A DNA stretch of 60,756 bases from Erysipelotrichaceae bacterium (GCA_031272515.1 JAISTR010000007.1:1-60756), one strand, 5' to 3'; positions 1 to 60,756 are shown, numbered from the stretch's first letter. Program-made: numbers and translations. The notes: generated by a model from the letters alone, not told the origin.

Positions 1-910
1 TGACCATGATAACCGGCGGGAAAGCTTTCAGTTTAGCTTTTTCCGTGTAAATCACGGAGACCAGCGGGTCATCATAGGTGGTCTTGCCCTGAATGTACAG
101 GCTGTCTTTTTCACTGACTTTACTGGCACCTTTGATGCGCTCAATGCGGCTGTGCGCAAATTCCTTTTGTTCCTCAATAATCGGGTAGGCATCATAGGAC
201 CAGTGATAGCGCGTCTGCTTGCGGTAGTCAGTAGAATCCACTGCCGGATAAATCAAGAAGGCTTTTTGGATGATGTGGTTTTCATCCAGCAGTAAACAAG
301 CATTGGTAAGGCCGCCCCCGGCACTGTCTCCTGCGACCATAAGCCGCTTTGCATCAATACCAAGCTCTTGATGATTCTCATAGACCCAGCGCACGGTTGC
401 CCATGCGTCCTCAACTGGTCCGGGAAAGGGACACTCCGGTGCCAGCCGGTATTCCGGAAAGACCACCAGCGCCTGTGCTTTTTCTGCCACCAGTTTCATC
501 TGCTGCAGATATAAGCTCATATTGCCAGCGGTATAACCACCGCCATGCAGGTAAACCATGACTGGTAGTAAGCCAGTAGCGTTAGCCGGGCGAATCAGAA
601 AGACATCGATCTTATGGTCGCCATTGACATCAATCAAACGCTCATTCACTTCGATTACGTGAGTCGTCAGATCATAGGAGACCTTGTCCGGACGGTAGCG
701 TTCATTGGAGAGCCGGAAGCCGCCATGCGCCCGCACCGCAAACATCAATTTCTTCTGTTTGACAATCTCCAAGATCCGGGGATCAAGCACATGTTCGCGT
801 GAGTCATCCGGTATCGGTTTTAACTCCAGCACAAAACCGTCGTCATCTGTATGTTTCTTGCCAGCGCTGATTTTTTCAATCAGCGCTGGATCGTATTTGC
901 GTTTCTCCAT
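1..910 (-). CDS. alpha/beta hydrolase (HSL-type esterase), 3' end outside window
   Basis: Read on the minus strand from an ATG at 910, this open frame runs 303 codons to the window edge without a stop, so the C-terminus (with the catalytic His) is missing. It shows the HGGGY oxyanion-hole motif and the nucleophile elbow GDSAGGG, which define the hormone-sensitive-lipase branch of alpha/beta hydrolases that cleave short-chain or acetyl esters. No signal peptide is seen (it starts MEKRKYDPALIEK), so it should act in the cytoplasm. The ATG overlaps the TGA of the upstream EIIBCA gene by one base, implying translational coupling. From context it probably removes acyl or acetyl groups from the imported sugar; the substrate is inferred. 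Confidence 0.85.
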   Translation of the reverse strand, partial: MEKRKYDPALIEKISAGKKHTDDDGFVLELKPIPDDSREHVLDPRILEIVKQKKLMFAVRAHGGFRLSNERYRPDKVSYDLTTHVIEVNERLIDVNGDHKIDVFLIRPANATGLLPVMVYLHGGGYTAGNMSLYLQQMKLVAEKAQALVVFPEYRLAPECPFPGPVEDAWATVRWVYENHQELGIDAKRLMVAGDSAGGGLTNACLLLDENHIIQKAFLIYPAVDSTDYRKQTRYHWSYDAYPIIEEQKEFAHSRIERIKGASKVSEKDSLYIQGKTTYDDPLVSVIYTEKAKLKAFPPVIMV

Positions 911-2769
911 CAGGCTTCAGCGGTAATCGCATGGTGCACGCCATCATGGGAGACCTTGCGGTAGTCCTTGCTGTTTAGCAGGGCGACGATGATGGTATCA
1001 TCGATATTCTTGCTGGCGAAGAACTCGCGGTTGATGGTGGCGATGGTCTCGCCGGACTTCACCGATTGTCCAACACTGACCCCTACAGAAACAGCCTCAC
1101 CATCGATATTGACGGAGTCAATCCCGATATGGACCATCACCTGTTCGCCATTGTGTCCATAGATGGTAATCGCATGCTTGGTTGGAGCGATGGAATTAAT
1201 CACACCATCGATTGGTGCCAGAATTTCATCATGGCTGGGCTTGATGCCAAAGCAGAGTCCCAGTGTTCCGGAAGCAAACGCAGCGTCGCTGATATCCGCT
1301 TGCTTAACATATTTGCCAACCGCAGGTGCGGCGATAATGGCGCTGTCGACCTTCTTAACAGAACCATCTTCAGCTTCTTCATCATAGACCGAATCGTCCC
1401 ACTTGCTCATAAAGACGAAGGTAAAGGCACAGGCCGCCATCAAGGCGACACCGATTAAGGCTTTGGTGAAGTTGCCGGTATCGTTATTGACACCCAGATA
1501 CAGCAGGATGTTGGTTAAGGAATAACCGCCAAAGCCATAGCACTTCAGATTGACGATCCCGGCATAGAAACCGGTGATAATCGAGGTCGCAATCGAGCAG
1601 AAGTAGATGGTCGGCATCTTATAGGAGATACCATATACTGTCGGTTCGGAAATCCCGCCGAATAAGGCTGAGACTGCTGCCGGGAAACCGATTTCCTTTA
1701 AGCTTCTGCGTTTGGTCTTTAAGGCGACCGCCAGGGCAATAAAGCCCGGGGTAATCGTACAGGCATAAAACCAGATGTTGATTACATCATCATAACCAAC
1801 TGCAGCCAGGCTGGTGGTGGCAATCGGGATCAGGGCCAGGTGGAAGCCCGGACAGAAGATACCGATGGTGGTACTGAAGATGATGATTGCCGGGACCGTT
1901 GCCCAGGGGATATTGGTGCGCACCAAATCAATGAAGGCCGCAATGTAATTGGTAATCAAGCCACCCAGCGGGCCGGTTAAGGTCAGGGTGATGACGGAGG
2001 TAATCAGAATCAGTAAGAATGGCTTTAAGAAGTGCCGTACGGAAATCGGCAGGACAGACTTAAGCCATTGGTCAATCTTTGACATGATAAAGACGGACAA
2101 AATGATCTGTAAGACGGCACCATTGTAGGTGGTTAAAAGCGTTGGAATACCAAAGTAGCTAGTATACCCGCCGCCGCTGGCCATGGCGACCCAATCCGGG
2201 TACAGCAACCAGCAGGCCAATAACATCGCCAACACCGGTTCGGTATCAAACTTCCTGGCCGAGGTATAAGCCACAAAGACCGGCAGGAAGTAGAAGACCG
2301 ACTGTGCCAGGTTATTGAGGATGATGTAGGTGGAATTCGTGGTTTCCAGCTTGAATACCAGATTCAATAACAGCAGTAAGCAGGTCAGAAACCCGGCTGC
2401 GATTAGTGAAGGAATGACGGGACTCATAATCCCGGCCATCAGTTGCAGGAAGTTGGCGAAAAGCTGAACGACACCCTTCTTTTCAGGTGCCTTGTCACTT
2501 GCTGCACCACTGATGCTGCCGATCTGCTTTTCCACAGCCGAGCTCAGGTCTTCAATGACCTGACCGACGATGACCTGGGTCTCGCCGTTTCTTTGCTCGA
2601 CCCCGATGACGCCTTCGATTTTCTTTAAAGCGTCTACATTTACTTTGCTTTCATCTTTGACAACCACGCGCAGACGTGTGGCACAGTGATTCACGTTAGC
2701 CAGGTTGTCCTTGCCACCAAGATTGCTGAGAATCCCGGCAGCCATTTCTACAAAATTTAATTTTGCCAT
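910..2769 (-). CDS. PTS beta-glucoside-type EIIBCA transporter
   Basis: This 619-residue protein is a glucose-superfamily PTS permease that imports a sugar with phosphorylation. Domains run B-C-A as in BglF. The N-terminal EIIB has the phospho-cysteine motif NHCATRLR (Cys29). A membrane EIIC with about ten hydrophobic segments spans roughly residues 105-455. The C-terminal EIIA has HIGID with the phospho-His at about 547. The length is normal for the family. It lies between a 1-phosphofructokinase-like kinase (52 bases upstream) and an esterase (overlapping by one base), all leftward. The specificity is probably a beta-glucoside or trehalose/sucrose-like sugar and cannot be set from sequence alone. 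The divergent DeoR regulator at 3905 is the likely controller. Confidence 0.93.
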   Translation of the reverse strand: MAKLNFVEMAAGILSNLGGKDNLANVNHCATRLRVVVKDESKVNVDALKKIEGVIGVEQRNGETQVIVGQVIEDLSSAVEKQIGSISGAASDKAPEKKGVVQLFANFLQLMAGIMSPVIPSLIAAGFLTCLLLLLNLVFKLETTNSTYIILNNLAQSVFYFLPVFVAYTSARKFDTEPVLAMLLACWLLYPDWVAMASGGGYTSYFGIPTLLTTYNGAVLQIILSVFIMSKIDQWLKSVLPISVRHFLKPFLLILITSVITLTLTGPLGGLITNYIAAFIDLVRTNIPWATVPAIIIFSTTIGIFCPGFHLALIPIATTSLAAVGYDDVINIWFYACTITPGFIALAVALKTKRRSLKEIGFPAAVSALFGGISEPTVYGISYKMPTIYFCSIATSIITGFYAGIVNLKCYGFGGYSLTNILLYLGVNNDTGNFTKALIGVALMAACAFTFVFMSKWDDSVYDEEAEDGSVKKVDSAIIAAPAVGKYVKQADISDAAFASGTLGLCFGIKPSHDEILAPIDGVINSIAPTKHAITIYGHNGEQVMVHIGIDSVNIDGEAVSVGVSVGQSVKSGETIATINREFFASKNIDDTIIVALLNSKDYRKVSHDGVHHAITAEA

Positions 2770-2821
2770 ATGCTTCTCCTTTCTTTATTTCTTCAGCATT
2801 CGCTGATAATAAAGCCCAAAT

Positions 2822-3742
2822 CTAAAGTCTTTCCACTTTCATATGCGGGTATAAGTCTTGAATGTCATCCCGCGTTGAATCCTCCAGGGTAGCGGCGACC
2901 GCTGCTCCGGCAGCGCCGCCCCACTTTAAGGCTTCGACTATATCAGAACCGGTGGAAAGTTTGCCGATAAAGCCGCCAATCATGGCATCACCAGGACCGA
3001 CTTTGTTGATGGCCGGTATTGCCGAAACCAACAATCGGACTTTCTCAGATTGCGTTGCATAGACTGCGCCTTTCTCCCCCAGGGATAAGAGAACAGATTC
3101 TACCCCCGTTGCCAAAACTTCATCCAAACAACCGGGGATTTCATCCAAGGAGAGATTCTGCTTTTGTAATAACAGCTCAAATTCATAGAGGTTCGGCTTA
3201 ATCATAAAGGGTTTCAAATGACAAAGCTTTGTTAGACTCAAGGTCTCCAAATCCAATACCAGATGTGCCTGTTTTTGATGGGTGAGATCCGCAATCTCCT
3301 GCAAGAAGGTTTCCGGGGTGTTTTTAAGTAAACTGCCGCAGACCAGGACATAGTCCCCGCTCTGTACTTGCTGTAACTGTTTGAAAATCTCTGCCAGTAT
3401 CTCGGTACTTGCCTGTATTCCTTTGGCGTTGATATTCAGGTTTTTATCTTCTTGATAAATCTTGACATTGATCCGGTTGGCGGCAGGAGCCGTAATTGGA
3501 ATCAAATTTACATATTGTTGCTTTGAGACCTGCTCTTTAATAAATTCCCCGCTGAAGCCTCCCAACACCGCGATTGCTGTAGAAGGAATGGCCAGCTTAT
3601 GCAAGGCATAGGATACATTTAAGCCCTTGCCGCCGGCTTTCAACTGCTCATGGGTGGCACGGTTGACTTCCGTATCCATCAAAGGCTGATCTACGGTCAG
3701 ATAGTAATCAATCGACGGATTCAAGGTCAGGGTAAAAATCAT
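2822..3742 (-). CDS. PfkB-family 1-phosphofructokinase / tagatose-6-phosphate kinase
   Basis: A 306-residue ribokinase-fold sugar-phosphate kinase. The N-terminal TLTLNPSIDYYL, the KAGGKGLNVS glycine motif and the C-terminal VGPGDAMIGG (catalytic Asp) match the 1-phosphofructokinase/LacC branch, which makes fructose-1,6- or tagatose-1,6-bisphosphate. I chose the ATG at 3742 because homology begins there. The open frame extends 29 codons further up to 3829, but that part would cover the promoter region and has no family similarity. It is the first gene of the leftward operon with EIIBCA and the esterase. A fructose PTS, the usual partner of FruK, is absent, so the substrate may be a different ketose phosphate. 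Divergent DeoR-regulator/kinase pairs are typical of Fru/Lac regulation. Confidence 0.88.
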   Translation of the reverse strand: MIFTLTLNPSIDYYLTVDQPLMDTEVNRATHEQLKAGGKGLNVSYALHKLAIPSTAIAVLGGFSGEFIKEQVSKQQYVNLIPITAPAANRINVKIYQEDKNLNINAKGIQASTEILAEIFKQLQQVQSGDYVLVCGSLLKNTPETFLQEIADLTHQKQAHLVLDLETLSLTKLCHLKPFMIKPNLYEFELLLQKQNLSLDEIPGCLDEVLATGVESVLLSLGEKGAVYATQSEKVRLLVSAIPAINKVGPGDAMIGGFIGKLSTGSDIVEALKWGGAAGAAVAATLEDSTRDDIQDLYPHMKVERL

Positions 3743-3787
3743 ATTGGTACCTGCTTTATTTACAAGTTCAATTATAGGGAATGAATG

Positions 3788-3810
3788 CGCAGAATCCACA
3801 GAATTCTGCG
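3788..3810. promoter_or_regulatory. inverted repeat in divergent regulator/kinase promoter region
   Basis: Perfect 8-bp arms CGCAGAAT and ATTCTGCG, separated by 7 bases, lie between the DeoR regulator gene (start 3905) and the kinase gene (start 3742). This is a plausible operator for the DeoR protein. The function is inferred from symmetry and position only. Confidence 0.5.
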
Positions 3811-3904
3811 TGTTTTGATAAACAATCATTGAAATTGCGCATTAATTAGCTAAAATATGATTGAATCGCGCACTAGTTATGTTTGGTTCAGGGAGGGCGG
3901 GCAT

Positions 3905-4657
3905 ATGACGAAGCTGGCAAGATGGAATGCGATTATGCGTTTTTGTCAACGACAAGAGAAAGTGGAAGTAAGCGAGATGTGTGAGACCTTTCAGGTCTCC
4001 CAAGCCACCATCCGCAGAGACTTGCAGCAGATGGAGGATTTGGGGATGATCACCCGTTTTCATGGCGGAGCCAGATTGAACATAGAACAGGTGAATGAAC
4101 CGCCGATGATGTTTAAGACCGATACAAACGCCGACGCGAAAAACCGCGTTGGTCGTTTGGCTGCCAGTTTAATCAAGGACAATCAGATGGTTTATATTGA
4201 TGCCGGCAGCTCCACTTATGAGATGCTGGACTTTATCACTGCCAAAAATATCAACATTGTCACCATCGGTGTTCCTCACATCGTGAAACTGACACAATCA
4301 AAAATCAACACGATTGTCCCTGGCGGCGTCATCCGCCCCAGCACCCAGGCGATTACCGGAATCCAGACTTTAAAACAGCTGGAGGAAATGTTCTTTGATG
4401 TGGCCTTTCTGGGCGTAAACGGGATTCATAAGCTCTCTGGCTTTACTACCTCCAATGAGCAGGAGGCAGAGGTGAAGGCCGCGGTGATGAAACATTCCAA
4501 TGTCAGCTATCTGTTGGCGGATGGTTCCAAGTTTGACAAGCTCTATCCGGTCAAGTACGCAAAGCTACAAGACGGAATCGTCTTGAGTGATGATATACCC
4601 GAAGTGTACAAGGACTTGCTGGAATACAGGATTATAAAGAACAATCCATTACAATGA
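3905..4657 (+). CDS. DeoR-family transcriptional regulator
   Basis: A 250-residue repressor of the DeoR/GlpR family. The N-terminal winged helix (SEMCETFQVSQATIRRDL followed by GMITRFHGGA, about residues 20-57) carries the family signature, and the rest is the DeoRC sugar-phosphate sensor domain related to ribose-5-phosphate isomerase. I chose the ATG at 3905 since it follows a strong AGGGAGGGCGGG ribosome site; an in-frame ATG at 3857 lies further up without one. It is divergent from the kinase-EIIBCA-esterase operon and upstream of the mannose-family PTS operon, so it could control either. Family members usually release DNA on binding a phosphorylated sugar such as fructose-1-phosphate. Confidence 0.9.
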   Translation: MTKLARWNAIMRFCQRQEKVEVSEMCETFQVSQATIRRDLQQMEDLGMITRFHGGARLNIEQVNEPPMMFKTDTNADAKNRVGRLAASLIKDNQMVYIDAGSSTYEMLDFITAKNINIVTIGVPHIVKLTQSKINTIVPGGVIRPSTQAITGIQTLKQLEEMFFDVAFLGVNGIHKLSGFTTSNEQEAEVKAAVMKHSNVSYLLADGSKFDKLYPVKYAKLQDGIVLSDDIPEVYKDLLEYRIIKNNPLQ

Positions 4658-4689
4658 GATTCAGCTTCAATCCCGAAGTGCAACATCAA

Positions 4690-4706
4690 TGCCTCTTTTA
4701 AAGGCA
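4690..4706. promoter_or_regulatory. inverted repeat TGCCT-N7-AGGCA upstream of PTS operon
   Basis: A short symmetrical site begins 61 bp before the -10 box of the EIIB gene. The same distance is found for a TGCC-N10-GGCA site before the GH4 gene, which suggests an activator site. The arms are only five bases, so the evidence is modest. Confidence 0.35.
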
Positions 4707-4750
4707 AGCTGAAAAGTCAGTTGTTTTGTCTTTTCTGTAAAATCAAGGTG

Positions 4751-4756
4751 TATAAT
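4751..4756 (+). promoter_or_regulatory. -10 box of the mannose-family PTS operon
   Basis: A perfect TATAAT lies 52 bases before the EIIB start codon, with no good -35 at the correct spacing. A weak -35 with an upstream inverted repeat suggests activator-dependent transcription. Confidence 0.5.
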
Positions 4757-4807
4757 AAAAACGGTTAGTCCTTGTGGACTGTAGAACAATAGAAAAGAAG
4801 GTGTGTT

Positions 4808-5278
4808 ATGCCAAATATCGTACTGACCAGAATTGACAATCGTCTCGTGCATGGTCAAGTCGGCGCATCCTGGACCAGTGCAATTGGGGCCAATTTAATC
4901 GTCGTTGCGGACGATGAAGCAGCCGAAGACAAAATGCAACAAGCTGTCATGAAGATGACAGCGGATACGGTGAATGTAGGGATTCGCTTTTTCAGTATCC
5001 AAAAAACCATTGATGTAATTCAAAACGCCTCACCGAATCAAAAGATATTTCTGGTAGTGAAGGAACCTTGTTTTGCGCGAAAGCTATTGGATGGGGGTGT
5101 CCCCATCGACAAACTGAATATTGGCAACATGCATGTGCAACCCGGTAAGAAAGTACATGGAGAACCGCATGTGTACTTAGGTGAGCAGGACTTGGATGAC
5201 CTGCGCTATATCCGCTCAAAAGGTGTGGATGTGTATATTCAGATTGCTCCTGGTGACAAAAAATACGATTTCGAGTAA
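4808..5278 (+). CDS. PTS mannose/sorbose-family EIIB
   Basis: A cytoplasmic 156-residue EIIB that accepts phosphate from EIIA on His15, within the motif RLVHGQV near the N-terminus, and passes it to the incoming sugar. The family-typical VVADDEAA and LNIGNMH segments are present and the length is normal. It is the first gene of a B-C-D-A-SIS operon behind a TATAAT box. Mannose-family systems of this gene order transport mannose, fructose, N-acetylgalactosamine, glucosaminate or Amadori compounds. The linked SIS enzyme favours an amino sugar or glycated amino acid. Confidence 0.92.
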   Translation: MPNIVLTRIDNRLVHGQVGASWTSAIGANLIVVADDEAAEDKMQQAVMKMTADTVNVGIRFFSIQKTIDVIQNASPNQKIFLVVKEPCFARKLLDGGVPIDKLNIGNMHVQPGKKVHGEPHVYLGEQDLDDLRYIRSKGVDVYIQIAPGDKKYDFE

Positions 5279-5311
5279 CCCGGCAATCAGAATATAAAAA
5301 AGGAGGAACGC

Positions 5312-6109
5312 ATGGAGATTACATTGATTCAAGGTATTTTACTCGCTTTGGTCGCCTTTATCTGTGGTCTTGACAGCTGCTGGGAAGCATTTTACTGGTT
5401 TAGGCCAATCGTAGTTGCCTTCTTCGCAGGCATCGCCCTGGGGAATGTACAAATCGGTTTGGCTGCCGGTGCTGTTTCCGAGCTGGCTTATTTAGGCTTG
5501 ATGACCATTGGTGGAACGGTACCGCCTGATCCCCTGATGGCTGGGATGATGACAACGGTACTGGCCTACACGACCGGTCAGGATGTCAAGACGACACTTG
5601 GGTTGGCTTTGCCCTTTGCTTTGGTCGCCCAATGGTTTGGCATTATGTGCAACACTTTGTTTGCGGGGTTCTTAAGCCCATTGGACAGAGCCGCAGAAAA
5701 GGCGGATGTGAAGAAATTCAATGGCATCATCTATCTGGCTTTAGCCATTAAAGCCGGACTGTACGCGCTGTTGACCTTTGTTTCTGCCTATGCCTTACAA
5801 AATGGGGTGAGAGCCTTTGTGGACTCTTTCCCAACCTGGTTTATTCATGGCTTTGAGATTGCCGGAGGCTTATTGCCAGGTGTTGGCTTAGCACTGCTGC
5901 TGGTGGTCATGCTCAAAAAACAAAATGTCGCTTATCTGTTTATCGGCTTCATCATGGCAACGTTCTTAAATGTGGGTAATGTCTTGCCCATCGCCATTGT
6001 TGCCGGAGCCATCGCCTTCATCAGCTTCCAAAACGACATGAAGGACAAGAAATTTGAAGAAGCGCTTGAAGCCGCAAAGTTAGGAGGTTCCCAAAATGAC
6101 GGTATCTAG
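5312..6109 (+). CDS. PTS mannose/sorbose-family EIIC
   Basis: A 265-residue membrane permease subunit with about seven hydrophobic segments, including the family-typical LAAGAVSELAYLG stretch near residue 55. Together with EIID it forms the sugar channel. An AAAGGAGGAAC ribosome site precedes the ATG. Its 3' end overlaps the EIID gene by 14 bases, which is consistent with coupled synthesis of the two partner subunits. Confidence 0.92.
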   Translation: MEITLIQGILLALVAFICGLDSCWEAFYWFRPIVVAFFAGIALGNVQIGLAAGAVSELAYLGLMTIGGTVPPDPLMAGMMTTVLAYTTGQDVKTTLGLALPFALVAQWFGIMCNTLFAGFLSPLDRAAEKADVKKFNGIIYLALAIKAGLYALLTFVSAYALQNGVRAFVDSFPTWFIHGFEIAGGLLPGVGLALLLVVMLKKQNVAYLFIGFIMATFLNVGNVLPIAIVAGAIAFISFQNDMKDKKFEEALEAAKLGGSQNDGI

Positions 6110-6887
6110 AAATAAGCTGGATCGCAAAGACATTGACAAGATGGGTTTGTTATCGATTTTGGAACAATCCTGCTTCAGTTTTGAACGCATGCAAGCACCG
6201 GGATTTGTCTATGGGATGATTCCGGGCTTTAAGAAGATCTATGGTGATAACACCGAAGAAATCGCCAAAGCGATGAGCAACAACATGGACTTCATCAATA
6301 CCGAACCGCATATGGCGACTTTCCTACAAGGATTGGTGCTCTCACTGGAAGAAGCGGGACAAGAGCGGGAATTGATCAAGAACATCAAGACCGGTTTGTT
6401 TGGACCTTTGGCTGGTTTAGGGGATGCCATTTTCTGGTTTACCCTGCTGCCGATTTCCGCCGCAATCTGCTGCTCCCTGTCTTCCCAAGGTTCTGTCTTT
6501 GGACCGATTCTTTACATCATTATTTGGGGCATATCCTGTTTCTCACGGATCTGGTTTGCCCGCTTCGGTTATAAGTTGGGGGTCGGCGCGATTGAAATCA
6601 TCAGCGCCAACGCCGCTGCGATTTCCAAAGCCGCTGGTATCTTAGGGGTGATGGTCGTGGGTGGCTTGATTCCCAGCTACATCAGCTTTGCTTTCAGCGA
6701 AAGCTTTGTCGCTGCGGGTGGAGTTTCGGTACAAGGGGTCTTTGATGGAATCCTGCCGAACATTCTGCCTTTGGGCTTTGTGTTCTTGTTGTATTGGGCC
6801 TTCCGCAAGAAAGGCGTCAATACCCTGTTATTGATTGTTTTGGTTATTGTCTTCTCCATCATTGCATCGTATTTGGGAATTATGTAG
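6096..6887 (+). CDS. PTS mannose-family EIID
   Basis: A 263-residue EIID subunit, partner of the EIIC encoded just upstream. The N-terminal block SCFSFERMQAPGF and the GLFGPLAGLGD segment are hallmarks of the ManZ/AgaD family; the C-terminal half is membrane-spanning. The start overlaps EIIC by 14 bases and is preceded by TTAGGAGG inside the EIIC reading frame. A strong hairpin (6894-6920) separates it from the EIIA gene. Confidence 0.92.
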   Translation: MTVSRNKLDRKDIDKMGLLSILEQSCFSFERMQAPGFVYGMIPGFKKIYGDNTEEIAKAMSNNMDFINTEPHMATFLQGLVLSLEEAGQERELIKNIKTGLFGPLAGLGDAIFWFTLLPISAAICCSLSSQGSVFGPILYIIIWGISCFSRIWFARFGYKLGVGAIEIISANAAAISKAAGILGVMVVGGLIPSYISFAFSESFVAAGGVSVQGVFDGILPNILPLGFVFLLYWAFRKKGVNTLLLIVLVIVFSIIASYLGIM

Positions 6888-6893
6888 TTTTCT

Positions 6894-6920
6894 TACAGGA
6901 GCCGTACCCCGGCTCCTGTA
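6894..6920 (+). other. intercistronic RNA hairpin between EIID and EIIA
   Basis: Eleven-base perfect arms (TACAGGAGCCG and CGGCTCCTGTA) with a five-base loop follow the EIID stop codon by seven bases. There is no uridine run after it, so it is more likely a partial terminator, RNA-processing or stability element that sets the EIIA/SIS level than a full terminator. Confidence 0.6.
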
Positions 6921-6970
6921 ATTTATTCTGTCATTTACATGTTAATAACATGCGAATATAAGGAGGTTAT

Positions 6971-7408
6971 ATGATCGGCGTTTTAATTTGCGGACATGGA
7001 CAAAGCGGCTCTGGTTTAAAGAGTGCAGCGCAGGTAATTGCCGGAGTGAGTGAACTTGTGGAAGTAGTGGATTACCTGGGGGATGAAAGCCCGGAACAGT
7101 TGAAATCTCATCTGCAAGACAAGATCGAAGCACTGAAGACAAGCGGCTGTTCTGCCTTTCTGGTTCTTTCTGATTTGGTGGGAGGTTCCCCCTTTAAAGC
7201 GGCAGTGGAACTTTCTTTTGACTATGAAGAGATGCTTGTGATTGGTGGCATGAATTTGGGCATGGTCTTACAAGCGCTGTTACAAAGAGAAATGATGCCC
7301 TTAAAAGAATTGGGGCTTTCGGTATTGGAAGCCGGAAAAAGCTCGATTGTCGCCTTTCACAAGGATTTATTGGAAAAACAAGAGGAAGAAAGTACGGATG
7401 GCATTTAA
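6971..7408 (+). CDS. PTS mannose-family EIIA
   Basis: A 145-residue cytoplasmic EIIA of the mannose type. The phospho-acceptor His9 lies in CGHGQSGSGLKSA, and the DLVGGSPF motif near residue 70 is conserved. It takes phosphate from HPr and passes it to EIIB. A TAAGGAGG ribosome site precedes the ATG. This is the only free-standing mannose-type EIIA in the window, although three mannose-family permease sets are present, so it may also serve the sets at 43608-45692 and 53962-55526. Confidence 0.9.
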   Translation: MIGVLICGHGQSGSGLKSAAQVIAGVSELVEVVDYLGDESPEQLKSHLQDKIEALKTSGCSAFLVLSDLVGGSPFKAAVELSFDYEEMLVIGGMNLGMVLQALLQREMMPLKELGLSVLEAGKSSIVAFHKDLLEKQEEESTDGI

Positions 7409-7420
7409 AGGAGGAGCGTT

Positions 7421-8467
7421 ATGAAACTGCAAGATTCCATCATGTGGAAAGAGATTTTTGAGCAGGCAGAAGTGGTAAAACACAGCCTGGAGGTGAATCT
7501 GGCTAAGTTAGAGACAATCGCCCAACTAACCAAAAAGCGCGGTATTAAAACGGTGCTACTGGTGGGCCGGGGTTCCAGCGACCACGCGGCGCAACTCGCG
7601 CGCTACATCTTTGAGAAAGATGCGGGCATGAATGTGATTATTTCTGCACCCTCCAGCATCACCATGTATCACGCGAATCTGGATTACCGTGAAGTCTTAT
7701 GTATTGGAATTTCGCAATCGGGAGCAGCACAGGATGTATATGCAGTGATGCAGGTTGTACAAAAACAAGGCGGCATTGTGGTTTCGATTACCAATGAACC
7801 AAATTGCTTGATGGAGCAGGGCGACCACATCAAAATCAACAATGAATGCGGACCTGAAAAAAGCACGACAGCTGCCAAGTCCTATATGACCCAGCTTGTA
7901 CTCTTGTTGGCGCTTGCATACTGTATCAAAGGCGAAGACAAACAGTTTGTCGAGAAAATTCCTGAAGTAATTCAGGAAGCCTACAAGCTCAAAGATCAGG
8001 TTGAAAAGATTATTCCGGTTTTCCGGAATTGTCATGACCTGTTATTTTTCGGCAGGGGAATCCTCTATGGTTTGGCCACCGAGAGCGAACTCAAGATTCA
8101 GGAGACTTGTTATCTCAATGCCAGAGCCTATGCCTCCAGTGACTACCGCCACGGTCCGATTGCGGCAACAGAGCGTTTTATCCCGGCGATCTTCTTCTTG
8201 ATGGATCCAGAGAGTGATGAATCGACCCTGACACTTCATAACGACCTTAAAAATGACAAGGATGTCTATACAATTATCGTTTCCCAGAATCCAGACTATT
8301 GTGCCCTGGCAAATCAAGCTGTCCTTTTGGACAAAAAAGCCAGCGGCATCTATGGAGCGATTGCCGGAGCAATCTTCTCGCAGATGTTTGCCTGCATGCT
8401 CTCGATTGCCCGGGGGTATAATCCCGATCAACCGGTGGGCTTATCCAAACATACTGTCACCTTATGA
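7421..8467 (+). CDS. two-domain SIS sugar-phosphate isomerase/deaminase
   Basis: A 348-residue protein with two SIS (sugar isomerase) domains and no glutaminase domain, resembling the C-terminal half of GlmS. The first domain has GRGSSDHAAQ and SQSGAAQD, then PEKSTTAAKSY; the second has GRGILYGLATESELKIQETC and SDYRHGP. Relatives are glucosamine-6-phosphate deaminases (NagB-II, AgaS) and deglycases that split 6-phosphofructosyl-amino acids (FrlB, GfrE/F). It is the last gene of the mannose-family PTS operon and should process the imported 6-phosphate. The exact reaction, deamination or deglycation, cannot be chosen from sequence. A strong terminator follows. Confidence 0.85.
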   Translation: MKLQDSIMWKEIFEQAEVVKHSLEVNLAKLETIAQLTKKRGIKTVLLVGRGSSDHAAQLARYIFEKDAGMNVIISAPSSITMYHANLDYREVLCIGISQSGAAQDVYAVMQVVQKQGGIVVSITNEPNCLMEQGDHIKINNECGPEKSTTAAKSYMTQLVLLLALAYCIKGEDKQFVEKIPEVIQEAYKLKDQVEKIIPVFRNCHDLLFFGRGILYGLATESELKIQETCYLNARAYASSDYRHGPIAATERFIPAIFFLMDPESDESTLTLHNDLKNDKDVYTIIVSQNPDYCALANQAVLLDKKASGIYGAIAGAIFSQMFACMLSIARGYNPDQPVGLSKHTVTL

Positions 8468-8473
8468 CAACGC

Positions 8474-8502
8474 AAAGCACCAGCGTCAAACGCTGGTGCT
8501 TT
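8474..8502 (+). terminator. rho-independent terminator after SIS gene
   Basis: Perfect 12-base arms (AAAGCACCAGCG / CGCTGGTGCTTT) with a 5-base loop start six bases after the SIS stop codon. A short T-rich stretch follows. Confidence 0.85.
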
Positions 8503-8521
8503 GACTCTTTTGATTACTGCC

Positions 8522-8541
8522 TTGCCAGATTCATGTGGCAA
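8522..8541. promoter_or_regulatory. inverted repeat TTGCCA-N8-TGGCAA upstream of GH4 operon
   Basis: Perfect six-base arms lie between the SIS terminator and the extended -10 of the GH4 promoter. A TTGCCA-N8-TGGCAT copy lies at 20897-20916 before the EIIB gene. Together they suggest binding sites of one activator. The binding protein is unknown; the LicR-like protein at 13595 is a candidate. Confidence 0.5.
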
Positions 8542-8580
8542 AACCTTAGTCAGGAAATAAACCCGCAACCGGCAGGGAAT

Positions 8581-8589
8581 TGATATAAT
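8581..8589 (+). promoter_or_regulatory. extended -10 promoter (TGATATAAT) of GH4 operon
   Basis: A TG-n-TATAAT extended -10 lies 29 bases before the GH4 start codon. The -35 region (around 8561) is poor, as expected for an extended -10 or activated promoter. Confidence 0.6.
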
Positions 8590-8617
8590 GAAATTAACTG
8601 TTGAAGAGGAGGAAATT

Positions 8618-9943
8618 ATGAGTAAAGAAGCTGTGAAGGTTGTGACCATCGGCGGCGGTTCCTCTTATACCCCGGAACTCATCGAAGGTTTCATCGTACG
8701 CAAAGAGCTTTTGCCATTAAAAGAAATATGGCTGGTGGATGTGGAAGAAGGCAGAGAGAAGGTGGAAATTGTCGCTGCCCTGGCACGAAGAATGTTTCAC
8801 AAGGCAAAGATGGATGTGAAGGTCGAAGTCTCTTTCGACAGAAGAAAAGCCTTGAAAAATGCGGACTTTGTGACCACCCAGTTTCGAGTGGGCTTTATGT
8901 CAGCCCGGATTAAAGATGAGCGGATTCCCTTGTCACATGGTGTGATCGGTCAGGAGACCAATGGTGCCGGTGGGATGATGAAGGCCTTTAGGACCATTCC
9001 GGTTATTCTTGACATCGTCAAGGATATCCAAGAACTCTGTCCAAGTGCCTGGATGATTAATTTCACCAATCCGGCAGGAATTAATACCGAAGCGATTTTT
9101 CGCCATACGGATTTTAGGCAAATCATCGGGTTATGCAATGTCCCAATCGGCATGGTAAATGGCTTTGCCCGGATACTGGAAGTGGATCCCAATCAAGTTA
9201 CCTTACAAATTCAAGGCGTCAACCATAACTTCTTTACCACCGATGTCTTTGTGGATGGGATTTCGGTGATGCAAAATTTACTGGAGACCTATGCGACTCT
9301 GGATGCCTCAAAAATGATCAATATGCGAAACATCGCAGCCATGCCTTACTCCCAAGGTTTATTGAAAGGCTTGAATGCAATTCCCTGTCCTTACCATAAC
9401 TACTACATCAATACCAAAGAACAACTGGATAAGGAATTGGAAGAATATAGAGAAGGACGCGTACGCGGTGAGGTCGTACTCAAGTTGGAGCAGGAACTCT
9501 TTGAGATATACAAGAACCCGGATTTGGATGTCAAGCCCAAACAGTTGGAACAAAGAGGGGGAGCCCACTACAGCGATGCTGCCTGCAATCTGATCACCTC
9601 CCTCTACAATGACCGCAAGGACATCCAATACGTCAATACCTTAAACAAAGGGACCATCACCAATCTGCCTTATGACTCCGTCATTGAAGCCGCTTGTGTG
9701 ATTACTTCTGGCGGGCCAATCCCCTTGGCGATTGGTGAGATGAAACCGCAGATTGCCGGCATCGTGCAAAACATCAAGAACTTTGAGCGTCTGGTAATTG
9801 AAGCCGGGGTCAAAGGCGACCGGAATTTGGCTTTGGCGGCGATGGCCATTAATCCGCTTTGTCCCAGTGATGCCCTGAATAATATTGTTTTGGATGAACT
9901 GCTACAGGCACACCGCAAGTACCTGCCCCAGTTCTTTGGTTGA
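8618..9943 (+). CDS. GH4 6-phospho-glycosidase (6-phospho-beta-glucosidase type)
   Basis: A 441-residue family GH4 enzyme that hydrolyses 6-phospho-glycosides by an NAD- and metal-dependent oxidation-elimination mechanism in the cytoplasm. Visible are the Rossmann motif TIGGGSSYTPEL near the N-terminus, GQETNGAGG, NFTNPAGI, the metal-binding LCNVPIG and GVNHNFF segments, and the GGAHYSDAA block. The ATG at 8618 follows GAGGAGG; the in-frame ATG at 8588 overlaps the -10 box and is rejected as start. It is the first gene of a three-gene operon with a GGT-like protein and a GH1 enzyme. The LicH/CelF branch is likeliest by motif, but alpha-specific GH4 members share most of these motifs. Confidence 0.9.
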   Translation: MSKEAVKVVTIGGGSSYTPELIEGFIVRKELLPLKEIWLVDVEEGREKVEIVAALARRMFHKAKMDVKVEVSFDRRKALKNADFVTTQFRVGFMSARIKDERIPLSHGVIGQETNGAGGMMKAFRTIPVILDIVKDIQELCPSAWMINFTNPAGINTEAIFRHTDFRQIIGLCNVPIGMVNGFARILEVDPNQVTLQIQGVNHNFFTTDVFVDGISVMQNLLETYATLDASKMINMRNIAAMPYSQGLLKGLNAIPCPYHNYYINTKEQLDKELEEYREGRVRGEVVLKLEQELFEIYKNPDLDVKPKQLEQRGGAHYSDAACNLITSLYNDRKDIQYVNTLNKGTITNLPYDSVIEAACVITSGGPIPLAIGEMKPQIAGIVQNIKNFERLVIEAGVKGDRNLALAAMAINPLCPSDALNNIVLDELLQAHRKYLPQFFG

Positions 9944-9944
9944 C

Positions 9945-12997
<3,053 letters not shown>

Positions 12998-13011
12998 GTG
13001 ACTACTGTGAT

Positions 13012-13045
13012 AAAAACTGAAAGTTGTCTGAACTTTCAGTTTTTT
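13012..13045 (+). terminator. rho-independent terminator after GH1 gene
   Basis: Fourteen-base arms (AAAAACTGAAAGTT / AACTTTCAGTTTTT) with a five-base loop end in a T run, 15 bases after the GH1 stop codon. Confidence 0.88.
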
Positions 13046-13063
13046 GCCACATCCAAAGGCAAA
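13043..13063. promoter_or_regulatory. inverted repeat TTTGCC-N9-GGCAAA before membrane protein/LicR operon
   Basis: Six-base inverted arms lie about 50 bases before a possible -10 box (TAGAAT, 13093-13098). The layout resembles the TTGCCA-N8-TGGCA sites at 8522 and 20897 but has one base less between arms. It overlaps the T run of the preceding terminator. Confidence 0.3.
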
Positions 13064-13146
13064 GCCTTGTGCGAGGAAACAGCCTTGCATGATAGAATGA
13101 ATTTACCAATTCCTTTTTAACCTGTCAGGAGAAAGCGGGTTTTGTC

Positions 13147-13593
13147 ATGGGAAAAAGTAAAACTGTAGAAAAAGCAACTGCTTCACAAAAGAAGAAAGAA
13201 CGCTTTGAACAATCTGTTGCCCGTCAACAGCCGATGCTGTTTCATAAGGTGTTGATTGTCATCAAGTTTTTGTTTGCCTTTATGACCATCTATAATTTCA
13301 TGACCTCGTTTGGCTATCCTGAAGGCTTCTATCGTACCGTCTCCCAGGTGTTCTATGTTCTGATGATTTTCTGTTTGGTCAACTCTTTATTCATGCATGA
13401 TGCCAAAAAGGGTGTCTACTTCTTTATCGCTTACTTCGTCTTTGAATATCTGTTTTATTTCTGGCCTTTGTTGGACCAGAAGAACTTCTCCCAAAGTCTG
13501 ATCGATCAAGCGGTGACCTATCTGCTTGGTTCACTATTCATTGTAATCGCGGTTGTTGTCTACTATAAAAAGCGCTGGGCGATATTAAAATAA
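13147..13593 (+). CDS. membrane protein of unknown function
   Basis: A 148-residue protein with a charged, lysine-rich N-terminus (about 30 residues) and four predicted membrane segments (about residues 35-52, 62-80, 88-105 and 122-140), ending YYKKRW. I do not recognise the family. An AGGAGAAAG ribosome site precedes the ATG. The LicR-like regulator starts one base after its stop, so the two are co-transcribed and probably translationally coupled. It could be an accessory of the PTS regulated by that protein; nothing in the sequence shows a function. Confidence 0.75.
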   Translation: MGKSKTVEKATASQKKKERFEQSVARQQPMLFHKVLIVIKFLFAFMTIYNFMTSFGYPEGFYRTVSQVFYVLMIFCLVNSLFMHDAKKGVYFFIAYFVFEYLFYFWPLLDQKNFSQSLIDQAVTYLLGSLFIVIAVVVYYKKRWAILK

Positions 13594-13594
13594 G

Positions 13595-15541
13595 ATGATG
13601 GAAAAGCGGGCTATTAACATCATCCGCATCCTGGCGCAACACAAGGATTATATTACCGCGGATGAACTCTGTGATCAGATTGGGATTCGACCACGCACTT
13701 TGCGCGAAGATTTGCGTACCTATCGCGATGTGATTGAGCGGGAATCCGGAGCAATCCTGACCTCCAAGCCCAATCATGGATACCACCTGGAGATTTGTGA
13801 CCCGCAGCGTTTTACCAGCTTTATGAAGGACATCCTGAAGCAGGAAGCGGAAAACCAATACCTGATGCCGGTCTTGCAGGAAGACCGGATTCAATATATC
13901 ATCCGCTGTTTCCTGGGTGCGAAGGACTATCTCAAGAGTGATTTCTTAGCCGACTCTCTCTACATCTCCAAGTCCACCTTTTCGATGGATTTGAAACAGG
14001 TGAAAGAACGTTTGGCTTTTTTTCATCTGCGCTTACAATCCAAGCCCGGATACGGGCTTAAGATTGCCGGGGAGGAGATACAAATCCGCTCTGCTATTGC
14101 CCAGTATTTTTTCAATATTGATGACTATGACTTAAGTCAAGTTCAAAAGGCTGGACTCTATCTGGTGGATGACTTTTATCAGCGGGAAGTGCGTCACATC
14201 GTCTATCAAACCATCAGGCAGTTCCACTTCAAACTCACAGACTTTGGTTATCAAAACCTGGTGGTACACATCATCATCGCGCTTTCCCGCATCACGCACC
14301 AAATGCCTGCGCCAGAGCAGATCCAAGCCGATACGGAATACGAAATCGCCTTGGAGATTGCCCGCAAGATCAAAAACAAACTGCAGGTACAATTACCGCC
14401 GGGAGAAATCTACTACATCATTTTACATTTGAAGGGCAAGAAGGCTTACAGCCGGGATGAACAGCTCTACATCAGCGACAAGAGCGCTGAGGTGGTTCGC
14501 CAGGTACTTGCGAAAATCAATGAAGACTTTGACTTTCAATTTGAACACGATTTGGAATTAATTACGATGTTGACCCTGCATTTCGAACCGATGCTCCATC
14601 GGATCCGCTATGGTTTAAAAATCCCCAATCCCTTGCAGGAAAGGGTCAAGCAGGATAATCCCTTGGCCTATGATGTGGCGGTTTGTGCGGCAACCAAGAT
14701 TGCGGAATTGACCGGGCAGCCGGTGGCTGAAAATGAAATCGGTTATATGGCCTTGCATTTTCAAATGGCGCTGATGCGGCGCAAGCAAGCGATTAAGCGC
14801 AACATCCTGATTATTTGTGCTTCCGGTGCCGGCAGTTCGCAGATTCTGCTCTATAAAATGAAGACCAAATTCAATCAACAGCTGGGGAATGTCCAGGTGG
14901 CCAATGCCTATGAACTCGATCAGTTGGACCAATCCAAATTTGACTTTATTCTCTCAACCATTCCCCTGGATAAACCGACGCAAATCCCCGTCATCAATGT
15001 GCAGTACTTTTTGGATGAAGATGACATTGCGGCGGTATCGTCGATGATTCAAAAAGACAGTGCTGCCATCGCCTATATCCGTTCCTATTTTTCTTCAAAA
15101 CTGTATTTTCCCGCGCAAAGCTTTGACTCCTATCAAGAAGCCATCAAATTTCTTTGTGATAAAGCCAAAGAAATTCACGCTTTACCGGAAGAATTTGAAG
15201 AACTGGTCTTAGAGCGGGAGGCAATCGCTTCCACCGCTTTGGACTCTGGCATCGCTTTGCCACATCCTGCGAAGCTGGTATTGGAAGAGAACTTCTTGGC
15301 GATAGCGCATTTGGACAAACCCTTGGAGTGGCAGAAGAAGGAGGTTTGGTTTGTCATTCTCTTGGGGATTTCCAAAACCCCCAATCCCAATCTTCCCTAC
15401 TTCAATGAAGTACTCTCTGCCTTTCTTTGTGACCGCAAAGCGGTCAAGCGACTTTTGTCAGAGCCCAGCTATGAGAATTTGGTAGCGGAAATCATGCGCT
15501 TAACCAACACCATCGAAGTGGGTGGCGAGGTCTTTCGATGA
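13595..15541 (+). CDS. LicR/BglG-type PRD activator with EIIB and EIIA domains
   Basis: A 648-residue transcription activator controlled by PTS phosphorylation. Order: N-terminal HTH domains (ADELCDQIGIRPRTLREDL near residue 25, a second near 125), PRD1 with VVHIIIALSR, PRD2 with LTLHFEP and YMALHFQMAL, an EIIB-like domain with ICASGAGSSQ, and a C-terminal EIIA-like domain with ALPHPAK. All expected phospho-acceptor His and Cys residues are present, unlike the PRD proteins at 33353 and 51029. ATGATG at 13595 offers two adjacent starts. Its stop overlaps the EIIBC start (ATGA), so it is co-expressed with the permease it probably regulates. Confidence 0.92.
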   Translation: MMEKRAINIIRILAQHKDYITADELCDQIGIRPRTLREDLRTYRDVIERESGAILTSKPNHGYHLEICDPQRFTSFMKDILKQEAENQYLMPVLQEDRIQYIIRCFLGAKDYLKSDFLADSLYISKSTFSMDLKQVKERLAFFHLRLQSKPGYGLKIAGEEIQIRSAIAQYFFNIDDYDLSQVQKAGLYLVDDFYQREVRHIVYQTIRQFHFKLTDFGYQNLVVHIIIALSRITHQMPAPEQIQADTEYEIALEIARKIKNKLQVQLPPGEIYYIILHLKGKKAYSRDEQLYISDKSAEVVRQVLAKINEDFDFQFEHDLELITMLTLHFEPMLHRIRYGLKIPNPLQERVKQDNPLAYDVAVCAATKIAELTGQPVAENEIGYMALHFQMALMRRKQAIKRNILIICASGAGSSQILLYKMKTKFNQQLGNVQVANAYELDQLDQSKFDFILSTIPLDKPTQIPVINVQYFLDEDDIAAVSSMIQKDSAAIAYIRSYFSSKLYFPAQSFDSYQEAIKFLCDKAKEIHALPEEFEELVLEREAIASTALDSGIALPHPAKLVLEENFLAIAHLDKPLEWQKKEVWFVILLGISKTPNPNLPYFNEVLSAFLCDRKAVKRLLSEPSYENLVAEIMRLTNTIEVGGEVFR

Positions 15542-17136
15542 AGGTGCTGATTGTCTGCGCTTCCGGGATGTCCAGCAGCCTTTTGGTACAAAAGCTGCGC
15601 GATCAAATCGCCCAGAAAGGATTGAGTGATTACAAGATTGCGGCCTGTGCTTCCAATCAGCTGCATGAACTGGTGCCACAGTCAGACATCGTTTTGATTG
15701 CCCCGCAATTGACTTATATCAAGGAGAGTATCCTTGAGCTGTTTGGTGATGAAAAGAATAAACGTCTCTTGGAAATCCGGTTTCAGGATTACGGAAGTCT
15801 GAATACTGACAATATTTTGGAGCAGATTTTACATGCGGATCAAAAAGCAGAACAGGATTCTGTTAATCCCTTTACCAACCGGCTATTGACCTGGCTTGTA
15901 AGAATGGCGGAGATGATTGGGACCAATCGCACCATCCAGGCCATCACCAATGGCATGATTGCGGTGATTCCGATTTCGATTGTCGGCTCTCTCTTTACGC
16001 TCTTCACCAATATTCCTTATGCGCCTTTGGCGGATTGGCTGACGCAACACGGGATTACCACCATCCTGGAGCTGCCGGTTGCGGCGACCATCGACTGTTT
16101 GGCTTTGTACTTTTGTTATTTCATCTCTTATCGCTACACCAATAACAAGAGTGCCTTTGGGGCACCACTGGTTTCTCTGATTTGTTTTTTGATTGTGATT
16201 GGCCGGGTGGAAGGGTCTATGATTGATGTCACCTACCTCGGGGCGAAAGGCTTGTTCACTTCCATCATTGTCTCAATTTTTGTCTCGAAGGTGTATGAGC
16301 GGGCAGAGAAACTCTTTGATCCAGAGAAAATCATGCCGGGAATTCCCATGGACACCAAGGCGCCTTTCTTGGTGATTTTACCGGCGATGGTTTGTATCTT
16401 TTTGACCAGCTGTCTGGCTGTGGGCATGGCCCAAACTTCTTATGGGACCTTTCCCAATATGATTTCTGTGGTGATGCAGGATGCGATGCTGCAATTTATG
16501 GGAAAGAGTTTGGCTTCCTTTCTGATTACCAATATCTTGGCCAATCTCTTCTGGTTTTTCGGTTTACATGGTGGCAATCTGGTATCCAGCTTAATGGCAC
16601 CCATCTACGAACCCTTGGCACTGGAGAATCTGGCAGCCTTTAAAGCCGGCTTGCCCTTGCCGCATATCATCAACTCTCAATTCAAAAAGACCTTCACCCA
16701 CGGTGGGGTTGGCTCGACCTTGTCCCTGGCGTTTTTGATGTGCTTTCGCGCAAAAAGTCAAAAGCTGCGCCAAATCGGCAGAATTGCTTTGCCAACATCG
16801 ATCTTCTTTATCAATGAACCGATTATCTTTGGTCTGCCCTTGGTCATGAATCCGTTATTTGTCTTGCCTTTATTATTTGTGACTCCCATCTGTGGGGCCC
16901 TCACGTATTTTGTGATGAGCATCGGTTTGATTCCCGCAGTCAGCGGGATGATAGAGCCCTGGACCATGCCGCCGATTATCTTTGGCTTACTGCAGGGAAG
17001 CTGGAAGATTGCTTTGTGGGAAGTCGTGATGCTGTTTCTGGCGGGAGCTCTCTGGTATCCGTTTTTTAGGATTGCAGATCGGATTGCCTATAAAGAAGAA
17101 CAGGGTAAGCCCTTTCAAGCAGATGCCGCATCGTGA
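15538..17136 (+). CDS. PTS lactose/cellobiose-family EIIBC fusion
   Basis: A 532-residue fusion: an N-terminal EIIB of about 100 residues with the phospho-cysteine loop VCASGMSSS (Cys7), then a lactose/cellobiose-family EIIC (about residues 115-520) with GLHGGNLVSS and INEPIIFGLP, the conserved family motif. It imports a beta-glycoside as its 6-phosphate. The ATG lies inside the stop of the regulator gene (ATGA). There is no EIIA domain; the likely donors are the EIIA at 24041 or the EIIA domain of the regulator. A second EIIC follows in tandem at 17211. Confidence 0.92.
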   Translation: MKVLIVCASGMSSSLLVQKLRDQIAQKGLSDYKIAACASNQLHELVPQSDIVLIAPQLTYIKESILELFGDEKNKRLLEIRFQDYGSLNTDNILEQILHADQKAEQDSVNPFTNRLLTWLVRMAEMIGTNRTIQAITNGMIAVIPISIVGSLFTLFTNIPYAPLADWLTQHGITTILELPVAATIDCLALYFCYFISYRYTNNKSAFGAPLVSLICFLIVIGRVEGSMIDVTYLGAKGLFTSIIVSIFVSKVYERAEKLFDPEKIMPGIPMDTKAPFLVILPAMVCIFLTSCLAVGMAQTSYGTFPNMISVVMQDAMLQFMGKSLASFLITNILANLFWFFGLHGGNLVSSLMAPIYEPLALENLAAFKAGLPLPHIINSQFKKTFTHGGVGSTLSLAFLMCFRAKSQKLRQIGRIALPTSIFFINEPIIFGLPLVMNPLFVLPLLFVTPICGALTYFVMSIGLIPAVSGMIEPWTMPPIIFGLLQGSWKIALWEVVMLFLAGALWYPFFRIADRIAYKEEQGKPFQADAAS

Positions 17137-17210
17137 GGCAGGAATCTAAAAAAAGAGCGGAGTTCTTTCCTCTACAATAAAACTGAGAGATATTCTGAAA
17201 GGAGGAAAGT

Positions 17211-18521
17211 ATGGATAAGTTTACACAGTTTTTGGATAACATGTTGACGCCTCTGGCGACAGCCATCGGCGGCAACAAATATCTCAAGGCAGTGAGCTCC
17301 GGCTTTGTTGCAATTATGGCAGCTTCGATTGTCGGTTCACTGTTTACCTTGTTGGCCAACCTGCCAATCACGTCCTACACGACCTGGTTGTCCACGTCCG
17401 GCTTTGGCGCGATTTTAAACCTGCCGGCCCAGGCAACCATCGATTTGATTTCGCTGTATGCGGTATTCTTCATTTCTTATTCGCTGGCGAAGGAGTTCAA
17501 TGTGGATGGCGGTGGGGCTGGCTTGGCGGCTTTGGTTTCGTTTATGCTGGTGACCGGCAGAACGACCTATTTTACCAGCGCTGCGGCAGATGCCGCTTCG
17601 GCGACTGCCTATGCGACCGGCTTTTTGGGAGCCAGAGGTCTTTTTACCGCGATGATTGTTGGTTTATTATCTGCCCGCATTTACGTTTTTGTCGTAAAGA
17701 AGGGTTGGGTCATCAAACTGCCGGATTCGGTGCCACCGAATGTAGCGAACTCCTTTAGTTCCCTGATTCCGGTTGCCATCATTATTTCGATCTGGTTGGT
17801 TGTGACCGGGTTGATGGCTTCGACTTCCTTCGGTAGTCTGCATGCCTTGATCTTCAACTCGATTCAAAACAATCTGATGCGCTTTATGGGCAACAACATC
17901 TTCAGTGCGGTGTTCTTTACCTTCATGTCCAGCCTGCTTTGGTTCTTTGGCTTGCATGGCGGTAACCTCACTGGAGCAATTACCAACCCGATTTACACGC
18001 CGCTCTCCTTAGAGAACTTCGCGGCCTATCAAGCGGGCTTGCCCATGCCCTACATCATCAACGCCAACTTCTCCCGCTGCTTCACCCAAGGCGGGGTCGG
18101 TTCGATGTTCTCCTTGGCGATTTTGATGGTGCTGTTCGCAAAATCAAAACAGTTCAAGATTTTAGGAAGAATTTCTTTACCGACCACCTTCTTCTTTATC
18201 AATGAGCCGCTGCTCTTTGGTATTCCGGTCGTCCTCAACGTCTTCTTCTTCTTACCGCTGTTATTGATTACCCCAATCCTCAGTGTTCTTACTTATACGG
18301 TGATGAGTCTCGGTATCATACCCCCACCCAATGGAGCGCAGATACCATGGACCACACCACCGATCTTGTATGGTATTCTGCAGGGAAGCTGGAAGATTGC
18401 TGTGTGGGAATTCATCACCATCCTGTTATCAGGGGCGATGTGGTTCCCGTTCTTCAAGATTTCCGATCAACGCGCTTACGAAGCCGAACAAGCAGAAGAC
18501 TCTGCGGCCGCAGGGAATTAG
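17211..18521 (+). CDS. PTS lactose/cellobiose-family EIIC
   Basis: A 436-residue membrane permease homologous to the EIIC part of the preceding gene: both contain SIVGSLFTL, a shared ATIDxxxLY segment, GLHGGNL and INEPLLFGIP. An AAAGGAGGAAAG ribosome site precedes the ATG. It has no EIIB of its own and probably borrows that of the EIIBC fusion or of 20991. The tandem pair looks like a duplication followed by divergence, perhaps for two related glycosides. A bidirectional terminator follows. Confidence 0.92.
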   Translation: MDKFTQFLDNMLTPLATAIGGNKYLKAVSSGFVAIMAASIVGSLFTLLANLPITSYTTWLSTSGFGAILNLPAQATIDLISLYAVFFISYSLAKEFNVDGGGAGLAALVSFMLVTGRTTYFTSAAADAASATAYATGFLGARGLFTAMIVGLLSARIYVFVVKKGWVIKLPDSVPPNVANSFSSLIPVAIIISIWLVVTGLMASTSFGSLHALIFNSIQNNLMRFMGNNIFSAVFFTFMSSLLWFFGLHGGNLTGAITNPIYTPLSLENFAAYQAGLPMPYIINANFSRCFTQGGVGSMFSLAILMVLFAKSKQFKILGRISLPTTFFFINEPLLFGIPVVLNVFFFLPLLLITPILSVLTYTVMSLGIIPPPNGAQIPWTTPPILYGILQGSWKIAVWEFITILLSGAMWFPFFKISDQRAYEAEQAEDSAAAGN

Positions 18522-18535
18522 TGCACACAAAAAGA

Positions 18536-18566
18536 ACCCGGATGATGATTTATCCGGGTCTTTTTT
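18536..18566 (+). terminator. rho-independent terminator after EIIC
   Basis: ACCCGGAT and ATCCGGGT arms with an eight-base loop are followed by CTTTTTT on the plus strand. On the minus strand the stem ends in TTCTTTTTG, so it may also stop leftward transcription from the sulfatase. Confidence 0.85.
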
Positions 18567-18593
18567 AGTTGGTAATCAAGGATGCTTGAAGCC

Positions 18594-20060
18594 TTAGCGC
18601 CGGTCTCTTTGAAACGGTACAAAGTCTCCTGTTTCCATGTAAAACTGCAATAAGCGCTGCTGCATCCGCAGAATCACATCCTGATAGCTCTCTATAAAAA
18701 TCAGGTTGTGGAGCTCTTGCGGATCATTATTTAAATCATAGAGTTCATCACTTTCATACAAGCGTTTGGTGAATTTAAAATTCGCCTGGCGAATCATCAC
18801 CGCTTTGGTATGCTCTGGTCCTTCACTACCTTGAGCAGAAAGGCGAGGCCAATAGGGAGACTCGGGTCCATGACCTTTTTCCATCGCCTGCTCTTCCCCA
18901 TGAATTCTCCCGCCTTCACAAAACACAGCATCCTTGCCCAGCTGTTTGTCATTCAAGGCTGGTAGTAAGGAAGTACCAAACTGGGTATAGTCAAGCTTGG
19001 TATCGGTGAGCTGTGCTACCGTTGCCGATAAATCCAGCAGTTCCACCAAGCCCTCATGAACCCCCGCTTGATAGTCGACACCGATGGGTGGCTTGATGAG
19101 CAGAGGGACATTACTGATGGGGTCTTCAAAGCAGTTTTGTACCTTCTCAGCAATTCCATAGTCTCCGGTATAGTCGCCATGGTCGCTAAAGACAAAGATA
19201 CCGCTGTTGTCATAGAATCCGTTTTCCTTTAAAGCACTCTCCACCATTCCATAGTGATAATCAAAACGGTTGACCATGTCCAGGTAGGTCGCTCTTAATT
19301 CATTCCAACGGGTTTCTGGCCAATTGCCCAGTTGTTGCTTGGTGAAGATTTCCTGCAACATGCTGGGGCGGTCTTTGAGGGTATCGATATTCGGACGGCG
19401 TGGCGGTAAATGATCTCTGTCGGTGATTCCATAGAAGGGCTTCTCGCAGCCATAGGGAGGATGCGGGAAGGAGATGGTCACATAGAGGAAAAATGGTCTT
19501 TCATCCTGACTTTCCTTTTTTCTCTTCAAGAAGTCGATGGCTTGGTGTACACAACCCCAATCCATCGCCCCAAAGCCCTGACTGTCTTTTTGTTCGCCAA
19601 TATAAAACGAATAGAGCTCATCCGGTTTGAGATGGGTGGTAGGATAGGAGTGGTGTACTGGCGGTTTTGTCTCTACATAGTCAACCCGGTTTTCAGGATG
19701 TATGCCATCATAGTACTCATCACAATATGCCAGCTTGTCATGAGTTGCCGGTACCACATCGTTGCGCCCAATCCAAATCACCTGATAACCATTATTCTTC
19801 ATGGTTTTTAAGATATTTGGTTCCTCTGGTTTTTGCAGGTAATGCATGGTGCGATGCCCGCTTGTGTGCGGGTATAGCCCGGTTAAAAAGCTGCAGCGGG
19901 AAGGGACACAGACCGGATTTTGACAATAACAGTTTTGAAAGCTGACGCCCTGAGTTGCCAAGTGGTCCAGGTTTGGGGTAACCGCACTATCATTGCCCAA
20001 ATGATGCAGGGCATCACTGCGCAGTTGGTCGGCGACAAAGTAGACAATATTTGGCTTCAT
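18594..20060 (-). CDS. type I sulfatase, cytoplasmic
   Basis: A 488-residue sulfatase of the alkaline-phosphatase superfamily. The CVPSR motif (Cys51) is the site converted to formylglycine, which attacks the sulfate ester. Asp11 in the N-terminal FVADQ block and the later SDHGDYTGD block supply metal ligands. The ATG at 20060 lies one base after the deacetylase stop and the protein begins directly with MKPNIVYFVAD, so there is no signal peptide and the enzyme must act inside the cell. Its maturase (anSME) is not in the window. With ChbG and a divergent cellobiose-family PTS, the likely substrate is an imported sulfated amino-sugar disaccharide; this is inferred. Confidence 0.92.
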   Translation of the reverse strand: MKPNIVYFVADQLRSDALHHLGNDSAVTPNLDHLATQGVSFQNCYCQNPVCVPSRCSFLTGLYPHTSGHRTMHYLQKPEEPNILKTMKNNGYQVIWIGRNDVVPATHDKLAYCDEYYDGIHPENRVDYVETKPPVHHSYPTTHLKPDELYSFYIGEQKDSQGFGAMDWGCVHQAIDFLKRKKESQDERPFFLYVTISFPHPPYGCEKPFYGITDRDHLPPRRPNIDTLKDRPSMLQEIFTKQQLGNWPETRWNELRATYLDMVNRFDYHYGMVESALKENGFYDNSGIFVFSDHGDYTGDYGIAEKVQNCFEDPISNVPLLIKPPIGVDYQAGVHEGLVELLDLSATVAQLTDTKLDYTQFGTSLLPALNDKQLGKDAVFCEGGRIHGEEQAMEKGHGPESPYWPRLSAQGSEGPEHTKAVMIRQANFKFTKRLYESDELYDLNNDPQELHNLIFIESYQDVILRMQQRLLQFYMETGDFVPFQRDRR

Positions 20061-20061
20061 C

Positions 20062-20835
20062 TCAGACCTTTTTGACATCGTCAAAGCCAATCATTTGGAC
20101 CCCGTTTGCTATGATCCAGTCCTTCAGTTCTTTGCTGCAGGCAATTTGTACTTCCTTGGCCCGGTACAGATTATAGCTCGACCAGTCCAAAAGCTCCTGG
20201 TCAATGTAACCGGGATGGGTGTGCATTTCAACCAAATCTTTTTCCAACATATGGCCTAGGTCATTTAGCCAGAAGTCCAGGGAAACACCCTCCATGTAGT
20301 AGTGGGCATCCGGATAATCGGGAAGCTCATAGCCATAGTTGTTGGCACCGCGGATTACCCCACCCTTGCCATCTCTTTCGATGTCGGTGTAGTGTACCCC
20401 CAGTTCGGTGGCAACGGTTTTGATCGCATAGAATAACCCCGGATCAGAAATCGCATGGCCTTCAATGTGGGAAGGATAATGGCCCATGAGCTCTTTGAAG
20501 CGCTCGGCCTGGGCTCTGACCTCCAGCTTAATCTCTTCCTTGTTTAAGCTCTCTCCTCTTTTTTTTCTGGCTTTGGTGTTGAAATATCCGTTTTCATCCA
20601 CCAGACTGGGTAAGAGTGCAGGGTCACTGACCGGCTTTCCGATGACGATGTTGGAGTGCTGGCCAATATACAATTTTGGATAGTCCCTGGATAACTTCGC
20701 CGCAAAGGCGGCAGCCGGCATGTTGGACATCATGGTCGTAGAAACAATGACGCCATCCTTATGCGCTTTGATGATGCCTAAAGTCACCGCTTCACTGTAA
20801 CCAAAATCATCTGCATTAAATATGATTCTCACCAT
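20062..20835 (-). CDS. ChbG/YdjC-family carbohydrate deacetylase
   Basis: A 257-residue metal-dependent deacetylase of the YdjC family. It has the N-terminal FNADDFG metal motif (Asp9/Asp10), the GQHSN and SHIEGHAISDPGLF histidine blocks, and EMHTHPGY near residue 205. ChbG removes one acetyl group from chitobiose-6-phosphate-type compounds so that phosphoglycosidases can act. It has an AGAGGTGATTTTTT leader before the ATG and a TATAAT box 25 bases upstream (minus strand, 20865-20860). The sulfatase follows after one base, so the pair forms one operon, divergent from the EIIB gene. Confidence 0.9.
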   Translation of the reverse strand: MVRIIFNADDFGYSEAVTLGIIKAHKDGVIVSTTMMSNMPAAAFAAKLSRDYPKLYIGQHSNIVIGKPVSDPALLPSLVDENGYFNTKARKKRGESLNKEEIKLEVRAQAERFKELMGHYPSHIEGHAISDPGLFYAIKTVATELGVHYTDIERDGKGGVIRGANNYGYELPDYPDAHYYMEGVSLDFWLNDLGHMLEKDLVEMHTHPGYIDQELLDWSSYNLYRAKEVQIACSKELKDWIIANGVQMIGFDDVKKV

Positions 20836-20859
20836 AAAAAATCACCTCTTTCCACTTTC

Positions 20860-20954
20860 ATTATAGAATAGTCAAAAGCGATGATGGAGGCGATTATTGC
20901 CACAATCATTTGGCATTTCCCTGTATTGTTGCTTTTTAAAACTGGTGGTAAAAT
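20860..20954. promoter_or_regulatory. divergent promoters with shared inverted repeat (ChbG / EIIB)
   Basis: Leftward: TATAAT on the minus strand at 20865-20860. Rightward: TTGTTG (20926-20931), 17 bases, TAAAAT (20949-20954). Between them lies TTGCCA-N8-TGGCAT (20897-20916), which starts 52 bp before the rightward -10 and 51 bp before the leftward -10, so one central site could control both operons. Confidence 0.55.
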
Positions 20955-20990
20955 GGAAGCGTATACATTTTTATGAAGGGAGAGAGATTT

Positions 20991-21290
20991 GTGGTAAAGA
21001 TTTATTTGTTCTGTTCTGCGGGTATGTCCACATCCCTGCTGGTCACAAAAATGCAGAATGCAGCCAAAGCCCAGGGTATTGAAACCGAGATTGCGGCCTT
21101 CCCGGAAGCGAAAGCCGGAGAATTGGGGAAAGAGGCAGATGTTGTGCTCTTGGGACCCCAAGTTCGCCATCGCTTGAAAAAGATCCAGGAAGAATTGCCT
21201 GGCAAGCCGGTGATGCTGATTGATATGCGCGATTATGGCATGGTCAATGGCGAAAAGGTCTTGAAAACAGCTTTGGACTCTCTGAAATAA
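20991..21290 (+). CDS. PTS lactose/cellobiose-family EIIB
   Basis: A 99-residue cytoplasmic EIIB with the phospho-cysteine loop FCSAGMSTS (Cys8) and the later LLGPQVR motif. I prefer the GTG at 20991, since GGGAGAG is correctly spaced before it and family homology begins there; the in-frame ATG at 20973 overlaps the ribosome-site region. It passes phosphate to sugar moving through the EIIC at 21669. It is divergent from the deacetylase-sulfatase operon. Confidence 0.88.
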   Translation: MVKIYLFCSAGMSTSLLVTKMQNAAKAQGIETEIAAFPEAKAGELGKEADVVLLGPQVRHRLKKIQEELPGKPVMLIDMRDYGMVNGEKVLKTALDSLK

Positions 21291-21293
21291 GAA

Positions 21294-21317
21294 CCCGCTT
21301 TTGGTATCAAAAGCGGG
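21294..21317 (+). terminator. hairpin after EIIB gene
   Basis: Perfect ten-base arms (CCCGCTTTTG / CAAAAGCGGG) around GTAT begin three bases after the stop codon. The T run is weak and interrupted, so it may only lower expression of the downstream EIIC operon. Confidence 0.65.
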
Positions 21318-21428
21318 GACTCTTTGGTTTTTCTGCTTGCTGTTTAAATGACAGTCATTTTTTGTGTCGCTTGTCTTGATGGTTAAGATTCGAGTTTTGC
21401 GGCATACTGGATAAAGAGGTGATGGACT

Positions 21429-21650
21429 ATGATCTTGCTCAATATGCCTTTAAAAAGAAATGAAGTAAAAGCTTTCATCGAAACCCTGGACTTAGAAGGA
21501 CATCGCTATACCCTGAAAAAAGAAGAGGGGATGCGCTTTTACTATGAAGACAATCAGGAAGATGAAGAGAGCGGGGCGAAACTGTTAAAGAAGGCAATCA
21601 AAGGATTGCTGGGACCGGCTTATTATTTTGCGGTGGAAGTGGTGAAGTAA
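21429..21650 (+). CDS. small protein of unknown function between EIIB and EIIC
   Basis: A 73-residue protein, hydrophobic at the start (MILLNMPL) then highly charged, rich in Lys and Glu, with an acidic DNQEDEESG stretch near the middle. AGAGGTG precedes the ATG at fair spacing. The next gene begins 18 bases after its stop. I do not recognise a domain. Position suggests a small partner of the EIIB/EIIC/MupG system, but it could also be a chance frame. Confidence 0.55.
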   Translation: MILLNMPLKRNEVKAFIETLDLEGHRYTLKKEEGMRFYYEDNQEDEESGAKLLKKAIKGLLGPAYYFAVEVVK

Positions 21651-21668
21651 AGAAACAGAGGAGAAACT

Positions 21669-22955
21669 ATGAATCGTGTCCTTGATTTTTGCGAACGCAA
21701 AATCCTGCCGATTTTTGAAAAGCTGGGAAATCAGCGACACCTGGTCGCCATTTCCCAGGCTTTTGGTGCGACTTCCCCGTTTTTAATCACCGCTTCCTTC
21801 GCCATGTTGCTGACAATTTTCTCGCAGAATTTTTTGATTGGAAATGGCTTGGTTGCAGAGAACAACGGAATTCTCACTTTTGTTATTCTTTGCTCTAAAA
21901 CCATCTGGAAAGCCGTTATGGATTTATATGGTTTGGCCTTTGTGGCGGCGCTGGCCTATCACTTGTCACTCTCTTATAAAAAAGAGGTGCTTGGTCCCAT
22001 CCTGTGCGCGCTATTCAGTTGTATGATTTTTGTACCTGAAAGCACTTTAACCAGTCTTTCCCTCAGCTATTTCAGTGCCGTCCATCTCATCCCCTTAATC
22101 ATCATTACCTTAATCTCCACCACCGTCTTTTTGTTCTTTGTCAATCACAAGCTGAACATCAATCTGGGTGAAAACATTCCCCCCAATGTAATGGATTTTT
22201 TTCAAAACCTGCTGCCTGCTTTATGCACCGGTTTTTTGTTTGTGATGCTCAAAGAACTCTTGTTGATCCATGATATTGACCTATACAGTTTTCTATCACA
22301 ATATGCGACCACTCCGCTTTTGTCCTTATCCCAGTTTTTACCGGTGATTCTTTTGAACCTGTTTCTGGTACAGTTTATCTGGTACTTTGGTCTGCATGGT
22401 TCCACCATCATGAATATCTTAACGGACTATATTTTCAAATTGCCCTTGTTATTTAATATGTATTGGTTTAGCACCCAGCAGTTTGGCTTGACGACTCCCT
22501 ATATCTGGTCCAGTTCTGCCAACAGTGCCTTTGCCTTAATTGGGGGCAATGGCGCTACCCTGGGCTTGGTACTGGCTTTGAAATTCTTTGGGAAGAGTGA
22601 GCACGAAAAGCAGGTAGCCAAACAGGCTTTACCTTCCAGCATCTTTGAAATCAATGAGCCGGCTACCTTTGGCTTGCCGGTCATCCTGGATCAGGATTAT
22701 ATCATTCCCTTCCTATTTACCGCACCGCTCTGCTGTATTCTTCCCTATATTGCCATTACCCAGGGCTGGATGCCGGCGGTAATCATGGAATTGCCCTGGA
22801 TTACCCCACCGGTTCTCTATGGATTTCTGGCAACCGGAGGCAGCTTTATGGCGGTTTTGATTTCTCTTGTCAATATTGTCTTTGCGGGTTTATTTTGGGG
22901 CTACTTTGTCGTACGGAAACAAAAAATTTCAGTGAAGAAAGGAGAACAGACATGA
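21669..22955 (+). CDS. PTS lactose/cellobiose-family EIIC
   Basis: A 428-residue membrane permease with the family motif INEPATFGLP and FGLHGST near the substrate site, and about ten hydrophobic segments. An AGAGGAGAAAC ribosome site precedes the ATG. Its stop overlaps the start of the MupG-like gene (ATGA), tying transport to hydrolysis. EIIB at 20991 is the obvious partner; the EIIA at 24041 is convergent just beyond the operon. Confidence 0.92.
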   Translation: MNRVLDFCERKILPIFEKLGNQRHLVAISQAFGATSPFLITASFAMLLTIFSQNFLIGNGLVAENNGILTFVILCSKTIWKAVMDLYGLAFVAALAYHLSLSYKKEVLGPILCALFSCMIFVPESTLTSLSLSYFSAVHLIPLIIITLISTTVFLFFVNHKLNINLGENIPPNVMDFFQNLLPALCTGFLFVMLKELLLIHDIDLYSFLSQYATTPLLSLSQFLPVILLNLFLVQFIWYFGLHGSTIMNILTDYIFKLPLLFNMYWFSTQQFGLTTPYIWSSSANSAFALIGGNGATLGLVLALKFFGKSEHEKQVAKQALPSSIFEINEPATFGLPVILDQDYIIPFLFTAPLCCILPYIAITQGWMPAVIMELPWITPPVLYGFLATGGSFMAVLISLVNIVFAGLFWGYFVVRKQKISVKKGEQT

Positions 22956-24025
22956 TCGGCTTATCGATTTATCCGGATTTGTTGGGTTACCAAGACACGC
23001 TCGACTATTTACTCAAAGCCAAAGAGTTAGGCTACAAGCGGGTGTTTACCTGTCTGATTCATGTGAAGAACCTCGATGAGTACAAAAACACATTTCAAGG
23101 TATTACCAACTATACTCACGAAGCGGGGATGACGCTGATTGCGGATGTAGCCCCGGTTGTATTTGAAAGGCTGGGGCTTTGTTATGATGACCTTTCAGTA
23201 TTCAAAGAGCTGGGCTTGGATGGGATTCGTCTGGATTTGGGCTTTGGCGGTAAAAAGGAAGCGGAACTCTCCAGAGGGGACCACGGCTTGATTCTGGAGG
23301 TCAATGGCTCTGATGCCTCAAATTACATCGACCAGATCCTGGATCATAACCCAAACAAGCAAGTTCTTTGGACCTGCCACAACTTCTATCCGCAAGAGCA
23401 TACCGGCTTAAGCCTGGAATACTTCATCCAACAGTCCAAGCGCTTGAAGGCGTTGGGTTTAAAGACCGCTGCCTTTGTAACAAGCAGGCAGCCAAACACC
23501 GTCGGACCCTGGCCGTTTTCGGAAGGGCTGCCGACTTTGGAGATGCACCGGCATCTGCCGATTGACTTACAAGCCAGGCATCTGGTTGCAATGGGACTTG
23601 TCGATGATATCCTGATTGGCAATGCCTTTGCCAGCGATGAAGAATTACAAGCCCTGGCAAATGTCTCCAGTGACAAAATCGAAATCCGCTTGAGTGTACT
23701 CTCACATCTTAGCTCCAAGGAAAAAGCAATTCTCACTCAGGTACATAAGGTACGGGGAGACTTGAGCAGTGACGTCATACGCAGCCGCAGCCTGGGGGAA
23801 AATGCCGGGCCAGAGTTAAACATTGAACCACGGGAAAGCTATCCCCTGCACCGCGGGGATGTAGTAATCCTCAACAATGGCTATGGCCGCTATCAGGGAG
23901 AACTGCAAATCATTCTCAAAGATATGAACTATGATCCCAGGCGCAATCTGGTAGGTCACATCCCTTTGGAGGAACAGATTCTACTCGATTCCCTGGACTC
24001 ATTTAAATCATTCCGTTTTATTTAA
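22952..24025 (+). CDS. MupG-like 6-phospho-glycosidase (DUF871 family)
   Basis: A 357-residue protein of the DUF871 family. It starts MIGLSIYPDL, continues as a TIM barrel (residues 1 to about 235, with LDGIRLDLGFGG and TCHNFYPQEHTGLS), and ends in a small cyclophilin-like domain (from about 240, with RGDVVILNNGYGRYQGEL). The characterised member MupG hydrolyses MurNAc-6-phosphate-GlcNAc. The start overlaps the EIIC stop. No MurQ etherase is visible, so the substrate may be another phosphorylated amino-sugar disaccharide, consistent with the neighbouring ChbG and sulfatase. Confidence 0.85.
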   Translation: MIGLSIYPDLLGYQDTLDYLLKAKELGYKRVFTCLIHVKNLDEYKNTFQGITNYTHEAGMTLIADVAPVVFERLGLCYDDLSVFKELGLDGIRLDLGFGGKKEAELSRGDHGLILEVNGSDASNYIDQILDHNPNKQVLWTCHNFYPQEHTGLSLEYFIQQSKRLKALGLKTAAFVTSRQPNTVGPWPFSEGLPTLEMHRHLPIDLQARHLVAMGLVDDILIGNAFASDEELQALANVSSDKIEIRLSVLSHLSSKEKAILTQVHKVRGDLSSDVIRSRSLGENAGPELNIEPRESYPLHRGDVVILNNGYGRYQGELQIILKDMNYDPRRNLVGHIPLEEQILLDSLDSFKSFRFI

Positions 24026-24049
24026 AAGGCGCAAGCCTTTTTATTTTTT
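24024..24049 (+). terminator. rho-independent terminator after MupG-like gene
   Basis: AAAAGGC-GCAA-GCCTTTTT begins at the stop codon and runs into ATTTTTT. It overlaps the 3' end of the convergent EIIA gene. Confidence 0.8.
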
Positions 24050-24373
24050 ACTGAGTTGATCGATCTTTTCATACAGGGCGATGTGCTCTTCGCAAATCAA
24101 GCCAATGGTTTCTGTGGAAAGCAGCTGATCTTCCGCATGCATGAAAATCAAGGAGAAGGGCAAGTCTTCCCCATTGGCCTCCTTGGCCAATAAGTCCAGA
24201 TGCGAGTGCGCCGCCTCTGCGTAGAGCGCCTTCCCTTCTTCCAGGTGGGCTTTGGCTTGTTCGTACTTGCCCTCCTTGGCCAATTCCACCGCCTCCAGAT
24301 ACATGGATTTGGCGGTGCCGATTCCAGCAATCATTTGGAAGGCTAACATCTGCATTTCTTCTTTGACACTCAT
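24041..24373 (-). CDS. PTS lactose/cellobiose-family EIIA
   Basis: A 110-residue, all-helical cytoplasmic EIIA of the lactose/cellobiose type. The phospho-acceptor is His79 in MHAEDQLL. It is the last gene of the leftward deoC-GH1-EIIA operon, 11 bases after the GH1 stop. It is the only free-standing EIIA of this family in the window, while five EIIC and three EIIB modules of the family are present, so it is probably shared among them. Confidence 0.92.
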   Translation of the reverse strand: MSVKEEMQMLAFQMIAGIGTAKSMYLEAVELAKEGKYEQAKAHLEEGKALYAEAAHSHLDLLAKEANGEDLPFSLIFMHAEDQLLSTETIGLICEEHIALYEKIDQLSKK

Positions 24374-24384
24374 AGTCGTTCCTC

Positions 24385-26447
<2,063 letters not shown>

Positions 26448-26466
26448 AGAACACTCCTTTGCTTTC

Positions 26467-26581
26467 ATTATAAAGGAAACCAAAGTCAGCGCGGTTTATG
26501 ACTGCGGCACATTGAAAGCCATAAAAATCCATGAAGTCAAAAAAATCCAAAATCAAAAGTCTGCTGATTCTCCTTTATAAT
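26467..26581. promoter_or_regulatory. divergent promoters with GGCA-N7-AGCC element (deoC-GH1-EIIA / PfkB)
   Basis: Minus-strand TATAAT at 26472-26467 and plus-strand TATAAT at 26576-26581 face away from each other, both followed by AATGAAAGC and a ribosome site. The element GGCA-N7-AGCC (26506-26520), followed by AAAAATCCATGAAG, starts 70 bp before the rightward -10 and 48 bp before the leftward one. Similar elements occur at 30703 and 35386. Neither promoter has a good -35, which suggests an activator. Confidence 0.6.
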
Positions 26582-26600
26582 GAAAGCAGGAGGCAAGTGT

Positions 26601-27731
26601 ATGCGTAAAAAACATAAAACGATGGTAGCCGGACATCTTTGTTTGGATATCACCCCGGCTTTCTCTGGCCCAGGGGACCGCAAACTCTTTGACATCATCG
26701 GCCCGGGCAAGCAGGTTCTCACCGGTCCGGTGGACATTGCCACCGGCGGGGCAGTCGCCAATACCGGCTTGGCCATGAAGATTTTGGGTGAGGATGTGGT
26801 GTTGGTTGGAAAGATAGGCAAGGATGAATTTGGCGCTTTGATTAAAGGCATCTTGGATAAATATGATTGCGGCCAAACCCTGATAGAAGATCATCATGTG
26901 ACCTCCTCTTATTCTTTGGTTGTGGCTTTGCCAAACATCGACCGCTTCTTCTTTCATCATCCCGGAGCCAATGACCACTTTTGTTTAGCGGAAATAGAGG
27001 ACAGCCTGCTTCAGGATATCTCCCATTGTCATTTCGGCTATCCAACTTTGATGGCAGAAATCTACCGGGATCAGGGCGAGGGACTCAAACAGTTTTTCAA
27101 AAAGCTTCAAAAGCGGGGAATTACGACTTCCCTGGATACTTCGATGGTGGACTTTTTTAGTGAAGGCGGAAAAGCAGACTGGGAAGCATTTTTAAGCAAG
27201 GTGTTGCCTTTTGTGGATTTCTTTTTGCCAAGTGCGGAAGAGTTTTGCTGGATGATTGATAAAGTGCGCTATCAAGACTGGATCAAGCGCGCGGCAGGTG
27301 GGGACATGATGGAAGTGATTACTGAAGATGATGTTTCACCACTTGCTGATAAAATCCTGCAGCTGGGCGCAAAGGTTGCCTTGGTGAAGTGCGGGGTTTT
27401 GGGGCTGGTCGCAAAAACCGCCAATCAAGAAAAGATGGCAGGTCTATTATCCAAATACAATTTAAAAGAGGACTGGATCAAACAAAACGAATTCGAACCG
27501 AGCTACCATGTGGATCACATTGTTTCCGGCACGGGTGCCGGGGATACCGCCATCGCCGCTTTCTTGACAGGTGTGCTAAGAGGCGAAAGTCTATCTTCCT
27601 GCTTAAAGCTGGCAGCCGCAACCGGTGCCCTTTGTCTATCTGCCCCCGATGCTTTGGGGGGAATTGTGCCCTATAGTGAGGTCCAAAACAAAATTCAAGC
27701 CGGATGGAAAAAGAACAAGCCTGTATCATGA
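26601..27731 (+). CDS. PfkB-family carbohydrate kinase
   Basis: A 376-residue ribokinase-like sugar kinase. The N-terminal glycine motif GGAVANTGLAMKILG (from about residue 52) and the C-terminal GTGAGDTAIAAF (catalytic Asp) are clear. It is longer than usual for the family because of an insertion around residues 225-305. I chose the ATG at 26601, preceded by GCAGGAGG; the in-frame start at 26580 overlaps the -10 box. It shares its promoter region with the deoC-GH1-EIIA operon, so it probably phosphorylates a sugar released from the imported glycoside, such as the unphosphorylated aglycone sugar. Its 3' end overlaps the convergent gene by six bases. Confidence 0.88.
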   Translation: MRKKHKTMVAGHLCLDITPAFSGPGDRKLFDIIGPGKQVLTGPVDIATGGAVANTGLAMKILGEDVVLVGKIGKDEFGALIKGILDKYDCGQTLIEDHHVTSSYSLVVALPNIDRFFFHHPGANDHFCLAEIEDSLLQDISHCHFGYPTLMAEIYRDQGEGLKQFFKKLQKRGITTSLDTSMVDFFSEGGKADWEAFLSKVLPFVDFFLPSAEEFCWMIDKVRYQDWIKRAAGGDMMEVITEDDVSPLADKILQLGAKVALVKCGVLGLVAKTANQEKMAGLLSKYNLKEDWIKQNEFEPSYHVDHIVSGTGAGDTAIAAFLTGVLRGESLSSCLKLAAATGALCLSAPDALGGIVPYSEVQNKIQAGWKKNKPVS

Positions 27732-28211
27732 CTTGTTCTTTTTGTGTTTCTTGACCGTTTTTAAATCCTGCTTTTTATTGAGAATCATATCTTCGAGTTC
27801 CAATAACCCGATTTCCACCGCCTGGCGTCGGGAGCCAAAGTCAAACAGCAGCCGCACCCCATTGATGAGTTTCACCAAAAATTTCTTGCTTTTGTGCTTT
27901 TGCTCTACATCAACTCCGGTAAGGTTGTCCTCATAGGGAGTCAAGGTATAGGCGATATAGGAAGTTTCAGCCACCGAGTCGTAAGTCGTACAGAAATACT
28001 CATCCTGGCGATGATTGATGGTGACGGTTACCGGTACACTGCGCTTTTTCTTTTCATTGACGATGACTTTGCGCTGATAGGTAAAGCCATCCGGCAGATG
28101 CGCCCGGTCCAATTTCATCTGGGCATCGGTTTTGATGCTTGCCAAAGCAACATCCAGCATGGCGTTGTATAATTGTGCTCGTGAGACTTTGAGTACGACA
28201 TGTTGTTTCAT
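27726..28211 (-). CDS. DUF3284-like protein
   Basis: A 161-residue cytoplasmic protein, taken from the ATG at 28211 (MKQHVVLKVSRAQLYNAML). It looks like a START/SRPBCC-type fold of alternating strands (VPVTVTINHRQDEYFCTTYD, then TSYIAYTLTPYEDNLTGVDV) and ends in a lysine-rich tail. It resembles DUF3284 proteins found beside beta-glucoside PTS genes; I assign this by recall of pattern, not by search. The open frame extends to 28358, but that would cross the divergent HAD gene. Function unknown. Confidence 0.7.
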   Translation of the reverse strand: MKQHVVLKVSRAQLYNAMLDVALASIKTDAQMKLDRAHLPDGFTYQRKVIVNEKKKRSVPVTVTINHRQDEYFCTTYDSVAETSYIAYTLTPYEDNLTGVDVEQKHKSKKFLVKLINGVRLLFDFGSRRQAVEIGLLELEDMILNKKQDLKTVKKHKKNKS

Positions 28212-28259
28212 GACTTTAGTATCGCAAGTTGCACTGCGACTGTCAAGGAGATTAAAACG

Positions 28260-29057
28260 ATGAAACTGATTGCTGCAGACATGGATGGGACCCTGCTGGA
28301 TGTTAGTGGGAAATACAATCACAGATTGTTTCGCCAGGTATTGGACTTGGCGAAACAAAAGGGGGTTGCAATTGCGATTTGTACCGGCAATCAGGGTGTT
28401 TGGACGGATCTTCAGTTTTCAGAATATTTGGATGACTTGTGGATTTTGGCCGATGGGGGTGCGCGAATGCATTATCGGGATGAAATCACGTATTACTCAA
28501 GCATTTCGGAAGAACTCAGAAAAAACTTATTGCATAAAATTCTCTCGCTGCCATATCCGCTGGAATTGATTTTGTCCATTGGGGAACACTGTTATGTGCG
28601 CAAAGGGATTGATGAGAGTAAAACGAAGTACATTCTCAATCACTTCGATCAGCCTGTTGCCATCGATGACCTGTTAATGATAAAGGGGGATATATTGAAA
28701 TTCACAGGCTTTAGTGAAAGCCGCCAGGGACAAAAAATCGTGGAGGCTTTAAGTGAATTCAATGATTGCTTGGATATTGTTTCACCAGAAGGGTATTGGT
28801 TGGACATCACCCAGAAAGACGTGAGTAAAGGCAGTATCCTTACGCATCTGCAAGCCCGCTTAAACATCACAAAAGAAGAAACCGTGACCTTTGGGGATGG
28901 GCGCAATGACTTGACGATGTTTGCGGTGGCAGGCCTCAATATCGCGCCTTTAAGCGGAGAAAAAGAGGCGATGGAAGCAGCGGACTTCTTAATTGCCTCC
29001 AATGAAAATGACGGGGTACTAAAAGCAATGATGAAACTGTTAGAGATGAATGGCTGA
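28260..29057 (+). CDS. HAD-superfamily (Cof-type) sugar phosphatase
   Basis: A 265-residue HAD hydrolase of the Cof/IIB branch. Motif I is AADMDGTLLD (nucleophile Asp8), motif II CTGN, and motif IV FGDGRNDLTMF. Such enzymes remove phosphate from sugar phosphates and act as intracellular detoxifiers. An AAGGAGATT site precedes the ATG at 28260; the longer frame from 28200 has no ribosome site. It is divergent from the DUF3284-like gene and convergent with manA. Confidence 0.92.
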   Translation: MKLIAADMDGTLLDVSGKYNHRLFRQVLDLAKQKGVAIAICTGNQGVWTDLQFSEYLDDLWILADGGARMHYRDEITYYSSISEELRKNLLHKILSLPYPLELILSIGEHCYVRKGIDESKTKYILNHFDQPVAIDDLLMIKGDILKFTGFSESRQGQKIVEALSEFNDCLDIVSPEGYWLDITQKDVSKGSILTHLQARLNITKEETVTFGDGRNDLTMFAVAGLNIAPLSGEKEAMEAADFLIASNENDGVLKAMMKLLEMNG

Positions 29058-29065
29058 CAATTCAC

Positions 29066-29998
29066 CTATTCTGAGGTACAGCAGATTTCACCTTTGCCGG
29101 TGATTTCCAGCTTTTCAAGAAGAGGCGACACCAGAAAGCTGTCGCCTTTTTTTACGTTTGTTTGATTTACATTCAAACTGCCGCTGGAAACACTCATGCA
29201 GAGATAGCGGTTTAAATCAAGGGTAATGGTTCCATCGATTTGAAAGGATTCAATGGTGAAGTCCGAATCGGACCAGAAGGTGGTGCGGGTACCACCACCC
29301 AAGTCTTGGATAAGCGGCTTTGGCTGAATATCCGGAAAGTCAAAGCGAATCGATTCCATAGCTTCTTTTAAATGTAAGGGCCGTAACTTGCCGCTTGCAT
29401 CCAAACGGTTGTAATCATAGAAGCGATAAGTCACATCCGTCGCTTGTTGAACTTCATAGACTATGACATCCTTCTGCAGCGCATGCAACATCCCGGCAGG
29501 GATATATACAAAGTCTTTGGCAGCAATCGGTCGGGATACACAGATGTCATCCCAGCGACCCGCAGCCATTAAGGCTTGCAGTTCTTTAAGGTTGTTGGCT
29601 TTGGTGCCCATGATTAAATCGGCATCCACTGTGGCCTTTAAGAAGTACCAGGCTTCATTTTTGCCGGAGGGATAGCCGTGTTTTTTCGCGACTTCGTTAT
29701 TGGGATGCACCTGTACACTCAAGCGGTCCTGGGGGCCGACAAAGCCGATGATAAAAGGAAAGCGATTGTATTTTGATTGAAAGATTTCCGGATGCTTTTC
29801 AAACAAATCCTTCAAAGTTTGTCCCTGGTATTCTGAATTCAGGATTTCATTGGAACAGCCTTCTTTTTCTTGGCAACTAAAAGCCCAGAACTGACCGATA
29901 CCAAGAGGGAAGTCTTTAAAACCGAATTCGTTTTTTAAGGCGTCGATTCCCCATAAGGCAGCACGGGGAATCGGCTTGGTCAATAAGATGTCTTTCAT
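29066..29998 (-). CDS. manA: mannose-6-phosphate isomerase, class I
   Basis: A 310-residue cupin-fold isomerase that interconverts mannose-6-phosphate and fructose-6-phosphate with a bound zinc ion. The ligand segments QVHPNN and KNEAWY, then PAGMLHAL and the Arg-containing TDVTYRFYDYNR, are all present; the length is typical of Gram-positive ManA. The ATG overlaps the stop of the epimerase gene (ATGA). Its place in this sugar operon suggests that mannose-6-phosphate, or a close epimer, is released from the imported glycosides. Confidence 0.92.
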   Translation of the reverse strand: MKDILLTKPIPRAALWGIDALKNEFGFKDFPLGIGQFWAFSCQEKEGCSNEILNSEYQGQTLKDLFEKHPEIFQSKYNRFPFIIGFVGPQDRLSVQVHPNNEVAKKHGYPSGKNEAWYFLKATVDADLIMGTKANNLKELQALMAAGRWDDICVSRPIAAKDFVYIPAGMLHALQKDVIVYEVQQATDVTYRFYDYNRLDASGKLRPLHLKEAMESIRFDFPDIQPKPLIQDLGGGTRTTFWSDSDFTIESFQIDGTITLDLNRYLCMSVSSGSLNVNQTNVKKGDSFLVSPLLEKLEITGKGEICCTSE

Positions 29999-30639
29999 CG
30001 CAAGCCTGCTAGTGCCTCTTGGTAGCTTAAGCCATCGCGAAACAGGGCACTGGTTCCCAGTACAAAACCATCCACCCCGATGTTTGCGTATTTCTCAATT
30101 ACTGCTGGGGTGCAGTTGCCATCCAAGAAGATCGTATAGCCATAAGTGCTTTTTAGCTTCACCAGCTCTTTGATTTTCGGCTCGACAAAATCCAAAAATT
30201 TTTGTCCCGCAAAACCCGGGTGTACGCTCATGATTAACAGATCATCACAAAGCGGCAACATCTCCCTGACACTTTCCACGCTTTCCTCCGGATTGATGGC
30301 AATTCCCGGATGTACGCCTGCTTCCTTTATTTTCAATAGGGTCTTGGTCGGGAAAGCATCCGCTTTGGGATGAATGTAGATGATGTCACAGCCGGCCTTT
30401 ATAAACCAGTCAATTTTATCACCGGGATTTACCATCATCAAATGCGCATCCAGTGGTAGGCTGGTAAGGCTGCGAATGGCCTTGATATCCTGTAAACCCA
30501 AGGTCAAATTGGGTGTATACACACCATCCATGACGTCAATGTGAAACAGGTCAGAACCGGCTTTTTCCAAGGCTCTGACTTCTCTTTCCAGATTTCTAAA
30601 ATCTGCGCACATCATGGAGGGACTCAATAATCGTTTCAT
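29995..30639 (-). CDS. AlsE/Rpe-family ketose-phosphate 3-epimerase, AlsE-like
   Basis: A 214-residue TIM-barrel epimerase. Metal and catalytic segments FHIDVMDG, DAHLMM, MSVHPGFAGQKF and FLDGN are visible. Details such as the opening SPSMMCAD, IYIHPKAD, LDGNC in place of the usual VDGG, and GTSALF resemble D-allulose-6-phosphate 3-epimerase (AlsE) more than housekeeping Rpe. AlsE turns allulose-6-phosphate into fructose-6-phosphate. I chose the ATG at 30639 (GGGGG ribosome site); a start at 30663 overlaps the TATAAT box. The gene is divergent from a GH1 gene through a shared regulatory element. Confidence 0.82.
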   Translation of the reverse strand: MKRLLSPSMMCADFRNLEREVRALEKAGSDLFHIDVMDGVYTPNLTLGLQDIKAIRSLTSLPLDAHLMMVNPGDKIDWFIKAGCDIIYIHPKADAFPTKTLLKIKEAGVHPGIAINPEESVESVREMLPLCDDLLIMSVHPGFAGQKFLDFVEPKIKELVKLKSTYGYTIFLDGNCTPAVIEKYANIGVDGFVLGTSALFRDGLSYQEALAGLR

Positions 30640-30661
30640 AAGGTACCCCCGTTCTGCTTTC

Positions 30662-30757
30662 ATTATACATGTTTCTATCCATTGAAATGAAACAGGAAAA
30701 ATGGCATATAGAGTGCCGGAAAAATCAATGAAGAAAAGCCGATTGCCCTTTTACAAT
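30662..30757. promoter_or_regulatory. divergent promoters with GGCA-N7-TGCC element (alsE-like-manA / GH1-EIIB-HAD)
   Basis: Minus-strand TATAAT (30667-30662) and plus-strand TACAAT (30752-30757). The central element is GGAAAAAT, GGCA-N7-TGCC (30703-30717), GGAAAAAT. GGCA starts 49 bp before the rightward -10, and the mirrored arm lies 50 bp before the leftward -10. The -35 regions are poor. One bound activator could serve both directions. Confidence 0.62.
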
Positions 30758-30774
30758 GATAGCAGGAGGGGACT

Positions 30775-32193
30775 ATGACAAAACCATTACCAAAAACATT
30801 TTACTGGGGCTCATCCACCAATGCCCAACAATTTGAAGGTGGCTGGAATTTGGATCACAAAGGAGAGACCATTGCGGACGCCAGGGTCTTACAAGGCGGC
30901 TTTTCCAATTTCAAAGTAGCCAGTGACCACTATCACCGCATGGATGAAGATTTTGATTTATACCAGGAGATGGGATTCACCATCTATCGCTTTTCTATTT
31001 CCTGGGCTAGGATATTTCCAAGTGGCGACGACGAAACACCCAATCCGGAAGGTCTGAAGTTTTATGACTATATGGTGGATGGTTTAATCAAGCGCGGGAT
31101 TGCGCCAGTCGCAACCCTCTATGCCTATGACCTGCCTTTGGCGCTATTAAAGAAGTACGGTGGTTTTAAAGACCGGCGCTGCATCGATGCCTATGAAAAC
31201 TATGTGCGTACCGTCTTTAAGCACTTTAAAGGCCGGATTAAATTCTACACACCCTTTAATGAACCAAACCTGTTTCATATGGATCAGGAGTATATCGCTG
31301 GCAATGCCGGGTTAAAACAAAGTGACAAAGAGACCTGGCAGATTGAACACCACTTGACCTTGGCTTACGCCAAATGTGTCAATGCCTGCCATGAAATTGA
31401 TCCGGATGCGAAAATCGGACCGAATACTGCCTGTGGAGTGGTGTATCCCGCTACCTGCAATCCCAAGGATGCCAGACTGGCACAACGCGAGATGTATTTG
31501 CGCAACTGGGCCTATCTGGATACCTATTGCCGCGGTGGTTATCCGCAATACTTCTTGAATTATCTTGAAGAAATGGATGTCTTGCCTGAAATGTTAGCAG
31601 GGGATAAGGAGCTGATTGCCAGCGTCAAGCCGGATATCATCTCCACAACCTACTACAGCTCTTCCGTGGCCAGCAGTGACCCGGATCACTTCAAAAGCAA
31701 ACCGCTACCGGCAGCCAAGGAGTTCCAGGAAGCCAGAGTACAATATCGTCCTTCCATCTTAAACCCCTATACCAGCGAAACCGAGTGGGGCTGGATTATT
31801 GATCCGGATGGTTTCTACTATCAATTGACGGAGCTCTATCACCGCTATCAATTACCGATTGTCATTCTGGAAAATGGCATTGCGGCGACGGAGGAAATCG
31901 ATGAGAATGGCAAGGTCTATGATGATTACCGCATTGACTATTTGGCGAAACACATCGAATGCATGAAGGAAGCAGTAGCGGATGGCGTGGACTTGTTGGC
32001 ATATCTGACCTGGTCGGCTACCGACCTCCACTCGACCCGTGAGGGTTTTGTGAAGCGTTATGGTTTTGTATATGTGGATCGTTATGAGCATTCGCTGCGG
32101 ACGCTTGACCGCTACAAGAAAAAATCTTTCTGGTGGTATAAGAAGGTGATTGCTTCCAATGGCGAAGATCTTAAAAACGATATAGAGTATTAG
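30775..32193 (+). CDS. GH1 6-phospho-beta-glycosidase with altered glycon site
   Basis: A 472-residue GH1 enzyme with acid/base Glu163 in PFNEPN and nucleophile in ILENGIAA; the FVKRYGFVYVDR block is the phosphate-binding C-terminus. The normally conserved His of the TLxHFDxP segment, which binds glycon O3, is Ala117 here (TLYAYDLP; codon GCC). The other three GH1 proteins keep His. It is followed by EIIB (14 bases) and a HAD phosphatase, and is divergent from the AlsE-like epimerase. A sugar differing at C3, such as a 6-phospho-alloside, would fit both facts; this is an inference. Confidence 0.92.
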   Translation: MTKPLPKTFYWGSSTNAQQFEGGWNLDHKGETIADARVLQGGFSNFKVASDHYHRMDEDFDLYQEMGFTIYRFSISWARIFPSGDDETPNPEGLKFYDYMVDGLIKRGIAPVATLYAYDLPLALLKKYGGFKDRRCIDAYENYVRTVFKHFKGRIKFYTPFNEPNLFHMDQEYIAGNAGLKQSDKETWQIEHHLTLAYAKCVNACHEIDPDAKIGPNTACGVVYPATCNPKDARLAQREMYLRNWAYLDTYCRGGYPQYFLNYLEEMDVLPEMLAGDKELIASVKPDIISTTYYSSSVASSDPDHFKSKPLPAAKEFQEARVQYRPSILNPYTSETEWGWIIDPDGFYYQLTELYHRYQLPIVILENGIAATEEIDENGKVYDDYRIDYLAKHIECMKEAVADGVDLLAYLTWSATDLHSTREGFVKRYGFVYVDRYEHSLRTLDRYKKKSFWWYKKVIASNGEDLKNDIEY

Positions 32194-32207
32194 TGAAGGA
32201 GGAAAGA

Positions 32208-32507
32208 ATGAAACTAGTACTATTCTGTACCGCAGGGATGTCTACGAGCCTTTTAGTGAACCGTATCAAAGATGCAATCAAAGAACAGAATGTCGATGTG
32301 GAAGTAGAAGCCTTCGCCGTGCGTGCCGTCGAATCCGAAGGCGCGAATGCGGATGTCATCCTGCTTGGCCCGCAAGTACGCTTTGAACTGAAACGGCTAC
32401 AAGCGCTCTATCCCGAAAAGAAGATTGCCTCCATCGATATGCAAGCATACGGCATGATGGATGGCAAGAGAGTGCTCAAACAGGCTTTGGATTTATTTGG
32501 AAAGTGA
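32208..32507 (+). CDS. PTS lactose/cellobiose-family EIIB
   Basis: A 99-residue EIIB with phospho-cysteine loop FCTAGMSTS (Cys7) and LLGPQVR. It closely resembles the EIIB at 20991. GGAGGAAAGA precedes the ATG. No EIIC is adjacent; the EIICs at 35505 and 40583 lie downstream in the same direction and are probable partners. Confidence 0.92.
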   Translation: MKLVLFCTAGMSTSLLVNRIKDAIKEQNVDVEVEAFAVRAVESEGANADVILLGPQVRFELKRLQALYPEKKIASIDMQAYGMMDGKRVLKQALDLFGK

Positions 32508-32552
32508 GAACAGAAAGAAAGGCGATGCCTTTCTTTTGTGTAGGGAGGATCA

Positions 32553-33356
32553 ATGAATCTTTTCGTGTTTGACTTGGATGGAACCTTGTTGTCCGAACAA
32601 AATAATCCGCTTGGTGAAATTCTACCAAAAACCAGAGAAGCACTTCTCACCTTACGCTCCCAAGGACACCAGCTGGTTTTGGCATCAGGGCGCTGTAAAC
32701 GCGGGATGACCCATTTTTCTGAGCTCTTGGACTTTTATAAAGGTGGTTATTTGATTGGCTATAACGGTGGTTTGTTGTGGGATTGTTTAAAAGAGGAAAC
32801 CTTGTTTTCCCAGGTCTTTGATGGTGCGCTGTGTAGTAACATCCTTTCTCATTTGGTGAAGTTTGATGTCACCTTGATGATTGACTCTGGCGAAACCATG
32901 TATCTCAACCAAGAAAACAGGATGACAGAATATGAGTGTGGCACCAACCACTTAACACCGGTGGTCCTGGCTGATTTTTTACAATTGCCGAACTTTCCGG
33001 TTCACAAAATCCTGGTTTACCAAGAAGAAGAAAAGCTGCAGGCACAGGTACCAAAGATTATCGAGCCCTTTCAAACAAGGGTTGCCTATGCCTACAGCGC
33101 TCCGGTCTATTTCGAAATCACACCTTTGGGTATTAACAAAGCCCAGACTTTAAAACGATTACAAGCGCTTTTGCGTCCGCAAAAAACCATCGCATTCGGC
33201 GATGGGGAGAATGATCTGGGGATGTTGGCTTTGGCGGATATTTCGATTGCCATGAAAAATGCGGAACCAAAGGTTAAAGATGCTTGTGATATGATTACCG
33301 ACTCCAATGATGAAGAGGGAATCTTTGTGGCCTTACAGAAACTGGGATTTTGTTAA
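32553..33356 (+). CDS. HAD-superfamily (Cof-type) sugar phosphatase
   Basis: A 267-residue HAD hydrolase: FDLDGTLL (motif I), ASGR (motif II) and FGDGENDLGML (motif IV), with a Cof-type cap domain between. GGGAGG precedes the ATG. It is the last gene of the GH1-EIIB-HAD operon and overlaps the convergent PRD regulator gene by four bases. It may dephosphorylate excess sugar phosphates from this pathway. It is a second Cof-type phosphatase beside that at 28260. Confidence 0.92.
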   Translation: MNLFVFDLDGTLLSEQNNPLGEILPKTREALLTLRSQGHQLVLASGRCKRGMTHFSELLDFYKGGYLIGYNGGLLWDCLKEETLFSQVFDGALCSNILSHLVKFDVTLMIDSGETMYLNQENRMTEYECGTNHLTPVVLADFLQLPNFPVHKILVYQEEEKLQAQVPKIIEPFQTRVAYAYSAPVYFEITPLGINKAQTLKRLQALLRPQKTIAFGDGENDLGMLALADISIAMKNAEPKVKDACDMITDSNDEEGIFVALQKLGFC

Positions 33357-35332
33357 GCATGCATGTGCAAGGCTGGAATGGTTTTGTGATTTTGCGAAGG
33401 AAGCAGGGTCCTGGCCTTGTTTTTTTGAATATCCACCAGCACTTTGATGAATTCACAATAGTTCTGTGCGGTTTTCAACCTGGTGCTGTTGAGTGTGTCT
33501 TTTTCCAGGGTGTGAAGAATCTGGTATAGGGCTTCAAACAAGAGCGAGCTTTGCTCGGTTAAGGAGCAGACGATAAATACATCGGCTTTGCTTTTGTCAA
33601 AGATAAAGGGCTCATCGGACCTTAAAATACTGATGAAGGACGAATCTTCAATTGGAAAGTTGAAACGCAAAAGCGTGATGCCATTTTCAAACTCCACCAC
33701 CTGCCTTTTTTTCTCATCAAACATAATCGAGGTATGGATGATGTTTTTGGATAATCGATAATGGCTTGTGATGGTGTCAATGAAATGATTGATGAGCTGA
33801 TTGACGGATTTGATTACCAGGTGATCCTGGTATAAGAGCGGATTACAGATGGTTTGAATCAAGGGCAGACGGAACTGGCGGTCCAAAAAATTTCGAACTC
33901 TGCGAATGTCTTCGGCGGTAATCAGGTAGGAAATCGTCACGACCGGAACCGATTGCACCTCCGGTACCGGACCGGTTGAGATGATGAAATCGTACTCAAG
34001 ATCTTCCACCATCTTGAAGCGGTAAAAGGGTAGAGTCTTCACAAACTGTATTTCCGTACCAAAGTAGCTGTAAAGCTGATGGCGGATGTAAGAGCGCTCG
34101 GATTGGCGGGTACCGCAAATCAAAAGCGCTTCCAGCATCGAGTTATTGAAGAGGTAGATCGCATCGGTAAAGGAAACGGACAGATTGCCCAGTTCACTGG
34201 AGCGCATCCTAAAGCCATAGTGCTTTTCAATGATTTCAGAGGCAATACGGGCACAGTGGTAACCCAAAGGGAAGCGGTGTTCCAGAATCAAAAACAGCGG
34301 AGTACGCAGTTTACAGCGATATTTGTTGCGAAAAATGATACCGGGAAGGTATTCCCGCAAATACAACACACACTTTTCCACCATCCGCAAAGACAACATG
34401 GTCGATGCTTCAATGGCATCCAGAATTTCATCGACCACCTGAATGCATTCTTCTTTTGAAATCACATTGACCTGGATTTTTTCCTTGCGGGCGATCAGCT
34501 CAATTCCCAAATACAAGCGCTCTGCTTCGTTCAATTTCGTATTTAAAACGATTTCCAAGACATCGGCAATCTGATTGGCTGCCTGAAATTCGACCGCGTC
34601 CTGGATTTCCGGCAACTCGGGCAACTCTGTTAAGATATAGCCTTTTTGAACCCGTTGCAACATGACGCTGATGTACAAAAAGAAATCCACAATCGATACA
34701 TCAGAGAGTTCAATACCGCTGTTTTCGATGATGGCGATGATCTGTGGCTCAGGCAGAGAAGCATCCGGGGTGAACAAGAGCTCATTGGTCAGGTTGGCGG
34801 TATAAAACTGGGTGAAGTCCATATCGCAGATGGCAGCGCGATGTGCGCGCTCATTGCCCTCCACTTTCAAGCCGAAGTTCGGCTTTTGACGGATGGTGAT
34901 GCCACGCTCGTTGAGATCAATCTTGCAGGTTTTTAAATCATTGGAAATGGTTGCCCGACTGACGGCGAGTTCTTGAGCCAGGTCATCGATTTTGAAATAA
35001 CCGTCGGCTTTTAAAAGCAAGGTGGTTAAATAGTTCTGGCGCTCAGAGGGCAGTTGGGGAATCGAGCTTTGATAGCTGGTCTCCAGCTGATCGATTGCCT
35101 CTTCCAACTCCAAAAAGGTCTTGTCGTTTTGTAAGACAATCCGGTAGCCTTTTGACACGGATGATTCCAGAGTAAAACCAAATTCCCGCAAGATTTGGCG
35201 GATGTGCTGCATTTCATCGCGAATCAAGCGCCGGGAAATGCCGACCTGCTTGGCAATCTCATAAGAGGACAAGAAGTCGCTTGCCCTGGTCAGCAGATAG
35301 ATGATGTCAATATCCACCCGCTTCAATTTCAT
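33353..35332 (-). CDS. PRD-type transcription regulator lacking phospho-acceptor residues
   Basis: A 659-residue LicR/MtlR-like regulator. N-terminal HTH (SSYEIAKQVGISRRLIRDEM) and a second HTH (IDDLAQELAVSRATISNDL) are clear, followed by two PRD-like regions, an EIIB-like domain (EALLICGTRQSERS) and an EIIA-like domain. By-eye alignment with the intact protein at 13595 shows the PRD1 His replaced by Tyr (FLYISVMLQR), the PRD2 His by Ser (LSVSFTDAI), and the EIIA LPH motif by LLRFNFP. I chose the ATG at 35332 (AAGGGGACC). It is divergent from EIIC 35505 and is the best candidate to bind the GGCA-N7-WGCC elements. Confidence 0.88.
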   Translation of the reverse strand: MKLKRVDIDIIYLLTRASDFLSSYEIAKQVGISRRLIRDEMQHIRQILREFGFTLESSVSKGYRIVLQNDKTFLELEEAIDQLETSYQSSIPQLPSERQNYLTTLLLKADGYFKIDDLAQELAVSRATISNDLKTCKIDLNERGITIRQKPNFGLKVEGNERAHRAAICDMDFTQFYTANLTNELLFTPDASLPEPQIIAIIENSGIELSDVSIVDFFLYISVMLQRVQKGYILTELPELPEIQDAVEFQAANQIADVLEIVLNTKLNEAERLYLGIELIARKEKIQVNVISKEECIQVVDEILDAIEASTMLSLRMVEKCVLYLREYLPGIIFRNKYRCKLRTPLFLILEHRFPLGYHCARIASEIIEKHYGFRMRSSELGNLSVSFTDAIYLFNNSMLEALLICGTRQSERSYIRHQLYSYFGTEIQFVKTLPFYRFKMVEDLEYDFIISTGPVPEVQSVPVVTISYLITAEDIRRVRNFLDRQFRLPLIQTICNPLLYQDHLVIKSVNQLINHFIDTITSHYRLSKNIIHTSIMFDEKKRQVVEFENGITLLRFNFPIEDSSFISILRSDEPFIFDKSKADVFIVCSLTEQSSLLFEALYQILHTLEKDTLNSTRLKTAQNYCEFIKVLVDIQKNKARTLLPSQNHKTIPALHMHA

Positions 35333-35350
35333 ATGGTCCCCTTTTTTCTC

Positions 35351-35440
35351 ATGATAGCACAATCACTGGCTCAGCGGAAAAATCTGGCACTATTTATGCC
35401 GGAAACCGGTGTAGAAAACCTTTGTTATTAAAACGATAAT
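35351..35440. promoter_or_regulatory. divergent promoters with GGCA-N7-TGCC element (PRD regulator / EIIC)
   Basis: Leftward extended -10 TGCTATCAT on the minus strand (box 35356-35351) and rightward GATAAT (35435-35440). The element GGAAAAAT, GGCA-N7-TGCC (35386-35400), GGAAA lies between. GGCA starts 49 bp before the rightward -10, the same as at 30703. The element sits near the regulator's own -35 region, so autoregulation is likely. Confidence 0.6.
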
Positions 35441-35452
35441 GAAATCAGGATA

Positions 35453-35477
35453 GGGAGATTGAATGACCAAATCTCCC
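35453..35477 (+). other. leader hairpin before EIIC gene
   Basis: GGGAGATT and AATCTCCC arms with a nine-base loop lie in the untranslated leader, 28 bases before the EIIC start codon. No T run follows. It might affect translation or RNA stability. Confidence 0.45.
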
Positions 35478-35504
35478 GGGTTCTTAACATTTAGGAGGGT
35501 TAGA

Positions 35505-36821
35505 ATGTCCAATAAAAAATCTTTCATGGAATCATTCACCGAAAAGATTGATGTCATTTCTGGCCCCATGATCAAGTTTGGTCAAATCAAGTTCATTCGT
35601 GCGGTCACATCCGGTATGGTTGCGACCATTGGCGTCACGATGATTGGTTCGATCTTCTTGGTAATCTACCTGCTGGGTTCGGATGGGGGTTTGACAACCA
35701 CCGCGTTGTTGCCTTTCTTGAAGCCGTTTGCGGGTAAGATTGTTTTGGTACAAAGCTTGTCCATGGGAATTATGGCCGTCTATATGTCGGTCTCCATGGG
35801 CAGTGAGTATGCTGAAATCAAGGGGTTTAGTAAGACAACCGGTGCCGTTGGTGCTTTGTTTGCCTTTATTCTGTTGAACTATAACGGAATCGATGCAACG
35901 GTAGATGGTGTCAGTGCATTACCGATTAACTATTGGGGCGGAGCAGGGGTCATTACTGCGATTGTCGCAATGGCGATATCAACCAATATTATTTCATTCT
36001 GCTACAAACGCAACATTAAGATCAAGCTGCCGGATTCGGTGCCGCCAGCCATCGCAGAGTCCTTCTCTGCGGTTATTCCTTATCTGTTTGTGGCGATGGT
36101 TACCTGGGGCATCCGTACACTGTTAGATTTCAACCTGCCCAAGATGGTGACCGATGTTTTGCTGCCGATTCTCTCAGCAGCGGATAATGTCTTCACCTAT
36201 GCCTTGGCTTACTTCTTTGTTTCACTCTTCTGGACCATTGGTCTGCATGGGGATAACATTGTCGGGGCAGTTACCAGTGCGATTGTTACTACCTGGAATA
36301 CAGAAAACGTCAATCTGTATGCATCCGGAGTCGCGAATGCGGACCTGCCTTATGTTTGGACCAGCAACCTGAATCGGATTCACCTTTGGGTTTCGACCTG
36401 CTGGCCCTTACTGATTTACATGTTTATGTCTTCGAAGAAGCTGCCGCATCTCAGGCCGCTGGCGGGGATTGCCCTACCACCTGCCATCTTCTGTATCATC
36501 GAGCCGATTATGTTCGGTTTACCGGTGGTGCTCAACCCGTTCTTTATCGTTCCGTTTATCCTCTCTCACGTCGTTACCGCAATCCTGACTTATCAACTCA
36601 CTGCGGTTGGCTTTATCGGCAAGATGTGCATCAACTTGCCCTGGGCTTCGCCCCCGCCGCTGCTTGGTTATTTGGGAACAGGTGGCTCGATTGGAGGTTT
36701 GATTATCGTATTTGTCAACCTGGCAATTGGCTTAGTCATCTTCTATCCTTTCTGGAAATCTTACGAGAAAAACGAAATCAAGAGAATTGCGGAAGAAGCA
36801 GCAGCCGAAGCAGCTGCTTAG
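35505..36821 (+). CDS. PTS lactose/cellobiose-family EIIC
   Basis: A 438-residue permease with SVPPAIAESFSAVIPYLF, GLHGDNIVG and IIEPIMFGLP motifs and about ten hydrophobic segments. I chose the ATG at 35505, with TTTAGGAGGG before it; the in-frame ATG at 35463 lies in the leader hairpin. It is strongly similar to the EIIC at 40583, more than to other EIICs here. It likely works with EIIB 32208 and EIIA 24041. A hairpin terminator follows, with probable readthrough into the next genes. Confidence 0.92.
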   Translation: MSNKKSFMESFTEKIDVISGPMIKFGQIKFIRAVTSGMVATIGVTMIGSIFLVIYLLGSDGGLTTTALLPFLKPFAGKIVLVQSLSMGIMAVYMSVSMGSEYAEIKGFSKTTGAVGALFAFILLNYNGIDATVDGVSALPINYWGGAGVITAIVAMAISTNIISFCYKRNIKIKLPDSVPPAIAESFSAVIPYLFVAMVTWGIRTLLDFNLPKMVTDVLLPILSAADNVFTYALAYFFVSLFWTIGLHGDNIVGAVTSAIVTTWNTENVNLYASGVANADLPYVWTSNLNRIHLWVSTCWPLLIYMFMSSKKLPHLRPLAGIALPPAIFCIIEPIMFGLPVVLNPFFIVPFILSHVVTAILTYQLTAVGFIGKMCINLPWASPPPLLGYLGTGGSIGGLIIVFVNLAIGLVIFYPFWKSYEKNEIKRIAEEAAAEAAA

Positions 36822-36832
36822 GGTTTCATTAT

Positions 36833-36870
36833 GAAGAAGCTGAGGCTGTTTGATACAGCCTCAGCTCTTC
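36833..36870 (+). terminator. hairpin after EIIC, weak terminator
   Basis: Eleven-base core arms (GCTGAGGCTGT / ACAGCCTCAGC) around TTGAT, extended by GAAGA/TCTTC. The T run is weak (TCTTCTT), so it may be a partial terminator before the zinc-ribbon genes. Confidence 0.7.
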
Positions 36871-36889
36871 TTAACAACAAGGAGAATCT

Positions 36890-37321
36890 ATGAAGACTTG
36901 TCCTTACTGTAAGAAGAAAGTCGATGATGATTCAAAGTTTTGTCCCTTCTGCGGCAGAAATTTGACGAAGGTCACCAAACAAGCTATCGCCTTATCCGAA
37001 GAGGAGACAAAGATAAAAAACCGGATTCAAGCCTTGGCGAATCTGGCTTTGATTGTATTTTTTGGCGGTTTGATCATCTGTGATTGGTTGCTGAATGTTT
37101 TATTGGGAGCGATGAATATTTCCACCAAAGGCCCGATTTATTTGAGCTGTGCTGTATATCTGGTGGCAGGAGCGATTGCCTTATTGGCCATCTATCAGTA
37201 TTTCTTAGTCAAAAAGAAGGGGATAGCCGTAGAGAATCATGAACTGGTGGTACCCTTAGGTGTCTTGTCGGTGATTGTGCTGGTGCTTTTGATTAACATC
37301 AGCGGCGTACTAATGGGGTGA
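36890..37321 (+). CDS. zinc-ribbon membrane protein
   Basis: A 143-residue protein with an N-terminal zinc ribbon (CPYC, 13 residues, CPFC; residues 4-22) and three membrane segments (about 50-72, 83-104 and 118-141). The ribosome site is AAGGAGAATCT. Function unknown; proteins with an N-terminal zinc ribbon and membrane helices are common in gut Bacillota. It is followed after three bases by a similar gene, then by a GH1 gene, which implies an operon with sugar-catabolic genes. Confidence 0.8.
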   Translation: MKTCPYCKKKVDDDSKFCPFCGRNLTKVTKQAIALSEEETKIKNRIQALANLALIVFFGGLIICDWLLNVLLGAMNISTKGPIYLSCAVYLVAGAIALLAIYQYFLVKKKGIAVENHELVVPLGVLSVIVLVLLINISGVLMG

Positions 37322-37324
37322 GTT

Positions 37325-39161
<1,837 letters not shown>

Positions 39162-39164
39162 ATT

Positions 39165-40121
39165 ATGCCGATTATTCGTTTGATTAATGCGAATCGCACC
39201 GCGATTCGCGAGATGAGCGCTTCCGATTTAAAGAAGTCCATCATGGCCAGTGAAGGCCGGGTCATTATGACGCAGTTCTTCGTCTGGGGTAATGTGATGG
39301 GTGGAGTTAACAATGCGGAACTGCAGCAGGCTTTTGGTTCTGACATGGTGATGATGAACGGCTATTCCACCGATCCCAAAGTAAAACCCCTGGGACTGCG
39401 CAATCCCAAAGGCGGCACCTATAAGATTCGCGATCTCAAGAAAATCGTTGATATCCCCCTGGGTGTTTATCTGGAGTGCGGAGATCCGGAATTCTTAAAG
39501 CAACAGGAAACCACCTCCTATGGAGTCAATATGTTATCACCAGACCGCATTGCCAGCCGCGAAAACCTCATCAAAATCAAAGAGGCCGGTGCCGATTTTG
39601 TGGTTTTGGCGGGTAATCCCGGCTCCGGCGTCACGCATGAAAACATCATCAAAAACGTGAAGATTGCCAAAGAAGTACTCGGTGATGACATTTTGATTTT
39701 TGCGGGGAAGTGGGAAGATGGAGTCTATGTGAAGGTCTTGGGTGACCCGATTTTGGGGGTTGATGAGTCCAAGCGCATCATCAAGGAATTGTTGGATGCC
39801 GGGGCGGACTGCATCACCATGCCGATGCCGGGTTCAAGAACCGGGGTGACGGTCAATGATATGCGGGAATTGGTGACTTTTATCCATACCTACAAACCCG
39901 GCAGTTTGGCCTTGTCTTTCTTGGATGCCAGTATTGAAGGGGCTGATGAAGAGACCATCCGCAAGTGTGCGGTATTATCAAAGCAAACCGGAGCGGATAT
40001 CCACTGTTTGGGGGATGCGGACTTACAAGGCTCCACCAGACCGGAGAATGTCTATTCCTTCAGCATTGCGGCCAAAGGCCGACTGAAGACTTGGTTCCGT
40101 ATGGCGGGCTCCAAGCATTAG
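39165..40121 (+). CDS. TIM-barrel protein of unknown function (DUF7916-like)
   Basis: A 318-residue cytoplasmic protein of a family often found beside cellobiose-type PTS genes. Motifs I can see are ASEGR, FGSDMVMMNGY, IPLGVYLECGDPE, FVVLAGNPGSGVTHENI, IFAGKWEDG and MPMPGSRTGVT, which read as successive strands of a TIM barrel binding phosphate. Databases often label relatives as haloacid dehalogenase-like, but no HAD DxD motif is visible, so that name looks wrong. It sits between GH1 and RpiB, three and nine bases away, and probably acts on a sugar phosphate as an aldolase, epimerase or isomerase. The reaction is unknown. Confidence 0.75.
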   Translation: MPIIRLINANRTAIREMSASDLKKSIMASEGRVIMTQFFVWGNVMGGVNNAELQQAFGSDMVMMNGYSTDPKVKPLGLRNPKGGTYKIRDLKKIVDIPLGVYLECGDPEFLKQQETTSYGVNMLSPDRIASRENLIKIKEAGADFVVLAGNPGSGVTHENIIKNVKIAKEVLGDDILIFAGKWEDGVYVKVLGDPILGVDESKRIIKELLDAGADCITMPMPGSRTGVTVNDMRELVTFIHTYKPGSLALSFLDASIEGADEETIRKCAVLSKQTGADIHCLGDADLQGSTRPENVYSFSIAAKGRLKTWFRMAGSKH

Positions 40122-40130
40122 GATAAGATC

Positions 40131-40586
40131 ATGCGAATTGGAATCGGCACCGACCATGTCGGGTTTGCCTACAAAAAAGAAATCAGCGACTACCTCAAGG
40201 ACCTGGGCCATGAGGTAGTCGACTATGGAACCTATTCTACAGAGCGCACCGATTATCCGATTTGGGGCAGTAAGGTCGCCAGGGAACTGGTGGCAGGCAA
40301 TATTGAGCGGGGTGTACTGATTTGTGGAACCGGTGTTGGTATTTCCTTATCAGCGAACCGCTTTCAAGGGGTGCGGGCAGTGGTCTGCAGTGAACCCTAT
40401 ACCGCGAAGCTGGCCCGCGCCCATAACAATGCCAACATCATTGCCTTTGGCTCCAGAGTAATAGGCATTGAGTTGGCGAAGATGATTGTGGAGGTATTCT
40501 TAACAACTGAATACGAAGGGGGTAGACATCAGCAACGGATTGATGAGCTGGATGATGACGACTTCCTTTGCGGAATGAAAGAATGA
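40131..40586 (+). CDS. rpiB: RpiB/LacAB-family sugar-phosphate isomerase
   Basis: A 151-residue isomerase of the RpiB family. It has IGTDHVGFAYK at the N-terminus, the catalytic Cys in LICGTGVGIS (near residue 66) and ARAHNNAN. The family interconverts ribose-5- and ribulose-5-phosphate, allose-6- and allulose-6-phosphate, or (as LacAB) galactose-6- and tagatose-6-phosphate. It is a single gene, not a LacA/LacB pair, which argues against the last. The stop overlaps the EIIC start (ATGA). With an AlsE-like enzyme at 29995, an allose-6-phosphate route is possible. Confidence 0.88.
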   Translation: MRIGIGTDHVGFAYKKEISDYLKDLGHEVVDYGTYSTERTDYPIWGSKVARELVAGNIERGVLICGTGVGISLSANRFQGVRAVVCSEPYTAKLARAHNNANIIAFGSRVIGIELAKMIVEVFLTTEYEGGRHQQRIDELDDDDFLCGMKE

Positions 40587-41869
40587 AGCAAAAACCAACC
40601 TTGATACAACAAATGATAGCCCGTATGGATGCCATTTCCAAACCGATGATTCGCTTTGGAAAACTGCCTTTCATACGGGCTATTACCTCCGGTATGATAG
40701 CGACCGTCGGCATCACCATGATTGGCTCGCTGTTTTTGATTTTGTATTTGTTGGGTTCGGATGGCGGCTTGAGTGAGAAAGCCCTGCTGCCTTTCTTGAC
40801 TCCCTATGCGTCAAAACTCATTCTGGTGAATCAGTTTTCCATGGGCATTATGGCCTTATATATGGCTGTCTCCATGGGCAGCGAATACGCCGAAATCAAG
40901 TCCTTCAGTAAAACCACCGGAGCGGTGGGATCCTTATTTGCCTTTATCTTATTGAACTACAACCGCATCGATGTCAATAGTGCAGGTGTCAGTGTTTTTC
41001 CAATCAACTACTGGGGTGGTGCGGGCGTCATTACGGCGATTGTCGCCATGGTGATTTCCACCGGCATCATCGCTTTTTGTTATAAGCACAATTTGAAAAT
41101 CCGCTTACCGGATTCGGTACCGCCGGCGATTGCGGAATCGTTTTCGGCTGTGATTCCCTATCTATTGATTGCTTTAATGACCTGGGGTATTCGTACCTTA
41201 GCGGACATTAACTTACCGCAACTGGTCTTAACCGGATTATTACCGGTATTGTCCGCAGCGGATAATGTTTATACCTATACGCTTTGTTATGCCTTGATTT
41301 CGGTGTTTTGGATTTGCGGCTTGCATGGCGACAGCATCGTCGGGTCCGTAGTGACCCCATTGTTAAATACCTGGATGATTGAAAACAACGACGCAGTATT
41401 GGCGGGAGTGGCGATTCCTCATACCTGGACCCCCAATCTCAATCGTTTACATATGTGGATTTCAACGGTTTGGCCTTTGGAGGTGTATATGTTTGCCTCT
41501 GGCAAACGCCTGCCGCAGATGAAAGCTTTAGCGACCATCGGTTTGATTCCTGCCCTATTCGGGGTGGTGGAGCCGGTCATCTATGGTTTGCCGGTCGTTT
41601 TAAATCCATTCTTGGCCTTACCCTTTATTTTGACCCATACCATTACCGGAGCGCTTACTTATCTGGCGACGCAGTTTGGCTTTGTAGCCAAGATGTACTT
41701 GAATCTGCCCTGGGCAACCCCGGCACCGATTCTGGGCTTTCTGGGCGGAGGTGGCAGCATCGGCGGCTTATTGATTGTGTTTGTGAACTTCGGTGTTGGC
41801 TTGTTGATTTTCTATCCGTTTTTCAAGGCATATGAGCGGGCGGAGATGAAGAAGGAAAGCGGTGTGTGA
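40583..41869 (+). CDS. PTS lactose/cellobiose-family EIIC
   Basis: A 428-residue permease, a close paralogue of EIIC 35505: long shared stretches include TIGMIGSLFLILYLLGSDGG-like and SVPPAIAESFSAVIPYL segments. It carries GLHGDSIVG and VVEPVIYGLP. I chose the ATG at 40583, inside the RpiB stop codon; an upstream in-frame start at 40568 is less likely. It closes the operon GH1-TIM barrel-RpiB-EIIC, followed by a terminator. Confidence 0.92.
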   Translation: MKQKPTLIQQMIARMDAISKPMIRFGKLPFIRAITSGMIATVGITMIGSLFLILYLLGSDGGLSEKALLPFLTPYASKLILVNQFSMGIMALYMAVSMGSEYAEIKSFSKTTGAVGSLFAFILLNYNRIDVNSAGVSVFPINYWGGAGVITAIVAMVISTGIIAFCYKHNLKIRLPDSVPPAIAESFSAVIPYLLIALMTWGIRTLADINLPQLVLTGLLPVLSAADNVYTYTLCYALISVFWICGLHGDSIVGSVVTPLLNTWMIENNDAVLAGVAIPHTWTPNLNRLHMWISTVWPLEVYMFASGKRLPQMKALATIGLIPALFGVVEPVIYGLPVVLNPFLALPFILTHTITGALTYLATQFGFVAKMYLNLPWATPAPILGFLGGGGSIGGLLIVFVNFGVGLLIFYPFFKAYERAEMKKESGV

Positions 41870-41891
41870 GGTATAACATTTCCATCAAGAA

Positions 41892-41934
41892 AAACAAAGA
41901 AATCCCTGATTTGAAGGCGATTTCTTTGTTTTTA
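41892..41934 (+). terminator. rho-independent terminator after EIIC
   Basis: Thirteen-base arms (AAACAAAGAAATC / GATTTCTTTGTTT) with a 14-base loop end in TTT, 22 bases after the EIIC stop. Confidence 0.8.
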
Positions 41935-42058
41935 TATTGTGTAATCGGCGAAAAATCTTGCTGAGTAGGATTGCCCTATTTGACGGCTTTCTGTTTCCAT
42001 AAAGAGAAGTTTGCCAGCATTACCAAAAATTACCATGATAGATTTTTCACAATATCTA

Positions 42059-42100
42059 TTGACAAACCTGTTATAACAGGTATGATGATGTTATAACAGG
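42059..42100 (+). promoter_or_regulatory. GntR operon promoter with two TGTTATAACAGG operators
   Basis: TTGACA (42059-42064), 16 bases, TATGAT (42081-42086). The perfect palindrome CCTGTTATAACAGG (42067-42080) fills the spacer, and a second copy, TGTTATAACAGG (42089-42100), covers the transcription start region. The copies are 20 bp apart centre to centre. Binding by the GntR protein encoded just downstream would block RNA polymerase. Confidence 0.85.
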
Positions 42101-42121
42101 TTGGAAAGGGGTTTCATAGCT

Positions 42122-42862
42122 ATGATCAATAACACGATTGATTCGGAATCGAAAACACCAATCTATTACCAGTTATACATGATTCTGCAAGAGCGGATTG
42201 AAAGCGGAACCTATCCGGAAGGTTCGATTTTTCCCTCAGAAGCAGAGCTGGTGAAGGAATTTGGCATCAGCAGGATTACCGTACGAAGGGCCATCTCCGA
42301 TTTGGAGCATGATGGCTACATCAAGACCCGCAAGGGCTCCCGCGCTACGGTCTTAAAAATCCACAAGATCAAGGATACCTTCGCCTTTGAGTCCTTCAGC
42401 AATGAGACCCGTGAGAAGGGAGAAGTTCCCAGCAATATCATTGTCGCTGCGGAACTGGTTGAACCTTCCGCGAAAGTCTTGCAACTGCTGGACTTACAGC
42501 CCGGGACGAAAGTCTATCATCTCAAGCGGCTGCGGCTAAGAAACAACCGCATCAGCGCTTTGCATGATACCTACATTAATCCCGGAATCGGTGTGGTAAT
42601 AGACACGCAGTTTGACTCGGATGCCTCGCTGTATGAATTTTATCAGCAGCATGGCATACAACTGGGGTATGCGGACGAGACGATTGAAGCCAAATTACCC
42701 GACAAAGCGCTACGGCAGGATTTGTACATGGAAAAAAGCGAGCCGATTTTATATCGCGAGCGCATCACCTTCGACAAGCAGGGAAGACCGATAGAAGTGT
42801 CTTTCAACAGCGTTATCGCCGGTCAGTACAAATACACCGTACATATGGAGAAAAGGGGATGA
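42122..42862 (+). CDS. GntR/HutC-family transcriptional regulator (UTRA domain)
   Basis: A 246-residue repressor. The winged helix at residues 12-78 has FPSEAELVKEFGISRITVRRA and HDGYIKTRKGSRA; a UTRA effector domain follows (about 95-240, with PGTKVYHLKRLR and EPILYRERI), which binds a sugar phosphate or similar ligand. I chose the ATG at 42122; an upstream TTG at 42101 lies next to the second operator. It is the first gene of its own operon and is very likely autoregulated through the two operators just upstream. UTRA ligand specificity cannot be read by eye. Confidence 0.93.
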   Translation: MINNTIDSESKTPIYYQLYMILQERIESGTYPEGSIFPSEAELVKEFGISRITVRRAISDLEHDGYIKTRKGSRATVLKIHKIKDTFAFESFSNETREKGEVPSNIIVAAELVEPSAKVLQLLDLQPGTKVYHLKRLRLRNNRISALHDTYINPGIGVVIDTQFDSDASLYEFYQQHGIQLGYADETIEAKLPDKALRQDLYMEKSEPILYRERITFDKQGRPIEVSFNSVIAGQYKYTVHMEKRG

Positions 42863-42868
42863 ATCTTG

Positions 42869-43606
42869 ATGAAGATGTATGACATACACTCCCACTTGGG
42901 CAAGACCAGCTCAGGAGAGGAAAATACCGCAGCACAGCTGGTCTCTTCACTAAACCAATACGGTGTAACGAAAGTCGGGATTTCCAGTCTTAGCGGTTCT
43001 GTTTCCCGCTTACAAAATGAACTGGTCCATAACGCGATGCTGGAGTTTCCCGGTACCGTAATGGGTTATGCGTTTATCAATCCCAAGTCCCTCACCCGCA
43101 GTGAAGAAATCAAAGAGTGCCTGGGTGAGTGGAATATGGATGGCGTGAAATTTATGCCCTGGAAACACGGTTACTATGCGGAGAACTGTCCCCAGATTGG
43201 TGACATGTTAAAAGAGATTGAGCCATATGGAGTGCACATCCAAATCCATGTTGGCACCAATCCGTTGTGCACGCCTTTTCCCTGGATTGATTATGCGAAG
43301 GCATTCCCGAAGATTCGCTTCCTGTTCACCCATATGGGTTGCAGGGAATTTGGCTACACCACGGTGGAAGCCATCAAAGATATCCCGAATATCTGGGTTG
43401 AAACGTCCTGCCAATACGAGCGGGAAGTGCTCTTGAAAGCAGCGAAGGAACTGGGATCCAAGCGCATCTGCTTCGGCTCTGACTGGCCTTACAAGCCGAC
43501 GGATGTCGAAATCAAAAAGGTGCAGCTGTTGGGTTTTAGTGAGAGTGAATTGGAAGATGTCTATTACAAAAACGCAGAATACCTGTGGACAAGAAAGAAG
43601 GGCTGA
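42869..43606 (+). CDS. amidohydrolase-2-family metal-dependent hydrolase
   Basis: A 245-residue TIM-barrel hydrolase. The HxH metal motif is YDIHSHLG at the N-terminus, then HIQIHVGTNP, FLFTHMGCREFGY and FGSDWPYKP supply the later ligands. Family members are lactonases, decarboxylases and hydrolases of small acids or cyclic compounds. A GGGG site precedes the ATG. The EIIB gene starts one base after its stop, so it is tied to a PTS. A second amidohydrolase lies at 45705 in the same operon. The substrate is unknown. Confidence 0.85.
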   Translation: MKMYDIHSHLGKTSSGEENTAAQLVSSLNQYGVTKVGISSLSGSVSRLQNELVHNAMLEFPGTVMGYAFINPKSLTRSEEIKECLGEWNMDGVKFMPWKHGYYAENCPQIGDMLKEIEPYGVHIQIHVGTNPLCTPFPWIDYAKAFPKIRFLFTHMGCREFGYTTVEAIKDIPNIWVETSCQYEREVLLKAAKELGSKRICFGSDWPYKPTDVEIKKVQLLGFSESELEDVYYKNAEYLWTRKKG

Positions 43607-43607
43607 T

Positions 43608-44105
43608 ATGAAAATTTCGGTACTCAGAATTGATGACCGTTTGATTCACGGTCAGATTGTTACGCGATGGGTGTCGTACGCCAATGCCAAGACAATCTTG
43701 GTGGCCGATGATAAGGCGGCGAAAGATGCGACATTGCAAATGTTGTTAAAGTTGGCGGTGCCAAGCGGGGTAACCTTGAAGATTGCAAGCATCGAAGAAG
43801 CCGCAAAAGCGGTATCAGAGAGCACTTCGGATGAGAAGATCTTACTGATTACCCGCAATCCAGCAGAAACACTGCGCTTATTACAACTGGGCGTCAGTGT
43901 CCCGTCAATCAATGTTGGCAACATTTCCAACTCCAAGTCGGAAGTTGGGCGAAAGAAGATGTTGGACTACATCTACTTTGAACCACAGGATGCGAATGCT
44001 CTGCAGAAAATTGCGGAAATGAATGTGGCTTTGGACGTCAGGGCAATCCCTGATGAATCATCCAAAGATGGATTATCACTCGTAAAAAAATACTTAGGAG
44101 GCTAA
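43608..44105 (+). CDS. PTS mannose/sorbose-family EIIB
   Basis: A 165-residue EIIB; His14 in RLIHGQI is the phospho-acceptor, and VVADDKAA-like and INVGNIS segments are conserved. The ATG lies one base after the amidohydrolase stop. No EIIA is encoded in the operon, so phosphate must come from an EIIA elsewhere, for example 6971. Confidence 0.92.
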   Translation: MKISVLRIDDRLIHGQIVTRWVSYANAKTILVADDKAAKDATLQMLLKLAVPSGVTLKIASIEEAAKAVSESTSDEKILLITRNPAETLRLLQLGVSVPSINVGNISNSKSEVGRKKMLDYIYFEPQDANALQKIAEMNVALDVRAIPDESSKDGLSLVKKYLGG

Positions 44106-44109
44106 AATC

Positions 44110-44865
44110 ATGAGTTTGTTTTTTCAAGCTGTCATGGTGGGCGTCATTGTCTGGGTTGGTTTTCTGGACAAAGCGTTCCTTCATACCTTCATCTACCGTC
44201 CCGTCTGTGTAGGAACACTGGTGGGACTGGTGATGGGAGACTTGCGGACTGGCTTACAAGTCGGGGTCTCGATTGAATTGATGTTTCTGGCAGTGGTCTT
44301 TGTCGGTCTGGCAATTCCGCCTGATGAAACCTTGAGTGCAGGCATTGCGGCAGCCTTTGGCTGTTTGGCCCATAGCGCGGAAATCGGCATTGCCACCGCT
44401 TTGCCCATTGCGATTGTTGGTCAAATGTTTAGGCAAACCCGTAATTCGACGATTTATGAATTCACCCAAAGAAAAGTGGAACAAGCCGCTGCGAAAGCAG
44501 ATACCAAAGGCATCATTCTTTGGACCTCGATTATTCCTTCGATTGTCGAAGGTGTGTTGTTTGGTGTTCCCGCTTTTGTAGCAGTGTACTTTGGCGCTGG
44601 CTATATTCAAAGCTTCATCGACTTTGTTCCGGAAGTCATCATCTCCGGCTTGGCGGTGGGCGGCGGATTCATCGGATCTGTTGGGGTCGCGCTGTTATTG
44701 ACCACCATCAAAACCAAGGATGCCTGGCCGTATTTCCTGGTTGGCTTCTTCTTTGCCAGCTATCTGGGCATTAACATGATCGGCATCGCCATCGTTGCGG
44801 TAGTCGTGGTTGCCATCGTCTACTACGCCGATAAAGAAAAACTGAAAAAGGCAGGAGGCGAATAA
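44110..44865 (+). CDS. PTS mannose/sorbose-family EIIC
   Basis: A 251-residue membrane subunit with about seven hydrophobic segments, including GVSIELMFLAVVFVG around residue 55. A TTAGGAGG site precedes the ATG, four bases after EIIB. It forms the permease with the EIID encoded two bases downstream. Confidence 0.92.
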   Translation: MSLFFQAVMVGVIVWVGFLDKAFLHTFIYRPVCVGTLVGLVMGDLRTGLQVGVSIELMFLAVVFVGLAIPPDETLSAGIAAAFGCLAHSAEIGIATALPIAIVGQMFRQTRNSTIYEFTQRKVEQAAAKADTKGIILWTSIIPSIVEGVLFGVPAFVAVYFGAGYIQSFIDFVPEVIISGLAVGGGFIGSVGVALLLTTIKTKDAWPYFLVGFFFASYLGINMIGIAIVAVVVVAIVYYADKEKLKKAGGE

Positions 44866-44867
44866 TC

Positions 44868-45692
44868 ATGTCAGAAAGCAAAAAAATCACCAGAAGTGAT
44901 CTTTGGAAATCGTACTTTTATTCCCTGGGAATTGAGAGCGGCTGCTCAACCACCAAACAGGAGGCGCCGGGCTTTGCGCAAGGTTTGATTCCCATCATTG
45001 AAAAGATCTATCCGAATAAGGAAGAGCGGGCAGAGGCTTATTCCCGCCATATGGAACTGTTTTTGACCGAAGGTCGGGTTGCCTACTATTGCGTTGGTGT
45101 TGCGGCAGCGATGGAAGAGCGCAACGCCATGGAAAAGGATGTCGACCCGGAATCCATCAACGCTATAAAGGTTGCGCTGATGGGCCCCCTGGCGGCTCTG
45201 GGTGATTCCATCATCCATGGTACCATCCGTCCGATTATGGCCGGCTTGGCTTGCTCGATGATTGCCACCAGCAATTACACCTCTCCGGTTGGCACCTTTA
45301 TCTTCTTGGGTGTTATGACGACGGTGGTCATGGTCTCACGCTATTTCGGAATTTTCAAAGGCTATGACACCGGTTTGATGCTGGTATCCTCCATGCAGGC
45401 AGGCGGCATTCTGGACCGTTTGACGAAGTATGCGGCAATCGCAGCCTTCATCGTCTGCGGCGGCTTTATTTCCTCTCTGGTATGGAGTTATACCCCAATT
45501 GAATATGTCAGTGGCGATACGGTTATCGCTTTGCAAGATGTGTTGGATGGCTTAATGCCGCAGCTGGTTCCTTTGCTTTATACGCTGTTGATGTACTATC
45601 TGATCAACAAGAAGAAGATCAATCCGGTCTTGCTGATTGTGGCAACCATGGTACTTTGCTGCGTACTGGTTTACTTCAACATTCTGGCTTAA
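44868..45692 (+). CDS. PTS mannose-family EIID
   Basis: A 274-residue EIID subunit with the conserved N-terminal region (EAPGFAQGLIPIIEKIYP) and VALMGPLAALGDSI; membrane segments occupy the C-terminal half. GCAGGAGGCG precedes the ATG. It completes the B-C-D set that imports the unknown substrate of this operon. Confidence 0.92.
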   Translation: MSESKKITRSDLWKSYFYSLGIESGCSTTKQEAPGFAQGLIPIIEKIYPNKEERAEAYSRHMELFLTEGRVAYYCVGVAAAMEERNAMEKDVDPESINAIKVALMGPLAALGDSIIHGTIRPIMAGLACSMIATSNYTSPVGTFIFLGVMTTVVMVSRYFGIFKGYDTGLMLVSSMQAGGILDRLTKYAAIAAFIVCGGFISSLVWSYTPIEYVSGDTVIALQDVLDGLMPQLVPLLYTLLMYYLINKKKINPVLLIVATMVLCCVLVYFNILA

Positions 45693-45704
45693 TAGGAGGT
45701 ACTT

Positions 45705-46433
45705 ATGATTGATTTTCATGCACATGTAGATCGGGATCCGATCACCAAAGAATTCAAAATAAAAGAGTTGTTATTGGATATGCAAAAAAACAACATCGAC
45801 CAGCGGGTCATATCCACCTTTGCGGGTGGGGATGTTGTCTATCAGAACGATGCCATCATATCGTTTGTGAAAGCGTATCCCAAACAACTGATTGGCTGTG
45901 CATCCATCAATCCCAAAGAAGACCGCAGTATAGAAGAAGCAAAGCGGGTCGTACAATTTCCGGAAATCAGTCTGTTTGAATTTGATTCGATGGAACACGG
46001 ATATTTACCGGAGAAGTTCGATTACAACTTGGTTCCGATTTTGGATATTGCGAAAGAGTGCGGCATCATAGTCAAGGTCTTTACCGGCTGGGGGCCCAGA
46101 AGTGCTCCCCAACAATGGCGCAAGTACATTGAGAAATATCCCGAGGTGACCTTTGTTATCGAACATATCGGCGGCATTGATTTCGGTTATGGCTGCATTG
46201 ATTTTGTCAAACCGTATGACAATGTCTATCTGGAATCATCCGGACAATCTGAGATGACGGTGCTGCACTTGGCATTTGCGCAGTTGCCGATCCATCGCTT
46301 TGTCTTTGGTTCCAATTACCCGACTCACTTCACCGAGCTTTCCATTGATGTATTCAATGATGTAGGCTTTAGTGAAGAAGACAAAAAGCTCTTCTATCAT
46401 GAAAATGCGAAAAGACTATTGAGCAGAAAATGA
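45705..46433 (+). CDS. amidohydrolase-2-family metal-dependent hydrolase
   Basis: A 242-residue TIM-barrel hydrolase with HxH motif IDFHAHVDRD, then VIEHIGGIDFGYG and FGSNYPTHF. In the last motif the usual metal-binding Asp (as in FGSDWP at 42869) is Asn, so metal use or mechanism may differ between the two paralogues. AGGAGG precedes the ATG. It is probably sequential with, or partner to, the first amidohydrolase. The substrate is unknown. Confidence 0.82.
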   Translation: MIDFHAHVDRDPITKEFKIKELLLDMQKNNIDQRVISTFAGGDVVYQNDAIISFVKAYPKQLIGCASINPKEDRSIEEAKRVVQFPEISLFEFDSMEHGYLPEKFDYNLVPILDIAKECGIIVKVFTGWGPRSAPQQWRKYIEKYPEVTFVIEHIGGIDFGYGCIDFVKPYDNVYLESSGQSEMTVLHLAFAQLPIHRFVFGSNYPTHFTELSIDVFNDVGFSEEDKKLFYHENAKRLLSRK

Positions 46434-46438
46434 AATCC

Positions 46439-46472
46439 ATACAGGGCATGGGCTGCGACCGATGCCCTGTAT
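46439..46472 (+). other. intercistronic RNA hairpin before eIF2B-like gene
   Basis: Perfect eleven-base arms (ATACAGGGCAT / ATGCCCTGTAT) with a twelve-base loop, without a T run. It probably adjusts expression or protects the upstream mRNA, like the hairpin at 6894. Confidence 0.55.
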
Positions 46473-46491
46473 TTATCAAAGGAGGAAAGCG

Positions 46492-47442
46492 ATGGAACAA
46501 CAACAAGTACGACAACTGTTGCCAGCGGGTGCTGTAAAGTACTTTGACGACATTGTCGAGGAACGGGTTCTGGGTTCCTCGAATCACTCAGCCTTGATTG
46601 CCAAGATGTTTCTTGCCATCAGTCAACAATCATGGAATCAAGAAGAAAAACTGTCCCGTATTCAAGCAGTTAAAAAATACTTTATGGAAAAAAGAGGGCA
46701 GGACAGCTATGCGATTATTACCTCGCTGAACCTGATGACAAAGGGCATAGAGAATTGTGATGACTTGGCTTCTTTGTTGGAAAGAAACATTGAGGACTAT
46801 ACAAAAGATACCAAGTTGAGCAAAGATTTGATTGCGACATACACCAATTCTTTACTAAAGGACAAGTACACAGTCATGGTATTTGATTATTCCAGTACGG
46901 TAGAGAAGGCGATTGCGCAGGTAGACCATAAGTTGAAAGTATATGTACCGGAGTCGCGGGCCATCGATGGTGGTAAACCATTTGTCCAGGCATTTCTACA
47001 AGCACAGCATGAGGTCTGCTTCATTCTGGATGTGGCGATGCTGTCGGTACTGAAAGAGTGTGATGCGGTGTTTATTGGGGCTGAAACTTTTTATCGCGAT
47101 GGTACAGCTTTTAATACAATCGGGTCCTCGATTTTGGCGGAACTTTGCGCCAATTACAAAATACCCTACTATGTGTTAACCCCCATGATTAAACTCGATT
47201 CCCGCTACACCTATCAAAGCAGAAAAAAAGCGAAAATCCATGACTTATCTGACAAATTGAGTCAGGGTTGGCAAGCGATTGATGTGAAGCAAGTCAATTT
47301 TGAAACCATCGAAATGGATGCGGTAGAGCCAAGACTGATTACGGCTTATGTGAGCGAGCAGGGAATCACTGCCATAAATGATTTGGAAAAGATTGCGAAG
47401 GCCTATGATGAGGCAATCAATGGAGGCAAAGAACATGTTTAA
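46492..47442 (+). CDS. eIF2B-like sugar-phosphate isomerase
   Basis: A 316-residue protein of the eIF2B-alpha/MtnA/ribose-1,5-bisphosphate isomerase superfamily. An N-terminal helical region (1-120) precedes a Rossmann-like domain with VYVPESRAIDGGKPF and IGAETFYRDGTAFNTIGS; the latter corresponds to the catalytic GAD...DGTVINKIGT block. In bacteria such proteins isomerise aldose-1-phosphates to ketoses. AAAGGAGGAAAG precedes the ATG at 46492; an in-frame ATG at 46462 lies in the hairpin. It overlaps the next gene by eight bases. The exact substrate is unknown. Confidence 0.82.
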   Translation: MEQQQVRQLLPAGAVKYFDDIVEERVLGSSNHSALIAKMFLAISQQSWNQEEKLSRIQAVKKYFMEKRGQDSYAIITSLNLMTKGIENCDDLASLLERNIEDYTKDTKLSKDLIATYTNSLLKDKYTVMVFDYSSTVEKAIAQVDHKLKVYVPESRAIDGGKPFVQAFLQAQHEVCFILDVAMLSVLKECDAVFIGAETFYRDGTAFNTIGSSILAELCANYKIPYYVLTPMIKLDSRYTYQSRKKAKIHDLSDKLSQGWQAIDVKQVNFETIEMDAVEPRLITAYVSEQGITAINDLEKIAKAYDEAINGGKEHV

Positions 47443-48220
47443 AAAACCATATCCACTTGCCTTGGTCATGATTCAACCGCAAGCCATGCCTGGCAGTTAT
47501 TTAAACCAGTCGACGTCTTTTAGTGAAATTCAAGAGCAGGTAATGGCGGAAGCAAAGATGGTAGCACAGATGGGCTTTGATGGATTTATTTTGCAAAATA
47601 TGCATGATGGTCCAATCAGTCAGACGGCACGTCCGGAAACCATTGCCTACATGAGTGTCTTGGCATCACTGTTGAAAAAAACCTATCCGGAATTGGTCTT
47701 GGGAATATTGGTGAATTGGGATGGCTTGGCATCACTGGCGGTAGCGGAAGCATCGCAGGCAGATTTTGTTCGTGTAGAGCATCTCTACACCGGTGTCAGT
47801 GTTTCCTCCACCGGTTTGATGCAGGGACAATGTGCAGAGATTCTAAGCATGAAGAAACGTCTTGAAAGTAAAATACCAATCTTTGCGGATGCCCAGGAAG
47901 TCAATGGCACCTATGTAGCACCGAAACCGAAGGTACAGGAAGCTTGTGACATTGTGCGCTCTGCTTATGCCGATGGGGTGTTTTTAAGCGGAGAGAGTGC
48001 GAGTGAGTCATTACAGCTTGGAAAAGCTGTAAAGGCCAAGATGCCGGATGTACCACTTTTCTTGGGAGGCGGTGCGACGGGTGACAATATACGCGAGCTG
48101 ATGGGTGTCTATGATGGTGTGAGTGTTGCAACCTGGATAAAAAACGGCAACATGCGAAATCCGATTGATCCCAAGCGAGCCGAGATTTTCTTAAGTGAAT
48201 GTCGAAAGGCGAAACCTTAA
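47435..48220 (+). CDS. BtpA/SgcQ-family TIM-barrel protein
   Basis: A 261-residue TIM-barrel protein of the BtpA/SgcQ family. Motifs include FDGFILQNMHDGP, LGILVNWDGLASLAVAEA, FVRVEHLYTG, FADAQEVNG and DGVFLSGESAS, with PLFLGGGATGDNI forming the phosphate-binding end. E. coli SgcQ lies in a PTS-linked operon of unknown function. GGAGG within the previous gene precedes the ATG, and the frames overlap by eight bases. It is the last gene before a terminator. The catalysed reaction is unknown; an aldolase or epimerase role is plausible by fold. Confidence 0.85.
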   Translation: MFKKPYPLALVMIQPQAMPGSYLNQSTSFSEIQEQVMAEAKMVAQMGFDGFILQNMHDGPISQTARPETIAYMSVLASLLKKTYPELVLGILVNWDGLASLAVAEASQADFVRVEHLYTGVSVSSTGLMQGQCAEILSMKKRLESKIPIFADAQEVNGTYVAPKPKVQEACDIVRSAYADGVFLSGESASESLQLGKAVKAKMPDVPLFLGGGATGDNIRELMGVYDGVSVATWIKNGNMRNPIDPKRAEIFLSECRKAKP

Positions 48221-48246
48221 AACAGAGTGTTCATGCTCTGTTTTTT
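48219..48246 (+). terminator. rho-independent terminator after BtpA-like gene
   Basis: ACAGAG and CTCTGT arms around an eight-base loop are followed by a run of T residues directly after the stop codon. Confidence 0.82.
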
Positions 48247-48413
48247 AATGTGAAAAACTCGCAACATGGTTGAGAGAATTAAGCTGGTCTCAAAATCTCC
48301 AAATGTTATTATGCAATCCTTTTCATCAATGGCATCCCTGTGGTGATATTTGAAAAGACTTTTAAACAAAGAGAAATACGAGCCTTGTTTTTATTCCCCG
48401 GCTTCACTTCTCA

Positions 48414-48422
48414 TGCTATGAT
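48414..48422 (+). promoter_or_regulatory. extended -10 promoter (TGCTATGAT) of serine hydrolase gene
   Basis: A TG-n-TATGAT extended -10 lies 28 bases before the start codon and 170 bases after the previous terminator, so this gene seems separately transcribed. Confidence 0.5.
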
Positions 48423-48450
48423 TGAAACAGAAAAAAACAGGAGGTCTTGT

Positions 48451-49527
48451 ATGTGGGATATAAAAGCAGCGACAGATATCTTAAAGAAGGAGATTGATGA
48501 CGGGCATTTGCCAGGCGCGGTGCTTGGTGTATACTCTCTTCACGATAGTAAACTGATTGCGCTGGGAAACTCTTGTATCGTAAATCAAACAAAAAAAATG
48601 CAGGCAAATACCGTCTTTGATATGGCAAGTTGCACAAAAGTGGTTGCGACCACAACCGCGGTTTTACAATTAATTGAAAAGGGATGCTTTTGTTTAAAGA
48701 GCACCTATCAATCCCTCTTTTCAGATTTTCCCTACTCAGATATAACAATAGAGCAGCTGCTTTGCCATACCTCGGGCTTACCAGCCGATAACAAGGAGTA
48801 CCGCAAATGCCAGAATGCCAGGGAGATGAAGGATTTCATCTATCATCTGCCCCTCAATCATCCCGCCGGTACTGTTGTCGAGTATTCCGACTTCGGCTTT
48901 ATTCTGTTAGGTTGGCTGGTTGAAAAATGCTCTGATTTGCCACTAGATAAGTATTGCGAAAAACACATCTTTTTACCCCTTGGTTTAAGGCGCACCTGTT
49001 TTGTACCCGAGAACCATAATCTAACAAAAGACTGTGCACCGACGGAACTTACGGAAGACCGGGGTTTAATTCAAGGTGAAGTCCATGATGGAAAAGCCTA
49101 TCGCTTACAAGGTATCAGCGGCAATGCCGGACTCTTTTCCACAGGGAAAGACATGATTCGTTTTGTGAGGATGATCTTAGGGGATGATACCCCGCAAAAG
49201 CCAGGAAAAAAAGTACTTGGCAAATCATCGCTTGAACTGTTACACAAAAGCTATACGGAAAAACTGAACATCAATCGTACTCTGGGCTGGATAAAAAATG
49301 AACCAACAGCAGCCTATGGGGATTATGCGAGTGATGATTGTCTTTTCCATACGGGTTTTTCCGGAACCTCCATCTACATTGATTTCAAACGGTCTTGCGG
49401 CATTGTATTATTAACAAACCGCGTGCACCCCAACCGCAATAATGACTTTATCAAAGACATCCGCAATCGGGTACACAATGTACTGCTGCGCTCTTATGAT
49501 GAAGGGTATTCGCTTGAATCTTTGTGA
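48451..49527 (+). CDS. beta-lactamase-family serine hydrolase, cytoplasmic
   Basis: A 358-residue class C beta-lactamase/esterase-fold protein. The SxxK motif is SCTK (Ser60, Lys63), the second motif is YSDFG where YxN is usual, and GNAGLFSTG and HTGFSGTS complete the site. The ATG at 48451 follows ACAGGAGG; no signal peptide is seen. It resembles B. subtilis YbbE-type proteins from cell-wall sugar recycling operons and the secreted paralogue at 58400, with which it shares GEVHDxKAY. Likely an esterase, amidase or peptidase on an imported compound. Confidence 0.88.
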   Translation: MWDIKAATDILKKEIDDGHLPGAVLGVYSLHDSKLIALGNSCIVNQTKKMQANTVFDMASCTKVVATTTAVLQLIEKGCFCLKSTYQSLFSDFPYSDITIEQLLCHTSGLPADNKEYRKCQNAREMKDFIYHLPLNHPAGTVVEYSDFGFILLGWLVEKCSDLPLDKYCEKHIFLPLGLRRTCFVPENHNLTKDCAPTELTEDRGLIQGEVHDGKAYRLQGISGNAGLFSTGKDMIRFVRMILGDDTPQKPGKKVLGKSSLELLHKSYTEKLNINRTLGWIKNEPTAAYGDYASDDCLFHTGFSGTSIYIDFKRSCGIVLLTNRVHPNRNNDFIKDIRNRVHNVLLRSYDEGYSLESL

Positions 49528-49547
49528 TTATCGACAAGCAGCGTGAA

Positions 49548-50915
49548 TCATCCGGCAAGGCTGGCCTCAAACATTCGCTGTTTGACCTTTTTGCTGGTGA
49601 AGTAATACCAGGTTAAAATTCCCGCGGCAATACTCCAGGTAACCGGATAGCTCCAATAGACCAGTGACACATCTTTGAATAACGGCATGCTAACAGCCAG
49701 AAACAATTGTCTTAAAAGGCAGTGGGTAAAGATCGAAACCCCCATGGGAATGGTTGTTAAGCCGATGCCGCGAATGGCTCCCATCATCACCTGATTGAGC
49801 CCCATCACAAAGTAGAAGGGCAAAACGACCCGCATCATAGCGGCACCATAGCGGATGACCTCTGCATCATCCACAAAGATGCGCATGCAATTCTCAGCGA
49901 AGATAAAAGACGGCAGACCCAAGACAATCGTGGTCACACAACACATCGCATAACAAACCAGAACGCCTTTTTTGGCTCGGTCCGGTTTTTTGGCGCCTAA
50001 ATTCTGTGATACAAAGGTGGTAATCGCCAAGCAATAGCTTTGCATGGGTAGAGTCAACAGATTATCAAATTTCCTGGCGGAACCAAACCCGGCAATTGCT
50101 GCGGAATTGAAGCCATTGACATAAGCCATGACCATGGTATTGGATAAGGAGACGATGGTTTGTTGCAAGCCGGTCGGAATTCCTACTTTGATGATGGTCA
50201 TCAAGATATCCCGATAAATCTTAATTTCTTTTAAGACCACCCGATAGGAAGCTTCATCACGCATCAGTACCACAAAGACCAGGATGGCGGATAAGGCGGT
50301 GGCAAGCACGGTTGCCCAAGCGACTCCGGCAACGCCCATATGAAAGAACACGACAAAGACAAAGTCCAAGGCAACATTGACCAGGCTGGAAAGAATCAGG
50401 AAATACAAAGGTCTGCGGGAGTCACCCACCGCTCTAAGAATGCCGGAACCGGAGTTGTATATCATCGTGGCGCCGATGCCGCCAAAGTAGATTTTCAGAT
50501 AGGTATCAGCCAGGGGCAAAATATCTTCGGGGACACCAGTCCAGCGCAAAAAGGTCCGGCTTCCTAGTACGCCAATGATTGTCATTAAAAACCCTATGAT
50601 TAAGGTAAAGGCACAGAAGGTGTGGATGGATTTGCGCATTTCCTCGATTTTTTTGGCACCATAGTAGCGGGAGATGACAATCCCGGCACCGGTCGCAACC
50701 CCCATAAAAAAACCGATTAACAGGTTAATCAACGGGGTGCTGGTACCGACTGCCGCCAGGGCATCTTTGCCTACAAAGTTGCCGACGATGATGGAGTCAA
50801 CGGTGTTGTAGAGTTGTTGAAACAGGTTCCCCAATACCAGTGGCAGGGAAAACAGAATCATCTCTTTGGTAATGCTCCCCTGTGTTAAGGAGCGGGTATT
50901 CTGTTTCAAAACCAT
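49548..50915 (-). CDS. MATE-family multidrug/cation efflux transporter
   Basis: A 455-residue membrane protein with twelve hydrophobic segments and the MATE features PLVLGNLFQQLYNTVDSI near the N-terminus and a repeated GxG-rich half. Such antiporters export cationic drugs or metabolites using a Na+ or H+ gradient. I take the ATG at 50915; AGAAAGAGGG lies directly against it, so a TTG at 50909 with better spacing is an alternative. The in-frame ATGs at 50951 and 50945 overlap a possible -10. It is convergent with the serine hydrolase and divergent from the PRD regulator. Confidence 0.9.
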   Translation of the reverse strand: MVLKQNTRSLTQGSITKEMILFSLPLVLGNLFQQLYNTVDSIIVGNFVGKDALAAVGTSTPLINLLIGFFMGVATGAGIVISRYYGAKKIEEMRKSIHTFCAFTLIIGFLMTIIGVLGSRTFLRWTGVPEDILPLADTYLKIYFGGIGATMIYNSGSGILRAVGDSRRPLYFLILSSLVNVALDFVFVVFFHMGVAGVAWATVLATALSAILVFVVLMRDEASYRVVLKEIKIYRDILMTIIKVGIPTGLQQTIVSLSNTMVMAYVNGFNSAAIAGFGSARKFDNLLTLPMQSYCLAITTFVSQNLGAKKPDRAKKGVLVCYAMCCVTTIVLGLPSFIFAENCMRIFVDDAEVIRYGAAMMRVVLPFYFVMGLNQVMMGAIRGIGLTTIPMGVSIFTHCLLRQLFLAVSMPLFKDVSLVYWSYPVTWSIAAGILTWYYFTSKKVKQRMFEASLAG

Positions 50916-50977
50916 CCCTCTTTCTAAATACCTTGTTTTTATCATAGGCACAAAGCACCGGTAAATCTATGCGAATA

Positions 50978-50986
50978 TGTTATAGT
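50978..50986 (+). promoter_or_regulatory. extended -10 (TGTTATAGT) of PRD-like regulator
   Basis: A TG-n-TATAGT extended -10 lies 42 bases before the regulator start codon; no clear -35 is seen. Confidence 0.45.
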
Positions 50987-51028
50987 AGAACAAGAGAAAA
51001 ATTTGCTTTAATTTTTCTGAGGTGTGAA

Positions 51029-52960
51029 ATGATTTCGTTTGTGTTAAGAAACTACATCGAACTTTGCTATATTATCGTCAACCGGCAGATCGCTAAAGCG
51101 CAATATATTGCGTTTTTTGGTTTGAGCAACTATGAATACCATGCGGACCAAAAAAAGCTCAGAGAGCTGGAAACACACTTTGGAATTCATCTGATATTTG
51201 AAGCGAATCTCATTCGCTTTATTGTGACGGACAATGACTTGTTTCAAGTGAAGTTTCGCTATTGCCGGGCTTTCTTCTACCGCCATCGCTACACCTTCCA
51301 AAATGACCAGGATATCCTGCTGTTGGCTTATATCGGCAAAAACCTGCTTTGGGCAAGTGATCACATCACCGTGGAAGAGCTGGCAGATCGCATCGGGTAT
51401 TCCCGCTCCAATTTGCGTTTTGTCTTAAAAAAAGCGAAGGAACTTCTGGCTTCCTATAACATCCACTGCCGGATTGTCCCTTATCATGGCTTTGCGGTGG
51501 AAGGAAATGAATTTGACATCCGGCGCTGCTTGGTGGCGGTTTATTCTTTGATTGATATCAACATCATCCCCGATGGGGATGTTGAGGATATCCTTGCGGG
51601 CTATCGCAACGAAACATATCAGGCAATCATCGACTGTATTGAAAAAGCGATCGTTCCTGCCGGTTATCTGCTTTCCAACATTGAACGCCGCCGTATCACC
51701 AATTATTTGATATCACAAAATGCCAGAATCCATCAGGGCTACCATCTGCAAGAGTTTCCCTTTGTACTTTCTGAAGAACTCAAAAACAGCATTGTGGAGA
51801 ACCAATTGGATGTTGCCAGAATGATTAGCACCCATCTCTATCAAGACCTGGGCTTTGGGCCTTATGATGAAACCGAAGTATTCTCCATTGCGGTCCTGCT
51901 GTTTTTAGCGGATCCGGATTCTTTCCGTTTGACCTTTACAGTGCGTTCACTTTGGCCTCAAAGATATACCAAATTGACTTCAATCGTTTCCAAATACTTT
52001 CTGGATGTGTTTGGATTCAATCCCCTACAAGATCAACAGTATGAACCGTTTTTCTGTTATTCAATCTGTATTCTGGTCTTAAAAGGGGAGTTGGGAATGT
52101 TGCCCAATCAACGCATGAATATTGGCGGCTATGCCCCGCAGGTAAGCGAGTACCCACTTATCAGTGCGGTCCGCAATGATTTGACCAGCCTCTTAAAAAA
52201 AGAATATCAGTCAGACGTTTCCAGCTCTCATGCAGATCCGATATCCCGCAACTTCTTTTACTTCATACAATTATTTGAGCTGCCTTATCAAAAGCTTGAT
52301 ATCGCGATTATTTCCCGTAACAGCATCGCGGAACCAATCTATATTCGCGATATCATCACCCAGCAGGTCAAACACGATTATTATCGAAAATTGGACACCC
52401 TGCGTTACAACGATGTGGTATCCGGTTTATGCGGTCACTATGATCTGGTCATCAGTGACACCGTACCCCAATACTCCACCATGGATGCATATGCTTATCT
52501 GGATGACCGTTTTCGCATCATCAATTTTCAACAGCTCATCCGCTCCAAACGGGATTTGTGTCAAGGGGCAAAACTCTTGCATGTACATCGCGTCAACCTG
52601 GACTTCAAAAAGAAAAACAGCTTGAAAAAATTGCAGGAATTCCTGGAAATCGATATGACCTTACCAGAGCTTCGTATCTGGTTTGAAAGCGCGATGGTCT
52701 ATCATGACACCATCATCGTGTTTTTGAAAAAAGAAACAAAGGCAAACCATTTGGTTCTGGGACCTTTGCTGAATCGTGGCCGCGGTAAAAACGCGATACA
52801 CCATTACCTTCTTTACTATGGAAGTATCCAACAGCACAACATCCGTTTCTTGAATGCCTTATTGCATGAATTGGTCTTCAATTTTGAGTTCTTCAGCGAC
52901 TTACTGGAAAATCCATCCTTGGACCTTGTGAATCAGCGCATGAATCAAATCCTGGAATGA
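51029..52960 (+). CDS. divergent PRD/BglG-like transcription regulator
   Basis: A 643-residue protein laid out like LicR/MtlR. A clear HTH lies near residues 112-133 (TVEELADRIGYSRSNLRFVL) followed by GFAVEGNEFDIRR; PRD-like helical regions follow, and the C-terminal third resembles EIIB/EIIA-like domains. By eye the PRD1 His is Tyr (ITNYLISQNARI), no Cys loop is seen in the EIIB-like part, and no EIIA LPH motif is visible, so PTS control by phosphorylation is doubtful. I chose the ATG at 51029 (GAGGTG). It precedes the SIS-EIIC-EIID-NagA genes and is the likely regulator of these. Confidence 0.75.
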   Translation: MISFVLRNYIELCYIIVNRQIAKAQYIAFFGLSNYEYHADQKKLRELETHFGIHLIFEANLIRFIVTDNDLFQVKFRYCRAFFYRHRYTFQNDQDILLLAYIGKNLLWASDHITVEELADRIGYSRSNLRFVLKKAKELLASYNIHCRIVPYHGFAVEGNEFDIRRCLVAVYSLIDINIIPDGDVEDILAGYRNETYQAIIDCIEKAIVPAGYLLSNIERRRITNYLISQNARIHQGYHLQEFPFVLSEELKNSIVENQLDVARMISTHLYQDLGFGPYDETEVFSIAVLLFLADPDSFRLTFTVRSLWPQRYTKLTSIVSKYFLDVFGFNPLQDQQYEPFFCYSICILVLKGELGMLPNQRMNIGGYAPQVSEYPLISAVRNDLTSLLKKEYQSDVSSSHADPISRNFFYFIQLFELPYQKLDIAIISRNSIAEPIYIRDIITQQVKHDYYRKLDTLRYNDVVSGLCGHYDLVISDTVPQYSTMDAYAYLDDRFRIINFQQLIRSKRDLCQGAKLLHVHRVNLDFKKKNSLKKLQEFLEIDMTLPELRIWFESAMVYHDTIIVFLKKETKANHLVLGPLLNRGRGKNAIHHYLLYYGSIQQHNIRFLNALLHELVFNFEFFSDLLENPSLDLVNQRMNQILE

Positions 52961-53051
52961 ATTGATGCGAAAATATTGGGTTCTTTGATAGAGAGCAATG
53001 CCTTTAATGGGTTGCTTCTTTTGGCGTATGATTAAGGCAGGAGGAACTCTC

Positions 53052-53759
53052 ATGAACAGTGAATTCATCGAAAAAGCTGTTGATTTGTTGAAAACCATCG
53101 ACGAGGAAGAGAAGGATTCGATTGCAGCAGCAGGGACACTGATTGCGGATTCAATCATGGCCAAAGGAATCATCATTGCCTTTGGCAGCGGTCACTCAGT
53201 CGTTGGCGCCAAGGAGTTGGTACAAAGGGCAGGGGGCTTGTTTGCGGCAAAACGCATCAACGATCCCAGTGAGGGCATGTTTGAAGTACTTCCCGGTACG
53301 GGAGAGCTTTTAATGAAGCGGGTGGAAGTAAAACCGGAAGATGTGGTCTTTGTCATTTCCAATTCCGGACGCAACCCGGAAGGCATTGAAATCGCCTTAA
53401 TTGCGAAAGAAAAAGGCGCAAAAGTAGTGGCGGTAACAGGAGTACAATCATCCAAGCAATTGACTTCCAAGCATGCAAGCGGGAAACTGCTCTATCAAAT
53501 CGCTGATGTCGTCTTGGATATGCATACGCCTGCCGGTGATGCCGCCATCGCCGTAGAAGGAGTAGAGGGCAATGTCTGTGGTATATCGACGATTACCACT
53601 GCCGCAATCCTGCAGGCGTCGGTGCTCTATGCAATCAAGCTCATGGTAAAGCGCGGCTATACACCGCCGGTACGCATTTCCAAAAACCTGTCAGAAGCTG
53701 CGATTAAACGCAGTGAGGAAATTGAGAAGAACTATGCGGACCGCGTCTTCCGTTTTTAA
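53052..53759 (+). CDS. single-domain SIS sugar-phosphate protein (UPF0309-like)
   Basis: A 235-residue SIS-domain protein with AFGSGHSVVGAKEL, VISNSGRNPEGIEIALIAKEKGAKVVAVTG, and the C-terminal AAIKRSEEIE helix. SIS proteins isomerise or bind phosphosugars. It resembles the UPF0309/sugar isomerase-domain proteins found near amino-sugar genes. I chose the ATG at 53052 (GCAGGAGGAAC). It lies between the PRD-like regulator and EIIC/EIID/NagA genes, so it probably handles GlcNAc-6- or GalNAc-6-phosphate. The reaction is not established. Confidence 0.85.
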   Translation: MNSEFIEKAVDLLKTIDEEEKDSIAAAGTLIADSIMAKGIIIAFGSGHSVVGAKELVQRAGGLFAAKRINDPSEGMFEVLPGTGELLMKRVEVKPEDVVFVISNSGRNPEGIEIALIAKEKGAKVVAVTGVQSSKQLTSKHASGKLLYQIADVVLDMHTPAGDAAIAVEGVEGNVCGISTITTAAILQASVLYAIKLMVKRGYTPPVRISKNLSEAAIKRSEEIEKNYADRVFRF

Positions 53760-53896
53760 ACGAACTGGATAAAAGCCTGAAGTAAAACGTTTTTTCTTTG
53801 AAAAAGCAAGCTGACAAAGGCAATTCTACATTCAAGACAATTATTTTATTTTTCAGATGAAAAAATATCGCACGGATTTTTTTGGTAATGATTGGT

Positions 53897-53905
53897 TAAG
53901 CGCTA
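53897..53905. promoter_or_regulatory. possible catabolite-response site (core TAAGCGCTA)
   Basis: TGG-TTAAGCGCTA-CCA resembles a CcpA (cre) site around an AGCGCT core. It shares nine bases exactly with the better cre-like site at 58359. It lies 57 bases before the EIIC start codon. The match to the full cre consensus is imperfect. Confidence 0.4.
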
Positions 53906-53961
53906 CCATCGCCTCATTTTGGGTGTTAGAATCAAGTTATTAGAGGAGGTATCAATACCAA

Positions 53962-54702
53962 ATGAGTAACTTTATTGTAGCTTTGGTGCTAGGCCTCTGG
54001 GCAGGTGTATCGATGGTTTTGAATTCCAGCGGTATTCCTGTTCGGACCCCGTTGATGACTGGCGTCATTGCTGGTTTAGTCATCGGCAGCCCTCAGCAAG
54101 GCTTTGAAATTGGTGCGGTCTGTCAGTTGATGAGCATCGGTTTCTACACCTATGGCGGTGCCACCATTCCGGATTACGTAATAGGTGCGATTTTCGGGAC
54201 AGTCGTGTATCATTCTACGGGAAATTATGAAGCAGGACTGATCGTCGCTTCCTCCCTGGGCTTGTTGATGACCCAAATGGATATCCTGGGTCGTGCTACG
54301 GCTACCATCTTCCAATATCTGGGTGATGGTGCCTTGGCGAAAAACAACATCCCGATGTTTGAAGTTTGGGTTCTGATGGGCAACTTGCCGAAGATCCTGA
54401 CCAGAGCGATTCCGACATTCTTAGGATTGATGATGATTAATCAAATCACTTCCATCGTTGACTTCGCGAACTCGGTACAATGGATTTCCCAAGGTCTGGC
54501 GATTGCCGGTAAAGGCCTGCCGGTTGTTGGGTTTGCATTGTTGTTGACTTACATGGACATGAAGAAATACTGGCCGTTCATGGCAGTCGGTTATGTATTG
54601 TTTGCCTACATGGGTGTTAACACCATTGGTTTGGCCATTGCTGGTGCAGCCTTTGGCGCCCTGTATCTTACCCGCATGATTGGGGTTGGAGGTGAAGCAT
54701 AA
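53962..54702 (+). CDS. PTS mannose/sorbose-family EIIC
   Basis: A 246-residue membrane subunit of the mannose family (AgaW/SorA-like), with GFEIGAVCQLMSIGFYTYGG near residue 50 and about seven hydrophobic segments. GAGGAGG lies 13 bases before the ATG, a long gap. It overlaps the EIID gene by one base (TAATG). No EIIA or EIIB is adjacent, so these must come from elsewhere, such as 4808, 43608 or 6971. The two NagA genes downstream suggest an N-acetyl-hexosamine. Confidence 0.92.
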   Translation: MSNFIVALVLGLWAGVSMVLNSSGIPVRTPLMTGVIAGLVIGSPQQGFEIGAVCQLMSIGFYTYGGATIPDYVIGAIFGTVVYHSTGNYEAGLIVASSLGLLMTQMDILGRATATIFQYLGDGALAKNNIPMFEVWVLMGNLPKILTRAIPTFLGLMMINQITSIVDFANSVQWISQGLAIAGKGLPVVGFALLLTYMDMKKYWPFMAVGYVLFAYMGVNTIGLAIAGAAFGALYLTRMIGVGGEA

Positions 54703-55526
54703 TGGCGAAGACAAACAAAAAGCTTTCCAAGAAAGCATTAGCCAGTGCCTGCGCCCGTCATAACTGGGCTCTGCAATGGTGTTGGAACTATGAAAGAATG
54801 CAAGCTGCCGGTTATGCGTTCGCGATGGTTCCGGTCATCAAGGAACTCTATTCCGAAAATGAAGAACAATGCCGTGAGCTGGAACGCCACATGCAATTCT
54901 ACAACACCCACCCCGGAGCTTCGGCTTTGGTTATCGGTGCTGATGTTGCTCTGGAAGAAGGCTATCAACCGGAAGTCGGCGACAGCTTGAAAGTCGCCCT
55001 GATGGGTCCCTTGGCAGGAATCGGTGATACCGTTCAGGCGGTCCTGGTTACTCCGCCATTCTCCATCATGGCAGCAGGTATGGCGGCGGAAGGCAATTGG
55101 CTCTCACTGGTTGTCCTCTCTTTGCCCTTATTGGCACTGTTCTTGGTCCGTTGGCCCTTGTTCTACTATGGCTATAAGAAAGGTGCAGATGTCATTTCTG
55201 ATGTCAGTGGCACCGGAGCTTTGGATAGACTTCAAGCAGCGGCTTCCGTTCTGGGTATGACGGTGGTTGGCGGTTTTGTCCCCTCAATTCTCGCTGGCCT
55301 CAAACTGTCAAGCAAGGCAGCTTTCGTCCAAAAGGACGACTTTGGAGAGATTATCAGCACTACAACGATACAGTCCGGTTTGGATAGTATCTTACCGTAT
55401 CTGATTCCGGTTGTCGCAACCGCAGCCGTTTACACCATGATCAAAAAGTTCAAGGTTAGTCCGCTTTGGGCTATCGTAATCGTTGCGGTCATCGGCTTTA
55501 TCCTTGGCGCTTCCGGTTACATGTAA
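54702..55526 (+). CDS. PTS mannose-family EIID
   Basis: A 274-residue EIID with the N-terminal CWNYERMQAAGYAFAMVP block and VALMGPLAGIGDTVQ; the C-terminus is membrane-spanning. The start overlaps the EIIC stop by one base, with GGAGG just before. A strong hairpin follows at 55575. Confidence 0.92.
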   Translation: MAKTNKKLSKKALASACARHNWALQWCWNYERMQAAGYAFAMVPVIKELYSENEEQCRELERHMQFYNTHPGASALVIGADVALEEGYQPEVGDSLKVALMGPLAGIGDTVQAVLVTPPFSIMAAGMAAEGNWLSLVVLSLPLLALFLVRWPLFYYGYKKGADVISDVSGTGALDRLQAAASVLGMTVVGGFVPSILAGLKLSSKAAFVQKDDFGEIISTTTIQSGLDSILPYLIPVVATAAVYTMIKKFKVSPLWAIVIVAVIGFILGASGYM

Positions 55527-55574
55527 GAATTGCCCCATCAATGAATAGTCCTTATCGTTAAACAACGAAAGGCG

Positions 55575-55605
55575 CGAAAGGGTCTGCTGACAAGCAGACC
55601 CTTCG
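55575..55605 (+). terminator. strong hairpin after EIID
   Basis: AGGGTCTGCT-GACA-AGCAGACCCT with CGAA/TCG extension lies 49 bases after the stop. The T run is poor, so it may be a partial terminator before the NagA genes. Confidence 0.65.
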
Positions 55606-55685
55606 TACCTTTAATTACTGAAAAAAAATTAATGAAAAAAACCTGTCAATTGTGCAGTTGAATACGTAAGGAGGAATCGTGAACA

Positions 55686-56879
55686 ATGATTATTTATTCC
55701 AACCGTGTCTACACCTTCGAAGGTGAAAAAGCAGCGTATGTGAAGGTCGAAGACGGGAAGATCAAAGGCATTTATCCAAAGAGTGCCGGCTTAAAAGCGG
55801 ATGTGGACTATGGTGATTTGCGTATTATCCCGGGCATCATCGATACCCATAATCACGGCGCTTGCGGTTATCGCTTTGATGAAGTCAACGAAGAAGAACT
55901 CAAGCTTGCTTTAAAAGGTGAAGCTGCCTATGGCGTTACCGGGGTATTACCGACGACGACCATTGTAAGTCAATATCCGCTCTTGGCCAAAGTTGCGGAT
56001 GAAGATAATGATGGAGCCCGCATTGTCGGTATTCATAGTGAAGGCCCCTGGGGATCGCGTGTGGGCGAGAAGGGGATTAACCTGGGTTATCCACCCGTAG
56101 ATATGGAACATGCGAAGAAGATGATTGAAGAGGCAAAAGGCAAACTGAAACTGGTCGACATCGCTCCGGAAGTGGACGGGGCTTTGGAAGCAATTCGCTT
56201 CTTTGTCGAGCAGGGGATTACCGTCTCCGCTTATCATACCAATGCGAACTACGAAGAGGCGAACAAAGGCATCGATGCCGGCATTACCGTAGCGACCCAC
56301 TTGGGCAATGTGATGACGGGTTTGCATCACCGGGATGTTGGCACCTTTGGCGCCAGTGTACTGCGCGATGAGGTGTTTTGTGAACTGATTTGCGATGGCT
56401 TACATGTATCCTTGCCGATGGTGCAACTGGTAATGAAGATGAAAGACCATGAGAAGATTATGATGATCTCTGATAATGGTGCATTCCTGGGGGCTCCGGT
56501 TGGTTTATATCGCGGCACGAAAAACAATGAAGAAAACGACCGTGCAACCATCGAAGTAACTCCCGAGGGCTTCGTCCTGTCTAAAACCGGGCGCCTGTCT
56601 GGAAGTTCCAAAGCCGTTCTCTATGGCATCGGTAACTTAGTGGAGAAGCTGGGTATGGACTTGTCTGAGGTCGTGCGCATGAGCTCCCTCAACCCGGCCC
56701 GCAAATATGGTTTGGCTACCAAAGGTGAAATCAATGTGGGCAAGGATTTTGACGCGGTCGTCATTGATGACAAATACGAAGTGGTCGCTACTTATGTGGA
56801 GGGACGAAAAGTCTTTGATCGTGAGCTTGAGAGCTGTCCGTTTAACGATGCCTTTATCAAAGAAAAGAAGATATCATAG
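55686..56879 (+). CDS. nagA: N-acetylglucosamine-6-phosphate deacetylase
   Basis: A 397-residue amidohydrolase that removes acetate from N-acetyl-hexosamine-6-phosphate. The HxH metal site DTHNHGACG (His55, His57), HSEGPWGS (Glu), THLGNVMTGLHHRDVG and the catalytic Asp in MISDN are all present. AAGGAGG precedes the ATG at eleven bases. It is followed 14 bases later by a second NagA-like gene, and preceded by EIIC/EIID, forming an amino-sugar catabolic unit. Substrate may be GlcNAc-6-P or GalNAc-6-P. Confidence 0.93.
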   Translation: MIIYSNRVYTFEGEKAAYVKVEDGKIKGIYPKSAGLKADVDYGDLRIIPGIIDTHNHGACGYRFDEVNEEELKLALKGEAAYGVTGVLPTTTIVSQYPLLAKVADEDNDGARIVGIHSEGPWGSRVGEKGINLGYPPVDMEHAKKMIEEAKGKLKLVDIAPEVDGALEAIRFFVEQGITVSAYHTNANYEEANKGIDAGITVATHLGNVMTGLHHRDVGTFGASVLRDEVFCELICDGLHVSLPMVQLVMKMKDHEKIMMISDNGAFLGAPVGLYRGTKNNEENDRATIEVTPEGFVLSKTGRLSGSSKAVLYGIGNLVEKLGMDLSEVVRMSSLNPARKYGLATKGEINVGKDFDAVVIDDKYEVVATYVEGRKVFDRELESCPFNDAFIKEKKIS

Positions 56880-56893
56880 AAAGAAGAGTGAAA

Positions 56894-58075
56894 ATGAAAT
56901 ACGCAATTAAATCAAGAAAAATACTCACCCCAGCCGGATTCTTTGATGGCTATCTGCTTGTGGAAGATGGTAAAATCAAAGATCTTACCAAAGAAGTTGA
57001 AGCAGGATTGAAAGTAGAAGATTATAGAAGTCAACGGATTATCCCGGGCATCATTGACATTCATAATCACGGTGCTTTGGGATGGTCGATGACAGACCCT
57101 TGTACGGTGGCAGATGTTGCCGGGTATGCGAAAGCATTACCAAGCATTGGGGTAACCAGCGTGCTGCCAACCGCGAAGGAAGAAGCCTTTGCGGCGATTG
57201 CGGACTATATGGAAAATCCGGAGTTGGGAACAAAGATACCCGGGATTCACAGTGAAGGTCCTTTCTGGGTGAGAGGCGGAGAGAATTCCGTCAATGAGAA
57301 CTATCCAAAACCAGATGTGGCAGAAACAAAACGATTGTTGGATTTGGCGAAGGGCAAGCTGATTTACATGGCAATTGCCCCAGATGCGCCAGGCGCCCAT
57401 GAGGTCATTCGGTTTTTGAACAAAAACGGTGTGTTGGTTGCAGCTTGCCATACCCGCTGTACAGCCGAGGATGTCTTTGAAGCGGTTCGCAAAACCAAAA
57501 TTGATTCGGTAACCCACTTGGGAAATGGCATGGATGGCATCCATCATCGCCATGTAGGGTCCCTTGGCGGTTTCTTGCTTTGTGACAATCTCTACTATGA
57601 GATTATCACCGATCTGCATCACATCTGTGCGGATATGTTAAAACTGTATTTCCGCATTCAACCGTATGATAAGTTCATGTTAATCTCTGACTCCAACTAT
57701 ATGTCGGGAATGCCATCCGGAAAATACAGCCGCTATGACCGCATTATGAACATGACCGAGGACGGGTTGATTAAAGACCAAAACGGAAGAATTTGCGGCA
57801 GTGGAAAGTATGTACTTTCCAACATCAAAATGTTGGTGGAGAAAGTGGATGTACCACTCGAAAAAGCAGTACAGATGGCAAGCATCAATCCTGCACGCTT
57901 CTTGTCGATTGATGACAAGACCGGCTCGATTGAGCGAGGGAAAGCCTGCGATGTGATTGTCATCGATGAAAACTATGACTGCGTGGCAACTTACATTGAC
58001 GGGCAACTGGCCTATGATTGTAAGCATCCAAAAGATGTCATCAATGCGAAAGCGATGAGTAGAAAATTAGATTAA
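56894..58075 (+). CDS. NagA-family deacetylase, second paralogue
   Basis: A 393-residue NagA-family protein with HxH site DIHNHGALG, HSEGPFWV, THLGNGMDGIHHRHVG and LISDSNY, keeping the main catalytic residues (HHR and Asp). It differs from the first copy around the substrate loop (SDSNYMSGMPSG against SDNGAFLGAPVG), so it probably handles another N-acetyl-hexosamine 6-phosphate or a modified one. I chose the ATG at 56894; GTG at 56888 is an in-frame alternative. A terminator follows. Confidence 0.9.
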   Translation: MKYAIKSRKILTPAGFFDGYLLVEDGKIKDLTKEVEAGLKVEDYRSQRIIPGIIDIHNHGALGWSMTDPCTVADVAGYAKALPSIGVTSVLPTAKEEAFAAIADYMENPELGTKIPGIHSEGPFWVRGGENSVNENYPKPDVAETKRLLDLAKGKLIYMAIAPDAPGAHEVIRFLNKNGVLVAACHTRCTAEDVFEAVRKTKIDSVTHLGNGMDGIHHRHVGSLGGFLLCDNLYYEIITDLHHICADMLKLYFRIQPYDKFMLISDSNYMSGMPSGKYSRYDRIMNMTEDGLIKDQNGRICGSGKYVLSNIKMLVEKVDVPLEKAVQMASINPARFLSIDDKTGSIERGKACDVIVIDENYDCVATYIDGQLAYDCKHPKDVINAKAMSRKLD

Positions 58076-58088
58076 AGTGTAGCAAGAT

Positions 58089-58130
58089 AAGCGGATGGAT
58101 TCAAAGTAAAAAACCCATCTGCTTTTTCTT
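58089..58130 (+). terminator. rho-independent terminator after second NagA gene
   Basis: AAGCGGATGG and CCATCTGCTT arms (one G-T pair) with an A-rich loop are followed by TTTCTTTG, 13 bases after the stop codon. Confidence 0.8.
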
Positions 58131-58342
58131 TGCATTTACTAAAACAGAGTGGAAATAATTAAATAAAAATAAAACTAGATTTTCCTGAAAAAAGAATTTT
58201 CAGAAAGTGTAAAAAACACTGAAAAGGGTAAAAAAATAGGTTTTTCCTCATCGTAAAAATAATACTATTTTATCTATATAAGCTGCATAAAAAAATACTA
58301 ATATTGACCTCATTATCCGGAAATTCAGAATTTTTGTCTATT
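58131..58342. other. AT-rich intergenic region without a gene
   Basis: About 210 bases are markedly richer in A and T than the rest of the window, with A- and T-tracts and small imperfect hairpins. I see no open frame with a ribosome site. It may act as a curved or UP-element-like upstream region for the promoter at 58343, or mark a boundary between regions of different origin. Confidence 0.5.
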
Positions 58343-58371
58343 TTGAAAAAACGAAATGTAAGCGCTATACT
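58343..58371 (+). promoter_or_regulatory. promoter overlapped by cre-like site, secreted hydrolase gene
   Basis: TTGAAA (58343-58348), 17 bases, TATACT (58366-58371). A catabolite-response-like site TGTAAGCGCTATAC (58357-58370) covers the spacer and most of the -10, so CcpA binding would repress. Confidence 0.65.
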
Positions 58372-58399
58372 TTACGTGGAACTAGGAGGGTAGAACATT

Positions 58400-60756
58400 A
58401 TGCATTTCAAAAAGAAGAGGCTTTTTGTGGTTTTGATGACAATAGCCGCCCTTTTTACTGCGCTGGTATCTGTTACAGCCGCAGGAGAAGGATTTGCAGG
58501 GGCAGACATCGTTAATACATTAACGGATGCCACTGCAACAACAAGCTATAATTTCTCAACCGTAGATGCGGCAGTCCAAGGTGCTGTCGATTATGGTGAA
58601 GCTGGAAACTATTTGCTCGTTGTAAAAGACGGAGAAATTGTCTTCGACAAAGGTTATGGTTATGAGATTAAATGGACTGAAGATACCGGGGATGTGTTTG
58701 TAACACATGGAAAAACACCTGTAACACCTGAACCGGTTGATTCCAACACGATGTGGGACCTTGCATCTGTTTCCAAAATGCTTGGTACCAATCTGGCTTT
58801 GATGAAATTGGTATACGAAGGAAAGTTGGATGTTGACGCAAAAGTTAGCGATTATATTCCTGAGTACCATGACTACGATGAGATTACTGCATTGTTAATT
58901 CCTGCTGCTGCAGCAAAACAGAACAAGGATATTGTTACAGTGCGGATGTTGTTGACACATACTGCCGGACAAATGCCGGATCCGCAGTATCATAACGACT
59001 ATTATTTAGCCAGTGAAAGAGGTAGAGAGTACCTTGGCTTTGCGACAATAGGTGTTGCCAAAGATTATTTGTATGTTCCTCCGCAAACACCTTCAACAGA
59101 CGCTGACACGATTTTGGCGCAGCATCAAATTGCTCTGGAAGCAATCTGCAAGACGCCGTTGGCAAATCTCCCAGGGACTGTTGTTTCGTACAGTGATGTT
59201 GATTATATGCTTCTTGGATTAATTATCGAAAAAATTACCGGCATGCCCTTGGATCAATATCTCGAAACGCAGATTTATCAACCCTTAGGGCTTTACAACA
59301 CCATGTATAATCCCACTCTGAAGGGCAAAGTTGCTTCGGATTTCTCCGCAACAGAAATCAACGGGAATTCCAGAATGGGTTATCGCCAAAGAGCATGGTT
59401 AGGTGAGACAATTATTTCCAACGAATTCGCGTTTACTGGGATGAGAACCTATACACTCCGTGGTGAAGTACATGATGAGAAGGCATATTATGTTTTGGGT
59501 GGAGTAGCTGGACATGCAGGACTATTCTCAACTCCTTATGAGGCAGCGGTTTTATTACAAATGGTAATGAACGGCGGCACATACAATGGTGTAACCATAT
59601 TTGACAAAGAAACAGTAGAGCTGTTTATGGAACCGAATGATATTGTTTTGTCAACAGGTTATACCAGAACTGACTATGCTTTGGGTTGGTATGTGAATGA
59701 TGTGTATTATCCCGGAAGCTCAACTGGATGGCCATCCTATTTCTCAAATTATGCAAGTTGGGAAACCTTTGGGCATCAAGGATGGACTGGACCGGTTGTT
59801 TTCGCGGATCCTGTAAATAACATCATTGTTATTTATATGAGAAACAAATGCCATGGTGATGTTTCTCCAACTGCCCCAAATACATTTACCGGATTTAAAT
59901 CAACCCCATCGCCTTATTTAGCGGTTGCCGAAGCTATTTATCGTGATGCGTTTGGATTTACTCGCTTTGTAAGCTTCTTGCCTAATATTGATGAATATCA
60001 AGGAATTGTTTACAACGATTTTTCTGTAAATCCCACTTACAAAGTAAATGTATATTTCTTGGATCCGGTGTACAATAGGCCGATTACTAGGATGTATTCA
60101 ACCCGTTATCCGAGATATTGGCAGGTTGCGATAGGTGGAACTGCTCCCGCTGTGCCTACAGAAAATGAACCTGCAGGCAGCACAGCACTTTCATCACCAG
60201 CAAACTGGTTGGCAGAGGGAGCCACATATTACTTTAATGCAACTGCTCCGGGGGATTACTATGTATCTATGAGAAGCGGTTCAAACGGCACTTTCAATGA
60301 TGCGAAAATCGCTCTTTACATCACGATTGTGGATGCAGCTGCACCGGAAGTAAGCTATGACATTACCGACCCCACCAATAGTGATGTGGTGGCGACAATC
60401 ACCACAGGCATGGAAATCGTCACCCCGGCCGGCTGGACCAAAGTGGATGCGACCCACTACACCAAGACCTTCACTGCCAATGGTGATGAAACGGTCACTC
60501 TGGATTACTCTGCTTCATCCCTCAGCCTGAGTGATACCATTGATGTATCGGTGGCCAACATCGATAAAGTTGCTCCGGTTGGTTCTGTTTCCTACAGCAA
60601 TACGGCACCGACCAATCAGCCGGTCACCGCAACGATTACCAGTGATAAGGACCTGCAGGACATCAGCGGCTGGACCAAAGTGAATGCCACCACCTTCACC
60701 AAAGAGTACAGTGACAGCGCCAGTGAAACGGTGACGATTACCGATTTGCTTGGCAA
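58400..60756 (+). CDS. secreted beta-lactamase-family serine hydrolase with Ig-like repeats, 3' end outside window
   Basis: An open frame of 785 codons to the window edge. The N-terminus has a signal peptide: MHFKKKR followed by a hydrophobic stretch ending near VTAAG (about residue 28). A class C beta-lactamase-like domain (about 45-525) has SVSK (Ser123, Lys126), LLTHTAG, YSDVDY and AGHAGLFST. A linker and a possible extra domain follow, then Ig-like repeats of 77 residues starting at about residues 648 and 725 (PTN...ATIT...GWTKV pattern). GGAGGG precedes the ATG. It is probably wall-bound or secreted; an anchor would lie beyond the edge. The substrate is unknown: a cell-wall peptide or an ester. 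Confidence 0.88.
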   Translation, partial: MHFKKKRLFVVLMTIAALFTALVSVTAAGEGFAGADIVNTLTDATATTSYNFSTVDAAVQGAVDYGEAGNYLLVVKDGEIVFDKGYGYEIKWTEDTGDVFVTHGKTPVTPEPVDSNTMWDLASVSKMLGTNLALMKLVYEGKLDVDAKVSDYIPEYHDYDEITALLIPAAAAKQNKDIVTVRMLLTHTAGQMPDPQYHNDYYLASERGREYLGFATIGVAKDYLYVPPQTPSTDADTILAQHQIALEAICKTPLANLPGTVVSYSDVDYMLLGLIIEKITGMPLDQYLETQIYQPLGLYNTMYNPTLKGKVASDFSATEINGNSRMGYRQRAWLGETIISNEFAFTGMRTYTLRGEVHDEKAYYVLGGVAGHAGLFSTPYEAAVLLQMVMNGGTYNGVTIFDKETVELFMEPNDIVLSTGYTRTDYALGWYVNDVYYPGSSTGWPSYFSNYASWETFGHQGWTGPVVFADPVNNIIVIYMRNKCHGDVSPTAPNTFTGFKSTPSPYLAVAEAIYRDAFGFTRFVSFLPNIDEYQGIVYNDFSVNPTYKVNVYFLDPVYNRPITRMYSTRYPRYWQVAIGGTAPAVPTENEPAGSTALSSPANWLAEGATYYFNATAPGDYYVSMRSGSNGTFNDAKIALYITIVDAAAPEVSYDITDPTNSDVVATITTGMEIVTPAGWTKVDATHYTKTFTANGDETVTLDYSASSLSLSDTIDVSVANIDKVAPVGSVSYSNTAPTNQPVTATITSDKDLQDISGWTKVNATTFTKEYSDSASETVTITDLLG

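Follow-up and report, generated by a model that had tools for sequence, protein, structure and literature searches.

In a 60,756-nucleotide stretch of DNA from an Erysipelotrichaceae bacterium (JAISTR010000007.1:1-60756, hereafter the window), comparative sequence analysis makes it very likely that the palindrome GGCA-N7-TGCC is the operator of an MtlR-type PRD activator, encoded on the minus strand at 33353–35335, that controls sugar genes. If so, a group of Erysipelotrichales regulators, for which our literature search turned up no operator, gains an operator, a promoter geometry and a set of targets, such that its regulons become predictable from sequence alone. The same group would provide a natural case of PRD proteins that have specific DNA recognition but lack the phosphorylation sites through which control is believed to act.

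Three elements and their promoters in the window

A first-pass annotation had proposed that one activator defines a regulon through a GGCA-N7-WGCC element shared by three divergent promoter regions. All three elements, with the same seven-base spacer, were verified in the window sequence at 26506, 30703 and 35386. Site A (GGCACATTGAAAGCC, GGCA-N7-AGCC, 26506–26520) lies between aldolase and GH1 genes on the left and a PfkB kinase gene on the right, site B (GGCATATAGAGTGCC, 30703–30717) between epimerase/PMI and GH1/EIIB genes, and site C (GGCACTATTTATGCC, 35386–35400) between the regulator gene and an EIIC operon. Sites B and C are perfect GGCA-N7-TGCC palindromes, and the right arm of site A is degraded to AGCC, leaving no true palindrome. 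The AAAAATC-n-ATGAAG segment described behind two elements was found after site A at 26523 and after site B at 30720, its ATGAAG occupying the −35 position, the slot filled by T[ACG]GAAA in related promoters. The GGAAA-type direct repeats suggested as a shared flank are absent around the sites in other genomes and are thus not conserved.

The distances given between elements and −10 boxes are exact in all six cases. Rightward from GGCA they are 49 bp at site B (30752 − 30703), 49 bp at site C (35435 − 35386) and 70 bp at site A (26576 − 26506); leftward they are 48 bp (26520 − 26472, site A), 50 bp (30717 − 30667, site B) and 44 bp (35400 − 35356, site C). On the plus strand, site C is followed at its position 27 by a weak −35-like TAGAAA (35412–35417), which conforms to T[ACG]GAAA, and at position 50 by the −10 box GATAAT (35435–35440), whereas site B has a degenerate TGAAGA (30729–30734) in the −35 position and, again at position 50, the TACAAT of the GH1 promoter (30752–30757). 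Leftward, on the minus strand, the TATAAT boxes of the epimerase (30662–30667) and aldolase (26467–26472) promoters fall at position 51 of site B and position 49 of site A, respectively. The distance of 70 bp from site A to the TATAAT of the kinase promoter (26576–26581, plus strand) was given correctly, but it shifts this promoter by 21 bp from the register seen elsewhere, at what is also the weaker site.

The bare motif is only mildly enriched in the window, with 12 matches against 5.1 ± 2.9 expected from shuffles, and perfect GGCAYN5RTGCC palindromes number 37 in the 2.13 Mb genome. These counts would leave room for short palindromes having landed in the promoters by chance. We inspected every one of the 37: 34 fall inside coding ORFs, one forms a rho-independent terminator and two, sites B and C, are located in promoters, with no further promoter-located copy among them. 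As a separate matter, a terminator or RNA hairpin at sites B and C was ruled out, both being upstream of the promoter and followed by no U-tract.

An out-of-sample scan distinguishes the sites more sharply. A 32-position weight matrix built exclusively from 27 promoters of another bacterial family ranked site C (plus strand) first, at 23.4 bits, and site B (plus strand) second, at 17.8 bits, among approximately 121,000 window positions; none of 300 Markov-simulated windows reached 23.4 bits, and no second-best score reached 17.8. Taken with the fact that a different family has kept the site, its spacing and its target genes, this leaves almost no weight for chance, which the scan refutes for sites B and C and which could still account for site A (rank 6 leftward in a 15-mer scan, rank 7 rightward in the 32-mer scan). 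A 31-bp composite, GGCA-N7-WGCC-N2-AAAAATC-n-ATGAAG, occurs in the genome at sites A and B only, even with up to three mismatches allowed, and its share in this composite makes site A probably genuine. Among the three it is nonetheless the least secure, with a broken arm and with the kinase promoter displaced by 21 bp.

The TATAATGAAAGCAGG-like sequence that had been described as common to these promoters occurs, with up to two mismatches, at 39 places on many contigs and is therefore not specific to them; the shared AATGAAAGCAGG sequence was accordingly rejected as a mark of the regulon, being a genome-wide promoter feature with 39 occurrences. We also observed TATAATGAAAGCA as a recurrent −10/initially transcribed sequence throughout the genome (for example at 26576, 30752, 26472 and 30667), at several sites directly before a Shine–Dalgarno-like sequence, which implies very short leaders. 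Elsewhere in the window, GTCATTTTTTGTGTC at 21354–21368 is a weak candidate operator upstream of a 73-amino-acid ORF and an EIIC gene at 21669.

Conservation of sites, promoters and probable target genes

Orthologs of the 33353 protein (approximately 30% identity) are found in a related family, f2, in hosts recorded in GTDB as Stoquefichus, Longibaculum, Sharpea, Eggerthia, Thomasclavelia and others. In these relatives the regulator gene faces an EIIC-Znribbon-Znribbon-PMI-GH1 operon, and elsewhere an epimerase gene faces a LacI-family gene; the palindrome or its GNCA-N7-TGNC variant is present in both intergenic regions of most f2 relatives. Upstream of the regulator in L084, two tandem palindromes, GGCATTGATTATGCC and GGCACATATTATGCC, lie 37 bp apart.

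Aligned on the palindrome, the foreign promoters read GGCA-N7-TGCC-N11-T[ACG]GAAA-N16/17-TANAAT. The hexamer at positions 27–32 is T[ACG]GAAA in 25 of 27 (the other two being TCGATA and TAGAGA), and the best −10 box starts at position 48–50 in 24 of 27. Because the same palindrome-to-−10 spacing recurs there, 49 bp is a conserved distance. The promoter at site C agrees with this foreign consensus in all three parts (palindrome, TAGAAA at 27 and GATAAT at 50), and that at site B agrees in the palindrome and −10 box and deviates in its −35 slot, TGAAGA. The poor −35 boxes remarked on in the window are likewise a feature of the relatives, where the slot is weak and never begins TTG, its second base being T in none of the 27 promoters.

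This geometry bears on the direction of control. An intergenic palindrome near promoters could serve the PRD protein for repression, and its position alone would be compatible with interference with an upstream promoter. Yet the palindrome lies wholly upstream of the −35 element at a fixed distance, not over the −10 box or start point, the −35 slots are of the weak kind just described, and MtlR, a relative that has been characterised, acts as an activator from a comparable location (PMC3217849), so that we consider a repressor site unlikely by a wide measure. From the position of the site and the weak −35 boxes, we infer activation rather than repression. The mirrored arrangement noted in the window fares less well. 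Its leftward spacings of 48 and 50 bp are compatible with activation in that direction, but fully symmetrical bidirectional activation is weakly supported at best: the conserved −35 hexamer is absent from the leftward window promoters, and bidirectional activation is no conserved property, since the aligned promoters of the relatives have no conserved −10 box at a matching distance on their regulator-facing side.

Across 30 genomes, the composite pattern GDCA-N7-TGHC-N11-TNGAAA gave 30 palindromic matches in all 14 f2 genomes that encode the regulator, against 5 matches in 4 of 15 genomes that lack it (Mann–Whitney p 9e-6, Fisher p 5e-5), values that overstate independence because the genomes are related. 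The few matches in the regulator-less genomes are taken as chance hits, and those with a locus all lie in coding DNA except one. The stronger argument is that the same architecture recurs at EIIC, epimerase and GH1 genes within genomes. In every one of the 14 genomes with a 33353 ortholog, the site precedes an ortholog of the EIIC, epimerase or GH1 gene. At the EIIC promoter, a few regulator-bearing genomes have no form other than GNCA-N7-TGNC variants.

In the window, site C precedes an operon beginning with an EIIC gene of the lactose/cellobiose PTS family (35505–36821, plus strand), which shares 64% identity with an EIIC controlled from a foreign site, and continuing after two zinc-ribbon proteins with a GH1 6-phospho-beta-glycosidase-like gene (37749–39161, plus strand; 53% identity to its foreign-locus ortholog). 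To the right of site B is a second such GH1 gene (30775–32193, plus strand), with 71% identity to a GH1 that immediately follows a site in another genome (L116), and to its left an RPE-family epimerase (29995–30639, minus strand; 53% identity to the foreign-locus ortholog) followed by a PMI gene (29066–29998; 40%). Site A is flanked by a DeoC/LacD-family aldolase (25749–26447, minus strand) and the PfkB-family kinase (26601–27731, plus strand). That orthologous genes stand under foreign sites supports the regulon, and of the members originally assigned to it the GH1, EIIC and epimerase genes are upheld by orthologs, with the kinase and aldolase at site A less certain.

The two small proteins between EIIC and GH1 (36890–37321 and 37325–37738) combine a zinc ribbon with hydrophobic stretches that probably lie in the membrane; the pair is conserved in orthologous operons of another family. 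Genes for the RPE-family epimerase, a PMI-like isomerase, a DUF7916 protein and an RpiB/LacAB isomerase (29066–30639 and 39165–40586) cluster with the phospho-beta-glycosidases and could make up a pathway whose substrate is one of the less common phosphorylated sugars.

The 33353 regulator and its link to the probable operator

The 33353 protein is an MtlR-type PRD regulator with the domain order HTH_11, Mga-HTH, PRD, PRD, EIIB-like and EIIA-like, and is the proposed binder of the palindrome. Pfam (HTH_11 63.6 bits, Mga 43.5, PRD 54.6 in two stretches) and a fold search agree on an N terminus of HTH_11 and Mga-type HTH domains preceding two PRDs, as in MtlR-type regulators. In an AlphaFold model (mean pLDDT 78, pTM 0.62), the HTH, PRD and EIIB parts match AtxA, MgaSpn and MafR, and residues 490–637 match EIIA structures (Z 14.1, rmsd 2.6, 139 aligned), an EIIA domain that dominated a second structure search. 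Thus the C-terminal EIIB-like domain, through which the AtxA/Mga matches extend, and the EIIA-like domain both correspond to the MtlR type, whereas the Mga/AtxA/MafR (PCVR) regulators have no EIIA domain; the NCBIfam model AcpB_EbpR_MafR scores 78.9 bits, below its cut-off of 130, and PADLOC returned only weak HTH-type matches. A palindromic operator just upstream of the −35 element is a further MtlR-type trait, here with different spacing (N7, 11 bp).

The clade departs from MtlR-type activators in its phosphorylatable PRD1, PRD2 and EIIA histidines. All 13 clade members aligned, from 33353 and its orthologs L054–L066, have other residues at the four histidine positions of the PRDs and at that of EIIA, judged against a window paralog (13595–15541) that keeps them all; the EIIB cysteine is retained in 9 of 13. 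Control through the PRD and EIIA histidines is thereby excluded on sequence grounds, and a signal other than histidine phosphorylation would have to act on the activator. Somewhat tentatively, control may have passed to a non-classical input, for example a sugar phosphate bound directly, the cysteine of the EIIB-like domain on its own, or the conserved Zn-ribbon pair encoded in the site C operon. With DNA recognition kept and the phosphorylation sites gone, sensing by the remaining domains becomes directly testable.

The motif tracks this type of regulator. A GNCA-YN5R-TGNC site lies within 300 bp upstream of the regulator gene in 17 of 22 clade members (18 with L017) and in none of 31 other PRD regulators, counts that follow the reassignment of four members by hand, the automatic labels having given 15/18 versus 2/35. 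Within that distance, L018, L022, L085 and L086 have no such site. Clade members share an HTH-1 recognition helix, GI-x-RR-LVRDE and variants (RR-x-[VI]-R). The proposal of one activator and one regulon is thus borne out by the regulator, its HTH-1 helix, orthologous targets and the 49-bp spacing.

The palindrome might instead be bound by a LacI-family repressor, whose gene adjoins the epimerase site in several relatives. We regard this as highly improbable. In the relatives, these promoters contain classical LacI/CcpA-type operators (GTAAACGTTTWC) apart from the palindrome, and the nearest LacI relative in the window genome is 30% identical, encoded on another contig and no close ortholog; both points make LacI an unlikely binder. 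Nor does the palindrome track the LacI-family gene, and in genus g31 it precedes PRD regulator genes although some of the neighbouring genes differ. The LacI/CcpA-type operator itself overlaps or follows the activator-type promoter in intergenic regions of L054, L055, L057, L059, L062 and L063 and is absent from the window promoters.

For the 33353 activator, we envisage that a dimer binds the palindrome, the near edge of which sits 11 bp upstream of a weak −35 element (site C has TAGAAA and site B TGAAGA where relatives have T[ACG]GAAA), and recruits RNA polymerase to a good −10 box about 49 bp beyond the first base of the palindrome, presumably by class II activation as proposed for MtlR. 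Site C would control the EIIC-Znribbon-Znribbon-GH1 operon and perhaps the regulator's own gene, site B the GH1 and EIIB genes together with epimerase and PMI, and site A, less certainly, the aldolase and GH1 genes and the kinase.

Comparison with known PRD regulators

The Mga/AtxA/MafR virulence regulators resemble the 33353 protein in fold over the HTH, PRD and EIIB parts (AtxA, MgaSpn and MafR). A loss of PRD histidines like that of the 33353 clade is also known from MafR, which reportedly has none in common with MtlR, AtxA or Mga (PMC8560693). Unlike these regulators, the clade keeps an EIIA-like C-terminal domain (about residues 490–637) and has a sharp, conserved operator, whereas Mga, AtxA and MafR are reported to have no conserved binding sequences (PMC8560693). 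UlaR2 of Streptococcus pneumoniae is also a PRD-family activator, and its weight-matrix site AACACARRMCTGTGTK has the CACA..TGTG core of the GGCACA-N3-TGTGCC found here, but with no flanking GG/CC, an N4 centre and ascorbate genes as targets (PMC4324149). No N7 form of this operator turned up in the open-access literature that we searched, which does not prove that none has been published.

The closest parallel is MtlR of B. subtilis at PmtlA, a PRD activator with two N-terminal HTH domains for which class II activation was proposed by its authors (PMC3217849). Its site, TTGTCACAGTCATGTGCCAA according to the primer sequences (GTCA, N8, TGCC), has half-sites GTCACA and TGTGCC nearly the same as those here and lies just upstream of a sigma-A −35 element, and its promoter is overlapped by a cre-type site (PMC3217849), an arrangement comparable to that of the LacI/CcpA-type sites in the relatives. 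The differences are an N8 centre against N7 here and a gap to the −35 element (TTGTAT) of 20 bp, counted by us from the published primers, against 11 bp here (PMC3217849), which puts the operator about one helical turn nearer the −35 element than that of MtlR. The target genes also differ, and MtlR keeps phosphorylatable histidines (PMC8560693) where the 33353 clade has lost those of its PRD and EIIA domains. The 33353 protein thus belongs to a known kind of activator, set apart by the altered spacing of its site and the unusual loss of its sensing histidines.
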